Shown: piece by piece, positions 1 through 35,904 of the stretch
Position numbering within the stretch: the first letter of the stretch is position 1
How the letters are laid out: each line of letters starts with the position of its first letter
Assembly (NCBI GenBank): GCA_017398425.1
Contig: JAFQFZ010000010.1
Location: 1-35,904, forward strand
Length of the DNA stretch: 35,904 nucleotides
Source of the DNA: Clostridia bacterium
GTDB taxonomy: Bacteria; Bacillota; Clostridia; Oscillospirales; Acutalibacteraceae
Direction: 5' to 3'
Position numbers and translations under genes: made by a program
The notes under the pieces: model-generated
What the model was told of the DNA's origin: nothing
Databases searched by the model: none
The model's input: the letters and a program-made list of their open reading frames with translations, nothing else

Positions 1-98
1 CCACAGTGTCACATTGATTATACCATTGTTTTCCTCTGCTTTGTTGCTGACTTTATTATACAAGGGAACGGCCTCAAGTGCCGTTCCGTTTTCCGTCT
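1..98. other. Left-edge intergenic with one hairpin
   Basis: No convincing gene is seen here. Positions 65-88 form a hairpin with arms GGAACGGC and GCCGTTCC. On the plus strand it is followed by GTTTTCC, on the minus strand by a weak T-rich stretch. It could terminate the minus-strand nuclease gene that ends at 99, or a plus-strand gene lying left of the window. Confidence 0.5.
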
Positions 99-1175
99 TC
101 ACGGATCACAATTGCCGCAGGGGGTATACCCTTGCTCGATCAGCTCCTCGCGATGTCCCTCGAATTCCGCGCGGTTCTCGGCGGCGATGGAGGCGGCATT
201 GCCGCAGGTCGCGAGATGGAATTTCTTCGAAGCGGTGTTGAGGATATAGAGGATGGGGGAGGGCTCGCTCGGTGCGTCGCCCTCAGCGCGGTTTTCGCCC
301 GTTTGGTAGTCAAAGATCACCCCGGGTTGCACGTTGTAGCAAAAGACGTGTAAGCAGATCCCTTCACCGCCGTCTTCCACCGACCATGCCTCGATCTCCA
401 CCCCCTCGCAAAGGAGATCGTCGTCCGAAAAGCGCGGTGTCACGCGGTAGAGAACGTGGTGATCGGTTTGCTCGATGTAAGCGGCGATCGCGTTTTCAAA
501 CGGGAGCATACCGCTCGCGTTCAGATAGCGCGTGCCGGTGATGAGGTTTTGGGTGTTCGCTTGCTCGCCTGCCAGTTGAAACCCGATGAGGTGCGCGCGG
601 TTGTAGACCCAGCCTCCCGGCACGCAGTCGTAGGATCGGTTGTGCCATCCCGTCGGGATCACGGAGCTGATGGACTCGCGCTCTTCCGTCGGCATCAACG
701 CGCGGCACAGCGCCGCATACGCCGCACCGCAACGGTCAAAACTGTCCTGCACCGCGTATTCTTCATAGGCGGTCTGTCGCGTTTTTTGCTTGTCGGTGAA
801 CAGCGGTTGATTGCCGTTTAGCACGATGTACGCCTCACCGTTGTAGTCATCGGCTTGCATGAGCGCGCGATCGGAAGCGGAGAGCGTCGGGCAAACGCGC
901 AACGCATGCTCATAGAGCGACAATTCCAAAATCGACCGCGCGTCGGCGGTGTCCAAGGCGAAATCCTCGTTGCAGTCGGCGGCGGCGCGCTCTTCGGGAG
1001 AGAGTGACCGTTTGCCGATGGTGTAGAGAAGCACCTCGCGCACATCCGAAGCGGACAAAGCTCCGCTTTGATCGACGTCGCCAAACCACATGGCGCTTTC
1101 TTCCGAGCAAACAGAAAGAGGAATGCCGGACAGAACGATGGTCAATACCGCAAGCAATGCGGTGGTTTTTCGCAT
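99..1175 (-). CDS. Secreted dockerin-bearing DNA/RNA non-specific endonuclease
   Basis: A 358-residue predicted exported nuclease. Residues 1-22 are a signal peptide. Residues 31-87 hold two dockerin-type calcium loops (GDVDQSGALSASDVR and a second one around DCNEDFALDTADAR), so the dockerin is at the N-terminus. Residues about 105-290 resemble the DNA-entry nuclease type of DNA/RNA non-specific endonuclease, with the catalytic-like NRAHLIG (His195) and a downstream Asn in TQNLITGTRYLN. The C-terminus has FHLATC and GYTPCGNCDP, resembling the Ada-type zinc-binding tail often found on Firmicutes secreted nucleases. AAAGGAGG stands 7 bases before the ATG. It follows the lipoprotein gene by 42 bases on the same strand and is probably cotranscribed. 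Role inferred: degrading extracellular nucleic acid while docked to a surface partner. Confidence 0.85.
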   Translation of the reverse strand: MRKTTALLAVLTIVLSGIPLSVCSEESAMWFGDVDQSGALSASDVREVLLYTIGKRSLSPEERAAADCNEDFALDTADARSILELSLYEHALRVCPTLSASDRALMQADDYNGEAYIVLNGNQPLFTDKQKTRQTAYEEYAVQDSFDRCGAAYAALCRALMPTEERESISSVIPTGWHNRSYDCVPGGWVYNRAHLIGFQLAGEQANTQNLITGTRYLNASGMLPFENAIAAYIEQTDHHVLYRVTPRFSDDDLLCEGVEIEAWSVEDGGEGICLHVFCYNVQPGVIFDYQTGENRAEGDAPSEPSPILYILNTASKKFHLATCGNAASIAAENRAEFEGHREELIEQGYTPCGNCDP

Positions 1176-1217
1176 ATCCCGACCTCCTTTGTGTATAACA
1201 CATACGTCGATCGAGCT

Positions 1218-1961
1218 TTATTCATGGTGTAGAATGTGTTGTTTGATTTCTTCGTATCCAACGATGTAGTCGTTCAATGCGGTTGCTTGCGTGAGATCAA
1301 ATGCGGCTTTGACGGCTTCGTCGTATTCGGCCTTGGTCACCGGCATATCCTCGATGGAATACTCATACGACAAGGTGTATTCGCCGCTTTCCAAAGTGAG
1401 TATACGCTCGACTTCCAGTGCACGCAGTGTTGTCGAAAATCCGGAATCCGTCAGCTCGTATACATGGGTGTAGTAAGCGCCCATGTTGCCGTTTTTGTTA
1501 TAAAGCTTACCGCTTCGTGCGATATAGTTTCCGCCGCCGGTACGGTTGAGCGCTTGCTCGACCAGAGTGCCGTTTTGGTAGGAACAAACGCGGTCGCCGG
1601 TCGCCTCGTCTCGGCCGCTCAAGTAGAGTTCTGGAATGGCGTCGTCGTCGATATACACAAGCGCATAGGAACGGTATCGGTCTTTGGTGTCTTCCAAAAA
1701 CCGCAAATAGGCGATTTGCCATTCGTCAGGCGTGGGAGCTTCCGCGTGAGTGGGAGACGGCGTGTCAAAGGTTGTTTCGGGGGTATCAAACGTCGTTTGC
1801 GTGGCGATTTCCGATGTGGTGACGGTGGCGGTGATTGTGGTGGCGGCGGTAGTGGTTGTAAGCTCTGTAGGAGCCAAAGGAGATGCAGGAAGAACTTGGC
1901 AGGCAGAGAACAGCATTGCCATCATCCCCACACAAAGCCATATGAGCCGAGGTTTTCTCAT
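1218..1961 (-). CDS. Putative lipoprotein of unknown function
   Basis: A 247-residue predicted lipoprotein. The N-terminus is a type II signal peptide with lipobox LFSAC (Cys21). Residues about 28-75 are a Thr/Ala/Pro-rich linker of the kind that lifts a domain off the membrane. The remaining part includes YIDDDAIPELYLSG, a motif seen in many uncharacterised Firmicutes lipoproteins. I do not recognise a catalytic domain. The ATG at 1961 is preferred because AGAAAGGG lies 8 bases upstream; a GTG at 1970 falls inside that ribosome binding site. It is the first gene of a probable two-gene operon with the nuclease. A long open frame also exists on the opposite strand, but it lacks a signal or family match. 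Confidence 0.75.
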   Translation of the reverse strand: MRKPRLIWLCVGMMAMLFSACQVLPASPLAPTELTTTTAATTITATVTTSEIATQTTFDTPETTFDTPSPTHAEAPTPDEWQIAYLRFLEDTKDRYRSYALVYIDDDAIPELYLSGRDEATGDRVCSYQNGTLVEQALNRTGGGNYIARSGKLYNKNGNMGAYYTHVYELTDSGFSTTLRALEVERILTLESGEYTLSYEYSIEDMPVTKAEYDEAVKAAFDLTQATALNDYIVGYEEIKQHILHHE

Positions 1962-1997
1962 ATACAGCACCCTTTCTTATTGCTTTAGCATATATTC

Positions 1998-2026
1998 ATT
2001 ATATCGAATCGTTTGGCAGAACGCAA
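1998..2026 (-). promoter_or_regulatory. Promoter of lipoprotein-nuclease operon
   Basis: On the minus strand TTGCGT (2026-2021), 17-base spacer, TATAAT (2003-1998). It lies about 37 bases upstream of the lipoprotein ATG. Confidence 0.75.
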
Positions 2027-2103
2027 GGGGAGAACGGAACGATTGGGATCTGCAAGAGAATAAAATTATTCTGCGCTCTCTTCAAAAAAATCGCATAAAC
2101 CTC

Positions 2104-2132
2104 TTGCTTTTTTGAAACACATATTGTATAAT
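2104..2132 (+). promoter_or_regulatory. Promoter of tRNA-Leu
   Basis: TTGCTT (2104-2109), 17-base spacer, TATAAT (2127-2132), ending 13 bases before the mature tRNA 5' end. Confidence 0.8.
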
Positions 2133-2145
2133 CATTTTCGCACCT

Positions 2146-2232
2146 GCCGGTGTGATGGAATTGGCAGACGTAGTGGACTCAAAATCCACCGGTGGCGACA
2201 CCGTGCCGGTTCGAGTCCGGCCACCGGCACCA
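2146..2232 (+). tRNA. tRNA-Leu (anticodon CAA)
   Basis: An 87-base class II tRNA including an encoded CCA (2230-2232). The acceptor arms GCCGGTG (2146-2152) and CACCGGC (2222-2228) pair fully. The anticodon stem GTGGA/TCCAC holds loop CTCAAAA, giving anticodon CAA that reads UUG leucine codons. A long variable arm and a T-arm with GGTTCGAGTCC are present. It has its own promoter and a strong terminator, so it is a single-gene unit. Confidence 0.95.
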
Positions 2233-2275
2233 AAAGCAAAAATCCGTTCTCGAAAGAGAGCGGATTTTTGCTTTT
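2233..2275 (+). terminator. Terminator of tRNA-Leu
   Basis: Hairpin with long arms built around AAAAATCCG and CGGATTTTT, followed by GCTTTT. The left arm (2238-2251) also has a perfect inverted copy farther downstream at 2318-2331 (see findings). Confidence 0.85.
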
Positions 2276-2381
2276 GTATTATTCATTTTTCATTATTCTA
2301 TATTCATTATTCATTCGGAGAACGGATTTTTGTAATGAATAATGAATGATGAAATCCGCTTCGCTGATGAATAAGGAATAA
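2276..2381. repeat. Degenerate hairpin repeat element behind tRNA-Leu
   Basis: AT-rich stretch built from inverted repeats. ATTCATTATTCATT (2302-2315) is perfectly inverted at 2334-2347. GAGAACGGATTTTT (2318-2331) is a perfect inverted copy of 2238-2251 in the tRNA terminator. At 2348-2372 lies a small imperfect hairpin, GATGAAATC-cGCTTCGCt-GATGAA, with the same grammar as units of the array behind ssrA at 35150-35316. No coding signal is seen. Confidence 0.6.
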
Positions 2382-2410
2382 TTGAATTATTCTCTTTTTT
2401 CTGCTATACT
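2382..2410 (+). promoter_or_regulatory. Promoter of GH13 gene
   Basis: TTGAAT (2382-2387), 17-base spacer, TATACT (2405-2410). Transcription would start near 2417, which argues against the ATG at 2423 as the translation start. Confidence 0.8.
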
Positions 2411-2446
2411 GAGTTTACGATCATGACGGAGAAAGAGGTGGCGCAC

Positions 2447-4063
2447 ATGGCACAAGGGAATTACTGCAAGGATATGGTGGTGTATCAAATCTATCCGCGC
2501 TCATTTCTGGACACCAACGGCGACGGCATCGGGGATTTGCGCGGCATCATTGAAAAGTTGGATTATCTGGCCGATCTGGGTGTCAACACCCTGTGGTTGT
2601 CGCCGATCTACGTCAGCCCCGATGACGACAACGGCTACGACATTGCCGATTACAAAGCGATCCATCCGCAGTTCGGCACGCTTGCCGATTTCGATGAACT
2701 GGTGCAGAAAGCCAAAGAACGCGGCATCGGCATCGTGATGGATCTGGTGATCAATCACACGTCCGACGAACACGAGTGGTTTCGCCGCGCACTCAACGGC
2801 GACAAAACCTACCAAGACTATTACATCCTGCGCGAGGGCAAAAACGGCAAATGCCCCAACAACTGGGGCAACTTTTTCGGGGAATGTCCGTGGACGCGTT
2901 TCGGAGACAGCGATACCTATTATTTGCATCTGTTTTCCAAAAAACAGCCCGACCTGAACTGGCACAATCCCGCCGTGCTGGAGGAGATCAAGGATGTGTT
3001 GCGGTTTTGGCTGGATCGCGGGGTGATGGGATTTCGTTGCGACGTGATCAACGTCATTTACAAAAACAGCTTGCAAAACGGCAAAAAACGTCCTGCCCTG
3101 ACGGGACTGGAGCATTACCTCTCCACCGAGGGATGCCATCGCATTTTGAATACCTTGCGCCGTGAGATCCTCGACCCTTACGGCGCGTTCACGGTGGGAG
3201 AAACCGTCTTTGTCGATATCCCGACCGCCAAAGCGCTGACCGATCCCGCACGCAAGGAACTCGACATGGTGTTTGCATTTGAACACATGGAATGCGATCA
3301 GGTGGTGCTCAAATGGTTCAAGACCCGTCTGAGACCCAAGCGCCTGATGAAGTGCCTTGTAAAATGGCAGAGCGGTATGGACTGGAACGCGTGCTATTTT
3401 GAAAATCACGACCAACCCCGTTTCATCTCGCGGTTTTCCGATGCAGCATCCTTCCGAAAAGAATCCTCCGCCATGATGGCGGGATTGCAAATGACCCTGC
3501 GCGGCACACCGTATGTGTTTGAGGGGCAGGAGATCGGTATGACCAATTTCGACTATACTTCGATGGACGATGTGCGGGACATCGAAAGCCACAACATCGA
3601 CGCGCTGGCGAAAAAGCTGAAGCTCCCGCGCGCATTGCGCTGGAAGATGATCCGTCGCACCTCGCGCGACAACGCCCGTACACCGATGCAATGGACAGCG
3701 GAGGAGCACGGTGGCTTCACAAAAGGGACACCGTGGCTGAAGGTCAACGGCAACCACAAAACCGTCAACGTCGAGAGCGATATGTGTGACGAACACGGCG
3801 TGCGCGCCTTTTGGAAAGAGATGATCGCGCGCCGCAAAACCGATCCCGTGCTGATCGACGGCGCGTTTGAAGCGGTGCATCTCGGACGACGGTTGTTTGT
3901 GTTCGATCGCGTGCTGGGGGAGGAGAGGCATCGCGTCTTGTGTAACCTGAGCGGCAAATCCGTGACGATCCCGAAAGCTCTGCAAGGAGCGGTGCCCGCC
4001 GTCAGCAACTACGCGTCGCCCGATACCCGCAAGATGCAACCGTTTGAATTTCGGTTGTTGTGA
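2447..4063 (+). CDS. GH13 alpha-glucosidase, oligo-1,6-glucosidase type
   Basis: A 538-residue cytoplasmic alpha-amylase-family enzyme with no signal peptide. It probably cleaves glucose from short alpha-linked oligosaccharides such as isomaltose. The TIM barrel starts at VVYQIYPRSF. DTNGDGIGD (22-30) is the calcium-type loop. Asp199 in GFRCDVIN is the nucleophile, Glu252 in TVGETVF the acid/base and Asp322 in ENHDQPR the transition-state stabiliser. Val200 directly after the nucleophile is the residue that in this subfamily goes with alpha-1,6 specificity (established for isomaltases); trehalose-6-phosphate hydrolase or maltase activity cannot be excluded. AGAGGTG stands 7 bases before the ATG at 2447; the in-frame ATG at 2423 has no ribosome binding site and lies within a few bases of the predicted transcript start. 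Confidence 0.92.
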   Translation: MAQGNYCKDMVVYQIYPRSFLDTNGDGIGDLRGIIEKLDYLADLGVNTLWLSPIYVSPDDDNGYDIADYKAIHPQFGTLADFDELVQKAKERGIGIVMDLVINHTSDEHEWFRRALNGDKTYQDYYILREGKNGKCPNNWGNFFGECPWTRFGDSDTYYLHLFSKKQPDLNWHNPAVLEEIKDVLRFWLDRGVMGFRCDVINVIYKNSLQNGKKRPALTGLEHYLSTEGCHRILNTLRREILDPYGAFTVGETVFVDIPTAKALTDPARKELDMVFAFEHMECDQVVLKWFKTRLRPKRLMKCLVKWQSGMDWNACYFENHDQPRFISRFSDAASFRKESSAMMAGLQMTLRGTPYVFEGQEIGMTNFDYTSMDDVRDIESHNIDALAKKLKLPRALRWKMIRRTSRDNARTPMQWTAEEHGGFTKGTPWLKVNGNHKTVNVESDMCDEHGVRAFWKEMIARRKTDPVLIDGAFEAVHLGRRLFVFDRVLGEERHRVLCNLSGKSVTIPKALQGAVPAVSNYASPDTRKMQPFEFRLL

Positions 4064-4094
4064 GGATACGATGTCGCATTCTTTGATTCCCATC

Positions 4095-4123
4095 TTGTCT
4101 TTTTTAAAAGAGTTTGGTATACT
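4095..4123 (+). promoter_or_regulatory. Promoter of first CE2-dockerin gene
   Basis: TTGTCT (4095-4100), 17-base spacer, TATACT (4118-4123), followed by AAAAGGAGG 10 bases before the ATG. No clear terminator separates it from the GH13 gene. Confidence 0.75.
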
Positions 4124-4156
4124 GAATGTGGTATTGACTAAAAAGGAGGTTTTCTC

Positions 4157-6325
4157 ATGAAACGCTTACTTTCCATTCTGTTGGCGGTGAGCTTGCTGAT
4201 CGCGTGCATGCCGATGATGATCAGCGCCGCACCGACCGAACGTACGCTGAATTTTGCGCAGTTGAGCGGCGGTTATCGCGTCCTCGGTCGCGCCCTGCCG
4301 TATCAAAACCAATTGCTCATGGACAATGTGGCATCCGGCTTTGAATTCTATTTCAACGGCAGTGGTACGGTCACGTTCAACGCCAGTGTGATGTGCATCA
4401 ACTGGGGCAACGAGCTGGCGCAGTATTTCACCGTCGTCGTGGACGGTGTGCGCACGCGCGTGCGCGTGGAAAGCGCCGAACACGCCAAATACGAAGCCAA
4501 GAACATCGTCCTCGCCGAAAACCTCGCGAGCGGCGACCATCACATCGAAGTATATCGTCAGACCGAAGCGTCGCAGTCGTTCTGCGTGGGCAACGCGGTG
4601 ACCTTCACGGGCACGTTACTTCCGCCTCCGCCCAAAGCACCGTTGACCATCGACGTCATCGGTGACTCCATTTCGGGCGGCTACGGTAGCTTGTGGGACG
4701 GCACGTCCCATCAAGGCTTCCATCCCAAATACCAAGACGGCACCTCGACCTATGCCTTCCTCGCGGGCAAAGCCCTCGGCGCGGATGTGCGCGTGTGTCA
4801 GGTTAGCGGTTACGGTTGTGTCCGCGGGCAAAACACCAACGGCGAAAACATGCAGATGCTGTATCCGTATCTCTGCCTCTGCCGTGACGAAACGCCCTAT
4901 CCGTTTGACACGCTGGCGGATGTGGTCGTCATCAACCTCGGCACCAACGATAGCAGAGTGGGTGTGTCGGCGGCGGAGTTCCAAGTCGGCTCGAAAGAGC
5001 TGATGCAACTCGCGCGTGAAAAGAATCCCGGTGCCAAGATCGTCTGGTGCACCGGTATGATGGGTACGTTCTATGCGGACGCGGTGCAAGCTTCCGTGAA
5101 TGAACTCGGCGGTGCCGACAGCGGATTTTACTTTGTGAATCTGCCCTACGGCGGCAGCGGTGCGGGCGCTCACCCCGCCGCCTCGGAGCATAAGGCGGCG
5201 GCCGCAGTGCTCCAAAATTACCTGGAAACCAGCGTGTTGCCGTGCGCGGTGCTCGCCGCGCAAACCGATGCTGCCGTCCTGCGTGCGGCGGTAGAGGAAG
5301 CGTCCGCGATTGCGAATCCGTCGGCAGTGCTGCGAGGCGCGATCGACCGCGCGAAGACGGAGCTCTCGGTCAACACGACCGATCCCTATCGTTTGTATCA
5401 ACGTCTCAGCGACCTGCAGGCGGCGAAAGACGCGACCTGGAAGGGCGTGTCGCTGATGCCCAAAGAGTATATCACCGACACCCCCGTCGCCTCGGACGGC
5501 GTGTCGTATGTGTGGCCCTATTACGCGCAGGAGGAGGGCTCCGTTGCATTGTACAAAGGCGGCGAAGGGTTCTTCTGGCCGTCGCTGATCACGCCCATCG
5601 GCGAAACGGTGGATGTGGACGAAACCCCCTATTTGCATCTCGACTTCACCGGCACCGCCACCTTTAATGCTACGATCGCCTATCGTACCGCCGGCGGTGA
5701 GATAGCGCATGTCAAGCTTTCGGAGCTTGCGGGAAAAGGCGACAACGATCTCTCGCCTCAGGAACAAGAGACCATGACTTTCGACTTCGGTACGTATGTG
5801 AAAAACCAAGGTCACGTCGGCGACAACGGACTGGTGTCCATCGTGTCGTGCCAAATGTTTGTGGTCGGTGACATCGACCAGGTGATCATACTGCGTTCGT
5901 GCGACTTTGTGGGCGGTTCGAGCGAACCGACTGCGCTGACCGGCTCCTACAAGGTGAACAACGGTTGCCTCGAAGCGCTCACGCGCGGCACCACGGCAGA
6001 GGAACTGAAAAACGCCATGGACCACAGCGAGATGCTGACTGTGACGGACAAAAACGGCAATGCGGTGAGCGGTAAGCTCGCCACCGGTATGACGCTGACG
6101 CTGACCGTGAACGGCACGGCGGTCGACAGCGCGACGGTGGTCGTGAGCGGTGACGTGAACGGCGACGGCGAAGCCTCCACCACCGATGCCCGTATGATGA
6201 TCCTCTACAAATTGGAAGTGACAACGCTGAACACCGCGTCGGCATCGGCGGCGGATTACAACCGCGACGGCGATGTCAACACCCTCGATGCGCGTCAGGT
6301 GTTGCTTGATAACCTGATCGGCTGA
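4157..6325 (+). CDS. Secreted CE2-type SGNH esterase with dockerin
   Basis: A 722-residue modular exported protein. Residues 1-25 are a signal peptide. About 30-155 form the N-terminal beta-sandwich typical of carbohydrate esterase family 2. The SGNH hydrolase domain follows, with Ser171 in IDVIGDSISGGYG, LGTND (261-265) and His339 in GAHP. This family removes acetyl groups from plant polysaccharides or their oligosaccharides. About 435-590 is a second beta-rich domain (VWPYY, DETPYLHLDF) that may bind carbohydrate; I do not recognise it. About 595-664 is a small Ig-like segment, then a C-terminal dockerin (665-722) with loops DVNGDGEASTTDAR and DYNRDGDVNTLDAR. A paralogue of the same architecture lies at 11331-13523. 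It is a monocistronic unit between its promoter and a strong terminator. Confidence 0.88.
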   Translation: MKRLLSILLAVSLLIACMPMMISAAPTERTLNFAQLSGGYRVLGRALPYQNQLLMDNVASGFEFYFNGSGTVTFNASVMCINWGNELAQYFTVVVDGVRTRVRVESAEHAKYEAKNIVLAENLASGDHHIEVYRQTEASQSFCVGNAVTFTGTLLPPPPKAPLTIDVIGDSISGGYGSLWDGTSHQGFHPKYQDGTSTYAFLAGKALGADVRVCQVSGYGCVRGQNTNGENMQMLYPYLCLCRDETPYPFDTLADVVVINLGTNDSRVGVSAAEFQVGSKELMQLAREKNPGAKIVWCTGMMGTFYADAVQASVNELGGADSGFYFVNLPYGGSGAGAHPAASEHKAAAAVLQNYLETSVLPCAVLAAQTDAAVLRAAVEEASAIANPSAVLRGAIDRAKTELSVNTTDPYRLYQRLSDLQAAKDATWKGVSLMPKEYITDTPVASDGVSYVWPYYAQEEGSVALYKGGEGFFWPSLITPIGETVDVDETPYLHLDFTGTATFNATIAYRTAGGEIAHVKLSELAGKGDNDLSPQEQETMTFDFGTYVKNQGHVGDNGLVSIVSCQMFVVGDIDQVIILRSCDFVGGSSEPTALTGSYKVNNGCLEALTRGTTAEELKNAMDHSEMLTVTDKNGNAVSGKLATGMTLTLTVNGTAVDSATVVVSGDVNGDGEASTTDARMMILYKLEVTTLNTASASAADYNRDGDVNTLDARQVLLDNLIG

Positions 6326-6340
6326 TTGTCATGCAAACAC

Positions 6341-6371
6341 AAAAAAGCGCTCCCTCGGGAGCGCTTTTTTT
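6341..6371 (+). terminator. Terminator of first CE2-dockerin gene
   Basis: Hairpin AGCGCTCCC-TC-GGGAGCGCT flanked by A6 and T7. Confidence 0.9.
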
Positions 6372-6378
6372 GCGCTCC

Positions 6379-6406
6379 TTGAAAAGCGCGGATTTTGTGA
6401 TATAAT
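6379..6406 (+). promoter_or_regulatory. Promoter of LOG-family gene
   Basis: TTGAAA (6379-6384), 16-base spacer, TATAAT (6401-6406). Confidence 0.75.
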
Positions 6407-6437
6407 GGAGACAAGAATGGAAAAAGGAGTAACCACC

Positions 6438-7019
6438 ATGCGCGTTTGTGTATATGGGGCGGCGTCGCCGTCCATCGATCCGATGTATATTGAAGCGGGC
6501 GAAGCGCTCGGACGCGTTTTGGCGCGTTGCGGACATTCGCTCGTGTTCGGCGGCGGTGCGCTCGGATTGATGGGCGCGGTGGCGCGCGGTGTGCGCGCCG
6601 AGAGCGGTCATATCACAGGTGTTGTGCCGCGTTTCTTTGAGAACGATGCCTCGGAAACATTGTGTGATTTTTGTGACGAATACATCCAAACCGATACCAT
6701 GCGTGAACGCAAGCGGATCATGGAGGACAAGGCAGACGCATTCATCATCACGCCCGGCGGCATCGGCACGTTTGAAGAGTTCTTGGAGATCCTCACACTG
6801 CGTCAGCTGTGCCGCCACGAAAAACCCATCGCCGTGTTGAACACGGCGGGGTACTACGACACCCTGCTCGCTTTTTTGAACGAGGCGGTGGACAAGGGCT
6901 TTTTGAAAGCTACGTGTCTGTCGCTCTTCACCGTGACCGACGATCCGCACACCTTACTCGACGCGTTGGAATGCACCTCGGGTGACGGCGGCAATGTACA
7001 CACCTACAAAGAAGGATAA
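6438..7019 (+). CDS. LOG family protein (TIGR00730, nucleotide phosphoribohydrolase-like)
   Basis: A 193-residue Rossmann-fold protein of the LOG/'lysine decarboxylase-like' family. Plant and some bacterial members hydrolyse cytokinin riboside monophosphates; many bacterial members act on AMP-type nucleotides. The signature PGGIGTFEE and the preceding MRERKR arginines are present, as is the N-terminal VFGGGALGLMGAVARG nucleotide loop. The ATG at 6438 has AAGGAG 8 bases upstream; the earlier in-frame ATG at 6405 lies inside the -10 box. It ends at a bidirectional terminator. Cytosolic; the true substrate cannot be told from sequence. Confidence 0.88.
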   Translation: MRVCVYGAASPSIDPMYIEAGEALGRVLARCGHSLVFGGGALGLMGAVARGVRAESGHITGVVPRFFENDASETLCDFCDEYIQTDTMRERKRIMEDKADAFIITPGGIGTFEEFLEILTLRQLCRHEKPIAVLNTAGYYDTLLAFLNEAVDKGFLKATCLSLFTVTDDPHTLLDALECTSGDGGNVHTYKEG

Positions 7020-7024
7020 ACAGT

Positions 7025-7062
7025 AAAACTCCGCAGTTCCGAAAGGGACTGCGGAGTTTTTT
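7025..7062. terminator. Bidirectional terminator between LOG and GHL10 genes
   Basis: Hairpin AACTCCGCAGTTCC-GAAA-GGGACTGCGGAGTT with A4 on the left and T6 on the right, serving both converging genes. Confidence 0.9.
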
Positions 7063-7064
7063 GA

Positions 7065-9497
7065 TCAATTTTCGGTTTTGGCTTTTTGGGGACGTTTGAG
7101 GAGTACAAACACCACCGCTCCGATCGCCGCGACCGCCACCGCTGCCGCGATGCCGATCACAAGCGCTGTCGGGAATCCATCGGAGGTGCTTTGCGGTTCG
7201 CCCGTCGTCACCACCGAGTGCAGGTCGTGCTTCACGCAGGCGATCTGCTCGGTACGGTAGAGATCGTCAAGCAACGCCTGACGCGCGTTCTCGTTTCCGA
7301 CGGTAAGGATCGCTTGATACAACGCATTCAACGCGGTATCGGCCATGCGCCCGTCCGAAATGTTGTCTTTTGCCGTCTGTGCCGCTTCCTTGACGGCGGT
7401 GATCTCCGCATCGGACATACCGCCGAGCGGCGCGATCACGTTGTCGATGCGAGCGACCATGTACTCAAGCATGGCCCGAACCGAGGCGTCGGGATCCAAG
7501 AACGGCGGCAACGCTTCGGTGCGGTAGACGGTGTCTTTCACGGCGGCAGGGATCTTGTCGGCGAAGTAGGCGCTCGCCTCAAAGTAGCAGTCGCCGTACG
7601 CGCCGTATTGGTTGTCCTCACGAGCCTGACGTTCCAATTCGGGAGCGCCGAGGAAATCGGTGTGCGCGCCGAGTCCCGTCACGACCATACAGCGTGCACC
7701 GCCCAGCTCGACCACGTGGCGGATCTCATCGCCGTAGCCGTCACCGTACGCCATCGGATGCAAGATGTCGATCGTGCCTTCCTCGAGCCACTTCGGGAAG
7801 TCTTGGTAGATCGCGTTTTGTGCGTGCTCGATGGGGAAGGCAACGTCTGCCGCGAGTCGCACATCGGGAGCTTCGCGGTCGAGCATCGCGCGGATCTCGC
7901 GCACCCACTCGGTGATGCAGTCACGGCGGTATTGGCACCAATCCTCCCAGTAAGCGGCGTTGCGATCGTACTTGGGTGTGTCTTCGTAGCCGTAGGCTTC
8001 CTTGAAGCCTTGGAACGCCGCTTCCGTGTAGCCGAAGTCCGCTTCGTTGGAGCTCGGATAATAGCGGATGTAGTCCATTTCAAAACCGTCGATGTCGTAG
8101 GTGGTGACAAGATACTGATAGAATTCCAGCAGGTAAGCGCGCGCGTCTTGGTTGGCGGGGTCGATCATCATGAAGCCGTCTTTGTTGTAAGGCATGCCCA
8201 TCTGGTTGAGCGACAGCCATTCCGGTTTTTGACCGGGGACGGTATTCTCGTCGTAGCCGTCGTGGATGAAGCTGCCGATGTTCATGATGGGCATCCACAA
8301 ATGGCACTCCATGCCGTATTTGTGGCAAGCATCGACGTATGCCTGAAGCACGTCGTAGCGGAATGACGGATGACGCGCAAACAAGCTGTCTTTCGGCACG
8401 TCCATGATGACGCCGTTTTCGAACCACCCCTCCACGCTCACAAAGTTGATGGAAGCCTCGTGGAGCTTCTTGACGAACGCATCCACCTCGGAGGCGGACT
8501 TTTGCGACGGGCGGATCCACACGCCGCGATATTGCACGGGATAGCTGTCGCAAAGTGCGTTGCCCAGCGTATCCGCTTCCACGATCAGGCGGTCGCACGC
8601 ATCGGCAAACGTGTTATCGTTGCGGTCGGCGTTATAAGCGTCCAGCACCTCTTCGTATTCCGCGCGGATGGCGGCAAGCGAAGCAGACGCTTCGGTATAA
8701 TCGGCATACACGAACGCCGCCTTCGCGTCGTCGATGGCCTTTTGCGCTTGATCAAAGGAATACGCTGCCGCCTTTTGCAATCCCTCGGCGCTGTATGTGA
8801 AGATGGTGTTGAGCGTTTCGGGGTCGTATTCGACCGTCATGCCCTTGACCATCTTCAATCGCATCCAACGGGCGGGGGAGCCGTGCAACGACACCACGTA
8901 GCCGTTCTCGGGGATGACGGAGTTGTTGCCGCCGAGCTTGGTGATGATGCCGTTTTCCACGATCACCTCGTAGCCGTATTCGTTGGTGCCGGTCTTCTCG
9001 CCGTATGCGGGGGTGTAGAGCACCATTTTGTCGTCGCCGCGCTCGATGTCCACGCCGTCAGCAGGGTTGTCAAAGGAGAAGAAGGGGGACGAAAGCGCAA
9101 TCGGTGTTTTGGACACGGTGATCATCGAGGAACGATGATTGTAATACACATAGTCGCCCACTTCCATGTTCTCGCGGATCCACGTGCGCATCAATTTGCC
9201 GCCGGGTTGCTCGTTGTCGTGACCCGACACGACAAAACCGCCGTCAGGGATGCGCGCGTTGCCTTTGACGATGCTCGTGACGCGGTTGTTGCGGTTCACG
9301 ACCGCTTCTGCGCCCCATTGGTTGGTTTGTGTAGATGCACCGTACTCATCGGTGTAGACGATCAGACTGCCGTCGCCGCGACTGCAGTTGCTGCCGTCGA
9401 TGGCGAGCTGTAACGGTTCCGCCGAGGCGGTCATGCCAAACGGCACCGTTGTCAGAAGAAGTGCGAGTGTGAGCAACCAAAGAATCGTTCGTTTCAT
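7065..9497 (-). CDS. Membrane-anchored GHL10-domain (family 10 glycosyl-hydrolase-like) protein
   Basis: An 810-residue surface protein. A signal peptide occupies about 1-27. The next 200 residues have two similar beta-rich stretches with NQWGAEAVVNRN and NEYGYEVIVENG. A helical segment follows. The GHL10/DUF187 barrel runs from about 317 (YRGVWIRPSQ) to about 660, with motifs DGFEMDYIRYYP and DILHPMAYGDG. These domains are glycoside-hydrolase-like and often act on or near the cell wall, but substrates are poorly known. At the C-terminus GIAAAVAVAAIGAVVFVLL followed by KRPQKAK is a membrane anchor with a short basic tail; no LPXTG sorting motif is seen. The ATG at 9497 has AGGAG 8 bases upstream; a GTG at 9506 overlaps that site. 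It lies 18 bases after the ATP-grasp gene and is likely cotranscribed. Confidence 0.85.
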   Translation of the reverse strand: MKRTILWLLTLALLLTTVPFGMTASAEPLQLAIDGSNCSRGDGSLIVYTDEYGASTQTNQWGAEAVVNRNNRVTSIVKGNARIPDGGFVVSGHDNEQPGGKLMRTWIRENMEVGDYVYYNHRSSMITVSKTPIALSSPFFSFDNPADGVDIERGDDKMVLYTPAYGEKTGTNEYGYEVIVENGIITKLGGNNSVIPENGYVVSLHGSPARWMRLKMVKGMTVEYDPETLNTIFTYSAEGLQKAAAYSFDQAQKAIDDAKAAFVYADYTEASASLAAIRAEYEEVLDAYNADRNDNTFADACDRLIVEADTLGNALCDSYPVQYRGVWIRPSQKSASEVDAFVKKLHEASINFVSVEGWFENGVIMDVPKDSLFARHPSFRYDVLQAYVDACHKYGMECHLWMPIMNIGSFIHDGYDENTVPGQKPEWLSLNQMGMPYNKDGFMMIDPANQDARAYLLEFYQYLVTTYDIDGFEMDYIRYYPSSNEADFGYTEAAFQGFKEAYGYEDTPKYDRNAAYWEDWCQYRRDCITEWVREIRAMLDREAPDVRLAADVAFPIEHAQNAIYQDFPKWLEEGTIDILHPMAYGDGYGDEIRHVVELGGARCMVVTGLGAHTDFLGAPELERQAREDNQYGAYGDCYFEASAYFADKIPAAVKDTVYRTEALPPFLDPDASVRAMLEYMVARIDNVIAPLGGMSDAEITAVKEAAQTAKDNISDGRMADTALNALYQAILTVGNENARQALLDDLYRTEQIACVKHDLHSVVTTGEPQSTSDGFPTALVIGIAAAVAVAAIGAVVFVLLKRPQKAKTEN

Positions 9498-9515
9498 GGA
9501 TAACACTCCTGTTCT

Positions 9516-10511
9516 TTACACGCGGAATTTCGGCATCATGCCGATTTTGTCGGGTGTGTGTTCGGGAAGCTGGTAGATGTCGTGACCGGGGAAGTTGTTG
9601 CCCTCAACAAGACACGGGCCGTCGGGCGTGAACGCCACGTCCCATCCGAGATAGCCCATTTCGGGGATCTCCCTGGCGGCGGCGGTGACGAGCGCTTCCA
9701 TCTTGTCCCAATCGGGGAACCGGAACCCTTTGATCGTCGCACCGGTGTAGGGGTGCACGTCGTAGAGCGCCTTGGTTTTGTCGATGGCGCGATCCTTGAC
9801 GATGCCCGTCTTTTCGTCCACGGGCGCGACCATGCCGCCGCTGTTGAAGTTGTCGACGTGCTTGCCGTTGTTGCCGATGCGGAAGTAGGTGCAAATGATG
9901 TGCACCTCGCCGCCCTTGTTGATGGTGACGGTGCGTACCGTGTTGATGGATTCGGGGTAGATCGCACTCACTGCCGGATGCTGAATGATCAGCTCCTCCA
10001 GCTCAAACGCCGTGTTCATAGCGAGCAAGGCGTCGTACGCCGCTTCGGCAGAGCCGTGATCGGCAACGGCGATCTTCTCCACACCTTTTCCGCACATACC
10101 CTCGATGGGCTTTGCGATGAACACCGGGTGCTTTTCCATGAACGCCAGTACCGTCGCCTTTTCGGCATCGAGGCGTACCCAGTCGCGGTGGATATACGCG
10201 TTAAAGCGGGTGTTAAATTCCGCTTTATCGTCAAAGAAATGGGCAAAGCTCATGTCGTTGTATTGCTTCATCAGCTCGTTGTTGCGACCGCGCGTGAGAT
10301 AGGTATCGCGCTGTTCGGCGGTCAGGTCGTACATCTCAAACAGATCGTAATCCATGTACCCGGCACCGTAGTTCACCGCGCACTTTTGCATATCGCGCAG
10401 AAGGAACAGCCGCGATTTGCCGGTTTTTTTGTGCAGTTTTTTGACGGTTTTGAACATGGTTTTGTAGTCCATCTTCAGCAACCGCCGAAACACATAGCCA
10501 AGGTTTGCCAT
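9516..10511 (-). CDS. Sugar-transfer-associated ATP-grasp protein
   Basis: A 331-residue cytoplasmic protein resembling the sugar-transfer-associated ATP-grasp family (PF14397). These enzymes are found near surface-polysaccharide genes and are thought to ligate an amino acid or similar group onto a sugar, though few have been tested. Visible ATP-grasp elements are KPIEGMCGKGV (nucleotide-binding loop), FELEELIIQHP, NTVRTVTI and the metal-binding end GWDVAFTPDGPCLVEGNNFPGHD. The ATG at 10511 was chosen over a GTG at 10538, which lacks a ribosome binding site; AAAGGGG lies 13 bases upstream, a little far. First gene of a probable operon with the GHL10 surface protein, which suggests a joint role at the cell envelope. 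Confidence 0.82.
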   Translation of the reverse strand: MANLGYVFRRLLKMDYKTMFKTVKKLHKKTGKSRLFLLRDMQKCAVNYGAGYMDYDLFEMYDLTAEQRDTYLTRGRNNELMKQYNDMSFAHFFDDKAEFNTRFNAYIHRDWVRLDAEKATVLAFMEKHPVFIAKPIEGMCGKGVEKIAVADHGSAEAAYDALLAMNTAFELEELIIQHPAVSAIYPESINTVRTVTINKGGEVHIICTYFRIGNNGKHVDNFNSGGMVAPVDEKTGIVKDRAIDKTKALYDVHPYTGATIKGFRFPDWDKMEALVTAAAREIPEMGYLGWDVAFTPDGPCLVEGNNFPGHDIYQLPEHTPDKIGMMPKFRV

Positions 10512-10544
10512 CGGTTTTTCAAAACCCCTTTCGAACACAAGTTA

Positions 10545-10575
10545 TCTGATAACAGTATACCATATACTTCAAGAA
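10545..10575 (-). promoter_or_regulatory. Possible promoter of ATP-grasp/GHL10 operon
   Basis: On the minus strand TATACT lies just upstream of the gene, with TTGCTT 18 bases before it. The -35 overlaps the T-tract of the hpt terminator. Confidence 0.45.
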
Positions 10576-10604
10576 AAAAGCAACGGCGGGTGCCGTTGCT
10601 TTTT
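10575..10604 (-). terminator. Terminator of hpt
   Basis: Hairpin AGCAACGGC-ACCC-GCCGTTGCT followed by T5 on the minus strand. Confidence 0.88.
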
Positions 10605-10618
10605 GAAATTCGGGGAGA

Positions 10619-11170
10619 TCAGTCTTCGGAGTATTCCGCAACATAGGGAAGATTACGGTAATATTCGGCGCAATCCAGACCGTAGCCGACGACGAAGCAG
10701 TTGGGAACGGTAAAGAGGGCGATGTCTGCCTCAAAATCGGTCTCACGACGCGACGGCTTGTCCAGCAGGGTGATGACGCAGAGCGACAGCGGTTCGCGGC
10801 TTTTGAGGATCTTAATGACCTCGACCAGCGTGCGACCCGTGTCAACGATATCCTCGACAATGATGACGTGGTACTTCTTCAAGTCCTGCTCGAGATCCAT
10901 CGTGATGGTGACCGTGCCCGATGACATGGTGTTGTTATAGTAGCTCTTGGCGCACATGAAGCCGATCTCGCACGGCACGGTGATCGCGCGGCACAGATCC
11001 GCCATAAACACAAAAGCGCCGTTTAAGATACTGACCAGCAGGATCGGACGTCCGTCATAGGACGCATCGATCTCTTTGGCGACCTTGGCGATCGCCTCGC
11101 GGATCTCCTCCTCGCTGACCAGTACACGTTTGATGCGGCGTTGATATTCTTCGATACTAAGCATACTCAA
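10619..11170 (-). CDS. hpt: Hypoxanthine phosphoribosyltransferase
   Basis: A 183-residue purine-salvage enzyme that converts hypoxanthine (and usually guanine) plus PRPP to the nucleotide. The PRPP-binding motif VIIVEDIVDTGRTL is intact, the N-terminal PILLVSILNGAFVFMADL is the pyrophosphate loop region, and FVVGYGLDCAEYYRNLPY is the family's base-recognition end. Length is typical. The start is uncertain: a TTG at 11170 has GAGGAG 6 bases upstream, while the ATG at 11164 is 12 bases from it. Single-gene unit with its own promoter and terminator. Confidence 0.93.
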   Translation of the reverse strand: MSMLSIEEYQRRIKRVLVSEEEIREAIAKVAKEIDASYDGRPILLVSILNGAFVFMADLCRAITVPCEIGFMCAKSYYNNTMSSGTVTITMDLEQDLKKYHVIIVEDIVDTGRTLVEVIKILKSREPLSLCVITLLDKPSRRETDFEADIALFTVPNCFVVGYGLDCAEYYRNLPYVAEYSED

Positions 11171-11198
11171 TAAACGCTCCTCTCGCTAAGGTGGTTTC

Positions 11199-11227
11199 AT
11201 CATACCAGAAATCGACAAAAAAAGCAA
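11199..11227 (-). promoter_or_regulatory. Promoter of hpt
   Basis: On the minus strand TTGCTT (11227-11222), 17-base spacer, TATGAT (11204-11199). Confidence 0.75.
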
Positions 11228-11271
11228 TTCTTATTTTAAAAAAGGCGAGAGGAGCGCCGTGAGGTATTACC

Positions 11272-11300
11272 TTGCACTTTATCTATAGGCGTGGTATACT
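11272..11300 (+). promoter_or_regulatory. Promoter of second CE2-dockerin gene
   Basis: TTGCAC (11272-11277), 17-base spacer, TATACT (11295-11300), then AAGGAGG before the ATG. Confidence 0.78.
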
Positions 11301-11330
11301 GAGAAAAAGACCGTAAGGAGGTCATGTTTC

Positions 11331-13523
11331 ATGAAACGATGGATCGCTTTTTTGTGCTGTGCGCTGTTGCTGTGGACGGGAAGTCCCGTGTCGACCGTGT
11401 CGGCCGATGCGGCGCAAACGCTCACCTTCGGACAGATGCACGGACGTTATCGCACGCTCGGACGTGCGGCAGAACACGGTAATTCGCTGTATATGGATAA
11501 CACGGCGTCGGGCTTTGAGCTGTATTTTTACGGCAGCGGCGACGTGACGGTCAACGCCGCCGTGGTATGCAGTACCGATGGCGAGATCGCGCAGTATTTG
11601 ACGGTCGTCGTCGACGGTGTGCGCTCGCGCGTGCGTGTCGAGTGCGAGACGTTGCACACCGTGTATCAAAAATCCATCCGACTGGCAAGCGGTCTGCCTG
11701 AGGGCTATCACCACATGGAGGTGTACCGCCAAACCGAAGCGCAGGTTTCCAACTTCTGTGCGCATTCGCTGACTTTCACGGGGCGCTTGCTCGCCGCGCC
11801 GACCGCGTCGCCGCTGACCATTGACGTGGTGGGCGATTCCATTTCGGGCGGCTACGGCACGCTGTGGAACTCTTCGCTCGGTGTCGCAGACCCCGCGTGC
11901 AACCATCCCCAATATGAAGACGGCACCAAGACCTACGCCTTTTTGGCAGGCAAGGCGCTCGGTGCGGATGTGCGTGTGGTGCAAAGCAGCGGTTACGGTT
12001 GCGTGGCGGGATGGAACGGTCGCAACGTGAATCTGCAAACGATGTATCCGTATCTCAACTGGTTTCGCAGTTCATCCTATTTGAATCCGTTCGATCCGCT
12101 CGCGGACATCGTGATCATCAATCTCGGCACCAACGACTACGGTACGCGCAACAACAACCAGCTTACCAACGCCGAGTTTCAAGCGGGTGCCAAAAACCTG
12201 ATGCAAATGGCCAAGCAATATAACCCCGGTGCCACGGTGGTCTGGTGCACGGGTATGATGGGCAGTTATTATTCCACCGAGGTCAAAGCGGCGATCACTG
12301 AGCTCGGTGGCGCCGAAGCGGGGTGTTATTTCCTCGAACTTCCCAATGGTCAGGGCGGCGCTGTGTCCCATCCGAACGAAGCGCAACAAGAAGCGGCCGG
12401 CAAGGTACTGCTTGACTTCTTGAAAACGACGGTGCTCCCCGCCGATTACACCGCCGCCACGGCGTCGGTCGCCGATGTGCAAGCGGTGATCCGTGAAGCG
12501 TCGGCGGTGTCGCATCCTTCGGCGGCGCTGACGGGCGCTCTCACCCGCGCGCAGATGGAGCTTGCCGTCAACACGACCGATCCCTATCGTTTGCGTGCGC
12601 GTTTGGATGACGTGCGTCGTGCAATGAACGGGGATGTGACCGTGTCGTTGATGCCCAAACAGCATATTTCCGAGACACCCACCGCGTCGGACGGCGTGTC
12701 TTTTGTGTGGCCGTATTACAGCGACGACGGCTCGGTGTCGCTCTATAAAGGCGGCGAGGGCAGTTATTGGCCGCAAATCAACACAGCGCATTACTTCGCT
12801 GTCGATATCGACGAAACGCCCTATCTGTATGTGGACTACGGCGGGAATGCCGAGTATAATGTGTCGATCACTTACCGTCGCCCCGACGGCGAACTGGCAT
12901 ACGTCAACATTCCCACCCTCATGGGTTCAAACGGTGTGGATCTTCCCGCCTCCGAGCGCACGACCGTGAAGGTGGACTTCGGCGCCTACATCCGCAAGAA
13001 CGGTCACGTCGATGCGGATGGCTTGGTGCCGATCGTCCGCTGTGATATGTATGTGGTCGGCGCTACCGACACATGGGTGCGCGTCTTCGATTGCGCGTTT
13101 ACAAGTGCCGCGCCCGAAGAGCCTATCCTCACGCTGTCGGGTGCCTATCCTGTGAACGACGGCTATGTGACGGGACTGCCCGCCGGCATGACGGCGGCGG
13201 AGCTGATCGGTGCGATGGACAACAGCGAACGGCTCTCCCTCAAGGATAAAAACGGCAATGTCGTGACCGACGGTGTTATTGCAAGCGGCATGGTGTTGGA
13301 GCTGGCAATAGACGGCATCGTGCTGGACAGCGCGGTGCTCGCGGTCGTCGGCGATTTGAACGGTGACGGTGTGATCTCCTCGGTGGATGCGCGCACCCTG
13401 CTCATGCAGTTGCTTGGTGTGCAAAGCACGGACGATCCGCTTGTGATGCTTTCGGCGGATATGGACGGTGACGGTCAGCGCACAACAGGCGATGTGCGCG
13501 CGATCCTGAAATTCGCCTTGTGA
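11331..13523 (+). CDS. Secreted CE2-type SGNH esterase with dockerin (paralogue)
   Basis: A 730-residue exported protein with the same domain order as the protein at 4157-6325. It has a signal peptide (about 1-28), an N-terminal beta-sandwich, and an SGNH esterase with Ser170 in IDVVGDSISGGYG, LGTND (265-269) and His347 in VSHP. A beta-rich domain (FVWPYY, DETPYLYVDY), an Ig-like segment and a C-terminal dockerin (674-730) with loops DLNGDGVISSVDAR and DMDGDGQRTTGDVR complete it. By eye the two share long conserved blocks across the catalytic and beta-rich domains and diverge in the dockerin. They may differ in partner or substrate. Probably removes acetyl groups from polysaccharide. It is flanked by its own promoter and a strong terminator. 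Confidence 0.88.
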   Translation: MKRWIAFLCCALLLWTGSPVSTVSADAAQTLTFGQMHGRYRTLGRAAEHGNSLYMDNTASGFELYFYGSGDVTVNAAVVCSTDGEIAQYLTVVVDGVRSRVRVECETLHTVYQKSIRLASGLPEGYHHMEVYRQTEAQVSNFCAHSLTFTGRLLAAPTASPLTIDVVGDSISGGYGTLWNSSLGVADPACNHPQYEDGTKTYAFLAGKALGADVRVVQSSGYGCVAGWNGRNVNLQTMYPYLNWFRSSSYLNPFDPLADIVIINLGTNDYGTRNNNQLTNAEFQAGAKNLMQMAKQYNPGATVVWCTGMMGSYYSTEVKAAITELGGAEAGCYFLELPNGQGGAVSHPNEAQQEAAGKVLLDFLKTTVLPADYTAATASVADVQAVIREASAVSHPSAALTGALTRAQMELAVNTTDPYRLRARLDDVRRAMNGDVTVSLMPKQHISETPTASDGVSFVWPYYSDDGSVSLYKGGEGSYWPQINTAHYFAVDIDETPYLYVDYGGNAEYNVSITYRRPDGELAYVNIPTLMGSNGVDLPASERTTVKVDFGAYIRKNGHVDADGLVPIVRCDMYVVGATDTWVRVFDCAFTSAAPEEPILTLSGAYPVNDGYVTGLPAGMTAAELIGAMDNSERLSLKDKNGNVVTDGVIASGMVLELAIDGIVLDSAVLAVVGDLNGDGVISSVDARTLLMQLLGVQSTDDPLVMLSADMDGDGQRTTGDVRAILKFAL

Positions 13524-13535
13524 CATTTGGACAGT

Positions 13536-13575
13536 AAAAAAGGCTCCTTTGACCCTACGGTCAAAGGAGCCTTTT
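13536..13575. terminator. Bidirectional terminator between CE2 and CHAP genes
   Basis: Hairpin AAGGCTCCTTTGACC-CTAC-GGTCAAAGGAGCCTT with A6 on the left and TTTT on the right, shared by converging genes. Confidence 0.9.
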
Positions 13576-13584
13576 GGGTATGTG

Positions 13585-15114
13585 TTACAGAACCGAGGTC
13601 AACAGCAAGCGCACATCCGAGGTGCTGATATCGCCGTTGCCGTCAAAGTCGGCCAGCGCCAGCGCCGCCCCGTCGAGAGGCGCGTCGCCGAGCAGGTGCA
13701 TCAAAATGGCGCGACCGTCGGCGGTCGTGACCGCGTCGTCGCCGTTGACGTCACCGATCGTGCCGCTGATCGTCGGGCGATCGTTGCCTTCGCCGTCACG
13801 CATGTTGTAATCGGTGTTCGTCACTGTGTCCGCTTTGGCGGCGAAGTAGCAATACTGCAGTTCGATGGAGGTGTTGCCGTCGAGGTACAACAGTACGGTG
13901 TCGACTTGGCTGTCGTCTTCGGGCGCCCACCAGTAGCTGATATCGATCTGCAGGCGTTCGCTCGTCGACATATAGCGGCGGTCGGACGCGATCTCCAGTT
14001 CATTGGGCGACAGCGGATCGCGCACCGCCGTGTAACCGGTATCCTTATCGGTGATGCCGAACGCGTAGCGACCGCTCAAGCGATCGATCGCAATGTTCCA
14101 AGACGGGGTGGTGCGGTTGCCGAGCGCCAAGGGGAGAGGGATCTCAATGGCGGTCGGGTTCGGACTGTGGTTCGTGAAGGTCACCGAACCGTTTTCGTCG
14201 GTGACGAATTGGAGCTGACTGTCGTTCTCGATGGGGGTGATCGCGGCGTTGAGCGCGTCTACGCCGATGTAATCGCCGTATTGTCCGATCGCGCACCAAC
14301 CGACCTGACCGTCGGGAAGCGTGACCTTGCCCCAACCGTCCTTCAACTCGGTCACCACGACCAGATCGTCGCGCAGGTATTCTCCGAGGATTTCGTAAGT
14401 GGTATCGGTGCCGGCGCGCACGTTCAGACTTGACGCTGTGATGCGGTAGGTGCCGAGCTTCTCAGCGGTGGTGCCTTTGCCGACTTCATAGTTCGGGGTC
14501 GCGTAACCGACGATGCGGGAATAGCCGAGAGAATAGCTCTTGGCAAAGCAGCCGCCGCCCTCGTTGACTTCACCGTTTTGACCGCTGGTGTTGCCCTCGA
14601 TGGTGTAGACGCGACCGCCTTCCGCATAACGCACCAAACCGACGTGCGACATGCTGGTTTTGCTTTCGCCGAAGTAGATGACGTCGCCCGCTTTCGGGAC
14701 GTAGTTGCCGCCGTAATATTGCGAATATTCAAACAGATCGCGTTCTTTCCACCATTTCACACCGGTGGTGCAGGATGCGTGATAGGTGAAGACCTCAGGC
14801 GGCACGCCGGCTTCCGCCGCGCACCAGGAAACGAACATCGCGCACCATGCGCCGTAAGCGAAGCTCGAGGAGTTGAAGTAGTCGGCATACCATTTGCCGT
14901 ATTTGGTGTAGTTGTTGGAACCGGCGGTCGTGCCGGCAAGCGAACCTTCCAAATAACCGACTTGCGTTTGGGCGATCGCCATGATGTCGTAGGCTTGATC
15001 ACCGGTGTTGACGTGCGTGTTTTCATAGGCCGCGCTGACGATGGTCGGCGTGAACGCCATGAGAAGTGACAGGGAAAGGAAGATGCCGAGGAAACGATGC
15101 AGGGACTGTTTCAT
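13585..15114 (-). CDS. Secreted CHAP/SH3 cell-wall hydrolase with dockerin
   Basis: A 509-residue exported protein. Residues 1-28 are a signal peptide. About 40-190 form a CHAP amidase/endopeptidase domain with Cys91 in WCAMFVSW, His157 in SHVGLV and a third polar residue in TIEGN. About 225-280 is a bacterial SH3 domain (SSLNVRAGTDTTYEILG, GWGKVTLPDGQVGWC), which usually binds peptidoglycan. About 300-450 is a beta-rich segment with no match I recognise. A C-terminal dockerin (455-509) has loops DVNGDDAVTTADGR and DFDGNGDISTSDVR. CHAP proteins cleave peptide bonds in peptidoglycan; a dockerin-tagged one is unusual. The ATG at 15114 has AGGAGG 9 bases upstream; an earlier in-frame start at 15156 has no ribosome binding site and lies inside the promoter. 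Confidence 0.87.
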   Translation of the reverse strand: MKQSLHRFLGIFLSLSLLMAFTPTIVSAAYENTHVNTGDQAYDIMAIAQTQVGYLEGSLAGTTAGSNNYTKYGKWYADYFNSSSFAYGAWCAMFVSWCAAEAGVPPEVFTYHASCTTGVKWWKERDLFEYSQYYGGNYVPKAGDVIYFGESKTSMSHVGLVRYAEGGRVYTIEGNTSGQNGEVNEGGGCFAKSYSLGYSRIVGYATPNYEVGKGTTAEKLGTYRITASSLNVRAGTDTTYEILGEYLRDDLVVVTELKDGWGKVTLPDGQVGWCAIGQYGDYIGVDALNAAITPIENDSQLQFVTDENGSVTFTNHSPNPTAIEIPLPLALGNRTTPSWNIAIDRLSGRYAFGITDKDTGYTAVRDPLSPNELEIASDRRYMSTSERLQIDISYWWAPEDDSQVDTVLLYLDGNTSIELQYCYFAAKADTVTNTDYNMRDGEGNDRPTISGTIGDVNGDDAVTTADGRAILMHLLGDAPLDGAALALADFDGNGDISTSDVRLLLTSVL

Positions 15115-15154
15115 ATCGAGATACCTCCTATACTTTTGATGGATCAACACTATC

Positions 15155-15184
15155 AATGTAACACGCCTGGTGCTGCCGTGTCAA
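15155..15184 (-). promoter_or_regulatory. Promoter of CHAP-dockerin gene
   Basis: On the minus strand a perfect TTGACA (15184-15179), 18-base spacer and weaker TACATT (15160-15155). Confidence 0.6.
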
Positions 15185-15238
15185 ATCCTTTTTGTTCAGA
15201 CTGCACGAATCATGCGGCAACCGTGCGGAAAAAGACGC

Positions 15239-15278
15239 AAAAAAGCGAGACTTTCACCTTCGAAAGTCTCGCTTTTTT
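15239..15278 (-). terminator. Terminator of GH2 gene
   Basis: Hairpin GCGAGACTTTC-loop-GAAAGTCTCGC (15245-15272) with A/T tracts on both sides; it overlaps the GH2 stop codon edge. Confidence 0.88.
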
Positions 15279-16993
15279 CAATCCTCGATCGTTGCTTTGC
15301 GCGATACGATCGCGCGGATGGTCTCGGCGTCGAATTTGGGGTCGCGTTCATAGGTGTAGAGCCCGTTTTGCTCCTGCTCCACGTCGGTCAACTGCGTATA
15401 GCAAAAACCGAACAGCGCCTCGTTGTCGAGGAGTGCGTCGGTCAACCCGCGAAAGCGCAGGAGGAAGCCGTCCTCGCCGAGCACATCCTCGCCGTAGCCC
15501 CAGCTGGAACGAAGCGTCTCGTCTTTTTGCCCCGCCGCAAAGCGAATGCCGCCGTATTCGCTGAGGAAGATCGGCTCGCCGCGATAGGTTTGTCGCTCGC
15601 AGAGCGGATCGTCCACCGTGCCGTCGACGGGCAACCGCGCATAGCGTGCACGGAACGTGTCGGGGTTTTGGTCGTAATCGTGAAGGTCAAATATATCGGT
15701 CTTAACGTGGTAGTTGCCGCTTGTGTCGATGCACGGACGCGACGGATCCAACCGTTTGGTTACGTCGTAGAGCAGAGCAATACCGCGATCGTCCTGCTTG
15801 CGGTAGCCTTGATCCCATGTCTCATTGCGTGGACACCACCCGATGATGGACGGGTGGTTGACGTCGCGCTCGATCACGTCCATCCATTCCGAAAGAATGG
15901 GGAAGATGCTGTCTGCTTGGCTGTGGTCAAGACCCCAGTCGGGGTATTCGCCCCACACGAGATATCCGAGGCGATCCGCATGGTACAAATAGCGTTCCTC
16001 AAACACCTTTTCGTGCAGACGTGCGCCGTTGAAGCCGAGCGCCGTCGACAACTCGATGTCGCGCTGGAGTGCCTCGTCCGAGGGCGCGGTGTAGATGCCG
16101 TCGGGATAGAATCCTTGGTCGAGGATCAAACGCTGAAATACCGAACGACCGTTGAGCAGGAATCGGTGTCCATCAAAACGGATGTCCCGTAAGCCGAAAT
16201 AGCTCGTCACCGTATCGTCGCCGAACGTGAACGTCACGTCGTACAGCGCGCCGACCCCGATGTCCCACAGATGCGTTTCGGCAAGCGGTATTGTAAAGGT
16301 CACCGTGCCCGTCGCAGAATCGATCGTGTGTCGTCCCATCGGGCGACCGCCGTATGTAATGTCGCAGGTCAGCGTTCCGATACCGCAAAGCACCGCCGTC
16401 ACCGTCACGCTGTTGTCGGAGACGTTCGGCGTGTAGCGCACCGATTCGAGGTGTGTCGCCGGCAATCGCTCGAGCCACACCGTCTGCCAAATGCCGGTCG
16501 TGCGGGTGTAAAAACAGCCTTGCGACGCAAAGGTGCTCGATTGCTTGCCCGAGGGGATGGTGCGGTCGGTCGTATCATCCTCGGCATAAACGGCGATCTC
16601 GTTTTGACCTTGCCGCACCGCCGCAGAGATGTCCACGTGGAAAGAACTGTAACCGCCGGCGTGTTCACCGACGAACGTGCCGTTCACAAACACCTTCGCA
16701 CGGTAATCCACCGCCCCGAAATGCAGACGCAACACACCTGCTGTGTCGGCAAGATCGATCGTGCGCTTGTACCATACACCGCGCATATAATCGGTGTGAC
16801 CGATGCCCGACAAACGGCTTTCGGGGCAAAACGGCACAAGGATGGTGCCGCTTAAAGCAACGCCTTCGTTTTGCAGACCGCGATGCTCACCGCTGCGCGC
16901 GTTGTCGATCTCGAACTGCCACTTGCCGTTGAGATTGATCCAGTTGTTTCTCTTGAATTGCATACGCGGATGTTCCGCGCGCGGACTCGTCAT
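15278..16993 (-). CDS. Glycoside hydrolase family 2 (beta-galactosidase/beta-glucuronidase-like)
   Basis: A 571-residue cytoplasmic GH2 enzyme without signal peptide. It has the usual sugar-binding sandwich (20-180, with WYKRTI and HAGGYSSFHVDIS), an immunoglobulin-like middle domain (about 182-272) and a TIM barrel. Glu391 in NHPSIIGWCPRNE is the acid/base, although CPRNE replaces the more common SLGNE. Glu479 in FLSEYGG is the nucleophile. It retains the shape of a short GH2 but the exact sugar (galactose, glucuronate, mannose) is not clear. The ATG at 16993 is preferred for GGGGG 8 bases upstream; an in-frame ATG at 17008 has only AAGG 3 bases away. Own promoter and terminator; the neighbouring dockerin esterases suggest glycan use. 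Confidence 0.9.
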   Translation of the reverse strand: MTSPRAEHPRMQFKRNNWINLNGKWQFEIDNARSGEHRGLQNEGVALSGTILVPFCPESRLSGIGHTDYMRGVWYKRTIDLADTAGVLRLHFGAVDYRAKVFVNGTFVGEHAGGYSSFHVDISAAVRQGQNEIAVYAEDDTTDRTIPSGKQSSTFASQGCFYTRTTGIWQTVWLERLPATHLESVRYTPNVSDNSVTVTAVLCGIGTLTCDITYGGRPMGRHTIDSATGTVTFTIPLAETHLWDIGVGALYDVTFTFGDDTVTSYFGLRDIRFDGHRFLLNGRSVFQRLILDQGFYPDGIYTAPSDEALQRDIELSTALGFNGARLHEKVFEERYLYHADRLGYLVWGEYPDWGLDHSQADSIFPILSEWMDVIERDVNHPSIIGWCPRNETWDQGYRKQDDRGIALLYDVTKRLDPSRPCIDTSGNYHVKTDIFDLHDYDQNPDTFRARYARLPVDGTVDDPLCERQTYRGEPIFLSEYGGIRFAAGQKDETLRSSWGYGEDVLGEDGFLLRFRGLTDALLDNEALFGFCYTQLTDVEQEQNGLYTYERDPKFDAETIRAIVSRKATIED

Positions 16994-17028
16994 GGCAAGA
17001 TCCCCCATTGACCTTACGTGATATCGTC

Positions 17029-17057
17029 ATTGTATCACAGTTGTGAGAAATTGCCAA
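17029..17057 (-). promoter_or_regulatory. Promoter of GH2 gene
   Basis: On the minus strand TTGGCA (17057-17052), 17-base spacer, TACAAT (17034-17029). Confidence 0.75.
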
Positions 17058-17113
17058 GAGTTCCGCTCGGGAAAATGCTTCCGCACCATCCATAAACTTT
17101 TTGAAAAAATATC

Positions 17114-17142
17114 TTGACAATCGAAAAAGGATATGCTAGAAT
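17114..17142 (+). promoter_or_regulatory. Promoter of tRNA-Ala
   Basis: Perfect TTGACA (17114-17119), 17-base spacer, TAGAAT (17137-17142). Confidence 0.85.
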
Positions 17143-17171
17143 GTACAGCGTTGCAAGTGCAACCGATATAT

Positions 17172-17247
<76 letters not shown>

Positions 17248-17287
17248 AAAACGAGGATGATCCTTTCGGATCGTCCTCGTTTTTCTT
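17248..17287 (+). terminator. Terminator of tRNA-Ala
   Basis: Imperfect hairpin ACGAGGATGATCC-TTTC-GGATCGTCCTCGT followed by TTTTCTTTT. Confidence 0.85.
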
Positions 17288-17548
17288 TTGTGGAAAGCGG
17301 GATCGAAAGCCGGATCAGAAAACAGTCCGGTGGACTGTTTTCCCGGCGTGGAGATGATCAAACTTGCGTTTTTACATGAACCAAAAAGCGAGATACCTCT
17401 ACCTCTTTGAATGTGTACTCGATAGTGCATCATCCGAAAGGATGTCCTTTTTTCATTTGGTGCAAAGCGGGATCGAAAGAACCGAGTAGTGAGCGCCGCC
17501 GGGGGGCGGATAAGTTGCTATTTCCTTGGCAACTCCACGGAGCGTAGG
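17288..17548. repeat. Gene-free hairpin-rich stretch behind tRNA-Ala
   Basis: No credible gene. It contains two identical 16-base copies of AAAGCGGGATCGAAAG (17294-17309 and 17464-17479). Thirteen bases of each are the reverse complement of the tRNA-Ala T-arm (17225-17237). Between them lie a very stable hairpin at 17309-17347 (arms GAAAACAGTCC/GGACTGTTTTC, extended by GCCGG/CCGGC) and another terminator-like hairpin near 17430-17457 (CATCC-GAAA-GGATG then a T-tract). Confidence 0.6.
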
Positions 17549-17577
17549 TTGTCGTTTTGCGCCGTTTGCGGTATACT
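17549..17577 (+). promoter_or_regulatory. Promoter of HTH-SOR gene
   Basis: TTGTCG (17549-17554), 17-base spacer, TATACT (17572-17577). Confidence 0.75.
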
Positions 17578-17598
17578 GGTTGCAAAGGAGATGGAGCT

Positions 17599-18195
17599 AT
17601 GAATACCTACATCACGGGCGCCGTGATCAAACGCTTGCGCGAAGCCAAAGGCATCACGCAGACCGAACTCGCCGAGCAAATCGGCGTCAGCAGTAAAGCC
17701 GTGTCTAAATGGGAAACTGCGAAAGGACTGCCCGATATCACCTTGATCGAACCACTGTCAAAAGCGCTCGGCGTGTCGGTAATGGAGCTGATGTCAGGCG
17801 AACCGATCATCAATCAGAACCGCTCGGCAAACCTCTTGCGCTCGAAATTCTATGTCTGCCCCTTGTGCGGCAATATTCTCCACGCGACCGGCGATGCTGT
17901 CATCAGCTGTTGCGGCATCACACTGCCACCGTTTGAAGCGGACGAAGCCGACGGTGAACATATCGTCACGATCGAGCGCGTCGAGGATGAGCATTTTGTC
18001 ACCGTGCATCACGAGATGACCAAAACGCATTATATCTCGTTCGCCGCGTATGTCACGGGCGACCGTATGCAGTTCGTCAAATTCTATCCCGAAGGCAACG
18101 CCGAAGCCCGTTTCCAGTTCCGCGGCAACGGCTACCTCTACCTCTACTGCAACCACCACGGACTCATGAAACAAGCTGTCCGAAAAACCAAATAA
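17599..18195 (+). CDS. XRE-type HTH fused to a desulfoferrodoxin/superoxide-reductase-like domain
   Basis: A 198-residue predicted redox-linked DNA-binding protein. Residues 7-65 are an XRE/Cro helix-turn-helix (ITQTELAEQIGVSSKAVSKWE). Residues 84-107 match the desulforedoxin iron site, with Cys87, Cys90, Cys104 and Cys105 (CPLC and CCG). Residues 118-192 resemble superoxide reductase; His121, His138, His144, Cys184 and His187 line up with the five iron ligands (HxMxxxHYI and CNxHG). The catalytic Lys next to the first His in superoxide reductases is Glu120 here, so sensing may outweigh catalysis; that is inference. AAGGAG is 9 bases before the ATG at 17599; the earlier in-frame start overlaps the promoter. 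An oxidative-stress regulator is likely, perhaps acting on the nearby flavodiiron gene. Confidence 0.87.
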   Translation: MNTYITGAVIKRLREAKGITQTELAEQIGVSSKAVSKWETAKGLPDITLIEPLSKALGVSVMELMSGEPIINQNRSANLLRSKFYVCPLCGNILHATGDAVISCCGITLPPFEADEADGEHIVTIERVEDEHFVTVHHEMTKTHYISFAAYVTGDRMQFVKFYPEGNAEARFQFRGNGYLYLYCNHHGLMKQAVRKTK

Positions 18196-18207
18196 TGTTC
18201 ACCTCTT

Positions 18208-18246
18208 CCAAGGTGTCGCAGAAAGGCGACACCTTGGCGACTTTTT
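18208..18246 (+). terminator. Terminator of HTH-SOR gene
   Basis: Hairpin CCAAGGTGTCGC-loop-GCGACACCTTGG followed by CGACTTTTT. Confidence 0.75.
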
Positions 18247-18257
18247 ATAAATTCCGG

Positions 18258-18286
18258 TTGCGTCTTTTTGAGCGGCGTGATACCAT
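18258..18286 (+). promoter_or_regulatory. Promoter of HAD gene
   Basis: TTGCGT (18258-18263), 17-base spacer, TACCAT (18281-18286). Confidence 0.6.
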
Positions 18287-18321
18287 AGAAGCAGAAGATA
18301 CGCAAACGGGAGGGAAGACCG

Positions 18322-19218
18322 ATGGCGAATATCATTGCGGTGATTTGGGACTGCGACAAAACGTTGATCGACGGCTATATGCAGGATCCGATTTTTGAAG
18401 AATACGGCGTGGACGCAGCGGCGTTTTGGCGCGAAGTTCACACAGCCGCCGAGGAATACACCAAGCATAACGTCCGCGTGAATCGGGATACCTACTATCT
18501 CAACCACTTCATCAAGCGCGCACACGACGGCACGTTTAAAGGACTCAACAACCAAAAGCTCCGCGAATACGGACAAAAACAGGTGTTCTACAACGGTGTG
18601 GCAGAGCTTTTTAAGCATACCAAGACTATGTTCCAAGACGACAAGAGCTACACGGAATACGGCATTCAGGTGGAGCATTACATCGTCAGCACCGGCTTTG
18701 CCGAGGTGATTCGCGGATCGGGGTTGGCGCGCTATGTCGACGGCATTTGGGGGTGCGAACTGGCGGACGGCCCCGATCCAAACGGCGATCCGGTGATCAG
18801 CGAGATTTTGTATACGATCGACAACACCAGCAAAACGCGCGCGTTGTTTGAGATCAATAAGGGTGCGGAGATCGACGTCAACTCCCGCATTCCCGAAGAA
18901 CATCGCCGCGTGCATTTTGAAAACATGATCTACATCGCCGACGGTCCGAGCGACATTCCCGCGTTTTCCGTCGTCAAGCAAAACGGCGGTGCCACCTTCG
19001 CAATTTATCCTAAGGGGGATATGGACGCGATGCAACAAGTGGAGCGGATGCGTGCGGACGGACGCGTGGATATGTATGCGGAGGCGGATTATTCGGAAAA
19101 CACCACCGCCTATATGTGGATCACGAACCAGATCCGGCGCATGGCACAGCGCATTCGCGACACGGAAAAAACCAAGATCCGCAATTCCGCCTCCGGCACC
19201 CCGAAACATCTGGTATAA
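18322..19218 (+). CDS. HAD-superfamily hydrolase
   Basis: A 298-residue cytosolic HAD-type phosphatase. Motif I is WDCDKTLID (Asp10 nucleophile, Asp12 acid/base), motif II STGF, a conserved Lys follows in NTSKTR, and motif IV is DGPSDIP. The large cap between motifs I and II (about 15-120) is helical. It resembles the phosphoserine-phosphatase-like branch, but the substrate is not evident. GGGAGGG precedes the ATG. Monocistronic between its promoter and a bidirectional terminator. Confidence 0.85.
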   Translation: MANIIAVIWDCDKTLIDGYMQDPIFEEYGVDAAAFWREVHTAAEEYTKHNVRVNRDTYYLNHFIKRAHDGTFKGLNNQKLREYGQKQVFYNGVAELFKHTKTMFQDDKSYTEYGIQVEHYIVSTGFAEVIRGSGLARYVDGIWGCELADGPDPNGDPVISEILYTIDNTSKTRALFEINKGAEIDVNSRIPEEHRRVHFENMIYIADGPSDIPAFSVVKQNGGATFAIYPKGDMDAMQQVERMRADGRVDMYAEADYSENTTAYMWITNQIRRMAQRIRDTEKTKIRNSASGTPKHLV

Positions 19219-19221
19219 TAT

Positions 19222-19256
19222 CAAAGAGCTATGCACTTTCGGCGCATAGCTCTTAT
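19222..19256. terminator. Terminator between HAD and flavodiiron genes
   Basis: Hairpin AAGAGCTATGC-loop-GCATAGCTCTT between two converging genes; flanking T-tracts are modest. Confidence 0.75.
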
Positions 19257-19267
19257 TATATCCCTTT

Positions 19268-20419
19268 TTACTTATCGTGGCGTTCGTTGATCTCGGCGGC
19301 GAGGGCGCGGAGCTTCTCGCGTGAGAGGGTATCGAGCGTACCGCGTACGGTGACGTTTTCACTCGGCAGATCAAGCGCATCGCACTTTTCCAGTAAGCGG
19401 CGCATCACGGTGGCGGCCATCGGTGCCCACGTGCCGTTTTCTATAAACCCGACGGTGCGCTGTTGAAATTCGCGCGCCTTTAAATGATGCAAAAACGTGC
19501 GCATCGGCGGAAATACATCCATGTTGTACGTGGCGGCGGCCACGATGAGTGTGTCGTACCGAAACGCATCGGCGACCGCTTTGGTCATATCGCAGGTGAC
19601 AAGATCGTACGTGACAACCTCGTCTTTCAGCATCGCGCGCAGTTCATTCACCACGGCGGCGGTGTGCCCGTACACGGAGGCATACGCTATGACCGTGCCG
19701 CGTTTCTCGGGACGATAGGACGCCCAGAGAGTATAGCGCGCGAGCGCGTGGGGGATGTCGGTGAGCGTCGGTCCGTGAAGCGGGCAGATACGCGCGATCG
19801 GGAGCTTGGCGAGTTTTTTGAGCAACGCCGTCACCTGCGATCCGAACTTGCCGACGATGCCGAAGTAATACCGCGCCGCTTCATCATCCCACGGATACGT
19901 GTCGTCAAGCGGGCCGAATCGCCCGAACGCATCGGCGGAAAATAACGTGCCGTCGGTGCGGTCATAGGTGACGGTCACCTCGGGCCAATGCACCATCGGT
20001 GCGGAATAAAAGGTCAACTCGTGCCGACCGAGCGTGAGCGTGTCTCCGTCGACGATCACGCGTTGTCGCGTTTCATAGGCATCTCCGTAGTAGGAGCGCA
20101 TGATTTGAAACGCCTTGTGTGAAGCGAAGATCATCGCTTTGGGGTACCGTGCGGCAAACGCGGCAATGCCGGCGGAATGGTCCGGCTCCATGTGCGAGAC
20201 GATGAGATAGTCGGGTGTGCGTCCTTGTAAGATGTCGTGCAATCGCCCGAGCCATTCCTCGGTGTAGGCGCCGTCAACGGTGTCGAACACAGCGACGCGG
20301 TCATCCATCAGCACATAGGAATTGTAGGAAATGCCGTCGGGAACGGGATACTGCGCTTCAAAGAGCGTATCACGACGGTCGAATACACCGACATAGTATA
20401 AGTCGTTTATGATTGGCAT
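19268..20419 (-). CDS. Flavodiiron protein (FprA-type O2/NO reductase)
   Basis: A 383-residue cytosolic flavodiiron protein that reduces oxygen to water or NO to N2O in anaerobes. The N-terminal metallo-beta-lactamase-like domain carries the full diiron ligand set: His76, Glu78, Asp80 and His81 (SHMEPDHS), His144 (MVHWPEV), Asp163 (SADAFG) and His215 (LHGP). The C-terminal flavodoxin domain starts at about 237 (VIAYASVYGHTAAVV) and includes AAATYNMDVFPPM. No rubredoxin extension is present, so it is the two-domain class A type. GGGGGAG stands 8 bases before the ATG. It follows the HD-domain gene by 60 bases on the same strand and sits 1 kb from the HTH-SOR gene, which fits an oxygen-defence group. 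Confidence 0.92.
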   Translation of the reverse strand: MPIINDLYYVGVFDRRDTLFEAQYPVPDGISYNSYVLMDDRVAVFDTVDGAYTEEWLGRLHDILQGRTPDYLIVSHMEPDHSAGIAAFAARYPKAMIFASHKAFQIMRSYYGDAYETRQRVIVDGDTLTLGRHELTFYSAPMVHWPEVTVTYDRTDGTLFSADAFGRFGPLDDTYPWDDEAARYYFGIVGKFGSQVTALLKKLAKLPIARICPLHGPTLTDIPHALARYTLWASYRPEKRGTVIAYASVYGHTAAVVNELRAMLKDEVVTYDLVTCDMTKAVADAFRYDTLIVAAATYNMDVFPPMRTFLHHLKAREFQQRTVGFIENGTWAPMAATVMRRLLEKCDALDLPSENVTVRGTLDTLSREKLRALAAEINERHDK

Positions 20420-20479
20420 AAAAAATACTCCCCCTTTTTCAAGAGAGAGTATGTGTCGGATGGTATGGGACTATGCGGT

Positions 20480-21142
20480 TTACAGCATGCGCGTTTCGTT
20501 GATGATGAGTTCAAAGCGCATTTTCAAAAAGCTTGCCGCATCGCGGCAGAGGATCATGCGCGTCAGGAAGATCTCGAAATAATCCATCACCGGGCAGATG
20601 GAGGTGTCGATCGACAGCTTGAGAGCGATGACGCCGTCCTCGGCGTGCACCGCCAGGGAGGAGTCGACGACCGCATAGTTCACGCGGTCGTGAATGTCAA
20701 ACGACGGGTCGCTCGGTTTGCAACGCACGCGACTGCGGCGCACGTCGCTTTTATCCGCGAGGATCAGCGCCGCCGAGATGGGGGTGACGGCGTTGGCGGT
20801 GTGTTCGTCGTGGTTGCCGATGGCGGTGACGATGGCGGCGATCTCGGCGTGAGGGACCTGCATCTGACTCAAAACGGTGTACGCCAACGTGCCACCGGTC
20901 AGCGCGTGGTTCGACCGATTGACGGCGTTGCCGATGTCGTGCATATATGCCGCAATACGCGCCAATTCACATTCGCGCGGGTCATACCCGAGCGATTCCA
21001 AAACCGCACCTGCCGTCTTTGCGGTGACGGTGGCGTGGCCGAAACCATGGTCGGTAAAGCCTATGACACCCAGCGCGGCGTTGCCGGCTTCGATCAGGGA
21101 GTTGACCGCCTCCGAGCGGCGGATCTCTTCGTATGTCAACAT
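20480..21142 (-). CDS. HD-domain protein (predicted phosphohydrolase)
   Basis: A 220-residue protein with an HD-type metal site: His in DHGFGH, the YMHDIGN His-Asp pair, and GNHDEHT. HD proteins hydrolyse phosphate bonds of nucleotides or signalling molecules, but this one matches no named enzyme I recognise. The C-terminal third carries a small alpha/beta segment (AVVDSSLAVHAEDGVIALKLSIDTS). AAGGAG precedes the ATG by 8 bases. First gene of a possible two-gene unit with the flavodiiron protein. Confidence 0.82.
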   Translation of the reverse strand: MLTYEEIRRSEAVNSLIEAGNAALGVIGFTDHGFGHATVTAKTAGAVLESLGYDPRECELARIAAYMHDIGNAVNRSNHALTGGTLAYTVLSQMQVPHAEIAAIVTAIGNHDEHTANAVTPISAALILADKSDVRRSRVRCKPSDPSFDIHDRVNYAVVDSSLAVHAEDGVIALKLSIDTSICPVMDYFEIFLTRMILCRDAASFLKMRFELIINETRML

Positions 21143-21176
21143 GGTGGATTCTCCTTTTATGAGGGTTTCTGTCGTT

Positions 21177-21206
21177 ATGATAGCGTGTCGAGAGGTGGTT
21201 TGTCAA
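21177..21206 (-). promoter_or_regulatory. Promoter of HD-domain gene
   Basis: On the minus strand a perfect TTGACA (21206-21201), 18-base spacer, TATCAT (21182-21177). Confidence 0.72.
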
Positions 21207-21233
21207 GAGATGCGAAAAAAACTGCATTTTTTA

Positions 21234-21262
21234 TTGCTTTTACAAGAAAAGAGTGCTATACT
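21234..21262 (+). promoter_or_regulatory. Promoter of ectB-like gene
   Basis: TTGCTT (21234-21239), 17-base spacer, TATACT (21257-21262). Confidence 0.75.
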
Positions 21263-21312
21263 TTACTTTGGTATGTTACGGGTTCTGTTTGAAATAGAGA
21301 GGAGATCCGTTT

Positions 21313-22572
21313 ATGAATACGACCGTATTTGAGCAATACGAATCGGAAGTGCGTTCCTATTGCCGTAAATTTCCGGAAGTGTTTGTGTCGTCTAAAGGCG
21401 CGTACATCCTCGGGGAAAGCGGCAAAGAATATTTGGACTTTTTCTGCGGTGCCGGTGCACTGAACTACGGACACAACCATCCGTACGTCAAGCAAAAGGC
21501 CGTCGAGTATTTGATGAACGATGGCATCATCCACGCGCTGGATATGTACACGGTCGCCAAGCGTGAGTTTTTGGAGACCTTTGAAGAAAAGATTTTGAAG
21601 CCCCGCGGACTGAACTATAAAGTGCAGTTCCCCGGCCCGACCGGTACGAACGCCGTGGAAGCGGCGCTCAAGTTGGCGCGCAAGGTCAAGGGTCGCCGCA
21701 CGGTGATGGGGCTGATGGGTTGCTTCCATGGTATGACGCTCGGCACCTTGGCGCTCACGACTGAGCGAGATGCGCGCGCGGGTGCGGGCGTGTCGCTCAA
21801 CGACGTGGTGCATGTGCCGGCACCGTATATGTTCCCTGAGCTCGACACCATCGACTACGTGGATCAGATCCTGTCCGACGATCACAGCGGTGTCGATCAT
21901 CCTGCGGCGTTCATTTTGGAAACCGTGCAAGCGGAGGGCGGCATTGAAGTGTTCTCGGTCGACTTCCTCAAGCGTCTGCGCGCACTGTGCGACAAGCACG
22001 ATATGCTCTTGATCGTCGATGACATTCAGGTCGGTTGCGGTCGTACGGGCACCTTCTTCTCGTTTGAGCGCGCGGGCATCCAACCCGATATCGTGACGCT
22101 GTCGAAATCCATCGGCGGTCTCGGACTCCCGATGGCATTGACGCTGTTCCGCCCCGAACTCGACATCTGGTCTCCGGGTGAGCACAACGGAACCTTCCGC
22201 GGCAACCAGATCGCCTTTGTGGCGGCGAAAGCGGCGGTGGAAGTGATGACGAACGAAAAGCTCGACGCGAACGTTCGCGAAAACGAAGCGGTGCTTCGCG
22301 ACGGATTGCAGGCGATCGCGTCGGTGGATGAGCGTTTGACGGTGCGCGGCATCGGCTATATGTGGGGCATCGACTGCTCGAAGATCCCCGTGGACGGCTT
22401 TGCTCGCCGCGTGATCTGCAAGTGCTTCGAAAACGGCTTGATCGTGGAGCTGGCGGGACGCAAGGATTGTGTCGTCAAGCTGATGCCTCCGCTGATCGCG
22501 GACAAGGCTACGCTCGAAAAGGGCATGGCGATTTTGGAGACCTCGCTCAAAGCGTGCCTTGCGGAACTGTAA
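21313..22572 (+). CDS. ectB: EctB-type diaminobutyrate-2-oxoglutarate aminotransferase
   Basis: A 419-residue class III PLP aminotransferase close to EctB, which makes L-2,4-diaminobutyrate from aspartate semialdehyde. The PLP lysine is Lys265 in LSKSIGG; Asp236 in VDDIQVGCGRTG contacts the pyridine nitrogen; the FPGPTGTNAVEAALK phosphate loop, GCFHGMTLG and the C-terminal GNQIAF region are intact. EctA and EctC are not adjacent, so ectoine synthesis is not supported here. Diaminobutyrate could feed a siderophore, peptide or cell-wall cross-bridge instead (inference). Single gene with a strong promoter; a hairpin ends it before the metallophosphoesterase. Confidence 0.85.
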   Translation: MNTTVFEQYESEVRSYCRKFPEVFVSSKGAYILGESGKEYLDFFCGAGALNYGHNHPYVKQKAVEYLMNDGIIHALDMYTVAKREFLETFEEKILKPRGLNYKVQFPGPTGTNAVEAALKLARKVKGRRTVMGLMGCFHGMTLGTLALTTERDARAGAGVSLNDVVHVPAPYMFPELDTIDYVDQILSDDHSGVDHPAAFILETVQAEGGIEVFSVDFLKRLRALCDKHDMLLIVDDIQVGCGRTGTFFSFERAGIQPDIVTLSKSIGGLGLPMALTLFRPELDIWSPGEHNGTFRGNQIAFVAAKAAVEVMTNEKLDANVRENEAVLRDGLQAIASVDERLTVRGIGYMWGIDCSKIPVDGFARRVICKCFENGLIVELAGRKDCVVKLMPPLIADKATLEKGMAILETSLKACLAEL

Positions 22573-22582
22573 GAAATTGTGT

Positions 22583-22617
22583 GAGCGCCTCGACATGTCG
22601 GTCGAGGCGCTCGTTTT
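22583..22617 (+). terminator. Terminator or attenuator after ectB-like gene
   Basis: Hairpin GAGCGCCTCGAC-ATGTCG-GTCGAGGCGCTC then GTTTTATCC. The T-tract is weak and no separate promoter is seen for the next gene, so it may only partly stop transcription. Confidence 0.65.
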
Positions 22618-22642
22618 ATCCGAAAAAAAGGGGGGAACCGTC

Positions 22643-23488
22643 GTGAATTTCAAAAAGGTGCGCCGCATCGCACTGCGGGTGATGCTCGTGTTGATCGCGG
22701 CGTTTCTGGTGGAGATGACGGTGCTCGTGTTCATCTCCCTGGAGCAAAACAAAACCATCATGGTGACGGAATATACCGTCACACACGCGGAAATCCCTGC
22801 GGCGTTTGAGGGAAAACGCATCGTGCATTTGACCGATCTTCACAACAAGGATCACGGCACGGCACTTTCGGAGCTGGTGCGTCGGCAAAACCCGGATCTC
22901 ATCCTGATCACGGGCGATTGGATCACGCGCACCAACGACGACATCACGACCGCTAAACGGCAGGCGGAGCTGCTTGTGGGCATCGCCCCGATCTACTATG
23001 TGGCAGGCAACCACGAAGCCATGTCGCCGCACTATGCGGAGCTTAGCATCCATCTGCAAAGTCTCGGGATCGAGGTCTTGCAAAATCGCGCGGTCGACTG
23101 GACGGTGGAGGGGGAATCGATCCAACTGGTCGGCCTTTTCGATCCCGATTTCGGCTACTTGCCCGAGCTGACGCTGCCGCGCTTGATCGAAGAGGAGGCG
23201 TATTCGATCCTGCTGTACCATCGCCCCGAATTGCTGGAAACGGTCTCGGCGTGCGGCGCAGATCTCGTGCTCAGCGGCCACACCCACGGCGGACAGATCC
23301 GCCTGCCGCTCATCGGTGCGGTGTACGGGCCCGATCAGGGACTGTTCCCGAAGTACGATGTCGGTCGCTTTCAGTCGGGAGACACCGAGATGATCATCAG
23401 CCAAGGACTCGGTGAAGGCGCGTATATGCGCATTTTGACACCGCCCGAAGTGGTGGTCATCACACTCGACAGTCCGCTTGTATCATAA
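22643..23488 (+). CDS. Membrane-anchored metallophosphoesterase (YkuE/YaeI-like)
   Basis: A 281-residue calcineurin-like phosphoesterase anchored by one N-terminal membrane helix (about 10-35) and facing outward. Metal-binding motifs are present: LTDLHNKDHG, TGDWI, GNHEAMSPHY and SGHTHGGQIRLP. YkuE-type relatives bind metal and act at the envelope; the natural substrate is not known here. The GTG at 22643 follows GGGGGG by 7 bases; an in-frame ATG at 22559 overlaps the ectB end and would put the hairpin at 22583-22612 inside coding sequence, so the GTG is preferred. It may be cotranscribed with the aminotransferase. Confidence 0.85.
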   Translation: MNFKKVRRIALRVMLVLIAAFLVEMTVLVFISLEQNKTIMVTEYTVTHAEIPAAFEGKRIVHLTDLHNKDHGTALSELVRRQNPDLILITGDWITRTNDDITTAKRQAELLVGIAPIYYVAGNHEAMSPHYAELSIHLQSLGIEVLQNRAVDWTVEGESIQLVGLFDPDFGYLPELTLPRLIEEEAYSILLYHRPELLETVSACGADLVLSGHTHGGQIRLPLIGAVYGPDQGLFPKYDVGRFQSGDTEMIISQGLGEGAYMRILTPPEVVVITLDSPLVS

Positions 23489-23521
23489 AAAAAGCAGTCG
23501 CTTTTTGCGACTGCTTTTTTT
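23486..23521. terminator. Bidirectional terminator between phosphoesterase and AraC genes
   Basis: Hairpin AAGCAGTCGC-TTTTT-GCGACTGCTT flanked by A and T tracts. Confidence 0.9.
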
Positions 23522-24407
23522 ATATCTTCGCTTGGATGGAGAGCGTGTATTCGCTCGGGGTCATGCCGGTGGTGCGCTTGAAATAGCGCGAGAAATAGTG
23601 CACCGACGTGTAGCCGAGGCGGTCGGCGATTTGGGTGATGTTGCCGTCACCCTCACGGAGCATCCGCTTGGCTTCTTCGATCTTCAGGTTGCGGTAATAG
23701 CTCATCACGCCGACACCGGTCACGTTTTTGAAAATGGTTTTCAAGTTGGTGGCGCTTTGCGCGGAGAAGCGGCACACATCCGAAAATGTGAGCGTGCCGT
23801 ACACGTGTTCCGCCATATAGGCAACGATGCGCGTGACCAGGTCGTGGTCGGTACGCAACTTGATGGAGGAGGAAATGCGCACGTTCGTTTGCGATTCCGA
23901 ACGGCGCAGGAGGCGGATCAGCAACTGTTCGAGTTGCATCACGAGCAGTTGCTCCGAGGCAAAGCGGCAGTCCTCGCGGCGTTGCAGACGGGTGGTTTGC
24001 GGATCGTCAAGCGGCGTTGCAAATGCTTCGATCGCGTTGGCAATGATGTCGGCAAACAGGTTGCGCTCCGTCTCTCCGGCTTTGAAGTGCGCGTGTTCAA
24101 AACGTCGCATCGCTTCGCTGTCGCTGTCAAAGGCAATGACGACCAGATTCGGCGCGACGACGCCGTTGGCGGACACGGTGTGAAATTCGTCGGGCTTGTG
24201 AAAGACGATCTCACCTTGCGTCAGGTGGAAGGCGGTGCTGTCCGCTTGCACGTCCACTTCGCCCTTGTCGACGTACAGAAGCTCCCAAAACGGGTGTGCC
24301 TCACCGCCGAAACGATAGGTTTTGGAATATTCAAAGTAGTGCACGCTGATGAGGTCACTGATGACCAAATCGCGGCGCACGGTGGTTTTTGTGTAACGAT
24401 CAGACAT
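23520..24407 (-). CDS. AraC-family transcriptional regulator
   Basis: A 295-residue regulator. Residues about 15-140 form a cupin-like sensing domain (HPFWELLYVDKGEVDVQ, LTQGEIVFHKPDEFH). The C-terminal 100 residues hold two helix-turn-helix motifs, ending with the AraC signature DRLGYTSVHYFSRYFKRTTGMTPSEY. The ligand is likely a sugar or similar small molecule, but that is inference. AAGGAG lies 8 bases before the ATG. It starts 15 bases after the alanine racemase stop, so the two are probably cotranscribed. Confidence 0.88.
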   Translation of the reverse strand: MSDRYTKTTVRRDLVISDLISVHYFEYSKTYRFGGEAHPFWELLYVDKGEVDVQADSTAFHLTQGEIVFHKPDEFHTVSANGVVAPNLVVIAFDSDSEAMRRFEHAHFKAGETERNLFADIIANAIEAFATPLDDPQTTRLQRREDCRFASEQLLVMQLEQLLIRLLRRSESQTNVRISSSIKLRTDHDLVTRIVAYMAEHVYGTLTFSDVCRFSAQSATNLKTIFKNVTGVGVMSYYRNLKIEEAKRMLREGDGNITQIADRLGYTSVHYFSRYFKRTTGMTPSEYTLSIQAKI

Positions 24408-24422
24408 GGTGGATCTCCTTGC

Positions 24423-25592
24423 TCAGCGAAGTCCGTCCTGCAACCAGATCGGCTCGCCGTGTTTGAGGAACAAACGCGGAACGCGCTTGCCGATGGAGCA
24501 AACGATCTCATAGTGGATGGTGTCCGACCAGGCGGCGTACGTTTCGACGGGTAAATGCGCCTCGCCGTCGCGACCGAACACGGTCACGAGGGTGCCGGGT
24601 TCCACGCCGTCGACGTTGCTGACGTCGAGCATGCATTGGTCCATGCAGATGCGACCGCGCACGGCGACCTCCTGCCCGTGAACGAGCATATGCGCTTTGC
24701 CGAACACGCGGCGCGTGTAACCGTCGGCGTAGCCGATGGGAACCGTTGCCAGCACTTCATCGCGCTCGGTTTTGTAGGTGCGACCGTAGCTGACCGTCAC
24801 GTCGGCAGGCACCGCTTTGACATGGGACACGTGGGTGCGAAGTGCCATGACGGGATGAAGCTCCGCGAGCGTGCGCATCCATTCGTCGGGATAGAGTCCG
24901 TACAGAATCAGACCGGGGCGCACCATGTCAAGATGCATCTCGGGATACCGCAGAGTGGCGGCGCTGTTGCAACAATGGCGCAGGGGAAACGTGATCCCGC
25001 GTTCCTGCAGACGGGTGAGCACGCGCTGAAATTCCGCGAACTGCCGGCGGGTGAACGCGTCGCCGTCCTGCTCATCGGCCACGGCAAAGTGGGTGAAGAT
25101 GCCCGTGGCGTTCAGGTGCGGTAAGGCGCACGCGTCAGCAATTGCGTCGATCTCCTCGTCGGTGCCGCGGCAGAAAAAGCCCACGCGCGACATGCCGGTA
25201 TCGATCTTGAGGTGCACATCGAGCGTCACGCCCGCCTCGGCGGCGGCGCGGTCGAGCGCTTTGGCGTGGTCGGCGGAGACGACCGTCTGGGTGATGCGGT
25301 GCTCTGCAAGGAGCGCCGCTTCCTCTGCCGGGGTGTACGACAGGATCAACAGCGGGGTATCTAACCCGGCGGCGCGCAGTTGCATCGCTTCGTCGAGGTT
25401 GGAAACCGCCAGCCAGTCCGCGCCTGCTTCGCACAGCGCTTTCGCGGCCATGACGGCACCGTGCCCATAGGCGTCGGCTTTGACGACCGCCATCACCAGC
25501 GCACCGCTTGCCAAGTCGCGAATCGTATTCAAATTATGGGTAAGGCAGTCGAGATCAATCTCTGCCCAGGTGCGTTTGAGCCAATGTTTCAT
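24423..25592 (-). CDS. alr: Alanine racemase
   Basis: A 389-residue PLP enzyme that makes D-alanine for peptidoglycan. The PLP lysine is Lys38 in MAVVKADAYGHG. The C-terminal beta-domain has IGYADGYTR with the catalytic Tyr, GRICMDQCMLDVSNV, and the typical end KRVPR. Full family length. The ribosome binding site is weak: GAAAGG stands 14 bases upstream of the ATG. The gene has its own promoter and is followed at 15 bases by the AraC regulator. Confidence 0.93.
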   Translation of the reverse strand: MKHWLKRTWAEIDLDCLTHNLNTIRDLASGALVMAVVKADAYGHGAVMAAKALCEAGADWLAVSNLDEAMQLRAAGLDTPLLILSYTPAEEAALLAEHRITQTVVSADHAKALDRAAAEAGVTLDVHLKIDTGMSRVGFFCRGTDEEIDAIADACALPHLNATGIFTHFAVADEQDGDAFTRRQFAEFQRVLTRLQERGITFPLRHCCNSAATLRYPEMHLDMVRPGLILYGLYPDEWMRTLAELHPVMALRTHVSHVKAVPADVTVSYGRTYKTERDEVLATVPIGYADGYTRRVFGKAHMLVHGQEVAVRGRICMDQCMLDVSNVDGVEPGTLVTVFGRDGEAHLPVETYAAWSDTIHYEIVCSIGKRVPRLFLKHGEPIWLQDGLR

Positions 25593-25628
25593 AGGTGTTC
25601 TTCACGCCTTTCCGAATGTACATCTTTC

Positions 25629-25657
25629 ATTATATGGGAAATCGGCGAAAAATGCAA
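25629..25657 (-). promoter_or_regulatory. Promoter of alr-araC operon
   Basis: On the minus strand TTGCAT (25657-25652), 17-base spacer, TATAAT (25634-25629). Confidence 0.8.
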
Positions 25658-25677
25658 CCCTCAGGCAGAAAATGCAA

Positions 25678-25714
25678 AAGAAAAAAGCACACTCTCGCAA
25701 GAGAGCGTGCTTTT
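25678..25714 (-). terminator. Terminator of fba
   Basis: Hairpin AAAAGCACGCTCTC-TTGC-GAGAGTGTGCTTTT with a following T-tract on the minus strand. Confidence 0.88.
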
Positions 25715-25726
25715 GAATGGTTGGAA

Positions 25727-26590
25727 TTACGCCTTGCCGACCGAGCCGAACAGCTCCATCTTCTCTTTGACGGTCGCCTTGATCGCCTCGAAGCCGGGAG
25801 CGAGGAGCTTTCTCGGGTCGAAGCCCTTGCCCTCGAGATCCTTGCCCGCTTCGACGTACTTTCTGGTCGCTTCCGCGAACGCCAACTGGCACTCGGTGTT
25901 GACGTTGATCTTCGACACGCCCAGCGAGATGGCCTTCTGGATCATCTCAGCGGGGATGCCGGTGCCGCCGTGAAGCACGAGGGGCATGTCGGCGGTCTTC
26001 TCGCTGATCTGCGCGAGGACGTCAAAGTTGAGACCCGCCCAGTTCGCGGGGTACTTGCCGTGGATGTTGCCGATGCCGGCCGCCAGCATGGTGACGCCGA
26101 GATCCGCGATCATCTTGCACTCGTCGGGATCCGCGACTTCGCCGTTGCCGACAACGCCGTCTTCCTCGCCGCCGATGGCGCCGACTTCCGCTTCCACGGA
26201 AATGCCCAGCGCGCCCGCCGTCTCGACCAGTTCCTTGGTCTTGGCAATATTCTCGTCGATCGGATAGTGCGAGCCGTCGAACATGACCGAGGAGAAGCCC
26301 GCCTCGATGCACTTCTTCGCGCCTTCGTAGGAGCCGTGGTCGAGGTGCAGAGCAACGGGAACGGTGATGCCCAGCTCGTTGATCATGCCGTTGACCATAC
26401 CCACGATGGTGGTGTAGCCGCACATGTATTTGCCGGCACCCTCGGACACGCCGAGAATGACGGGGGACTTCAGCTCTTCCGCGGTGAGCAGGATCGCTTT
26501 GGTCCATTCCAGGTTGTTGATGTTAAATTGACCGACCGCATATTTGCCGGCCTTTGCTTTGTTGAGCATGTCTTTTGCCGAAACCAACAT
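25727..26590 (-). CDS. fba: Class II fructose-bisphosphate aldolase
   Basis: A 287-residue zinc-dependent aldolase of glycolysis and gluconeogenesis that splits fructose 1,6-bisphosphate. Zinc-site motifs are LHLDHG, GNIHGKYP and LHGGTGIP; the catalytic-loop region EAEVGAIGGEED is intact and so is INVNTECQ. Length fits the class II Fba/GatY family; a tagatose-bisphosphate specificity cannot be excluded, but the sequence looks like housekeeping Fba. AGAGGT stands before the ATG. Own promoter and terminator. Confidence 0.93.
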   Translation of the reverse strand: MLVSAKDMLNKAKAGKYAVGQFNINNLEWTKAILLTAEELKSPVILGVSEGAGKYMCGYTTIVGMVNGMINELGITVPVALHLDHGSYEGAKKCIEAGFSSVMFDGSHYPIDENIAKTKELVETAGALGISVEAEVGAIGGEEDGVVGNGEVADPDECKMIADLGVTMLAAGIGNIHGKYPANWAGLNFDVLAQISEKTADMPLVLHGGTGIPAEMIQKAISLGVSKINVNTECQLAFAEATRKYVEAGKDLEGKGFDPRKLLAPGFEAIKATVKEKMELFGSVGKA

Positions 26591-26645
26591 AACAAATTAC
26601 CTCTTTCTTTTTTAACTTTGGGAACGAGTCCCGCATTTGGTTACA

Positions 26646-26674
26646 ATTTTAACATACTTAAAAACGAATGTCAA
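26646..26674 (-). promoter_or_regulatory. Promoter of fba
   Basis: On the minus strand a perfect TTGACA (26674-26669), 17-base spacer, TAAAAT (26651-26646). The leader contains a short hairpin GGGAC-TC-GTTCCC near 26630-26642. Confidence 0.82.
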
Positions 26675-26698
26675 TCGCTTTATGTGTAGAATCCGAGG

Positions 26699-26728
26699 TT
26701 TACAAACAGCGGAAAACTGTGCTATACT
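26699..26728 (+). promoter_or_regulatory. Promoter of DUF6062 gene
   Basis: TTTACA (26699-26704), 18-base spacer, TATACT (26723-26728). Confidence 0.7.
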
Positions 26729-26756
26729 GATGAAGAAACCGAAAGGATGTGACACC

Positions 26757-27452
26757 ATGCGTGAAGATATTACCAGTATTCCCGTAACCGATGTGTTTGA
26801 AGAGCAGGACGGTTGTCCGATCTGCCGTATGCGCGATCTTTTGGAAACGCGTGTGACGGATTACATTACAGGAGCGGCCATGATGGAGCCTGACGTGCGT
26901 CAGGAGACCAATGACCGTGGATTTTGCCTGACGCATTACCGTCAGCTTTTGAAAAAACGTGCTCGTTTGCCGGTGGCGCTGATGATGGAAAGCCGTCTGG
27001 CAGAAGTGGAGAAGCAGGTGTTTGCCGGTTTGCCGCTCATCGGTAAAAGCCCTAAAAAGCAGGCGGCCGGTGCACAATCGGTGATGGATTCGTGCTTTGT
27101 GTGCGAACGCGTGGACTGGGCGATGACGCGCCTTCTCGCAACCGTGTGCCGTTTGTGGGAAACCGAGCGCGATTTCCGCGATCTGTTCGAGAAACAAGAA
27201 CACGTTTGCCTGCCGCATTTTCAGTTGCTCGTGCAGGTCGCCGCACGCGAGATGGATAAGAAAAACGTCGGGGAATTCCAAAAAGCGGCGTCGGTGCTGT
27301 GCCGCAAGCAACTCGAAGAGCTCCGCGCGGATGTGTCGCATTTTTGCAAGATGTTCGACTATCGCAACAGCAGCGACGAAAACGCCGACTGGGGCAATTC
27401 CAAAGATTCGATCGAGCGTTCGATCGGGTGGCTTTGCGCCCGCGAACCGTAA
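26757..27452 (+). CDS. DUF6062 family protein
   Basis: A 231-residue cytosolic protein of the Firmicutes family DUF6062, whose function is not known. It has the family's GCPICRM near residue 20 and a second Cys pair in SCFVCERV, together with MMEPDVRQETNDRGFCLTHY and HVCLPHF. The paired Cys and His residues suggest metal or thiol chemistry, but no reaction is known. The ATG at 26757 has AAAGGA before it and fits the family start; an open frame continues upstream through the promoter and is not used. Own promoter and terminator. Confidence 0.87.
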   Translation: MREDITSIPVTDVFEEQDGCPICRMRDLLETRVTDYITGAAMMEPDVRQETNDRGFCLTHYRQLLKKRARLPVALMMESRLAEVEKQVFAGLPLIGKSPKKQAAGAQSVMDSCFVCERVDWAMTRLLATVCRLWETERDFRDLFEKQEHVCLPHFQLLVQVAAREMDKKNVGEFQKAASVLCRKQLEELRADVSHFCKMFDYRNSSDENADWGNSKDSIERSIGWLCAREP

Positions 27453-27468
27453 AATATCGCCAAGCTTC

Positions 27469-27497
27469 GCCGCCCTTCGGGGCGGCTTCTTTTTTTG
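27469..27497 (+). terminator. Terminator of DUF6062 gene
   Basis: Hairpin GCCGCCC-TTCG-GGGCGGC followed by TTCTTTTTTT. Confidence 0.92.
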
Positions 27498-27498
27498 C

Positions 27499-27936
27499 TG
27501 AATCGGTCAAATGTTGCACATTTCGGCTGTCTTTGTATGGCGGACAGAACGGAGAGTATAGTTCCTCAAAATCGTAAAGAGTTCTCAACGCCTTGTATGC
27601 GAAAAATGTGAAAAAACAAGAAATTTTTTCGTCGCGGAAAAGTTTTTCACGGTGGAAAACCGCGATTTCATGGGGGTTTTCTCACATTTTCCACACGGTT
27701 TTTCACATTTTTTCACTCGTTTACATTTTACAAATAGTAAATTACAAACCTGTAACCTGTGCGCGAGAGGAGGAAATTTTGGTTTTCTCGGTTTGCAATG
27801 TCCGCATTTTGGATAAACTAAGGACACAAATTCGGATATTGACTCAGGGTGCTTGAGACCGTTTGTATACATCGGAGAAAACCATCGCATACTGCTTTAG
27901 ACAAGTGCGTTATACCATAAAAGGGGAGTGAATCCT
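27499..27936. other. Gene-free control region upstream of the small membrane protein and recA
   Basis: No conserved gene. Positions 27608-27716 hold seven TTTTYCAC-type boxes: two on the minus strand (27608-27615, 27652-27659) and five on the plus (27643, 27678, 27687, 27699, 27709; the 27678 copy has one mismatch). TTTACA (27720-27725), a 17-base spacer and TACAAA (27743-27748) is a plausible promoter. AGGAGG at about 27768 stands before a TTG-started 25-codon frame (27778-27856). GGTTTTCTC (27781-27789) can pair with GAGAAAACC (27875-27883). Confidence 0.5.
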
Positions 27937-28197
27937 ATGATCAAAGGAGCACAGCATCATATCATCGAGATCCGCCGCACGGAAGACCCGTATTTTGAAC
28001 GGGCGCTGTTGTTTGTGAGGACGGCGTATGCCGATCGCTCGACCGCCGTGCTTGAAGAGCAAGGACGGCGCTTTCTGGCGAGCACCGGCACGTACAGCGG
28101 TCTGCAACAGAACCGCGCCATGTGTTGGTTCAAACGGTGCGCTTTGGTGCTCGGAGGCGGTGTCGGAGGGGCGTTGATGGTGCTGTTTTTGCTGTAA
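27937..28197 (+). CDS. Small membrane protein upstream of recA
   Basis: An 86-residue protein with a soluble N-terminal part (HHIIEIRRTEDPYFERALLFVRTAY) and one C-terminal membrane helix (about 66-86, ALVLGGGVGGALMVLFLL) that ends the protein, so it is probably tail-anchored. I do not recognise the family. GGGGAG is 8 bases before the ATG at 27937; a GTG at 27928 overlaps that site. It lies 190 bases ahead of recA on the same strand, but the recA promoter and LexA box sit between them. Confidence 0.7.
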   Translation: MIKGAQHHIIEIRRTEDPYFERALLFVRTAYADRSTAVLEEQGRRFLASTGTYSGLQQNRAMCWFKRCALVLGGGVGGALMVLFLL

Positions 28198-28287
28198 TAT
28201 TCGGGAAAATCAAAAATATTTTTCGCTTAAAAAAGTATTCAAAACCGCGTTGCTAAGCCAAAAATTCAAAATCGATAAAACAGAAAA

Positions 28288-28301
28288 CGAATATATGTTC
28301 G
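28288..28301 (+). promoter_or_regulatory. LexA (SOS) box of recA
   Basis: CGAATATATGTTCG matches the Firmicutes LexA consensus CGAACRNRYGTTYG with one mismatch. It lies 18 bases upstream of the recA -35 box. Confidence 0.82.
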
Positions 28302-28319
28302 ATTTTTTGGCAAAAACCC

Positions 28320-28348
28320 TTGATTTTTTGAAAAAGGTCGATTATAAT
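28320..28348 (+). promoter_or_regulatory. Promoter of recA
   Basis: TTGATT (28320-28325), 17-base spacer, TATAAT (28343-28348). Confidence 0.82.
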
Positions 28349-28389
28349 GGGGGACAGATACAGCAACTACGGAAAGGATGCAAGGAATT

Positions 28390-29544
28390 ATGGCGAAAGC
28401 GAAAGAGGATAAGCGCCTGAACGGGGCGCGCCCGGAAGACAAGCAGAAGGCACTGGAAATGGCGTTGCAACAAATTGAAAAAAGCTACGGTAAGGGTGCG
28501 GTTATGCGCCTGGGCGAAAATCTCGGCATGGCGGTGGAGAGCGTTCCCACCGGCTCGATCGGTCTGGATATTGCGCTGGGCATCGGCGGTTTGCCGCGCG
28601 GCCGTATCGTTGAGGTCTACGGTCCCGAAGCCTCGGGCAAGACGACCCTGGCGCTTCACGCAGTAGCGGAAGCGCAAAAGGCGGGCGGCGAAGCGGCATT
28701 CATCGACGTAGAGCACGCGCTTGACCCCGTGTATGCGAAAGCACTCGGCGTGGACGTCGATGCGCTCATTGTGTCCCAGCCCGACACCGGCGAACAGGCA
28801 CTCGAAATCGCCGAGGCACTCATTCGCTCCGGTGCGATCGATATCGTTGTTGTGGACTCGGTGGCGGCTCTCGTGCCGCGCGCGGAGATCGAGGGCGAAA
28901 TGGGCGACAGCCACGTCGGCTTGCAGGCGCGCCTGATGTCGCAGGCGATGCGTAAGCTGGCGGGCGTGGTCTCGCGCTCCAACTGCATTGCGCTGTTCAT
29001 CAACCAGTTGCGCCAAAAGGTCGGCATTGTCTACGGCAACCCCGAAGTTACCGCCGGCGGTAACGCCTTGAAGTATTATGCGTCGGTGCGCTTGGATGTG
29101 CGCCGCACCGAAACACTCAAAGTGGCGGGCAATCCCGTCGGCTCGCACACGCGCGTGCGCGTTGTCAAGAACAAGGTGGCACCGCCCTTCAAAGAGGCCG
29201 AGTTCGACATCATGTACGGCGAGGGCATTTCCCGCGAGGGCGAGGTGCTCGATCTTGCGGTGGAGCTCGATGTGATCCAAAAAGCGGGTGCGTGGTTCTC
29301 CTACAACGAGGCACGCATCGGTCAGGGTCGCGACAATGCCAAGGAGTATCTGAAGAACAATCCCGACGTCTTGGCGGAAGTGGAAGACAAGATCCGCGAG
29401 AAGATGAAGGAACGTCAGGAAGCGGCGCGCCGCAAGTCGGATAAAAAGGCGGCCCCCGTGGAGATCCCGATCGCCGAGGCTCCGAAGATGACGGCGGCTA
29501 TGGCGAAAGCCAGCATCGATATCGTGGTGGATGACGAAGAATAA
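28390..29544 (+). CDS. recA: RecA recombinase
   Basis: A 384-residue RecA, the strand-exchange protein of homologous recombination and the trigger of LexA self-cleavage. Walker A is GPEASGKT (78-85); [38 protein letters not shown] is the Walker B/L1 region (quoted only in part here as family core), with INQLRQKVG and the L2 loop [21 protein letters not shown] following. The last 50 residues are charged and typical. The ATG at 28390 is favoured over an in-frame upstream start at 28378; AAAGGA and AAGGA both lie near. Regulated by the SOS box at 28288; lexA itself is 4.5 kb downstream. Confidence 0.98.
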
Positions 29545-29566
29545 TCATCGATTCACGGCGTATACT

Positions 29567-29606
29567 AAACGCAAAGATTCCTTCCGGGGATCTTTGCGTT
29601 TTCTTT
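29567..29606 (+). terminator. Terminator of recA
   Basis: Hairpin AAACGCAAAGATTCC/GGGGATCTTTGCGTTT followed by TCTTTTT. A TATACT stands just before it (29561-29566) but lacks a clear -35. Confidence 0.88.
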
Positions 29607-29625
29607 TTAAAAAGGAGAGGATCGT

Positions 29626-29832
29626 ATGCGCACATTCGAGCGCAATCGTATGCCGCGCTTTCCGAAAGCGACCATCAAGGTGCGGGATATTTTGGATGAG
29701 GATACACTGAGCGCCTACCGCACGCAAGCCATCAGCGATGCCACAAAGCGATGCGAGGACACCAACGTCGCCATACCGTCCGAGCGTTGCGTGGAGGAAA
29801 GCAAAGATTGGGTGGACGAAAACCACAAATAA
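29626..29832 (+). CDS. Small DUF3787-like protein
   Basis: A 68-residue protein. The C-terminal NVAIPSERCVEESKDWVDENHK matches the conserved end of DUF3787 proteins, a small family of unknown function found in Clostridia. The rest is hydrophilic with no membrane helix. AAAAGGAGAGG precedes the ATG. It sits 80 bases after recA, behind recA's terminator, so it may be expressed by read-through or by a weak promoter not clearly seen. Confidence 0.75.
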   Translation: MRTFERNRMPRFPKATIKVRDILDEDTLSAYRTQAISDATKRCEDTNVAIPSERCVEESKDWVDENHK

Positions 29833-29869
29833 AAAACGCTCCGAAAGAGAGATCTCTTTCGGAGCGTTT
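29832..29869. terminator. Bidirectional terminator between DUF3787 and isomerase genes
   Basis: Hairpin AACGCTCCGAAAGA-GAGATC-TCTTTCGGAGCGTT flanked by A and T tracts. Confidence 0.9.
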
Positions 29870-29883
29870 TGTTCGTCTGTGGA

Positions 29884-30804
29884 TCAGAGCAATTTCATTA
29901 CCGCTTTCACAGCGAGCGGCAGTCCGTCGTTGATGGGAACAACGTCGTCTTCGTATTCCACGGTGAGGCTGCGGTCGTAGCCGATATCGGAAAGTGCTTT
30001 CACGATGCCGCGCCAATAAGCGGACTCATGACCGTTTCCGACAGCACGTGTCGAGAAAGGCGATGCGTGGCTGTCGGTGGACATGACACCGTTTTCGTTG
30101 CGTGCATCGGTGCAAAACAGCAGATCTTTGGCGTGCACTTGAAATACGGCCCCTTTCAGCGCACGGATGGCGGTCGCGGGGTCGATGCCCTGACGGATGA
30201 GGTGAGCGGGGTCGACGGTCGCGCCGATGGCACTGCCGATCTCATCGCGCAGTCTCCACAGTGTTTGCGGATTGTAGACGCAAAAACCGGGCATCATTTC
30301 GATGGCGATGCGGCGAATGCCGTACGATGCGGCAATGGCGGCGGCTTCGCGCCAGTAGGGGATGAGCACCCGTTCCCATTGCCAATCAAGCACCGTTTGG
30401 AAATCGTCGGGCCAACGGGTCGAGATGAAGTTCGGCGCTTTGGAGGAAGCGCTGTCGCCGGGGCATCCCGAAAACGACACAATGGTATCTGCGCCGAGTG
30501 CTTGTGCCAGGTGGCACGCATTGACAAAATCCTGATGATGTGCGGCGGCAACGGAGCGGTCGGGATGTACGGGGTTGCCGCAACAAGACAACGCGCTGAT
30601 CCGCAGATCGTGAGCTTCCAGTTGTTCTTTAAGACGGCGCACCGCGTTGCCCGAATGGCAAAGCACTTTGGGGTTCGCGTGGGTGGTGTCTACGTAACCG
30701 CCGACACCGAGCTCCACCGTCTTCACTCCGAGCTCTTGCAGGAGAGAAAACGCCGTTTCCGTATCCATATGCTTCAACGCACCGAGTGTGGATCCCACGA
30801 TCAT
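29884..30804 (-). CDS. Sugar phosphate isomerase/epimerase (xylose-isomerase-like barrel)
   Basis: A 306-residue TIM-barrel protein of the AP-endonuclease-2/xylose-isomerase-like family. Metal ligands visible: Glu in IAIEMMPG, Asp in ATVDPAHL, His in VFQVHAKD and Glu in TVEYEDD. Related proteins isomerise or epimerise sugars and inositol intermediates; the substrate cannot be told. The ATG at 30804 has AAAGGA 10 bases upstream; a GTG at 30813 is too close to it. It follows the Gfo/Idh/MocA oxidoreductase by about 20 bases, a pairing typical of sugar or inositol catabolism. Last gene of the operon. Confidence 0.85.
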   Translation of the reverse strand: MIVGSTLGALKHMDTETAFSLLQELGVKTVELGVGGYVDTTHANPKVLCHSGNAVRRLKEQLEAHDLRISALSCCGNPVHPDRSVAAAHHQDFVNACHLAQALGADTIVSFSGCPGDSASSKAPNFISTRWPDDFQTVLDWQWERVLIPYWREAAAIAASYGIRRIAIEMMPGFCVYNPQTLWRLRDEIGSAIGATVDPAHLIRQGIDPATAIRALKGAVFQVHAKDLLFCTDARNENGVMSTDSHASPFSTRAVGNGHESAYWRGIVKALSDIGYDRSLTVEYEDDVVPINDGLPLAVKAVMKLL

Positions 30805-30826
30805 GAACGACACATCCTTTTTTGAA

Positions 30827-32077
30827 TTACAGTTCGATCACCTTGCCGCCGTTCAAACGGGATTCCTCCGCGGCAAAGCACATCAAGTGGCTTTCGACCG
30901 ATACGTTGATGTCGGTGCGCAGATCGGTGCAGGTGCCCTCGATCGCGTCAAACAGACCGCTCATCATCAGATGGTCGCCGCCTCCGTGACCGTCAAAGTC
31001 ATCGGTCAGGTCGTGCACGTCGATGGTGTACATCGGTTTGCCGTGCGGGGTGACGTGGATAAGACCGGTGTCCATGTTAGCGTCGATCTGACCGCGTGTG
31101 CCCATCAGCTTGATCTGACGGCAGGGGAACTCGGTCAAGCCGGACATGGTGAACACGCCCGTAACGCCGTCTTCAAATTCCATGTTGATGGTCTGATGGT
31201 CCACAACGTCGTTGTCGCAATGGTAGACGCAACGACCGTAGGGACCGGTCTTGATCGCTTCGTACACACGCTCCACCGTCGGCTCGGTCACGAGCACTTC
31301 GGTCGGATAGGTTTGTCCGTTGGCGATGCCGGTGGCGGTGTTGGTGATGTAGATCTTTTCCGCATCATAGGGGCAATCGTCCTTGCACGCGCAACCGTCC
31401 ATGCAACGCAGGGCGGCACCCTCGGGAGCGCGATCGGCGCGGAATTCATACAACCCGCCGAACGATGAGAGACGCAGGCAACGCTTGCCGATGAGGAACA
31501 ACAAAATATCCATATCATGGCAGCATTTTTGCAGGATCATCGGCGTGCCGGTGCGCCAGTTACCGCGCACAAAGCTGTGCGCCTGGTGCCAGTAGCCGAC
31601 TTGCTCGATGGCTTGGAAGTTGACAAGCTCGCCGATCGCACCGCTCTGCAGAACGCGGCGCAGCTCGCTGTAAAACACGGTGTAGCGCAGGACGTGGCAC
31701 ACGGCGACCGTCAAACCGGTCTCGTTTACCTTTTCGCGCAGAGCAATGACTTCCTCTTTGCTCGGGGAGATCGGTTTCTCGAGCAACAGATGATAGCCGA
31801 GATCCAGTGCTTTGAGCGCAATGGCGACGTGCGTGTCGTCAGGGGTGGCGATGATGCACACATCCGCCAACTTCGGTTGCGCCAGCAGGCTGTCGGCGTC
31901 GACGTAGCATTGTTCGTCCGTCAGATCCCACAAACGCTTGGCAAGTTCGCGGTGATCCTCGCGGGGCTCCGCGATCGCAACGATCTTCATGCGTTCGGGG
32001 AATTTCTTTTGATACATGGCATAGGTCTCGCCGCCGCGCGAGCCGACGCCGATAATGGCAACGGTAAATTGTTTCAT
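30827..32077 (-). CDS. Gfo/Idh/MocA family oxidoreductase
   Basis: A 416-residue NAD(P)-dependent dehydrogenase. The Rossmann start is VAIIGVGSRGG, followed by the family's EKPIS motif (Lys in LLLEKPISPSKEE), and the C-terminal beta-sheet domain. A segment with four clustered Cys (CMDGCACKDDCPYD) is an insertion seen in some subfamilies and may bind a metal. HDMD is the catalytic-region motif. Start chosen at 32077 for AAGGA 10 bases upstream; an earlier ATG at 32095 would overlap rlmA by 4 bases. Middle gene of the rlmA-oxidoreductase-isomerase operon; oxidation of a sugar or inositol at carbon is likely. Confidence 0.88.
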   Translation of the reverse strand: MKQFTVAIIGVGSRGGETYAMYQKKFPERMKIVAIAEPREDHRELAKRLWDLTDEQCYVDADSLLAQPKLADVCIIATPDDTHVAIALKALDLGYHLLLEKPISPSKEEVIALREKVNETGLTVAVCHVLRYTVFYSELRRVLQSGAIGELVNFQAIEQVGYWHQAHSFVRGNWRTGTPMILQKCCHDMDILLFLIGKRCLRLSSFGGLYEFRADRAPEGAALRCMDGCACKDDCPYDAEKIYITNTATGIANGQTYPTEVLVTEPTVERVYEAIKTGPYGRCVYHCDNDVVDHQTINMEFEDGVTGVFTMSGLTEFPCRQIKLMGTRGQIDANMDTGLIHVTPHGKPMYTIDVHDLTDDFDGHGGGDHLMMSGLFDAIEGTCTDLRTDINVSVESHLMCFAAEESRLNGGKVIEL

Positions 32078-32091
32078 GTCATGCACTTCCT

Positions 32092-32904
32092 TCATCTTTC
32101 TTGTTTTTGATAGGTCAATATCGCAAAGCCGAGCTCGGTCGTGAGCGACGCGAGCGCGAGAAGCCGTTGCTGATCGTCCTGTCCGGTTTTGTAGTAGTAG
32201 GGGGTCATCTCGAACAGATGACGAATGTCGTCGGGCTCACGCAGGGTAACGGTGTCGTGAAGCTCCCGACGGGAGAGAAGGGTAAATCCGTCGATCGGGA
32301 CACGCTCGGGTTTGTTGAGGCGTACCTCGGGATAGATCGCTGCCTTGAGACCGTAGAGGTGCCGCTCGGTGGGGATCACGCGGATGAGATGCCCGCCCGG
32401 TTTGATCACGCGCGCCAGTTCCGCATCCGCCGTGGGGGCAAACACGCTGACCGTCACGTCGACGGATGCATCGGAAAACGGTAGGGAAAAGACGCTGGCA
32501 ACGGCGGTCTCCAGTTGCTTGGAACGCGCGTTGGCCATGCGCAGAGCGTCTTTGGAAATGTCGATGCCGCAAACGGCAAGCGACGGACAGCGGCGTTTGA
32601 GCTCAGCGGTGTAGTATCCTTCACCGCACCCGGCGTCCAGCAGTACACCGCCGCGGTTCACGTTCTCCACCGCCTCACACAGCGCGTCGCGCAGCGGAGT
32701 ATAGTAGCCGCGGTCGAGAAAATCGCGCCGCGCGACCAGCATACGCTTGTCATCTCCGTGACGCTTTAAAGACGATTGCTGCGAGCAAAGCAGATTGACG
32801 TATCCGTGGCGGGCGCGGTCAAAGCTGTGCCCGTTTTCGCACCGCAAGGAGGACTCGCTGTCGCGCAAAGGGCCGCGACATACCGGACAACAAAAATGCG
32901 ACAT
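32092..32904 (-). CDS. rlmA: RlmA-type 23S rRNA guanine-N1 methyltransferase
   Basis: A 270-residue SAM-dependent methyltransferase. The N-terminal zinc site has Cys6, Cys9, Cys22 and His26 (CPVC and CENGHSFD), as in RlmA. The methyltransferase fold begins with VLLDAGCGEGYYTAEL (SAM loop at about 88-98) and continues with GIDISKDALRMA and SVFAPTADAELARVIKPGGHL. In Gram-positive bacteria this family usually methylates G748, in E. coli G745. The ATG at 32904 has AAAGGG upstream; an open frame continues farther upstream without support. First gene of the operon; the other two members do sugar chemistry, so the grouping may be accidental. Confidence 0.88.
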   Translation of the reverse strand: MSHFCCPVCRGPLRDSESSLRCENGHSFDRARHGYVNLLCSQQSSLKRHGDDKRMLVARRDFLDRGYYTPLRDALCEAVENVNRGGVLLDAGCGEGYYTAELKRRCPSLAVCGIDISKDALRMANARSKQLETAVASVFSLPFSDASVDVTVSVFAPTADAELARVIKPGGHLIRVIPTERHLYGLKAAIYPEVRLNKPERVPIDGFTLLSRRELHDTVTLREPDDIRHLFEMTPYYYKTGQDDQQRLLALASLTTELGFAILTYQKQER

Positions 32905-32938
32905 CGAACCCCACCCTTTGACAACGTGTATTTGTTTC

Positions 32939-32944
32939 AGTATA
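32939..32944 (-). promoter_or_regulatory. Probable -10 of the rlmA operon
   Basis: TATACT on the minus strand about 35 bases before the ATG. No good -35 is seen at 17 bases. Confidence 0.5.
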
Positions 32945-33017
32945 GCATATCTTTTGCGAAAAATAAAGTAGCGAATGTGTGCAGAAACGTCTGCTCTTTT
33001 GCACAAATGTACCAAAA

Positions 33018-33050
33018 TAAAGAGGGAGCGGAATTTCCGCTCCCTCCAAA
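33018..33050 (-). terminator. Terminator of spoIIQ-like gene
   Basis: Hairpin GAGGGAGCGG-AAATT-CCGCTCCCTC followed by TTTATTTT on the minus strand. Confidence 0.85.
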
Positions 33051-33097
33051 TGCCCTTCTGACCGCCGGAGAAGATCTCCGTTTCCGAGGGCGGGTAT

Positions 33098-33817
33098 TCA
33101 CGAATCGGCGGTGGTGCGCGTCACGAGCTCGTCGCCGAGCAAGCGGGACACATCCACAGCGGTGCCGCTTTGATACAACTCGAGATGCAGATGCGGTCCG
33201 AGCGTGGTCTCGCAGGGGATCGAAGCGAGCTTGCCGATCTCTTGTCCCGCTTCCACGATCGATCCCATAGACAATCGACATTCCACGCCACGATAGATCG
33301 ACACGATACCGTCACCGTGGTCGACGGTAATGCATTTACCCCACAACGGATCTTCCTCGATACGGCTGATGTTCCCTTGCGCGAGTGCGTGCACCGCTTG
33401 CCCCTCTTCACCGTCAAAGTCCACCGCCGTATGCGTTTCGTAGCTTTGAAGTGTTTCGTTGTACGTCGGTTGCTCCGAAAACGGTGTCAGCACCACGTTG
33501 CCCATCGGCAGCACAAACAGCGACGGCGGCGTGGTAGATGTCGTTGCAGTGGCTGTTGCAGAGGAGGTCGTTGTCACCGTGGTAGGCTTCGCTTGTGTGA
33601 CTGCCGCCGGTGCCGCCGAGGTGGTGGCGCGCATTGTGGGAACGGTGGTGGGGGCGGTGTCCTTGAGCGGCGCGTTCGTTTCCTTTGAAAACGCGGACAC
33701 CGCCACACCGCCTACCGCCAGCAAGCAAAGTGCCAGTACGGCGTAAAACAGACGCGACGATTTTCGGGCGGACGTTGCATCCGGTTCGTCTTCGTGCAGA
33801 AAAGGCATCTTCGGCAT
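33098..33817 (-). CDS. spoIIQ: SpoIIQ-like M23 peptidase
   Basis: A 239-residue membrane-anchored LytM/M23 protein. Residues 1-21 are a short cytoplasmic end, about 22-42 a membrane helix, 50-98 a Thr/Ala-rich linker, then the M23 domain. Metal ligands are intact: His129 and Asp133 in THTAVDF, and His209 and His211 in GPHLHLE. Similar proteins in spore formers are SpoIIQ, which in the forespore membrane joins SpoIIIAH to form the engulfment channel. B. subtilis SpoIIQ lacks a ligand, whereas clostridial ones often keep the zinc site; this one keeps it. A plain cell-wall endopeptidase is the alternative. AAAGGAG precedes the ATG. The upstream region has a possible forespore-type promoter. Confidence 0.72.
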   Translation of the reverse strand: MPKMPFLHEDEPDATSARKSSRLFYAVLALCLLAVGGVAVSAFSKETNAPLKDTAPTTVPTMRATTSAAPAAVTQAKPTTVTTTSSATATATTSTTPPSLFVLPMGNVVLTPFSEQPTYNETLQSYETHTAVDFDGEEGQAVHALAQGNISRIEEDPLWGKCITVDHGDGIVSIYRGVECRLSMGSIVEAGQEIGKLASIPCETTLGPHLHLELYQSGTAVDVSRLLGDELVTRTTADS

Positions 33818-33855
33818 ATGGATTCTCCTTTGTATCGTATGGTGTGTTCACGTTC

Positions 33856-33885
33856 AGTATGCCGCACACACGGCGTTCTATGCAA
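33856..33885 (-). promoter_or_regulatory. Possible sporulation-type promoter of spoIIQ-like gene
   Basis: On the minus strand GCATA (33883-33879), 15-base spacer, GGCATACT (33863-33856). This resembles sigma-F/sigma-G promoters. The same bases also read as TTGCAT-N18-CATACT for sigma-A. Confidence 0.4.
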
Positions 33886-33905
33886 AAAAAATTTTTTCAA
33901 AAAAA

Positions 33906-33919
33906 CAAACATTTGTTTG
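33906..33919 (+). promoter_or_regulatory. LexA box at lexA -35
   Basis: CAAACATTTGTTTG, 12 of 14 to CGAACRNRYGTTYG, overlapping the lexA -35 TTGCTT (33917-33922). This position fits self-repression. Confidence 0.68.
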
Positions 33920-33945
33920 CTTTTTTGAAAAGTGTGTGGTATAAT
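33917..33945 (+). promoter_or_regulatory. Promoter of lexA
   Basis: TTGCTT (33917-33922), 17-base spacer, TATAAT (33940-33945). Confidence 0.8.
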
Positions 33946-33990
33946 AGCCTTGAAATAAGGGAAATTTCGAGTTTTTTCGGCATTTTTTTG

Positions 33991-34004
33991 CGAACAAACG
34001 ATTT
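33991..34004 (+). promoter_or_regulatory. Second, weaker LexA box in lexA leader
   Basis: CGAACAAACGATTT, a good left half-site and poorer right half, between the lexA promoter and start codon. Confidence 0.45.
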
Positions 34005-34041
34005 TTTATAGAAAAACAAATCGAAAAGGGAGGACGAGCTT

Positions 34042-34626
34042 TTGAAATCGCTCAATCCGAAACAGCAAAAGGTATTGGAATTTTTGCGCGAACGCGCGCA
34101 GGACGGTTTGCCCCCGACGGTGCGTGAGATCTGTGCCGCCGCCGACATCAAATCCACCTCCACCGTGCATGCCTATCTGAAGCTCTTGGAGGACGAGGGT
34201 TATATCTCGCGTCAAACGGGTCTCAACCGCGCCATCAAGCTCCCCGGCGAGAGCGTGGCGCGCGTGCCTCTCGTCGGTAAGGTCACGGCCGGTCTTCCGA
34301 TTTTGGCGGTGGAAAACGTGGAGGATTATGTGCCCTATTCGGGCGGCGGTTATCCCGCCAATGAGCTGTTTGCCTTGCGCGTGCAAGGCATGAGTATGAT
34401 GAACGCCGGCATTCTGGATCGCGACGTGGTCATCGTGCATCGCACTCCGGTGGCGCAAAACGGCGACATCGTCGTCGCACTTCTCGGAGACGAAGCGACC
34501 GTCAAGCGCATCTACATGGAAAGCGGCTACATTCGCTTGCAACCCGAAAATCCCGCTTTTGAACCGATCATCGTCGATGAGGTGGTCGTGCTCGGTCGCG
34601 TGGTGTCGCTGGTTCGCTATTTCTGA
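34042..34626 (+). CDS. lexA: LexA repressor
   Basis: A 194-residue SOS repressor. Residues 1-65 are the winged-helix DNA-binding domain (LPPTVREICAAADIKSTSTVHAYLKLLEDEGYI region). The cleavage site is Ala83-Gly84 in TAGLP, the nucleophile Ser118 in GMSM, and the general base Lys155 in ATVKRI. It starts with TTG, preceded by GGGAGG 7 bases away. Own promoter overlapped by a LexA box, so autoregulated. With recA in the same window it forms the core SOS switch. Confidence 0.97.
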   Translation: MKSLNPKQQKVLEFLRERAQDGLPPTVREICAAADIKSTSTVHAYLKLLEDEGYISRQTGLNRAIKLPGESVARVPLVGKVTAGLPILAVENVEDYVPYSGGGYPANELFALRVQGMSMMNAGILDRDVVIVHRTPVAQNGDIVVALLGDEATVKRIYMESGYIRLQPENPAFEPIIVDEVVVLGRVVSLVRYF

Positions 34627-34633
34627 TTTGGCA

Positions 34634-34670
34634 AAGCGCCTCTTGTCCGCTGTGACAAGGGGCGCTTTTT
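34634..34670 (+). terminator. Terminator of lexA
   Basis: Hairpin AGCGCCTCTTGTC-loop-GACAAGGGGCGCT (one G-U) followed by TTTTT. Confidence 0.9.
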
Positions 34671-34685
34671 CGACAGGATGCGGCA

Positions 34686-34714
34686 TTGACAAACCTCAAA
34701 AACCTCGCTATAAT
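34686..34714 (+). promoter_or_regulatory. Promoter of ssrA
   Basis: Perfect TTGACA (34686-34691), 17-base spacer, perfect TATAAT (34709-34714). The transcribed leader starts with hairpin ACCGCCG-TTCG-GACGGCGGT (34721-34740). Confidence 0.9.
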
Positions 34715-34756
34715 GGGAATACCGCCGTTCGGACGGCGGTATACTGTATGCAATAG

Positions 34757-35109
34757 GGGGGCGTAAAGGTTTCGACGGGGATTGTGACACACGGTAAGCG
34801 GGTAGCGGTGCAGGACCGCTATAAAACCTGACACTTTTTAAAATTAAACGACAACAATAAAGTTGCTCTCGCGGCCTAATTAGTGCTGCGCGTTCCGCCC
34901 GAGACTACCGCGACTTGGGATCGGAGCGTCGATTAGCGGTGAACGTGAACGGGTGCTTGTCGCTGCGCTCGTCATGACTTGGCGACTACCGTAAGCAACA
35001 GCCTGTCTGTCGGCGTTTGCTGAGGGGAATCTCAAAAGACAAACTCCACCCGGAGAAAGCTGTGTGAAGTGATTTTCGGACACGGGTTCGACTCCCGTCG
35101 CCTCCACCA
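34757..35109 (+). ncRNA. ssrA: Transfer-messenger RNA (tmRNA)
   Basis: A 353-base tmRNA that rescues stalled ribosomes and tags the unfinished protein. The ends GGGGGCG (34757-34763) and CGCCTCC (35099-35105) pair as a tRNA-like acceptor, followed by ACCA with encoded CCA. GGTTCGACTCC is the T-arm. The tag frame reads AAC GAC AAC AAT AAA GTT GCT CTC GCG GCC TAA (34847-34879), giving NDNNKVALAA with the usual ALAA end. Single-piece form. Perfect promoter upstream and a terminator at 35112. Confidence 0.95.
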
Positions 35110-35111
35110 TG

Positions 35112-35146
35112 AAAAAGGCACTTGCGAAAAGCAAGTGCCTTTTTCA
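35112..35146 (+). terminator. Terminator of ssrA
   Basis: Hairpin AAAGGCACTTGC-GAAAA-GCAAGTGCCTTT with flanking A and T tracts. Confidence 0.9.
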
Positions 35147-35149
35147 GTT

Positions 35150-35316
35150 AAATCCGTCCTTCAGACGGGTGAAATCATCTTCGATGATGAAATCCCCTTC
35201 GGGGATGAAATCCGACCTCGTCGGGTGGAAAGGACGGATTTTATTTCATCTGTGGCATAGCCACAGATTTCATCCAAGCTTTACTTGGATTTCATCGCGC
35301 TCTGCGCGATTTCATT
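35150..35316. repeat. Mirror-symmetric array of small hairpins behind ssrA
   Basis: Seven short hairpins in a row. The first four (CCGTC/GACGG, ATCATC/GATGAT, ATCCCC/GGGGAT, CCGAC/GTCGG) are joined by GATGAAATC-like links. The last three (ATCTGTGGC/GCCACAGAT, ATCCAAG/CTTGGAT, ATCGCGC/GCGCGAT) are joined by GATTTCATC, its reverse complement. AAATCCGTCC (35150-35159) and GGACGGATTT (35232-35241) enclose the first half. A related degenerate copy follows tRNA-Leu. Non-coding. Confidence 0.75.
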
Positions 35317-35343
35317 GAAATATTAGTTGATTTATGATACAAT
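35315..35343 (+). promoter_or_regulatory. Promoter of AT-rich gene
   Basis: TTGAAA (35315-35320), 17-base spacer, TACAAT (35338-35343). The -35 begins at the end of the hairpin array. Confidence 0.72.
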
Positions 35344-35405
35344 CGGTTTATTAAATTTTAATTTATTTAAACAAACTCTAAAACTACAATCAAGGAGTTG
35401 TAAAT

Positions 35406-35897
35406 ATGTTTAACGAGTATGTGTGGAAAATATATTTAAATGCTGATGGAAAAAACATTGTTGATCTGTTCGAGAAAAATCTATCAGGTGATTTAACTCC
35501 AAGTTATGCTAAAAGTATTTCTGCTTTACATAAATCGTATTGTGCAAGTAGTGTGATAGTTGACAATTTATTGAATGAATTAGAAACAACTTATGAAATT
35601 GTAAAAGCGGGTGTTTATGCTTTTGAAGATGGTGAATATACGATTGATAGCGCAATGTCTATTCTCTATGATGAATTAAAATCAGAGGACGGTACAACGG
35701 CGCAATCTATATTTGAAAATTTTTCAGATCTTATAGCATATTACACCACTTTATTTGCAAGAGAACTGCCTGAATTATTTGTACCTTATTACTTCAAATA
35801 TAACTTTAATATTCTTGAAAAAATTGCAAATGAATTTGAAATTGTTCTTCCTGAAATTCCTTTAAAAAAAGATTATGAGGGTCGTGTCGTTTATTAA
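35406..35897 (+). CDS. AT-rich protein of unknown function (possible island gene)
   Basis: A 163-residue protein with no family I recognise. It is mostly helical, with an acidic stretch and a segment ELPELFVPYYFKYNFNILEKIANEF near the end. No signal peptide and no clear membrane helix are seen. Its base composition and codon use (many AAA, TTA and ATT codons) differ sharply from every other gene here, a sign of recent transfer. AAGGAG lies 8 bases before the ATG. Right after its stop, AAGGAGAGC at the window edge looks like a ribosome binding site, so a second gene of the same unit probably follows. It sits just beyond ssrA, a common island insertion site. Confidence 0.75.
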   Translation: MFNEYVWKIYLNADGKNIVDLFEKNLSGDLTPSYAKSISALHKSYCASSVIVDNLLNELETTYEIVKAGVYAFEDGEYTIDSAMSILYDELKSEDGTTAQSIFENFSDLIAYYTTLFARELPELFVPYYFKYNFNILEKIANEFEIVLPEIPLKKDYEGRVVY

Positions 35898-35904
35898 GGA
35901 GAGC

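What the first reader, a model, noticed from the sequence alone, without database searches (positions are those of the whole stretch)
35150..35316. Mirror-symmetric hairpin array directly behind ssrA
Seven small hairpins with different stems but common links. GATGAAATC separates those of the left half and its reverse complement GATTTCATC those of the right half. Stem sequences differ while stem length and link sequence are kept, which suggests selection on structure rather than simple duplication. It resembles neither a CRISPR (no constant repeat with unique spacers) nor an ordinary terminator. It may be a processed RNA, a protein-binding array, a recombination site of a mobile element, or a non-autonomous repeat family.
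Basis: seen in the sequence. Interest (0 to 1): 0.7.

Follow-up and report, generated by a model that had tools for sequence, protein, structure and literature searches.

The report
Mirror hairpin element behind tRNA genes
The array behind ssrA is one copy of a dispersed, mirror-symmetric repeat that in many relatives sits directly behind tRNA genes and is inherited together with the gene of a small four-helix protein, which suggests a little-known family of selfish DNA.

Summary
In detail: 7 hairpins in 171 bases against at most 4 in 1000 shuffles. The left half matches Rfam Gut-1 above its cut-off; the right half matches it on the other strand, below the cut-off. So two "Gut-1" halves form one palindromic DNA element. 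Of 150 distinct arrays collected, 73 follow a tRNA or tmRNA gene, 15 kinds in all; 48 pairs of arrays 86-98% alike stand behind different kinds. Eighteen arrays adjoin a PF05635 gene (IVP/S23 four-helix protein). In relatives, DNA upstream of IVP genes is far more mirror-symmetric than upstream of control ORFs, with various link words; IVP clade and link word go together (34 of 39 nearest neighbours, 3.9 expected). Of 29 more distant IVP genes, six lie inside 23S rRNA and two inside RNase P RNA genes; many have inverted arms with a 7-nt period. Best reading: an ORF-less copy of an IVP-type selfish element at the 3' end of ssrA. That it moves, and that IVP helps, is inferred. Stems covary; no overall G.T excess favours DNA over one-strand RNA.

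The parts
34757..35109 (+). ssrA (tmRNA), ending in CCA; the gene behind which the element sits
   Evidence: ARAGORN and Rfam RF00023, 163 bits
35110..35146 (+). h0: 16-bp terminator-like hairpin starting right at the CCA end; in other copies some h0 stems recur behind different tRNAs
35150..35161 (+). left end arm AAATCCGTCCTT, reverse complement of the centre
   Evidence: paired in 23 of 23 aligned arrays, with double changes in 5
35152..35226 (+). left half: hairpins h1 35152-35170, h2 35174-35188, h3 35192-35206, h4 35210-35226, links RTGAAAT; Rfam Gut-1 match 35145-35216, 60.7 bits
35230..35241 (+). centre AAGGACGGATTT
35243..35314 (-). right half: hairpins h5 35248-35268, h6 35272-35290, h7 35294-35310, links ATTTCAY; Gut-1-like match 35238-35317 on the - strand, 37.1 bits (below the cut-off of 50)
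35315..35343 (+). promoter-like site formed by the right end: TTGAAA, 17 bp, TACAAT; the same layout in 16 of 139 arrays against 0.17 expected
35406..35897 (+). 163-aa ORF where other copies have the IVP gene; not an IVP protein (only a weak DnaB_2 hit, E 0.036), so this copy lacks the IVP gene

Best explanation
The array is an ORF-less copy of a dispersed selfish element of the IVP (S23, 23S-rRNA intervening-sequence protein) kind. Such elements carry inverted arms made of a repeated short word, usually 7 nt, and the gene of a small four-helix protein; they are often found in or directly behind stable-RNA genes. In the window's relatives the two arms lie next to each other, a hairpin of free sequence stands between successive words (here RTGAAAT and its reverse complement), the element often sits right behind the CCA end of a tRNA or tmRNA gene and a terminator-like hairpin, and the IVP gene, when present, follows the right arm, in some copies under a promoter whose -35 box is the end of the array. 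Shown here: architecture, covariation, near-identical copies behind different tRNAs, and co-inheritance of IVP clade and link word. Inferred: that the unit is copied to new tRNA ends; that the IVP protein binds the words (structured in DNA) and helps in this, in trans for ORF-less copies such as this one; that the position between terminator and promoter keeps insertion harmless to the tRNA gene. The insertion chemistry and its enzyme are unknown.
For: Both halves match Gut-1 in opposite orientation; five mirror copies with the same link in the window's own assembly; Gut-1 in 31 of 60 genomes searched, up to 48 hits per genome, patchy by genus. 73 of 150 distinct arrays have a tRNA or tmRNA gene ending 33-159 nt before the first link, 15 kinds. 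48 pairs of arrays at least 86% identical over at least 150 bp stand behind different kinds of tRNA, e.g. Leu/Ala 89% over 302 bp, Asn/Met 93% over 252, Ser/Gly 94% over 239. 18 arrays have a neighbouring gene of one protein family, all 18 PF05635 above its cut-off; 17 lie to the right on the element's strand, one (L053) on the other side. IVP and Gut-1 co-occur in 23 of 60 genomes, Fisher p 1e-5, not corrected for kinship. 28 of 62 IVP genes have a same-strand tRNA within 450 nt upstream against 3 of 137 control ORFs; mirror coverage median 103.5 against 42, and 31 of 62 lie above the 95th percentile of controls. Link word follows IVP clade, permutation p 0.0005. In 29 distant IVP loci: 6 inside 23S rRNA genes, 2 inside RNase P RNA genes; inverted flanking arms above shuffled in 22 of 28 (mean 21.3 against 10.4); 7-nt period upstream (0.418 at lag 7 against 0.25-0.30 at lags other than 7 and 14). 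IVP relatives in 2 of 2 phage records and 1 of 1 IMG/VR locus have the array upstream too. Covariation: 92.2% of cells paired against 32-40% when slid, 16 pairs with double changes against 2-8.
Against: The window's genome shows no IVP gene (a 79% complete assembly), and 8 of 31 genomes with Gut-1, this one included, show none, so help in trans is unproven there; 5 genomes have IVP without Gut-1. 77 of 150 arrays have no recognised tRNA beside them (8 contig edges, 28 with CCA or T-arm traces, 41 with neither). No target-site duplication and no clean empty site was found: of the three other genomes of the genus, ssrA was found in two, without the array (G002 and G003), but their flanks differ too. 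The 29 distant IVP loci have no tRNA within 450 nt and no excess of mirror arrays upstream (median 28 against 38 for controls), and in 6 of 28 the inverted arms are not above shuffled. For 30 of 69 IVP loci I assigned no link word. I know of no enzymatic activity of IVP proteins. The arms could serve regulation instead of mobility.
Confidence: 0.7

Rival explanations
1. The array is transcribed and works as a structured noncoding RNA, as the Gut-1 entry says (for example a sponge or a processed trailer of tmRNA).
For: Above the Gut-1 gathering score; strong folding on either strand; covariation; Weinberg 2010 lists Gut-1 as certainly RNA (PMC2864571, passages). In the right half alone G.T pairs outnumber A.C on the element strand, 23 to 10.
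Against: It stands after a terminator-like hairpin and before a promoter-like site. In the left half A.C outnumbers G.T, 11 to 3; over both halves 26 G.T and 21 A.C among 1604 pairs, whereas an RNA read from one strand should prefer G.U.
Confidence: 0.1
2. The array is the operator of the IVP gene: the protein binds the repeated words and represses its own promoter, and lone arrays are relics whose gene was lost.
For: In 16 of 139 arrays the right end supplies the -35 box; link word follows IVP clade.
Against: Near-identical arrays behind different tRNAs and arrays in genomes without a detected IVP call for dispersal of the array itself; in distant relatives arms lie on both sides of the gene. 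Compatible with the best explanation as a part of it.
Confidence: 0.2
3. The arrays are leftovers or attachment sites of tyrosine-integrase elements that use tRNA 3' ends as attB.
For: Position right behind CCA; a 22-nt copy of the tmRNA 3' end before the second array in L141; by eye, similar 3'-end pieces before arrays in L201 and a 16-nt tmRNA 3'-end copy in G003.
Against: In L141 the displaced 3' end closes another, inverted-T-arm sequence; 1 of 73 arrays has a direct copy longer than 11 nt within 260 nt, as far as the contigs reach; near-identical arrays sit behind unrelated tRNAs.
Confidence: 0.12
4. A REP/REPIN or IS200-like family moved as single strands by a Y1 transposase.
For: Inverted hairpin pairs resemble REPINs in layout (recalled); Y1_Tnp matches exist in the window's genus.
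Against: Y1_Tnp is in 14 of 31 genomes with Gut-1 and 14 of 29 without, and absent from G006, G007, G039, G047 and G059, which have 21, 12, 33, 27 and 48 Gut-1 hits.
Confidence: 0.04
5. A host transcription insulator (terminator plus promoter cassette) spread by recombination, without a selfish element.
For: A terminator-like h0 on the left in the tRNA-linked copies and a promoter-like right end in 16 of 139.
Against: Does not explain the mirror symmetry, the repeated word or the tie to IVP genes.
Confidence: 0.06

Closest known systems
Rfam RF01706 Gut-1 RNA
   Same: The left half 35145-35216 scores 60.7 bits (cut-off 50): three hairpins joined by UGAAAU-type links.
   Different: Listed as a one-sided RNA of human gut samples only, probably noncoding (PMC2864571, passages). 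Here it is one half of a palindromic DNA element, found in assembled genomes, many from ruminant guts by their titles, tied to tRNA genes and IVP genes.
Intervening sequences (IVS) with S23 protein (PF05635) in 23S rRNA
   Same: Selfish insertion at a stable-RNA gene; IVP protein family; short repeats upstream of the ORF (heptamers GACAGAT in the Coxiella IVS, PMC4990558, passages).
   Different: Placed behind tRNA/tmRNA genes rather than inside rRNA; hairpins between the repeat words; arms adjacent with the ORF to their right; this copy has no IVP ORF.
Avd of diversity-generating retroelements
   Same: PF05635 is said to resemble Avd (PMC10053308, passages). That DGRs use a DNA hairpin or cruciform near the target is recalled, not looked up.
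   Different: Reverse transcriptase does not track the arrays: RVT_1 in 11 of 31 genomes with Gut-1 and 7 of 29 without.
REPIN / BIME and BOX repeats
   Same: Small palindromic dispersed repeats made of inverted modules (recalled).
   Different: Different words and stems, tRNA 3' placement, no link to Y1 transposases.
Heptameric repeat arrays of Xanthomonas and Nostoc (GGGAATC, GGGGAYT)
   Same: 7-nt unit and, in places, inverted arrangement (PMC4692102, passages).
   Different: That text has no occurrence of S23 or four helix; kinship was not tested here.

Membership tests
Rfam RF01706 Gut-1 | covariance-model score at or above the gathering score of 50 bits | tested here: met
   60.7 bits for 35145-35216 +; the right half on the - strand has 37.1 bits, below the cut-off
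Rfam RF01706 Gut-1 | expressed as a noncoding RNA | not testable with these tools
   no expression data; position and pair types speak rather against it
IVS / S23 (IVP) element | carries a PF05635 ORF | tested here: not met
   the downstream ORF has only a weak DnaB_2 hit; 18 other arrays have a neighbouring PF05635 gene. So this copy is called related and ORF-less, not a full IVS
IVS / S23 (IVP) element | inserted in a stable-RNA gene | tested here: inconclusive
   directly behind ssrA, not inside it; 73 of 150 arrays behind tRNA/tmRNA; 8 of 29 distant IVP genes lie inside 23S rRNA or RNase P RNA genes
IVS / S23 (IVP) element | excised from RNA by RNase III | not testable with these tools
   reported for the Coxiella IVS (PMC4990558, passages)
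IVP-linked mirror-array family (this report) | short word repeated in one half, its reverse complement in the other | tested here: met
   RTGAAAT / ATTTCAY
REP/REPIN | dependence on a Y1 (RAYT) transposase | tested here: not met
   no association: Y1_Tnp in 14 of 31 genomes with Gut-1 and 14 of 29 without
MITE | target-site duplication | tested here: inconclusive
   none seen by eye at the ends of copies; no clean empty site found
CRISPR array | constant repeat with unique spacers of similar length | tested here: not met
   the constant word is 7 nt and turns into its reverse complement at the centre
Diversity-generating retroelement | reverse transcriptase | tested here: not met
   RVT_1 in 18 of 60 genomes, 11 of the 31 with Gut-1

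The most novel reading that the evidence does not exclude
There is one broad class of selfish elements, spread over several phyla, made of inverted arms of a clade-specific short word (mostly 7 nt) plus an Avd-like IVP protein that reads that word. They insert in or at the ends of stable-RNA genes (23S rRNA, RNase P RNA, tRNA, tmRNA), and their ORF-less arms explain Gut-1 and perhaps other unexplained heptamer arrays in bacteria.
Probability: 0.45. Interest if true: 0.85.

Novelty: new variant of a known kind. Interest (0 to 1): 0.74.

Why it matters
It turns an orphan Rfam RNA and an orphan protein family (S23/IVP, said to have no known function in PMC4990558, passages) into two parts of one element, and gives both a testable partner: each IVP clade has its own short word. 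If true, it names a large, little-noticed family of selfish DNA that uses tRNA 3' ends as safe havens, and suggests what the S23 protein binds. It also bears on how the related Avd protein of diversity-generating retroelements could recognise nucleic acid.

Tried and rejected
Y1 transposase (RAYT/IS200) as the mover: no association with Gut-1. Reverse transcriptase: 11 of 31 genomes with Gut-1 against 7 of 29 without, no clear association. Reading RNA function from G.U pairs: with the link-derived closing pairs there is a strong strand bias, but it follows from the link words alone; inside stems the two halves lean opposite ways and the sum is even. Empty sites: at ssrA G003 has no array but another element, G002 has no array and unrelated sequence behind ssrA (ARAGORN did not call the tmRNA there), G001 gave no tmRNA match; behind the tRNA-Ser of G000:C33 the search gave no clean pair. 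Direct copies of tRNA 3' ends as duplicated targets: 1 of 73 longer than 11 nt, so not general. Cognate ORF-less arrays: by eye the TCATAAC pattern finds hairpin arrays away from the IVP locus in G013 and G056, two of three genomes with a GTTATGA-type IVP, but also scattered hits elsewhere, so only suggestive; the ATATAAC pattern was not parsed further. IVP relatives in plasmids (25 records): only four places were opened, two looked at for arms. Ten paper searches listed no paper that I recognised as describing these arrays behind tRNA genes; the phrase 'Gut-1 RNA' was in no paper. Subscription papers are not covered.

Rows dropped before counts: 2 of 71 PF05635 rows (G001:C22 and G001:C51, partial) were left out of the 69; 62 of 69 had 300 nt upstream; 39 of 69 have a link word that I assigned by regular expression and by eye; 28 of the 29 distant loci were used, and where an IVP frame holds a stop (among them G077, G174, G242) the stretch taken as downstream begins inside the gene, which lowers the score; 167 array candidates gave 150 distinct ones, found by Gut-1 hits or by one sequence pattern, so they are no random sample; 23 of 92 CCGTCC/CCACCC-type arrays, chosen among the most similar to the window's, were aligned. 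12 of the 150 were turned round by me: 11 because a tRNA lay close on their other side, one (index 102) with a tRNA 374 nt away. All 12 had weak orientation scores of at most 8, while 114 of 150 score 9 or more. The claim of one constant orientation therefore rests on the 61 oriented without tRNA, against 11 that the automatic rule placed the other way.

Full report
What is in the sequence. Behind ssrA (34757-35109) comes a 16-bp terminator-like hairpin (35110-35146) and then the array. Seven hairpins of 6-9 bp follow each other at 35152-35310. The first four are joined by RTGAAAT, the last three by its reverse complement. The left end AAATCCGTCCTT is the exact reverse complement of the centre AAGGACGGATTT. 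1000 shuffles never gave more than 4 hairpins, and the fold z-scores are -6.1 and -7.7 for the two strands. At the right end the last link runs into TTGAAA, and a TACAAT follows after 17 bp.

Known family, half seen. Rfam's Gut-1 (RF01706) matches the left half with 60.7 bits (cut-off 50) and the right half, on the other strand, with 37.1 bits. Gut-1 was described as a noncoding RNA of human gut samples, found only in environmental sequences (PMC2864571, passages). In the window's assembly the RF01706 search gave 18 hits. They fall into five mirror copies with this link, one mirror copy with TGATAT links and five loci with one-sided TGATAT arrays. 31 of 60 genomes searched, the window's own included, have matches, with up to 48 per genome. 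Two viral contigs also matched.

Place. I collected 167 candidate mirror arrays, 150 of them distinct. In 73 of the 150 a tRNA or tmRNA gene ends 33-159 nt before the first link: Leu 13, Ser 11, tmRNA 7, Tyr 6, Arg 6, Gly 5, Trp 5, Gln 4, Ala 4, Thr 4, Asn 2, Val 2, Met 2, Glu 1, Pro 1. The usual layout is tRNA, CCA, terminator-like hairpin, array. Of the others, 8 are at contig edges, 28 show CCA or T-arm traces without a full tRNA, and 41 show neither. 48 pairs of arrays that are 86-98% identical over at least 150 bp stand behind different kinds of tRNA, such as Leu and Ala (89% over 302 bp), Trp and Ser, Gln and Ser, Asn and Met, Ser and Gly. In these examples the likeness starts within the tRNA 3' part, whose T-arm is itself conserved, and stops 5 to about 70 nt after the last link. 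This is how a dispersed element looks, and ssrA is an ordinary address for it. In two other genomes of the genus in which ssrA was found the array is absent: in G003 (95% LexA identity) another element stands there, in G002 unrelated sequence. Neither is a clean empty site.

The protein partner. Clustering the genes near the right ends of the arrays gave one large family: 18 arrays have such a gene within 600 nt, 17 of them on the element's strand, and all 18 proteins are PF05635 (IVP, S23) above its cut-off. One of them matches the solved structure 2rld with E 1.7e-24. Over the 60 genomes Gut-1 and PF05635 co-occur in 23, Gut-1 alone is in 8, PF05635 alone in 5, neither in 24; Fisher p 1e-5, not corrected for kinship. 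Starting from the protein instead, the 300 nt upstream of 62 IVP genes have a median mirror coverage of 103.5 against 42 for 137 control ORFs of the same loci, 31 of 62 lie above the 95th percentile of the controls, and 28 of 62 against 3 of 137 have a tRNA on the same strand within 450 nt. These upstream arrays use different words: TGAAAT, TGATAT, GTTATAT, GTTATGA, TGAATTG, AATGATG and others. Among 39 IVP genes with an assigned word, proteins with the same word are 74.6% identical on average against 48.7% for different words (cross-genome pairs), permutation p 0.0005, and the nearest neighbour in another genome has the same word in 34 of 39 cases against 3.9 expected. So protein and array are inherited as a unit. 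IVP relatives in phage records (2 of 2) and in IMG/VR (1 of 1) have the array upstream too, one behind a tRNA-Arg.

Farther away. 29 IVP loci from the wider phylum have no tRNA within 450 nt upstream (0 of 29) and no excess of mirror arrays (median coverage 28 against 38 for controls). That speaks against a universal array. But six of these genes lie inside 23S rRNA genes and two inside RNase P RNA genes (Rfam), and many have a simpler form of the arms: short repeats before the gene and their reverse complements behind it. Coverage is above shuffled in 22 of 28 loci, mean 21.3 against 10.4. The repeats have a 7-nt period: mean self-match upstream 0.418 at lag 7 and 0.399 at lag 14 against 0.25-0.30 at other lags, downstream 0.388 at lag 7; controls show a weaker 0.309 at lag 7; 20 of 29 loci have their best lag at 7 or 14, against 21 of 69 control ORFs. 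A Treponema and a Monoglobus plasmid locus show such arms by eye and a self-match of 0.68 and 0.44 at lag 7. The Coxiella IVS is reported to have heptamer repeats before its S23 ORF (PMC4990558, passages).

Structure. In 23 arrays close to the window's the hairpin pairs are 92.2% paired against 32-40% when slid; 16 of 42 pairs show changes on both sides against 2-8 slid and 6.2 shuffled. The long-range pair between left end and centre is kept in 23 of 23, with double changes in five. Inside stems of the whole set, 26 G.T and 21 A.C departures stand among 1604 pairs: 3 and 11 in the left half, 23 and 10 in the right. An RNA read from one strand should prefer G.U in both halves, so the structure seems to be kept in DNA or on both strands. 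This is an indication, not proof.

Mechanism. Most likely the IVP protein, a relative of Avd (PMC10053308, passages) and a pentamer in the solved S23 case (PMC4990558, passages), binds the repeated words on the two arms. The arms with their hairpins are the part that is recognised and copied, and the IVP gene is the trans factor on which ORF-less copies such as the window's depend. Placement between terminator and promoter spares the tRNA gene, and in 16 of 139 arrays against 0.17 expected the right end reuses its own sequence as a -35 box. Shown are architecture, dispersal, target preference, covariation and co-inheritance. Binding, copying and the enzyme that inserts are inferred or unknown. 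Y1 transposases and reverse transcriptases do not track the arrays.

Verdict. As an RNA it was half known; as a tRNA-end element tied to IVP genes I recognised no description in ten searches of the open library, which does not cover subscription journals.

Noticed in passing
L003 1501-1640, L007 1501-1640, L008, L012, L013; L072, L074, L075: One-sided sister arrays (TGATAT, or TGAAAT links, about five hairpins, a link GTGAAGGA before the last) directly behind stop codons in several cases and near a terminator; no mirror half.
   Followed up: partly
L109 (ssrA 3' side of G003), L112, L141 2248-2346, L289, L332: A different sequence at tRNA/tmRNA 3' ends: inverted T-arm, a hairpin such as AACAGTCCggtGGACTGTT, then in several cases a direct copy of the last 16-22 nt of the tRNA/tmRNA; looks like another 3'-end element.
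   Followed up: partly
L365, L368; L358, L363, L367, L371, L374, L375: PF05635 genes inside RNase P RNA genes (first two: the RNase P match spans 775 nt around the IVP match) and inside 23S rRNA genes (the others).
   Followed up: partly
L435 (NZ_OY725736.1): An unannotated IVP frame between a restriction subunit S gene and hsdR of a type I restriction locus, with short inverted repeats on both sides.
   Followed up: no
19 arrays, e.g. right flanks of L176, L080, L149: A shared right end GAGAGTTCGAATTCATACGCAAAA..ATCTTTTTTGTAGCCCATAGACA (variants) that resembles a tRNA 3' end; in L176 a second array starts right behind it.
   Followed up: partly
window 35406-35897: 163-aa ORF without a clear family behind the array.
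   Followed up: no
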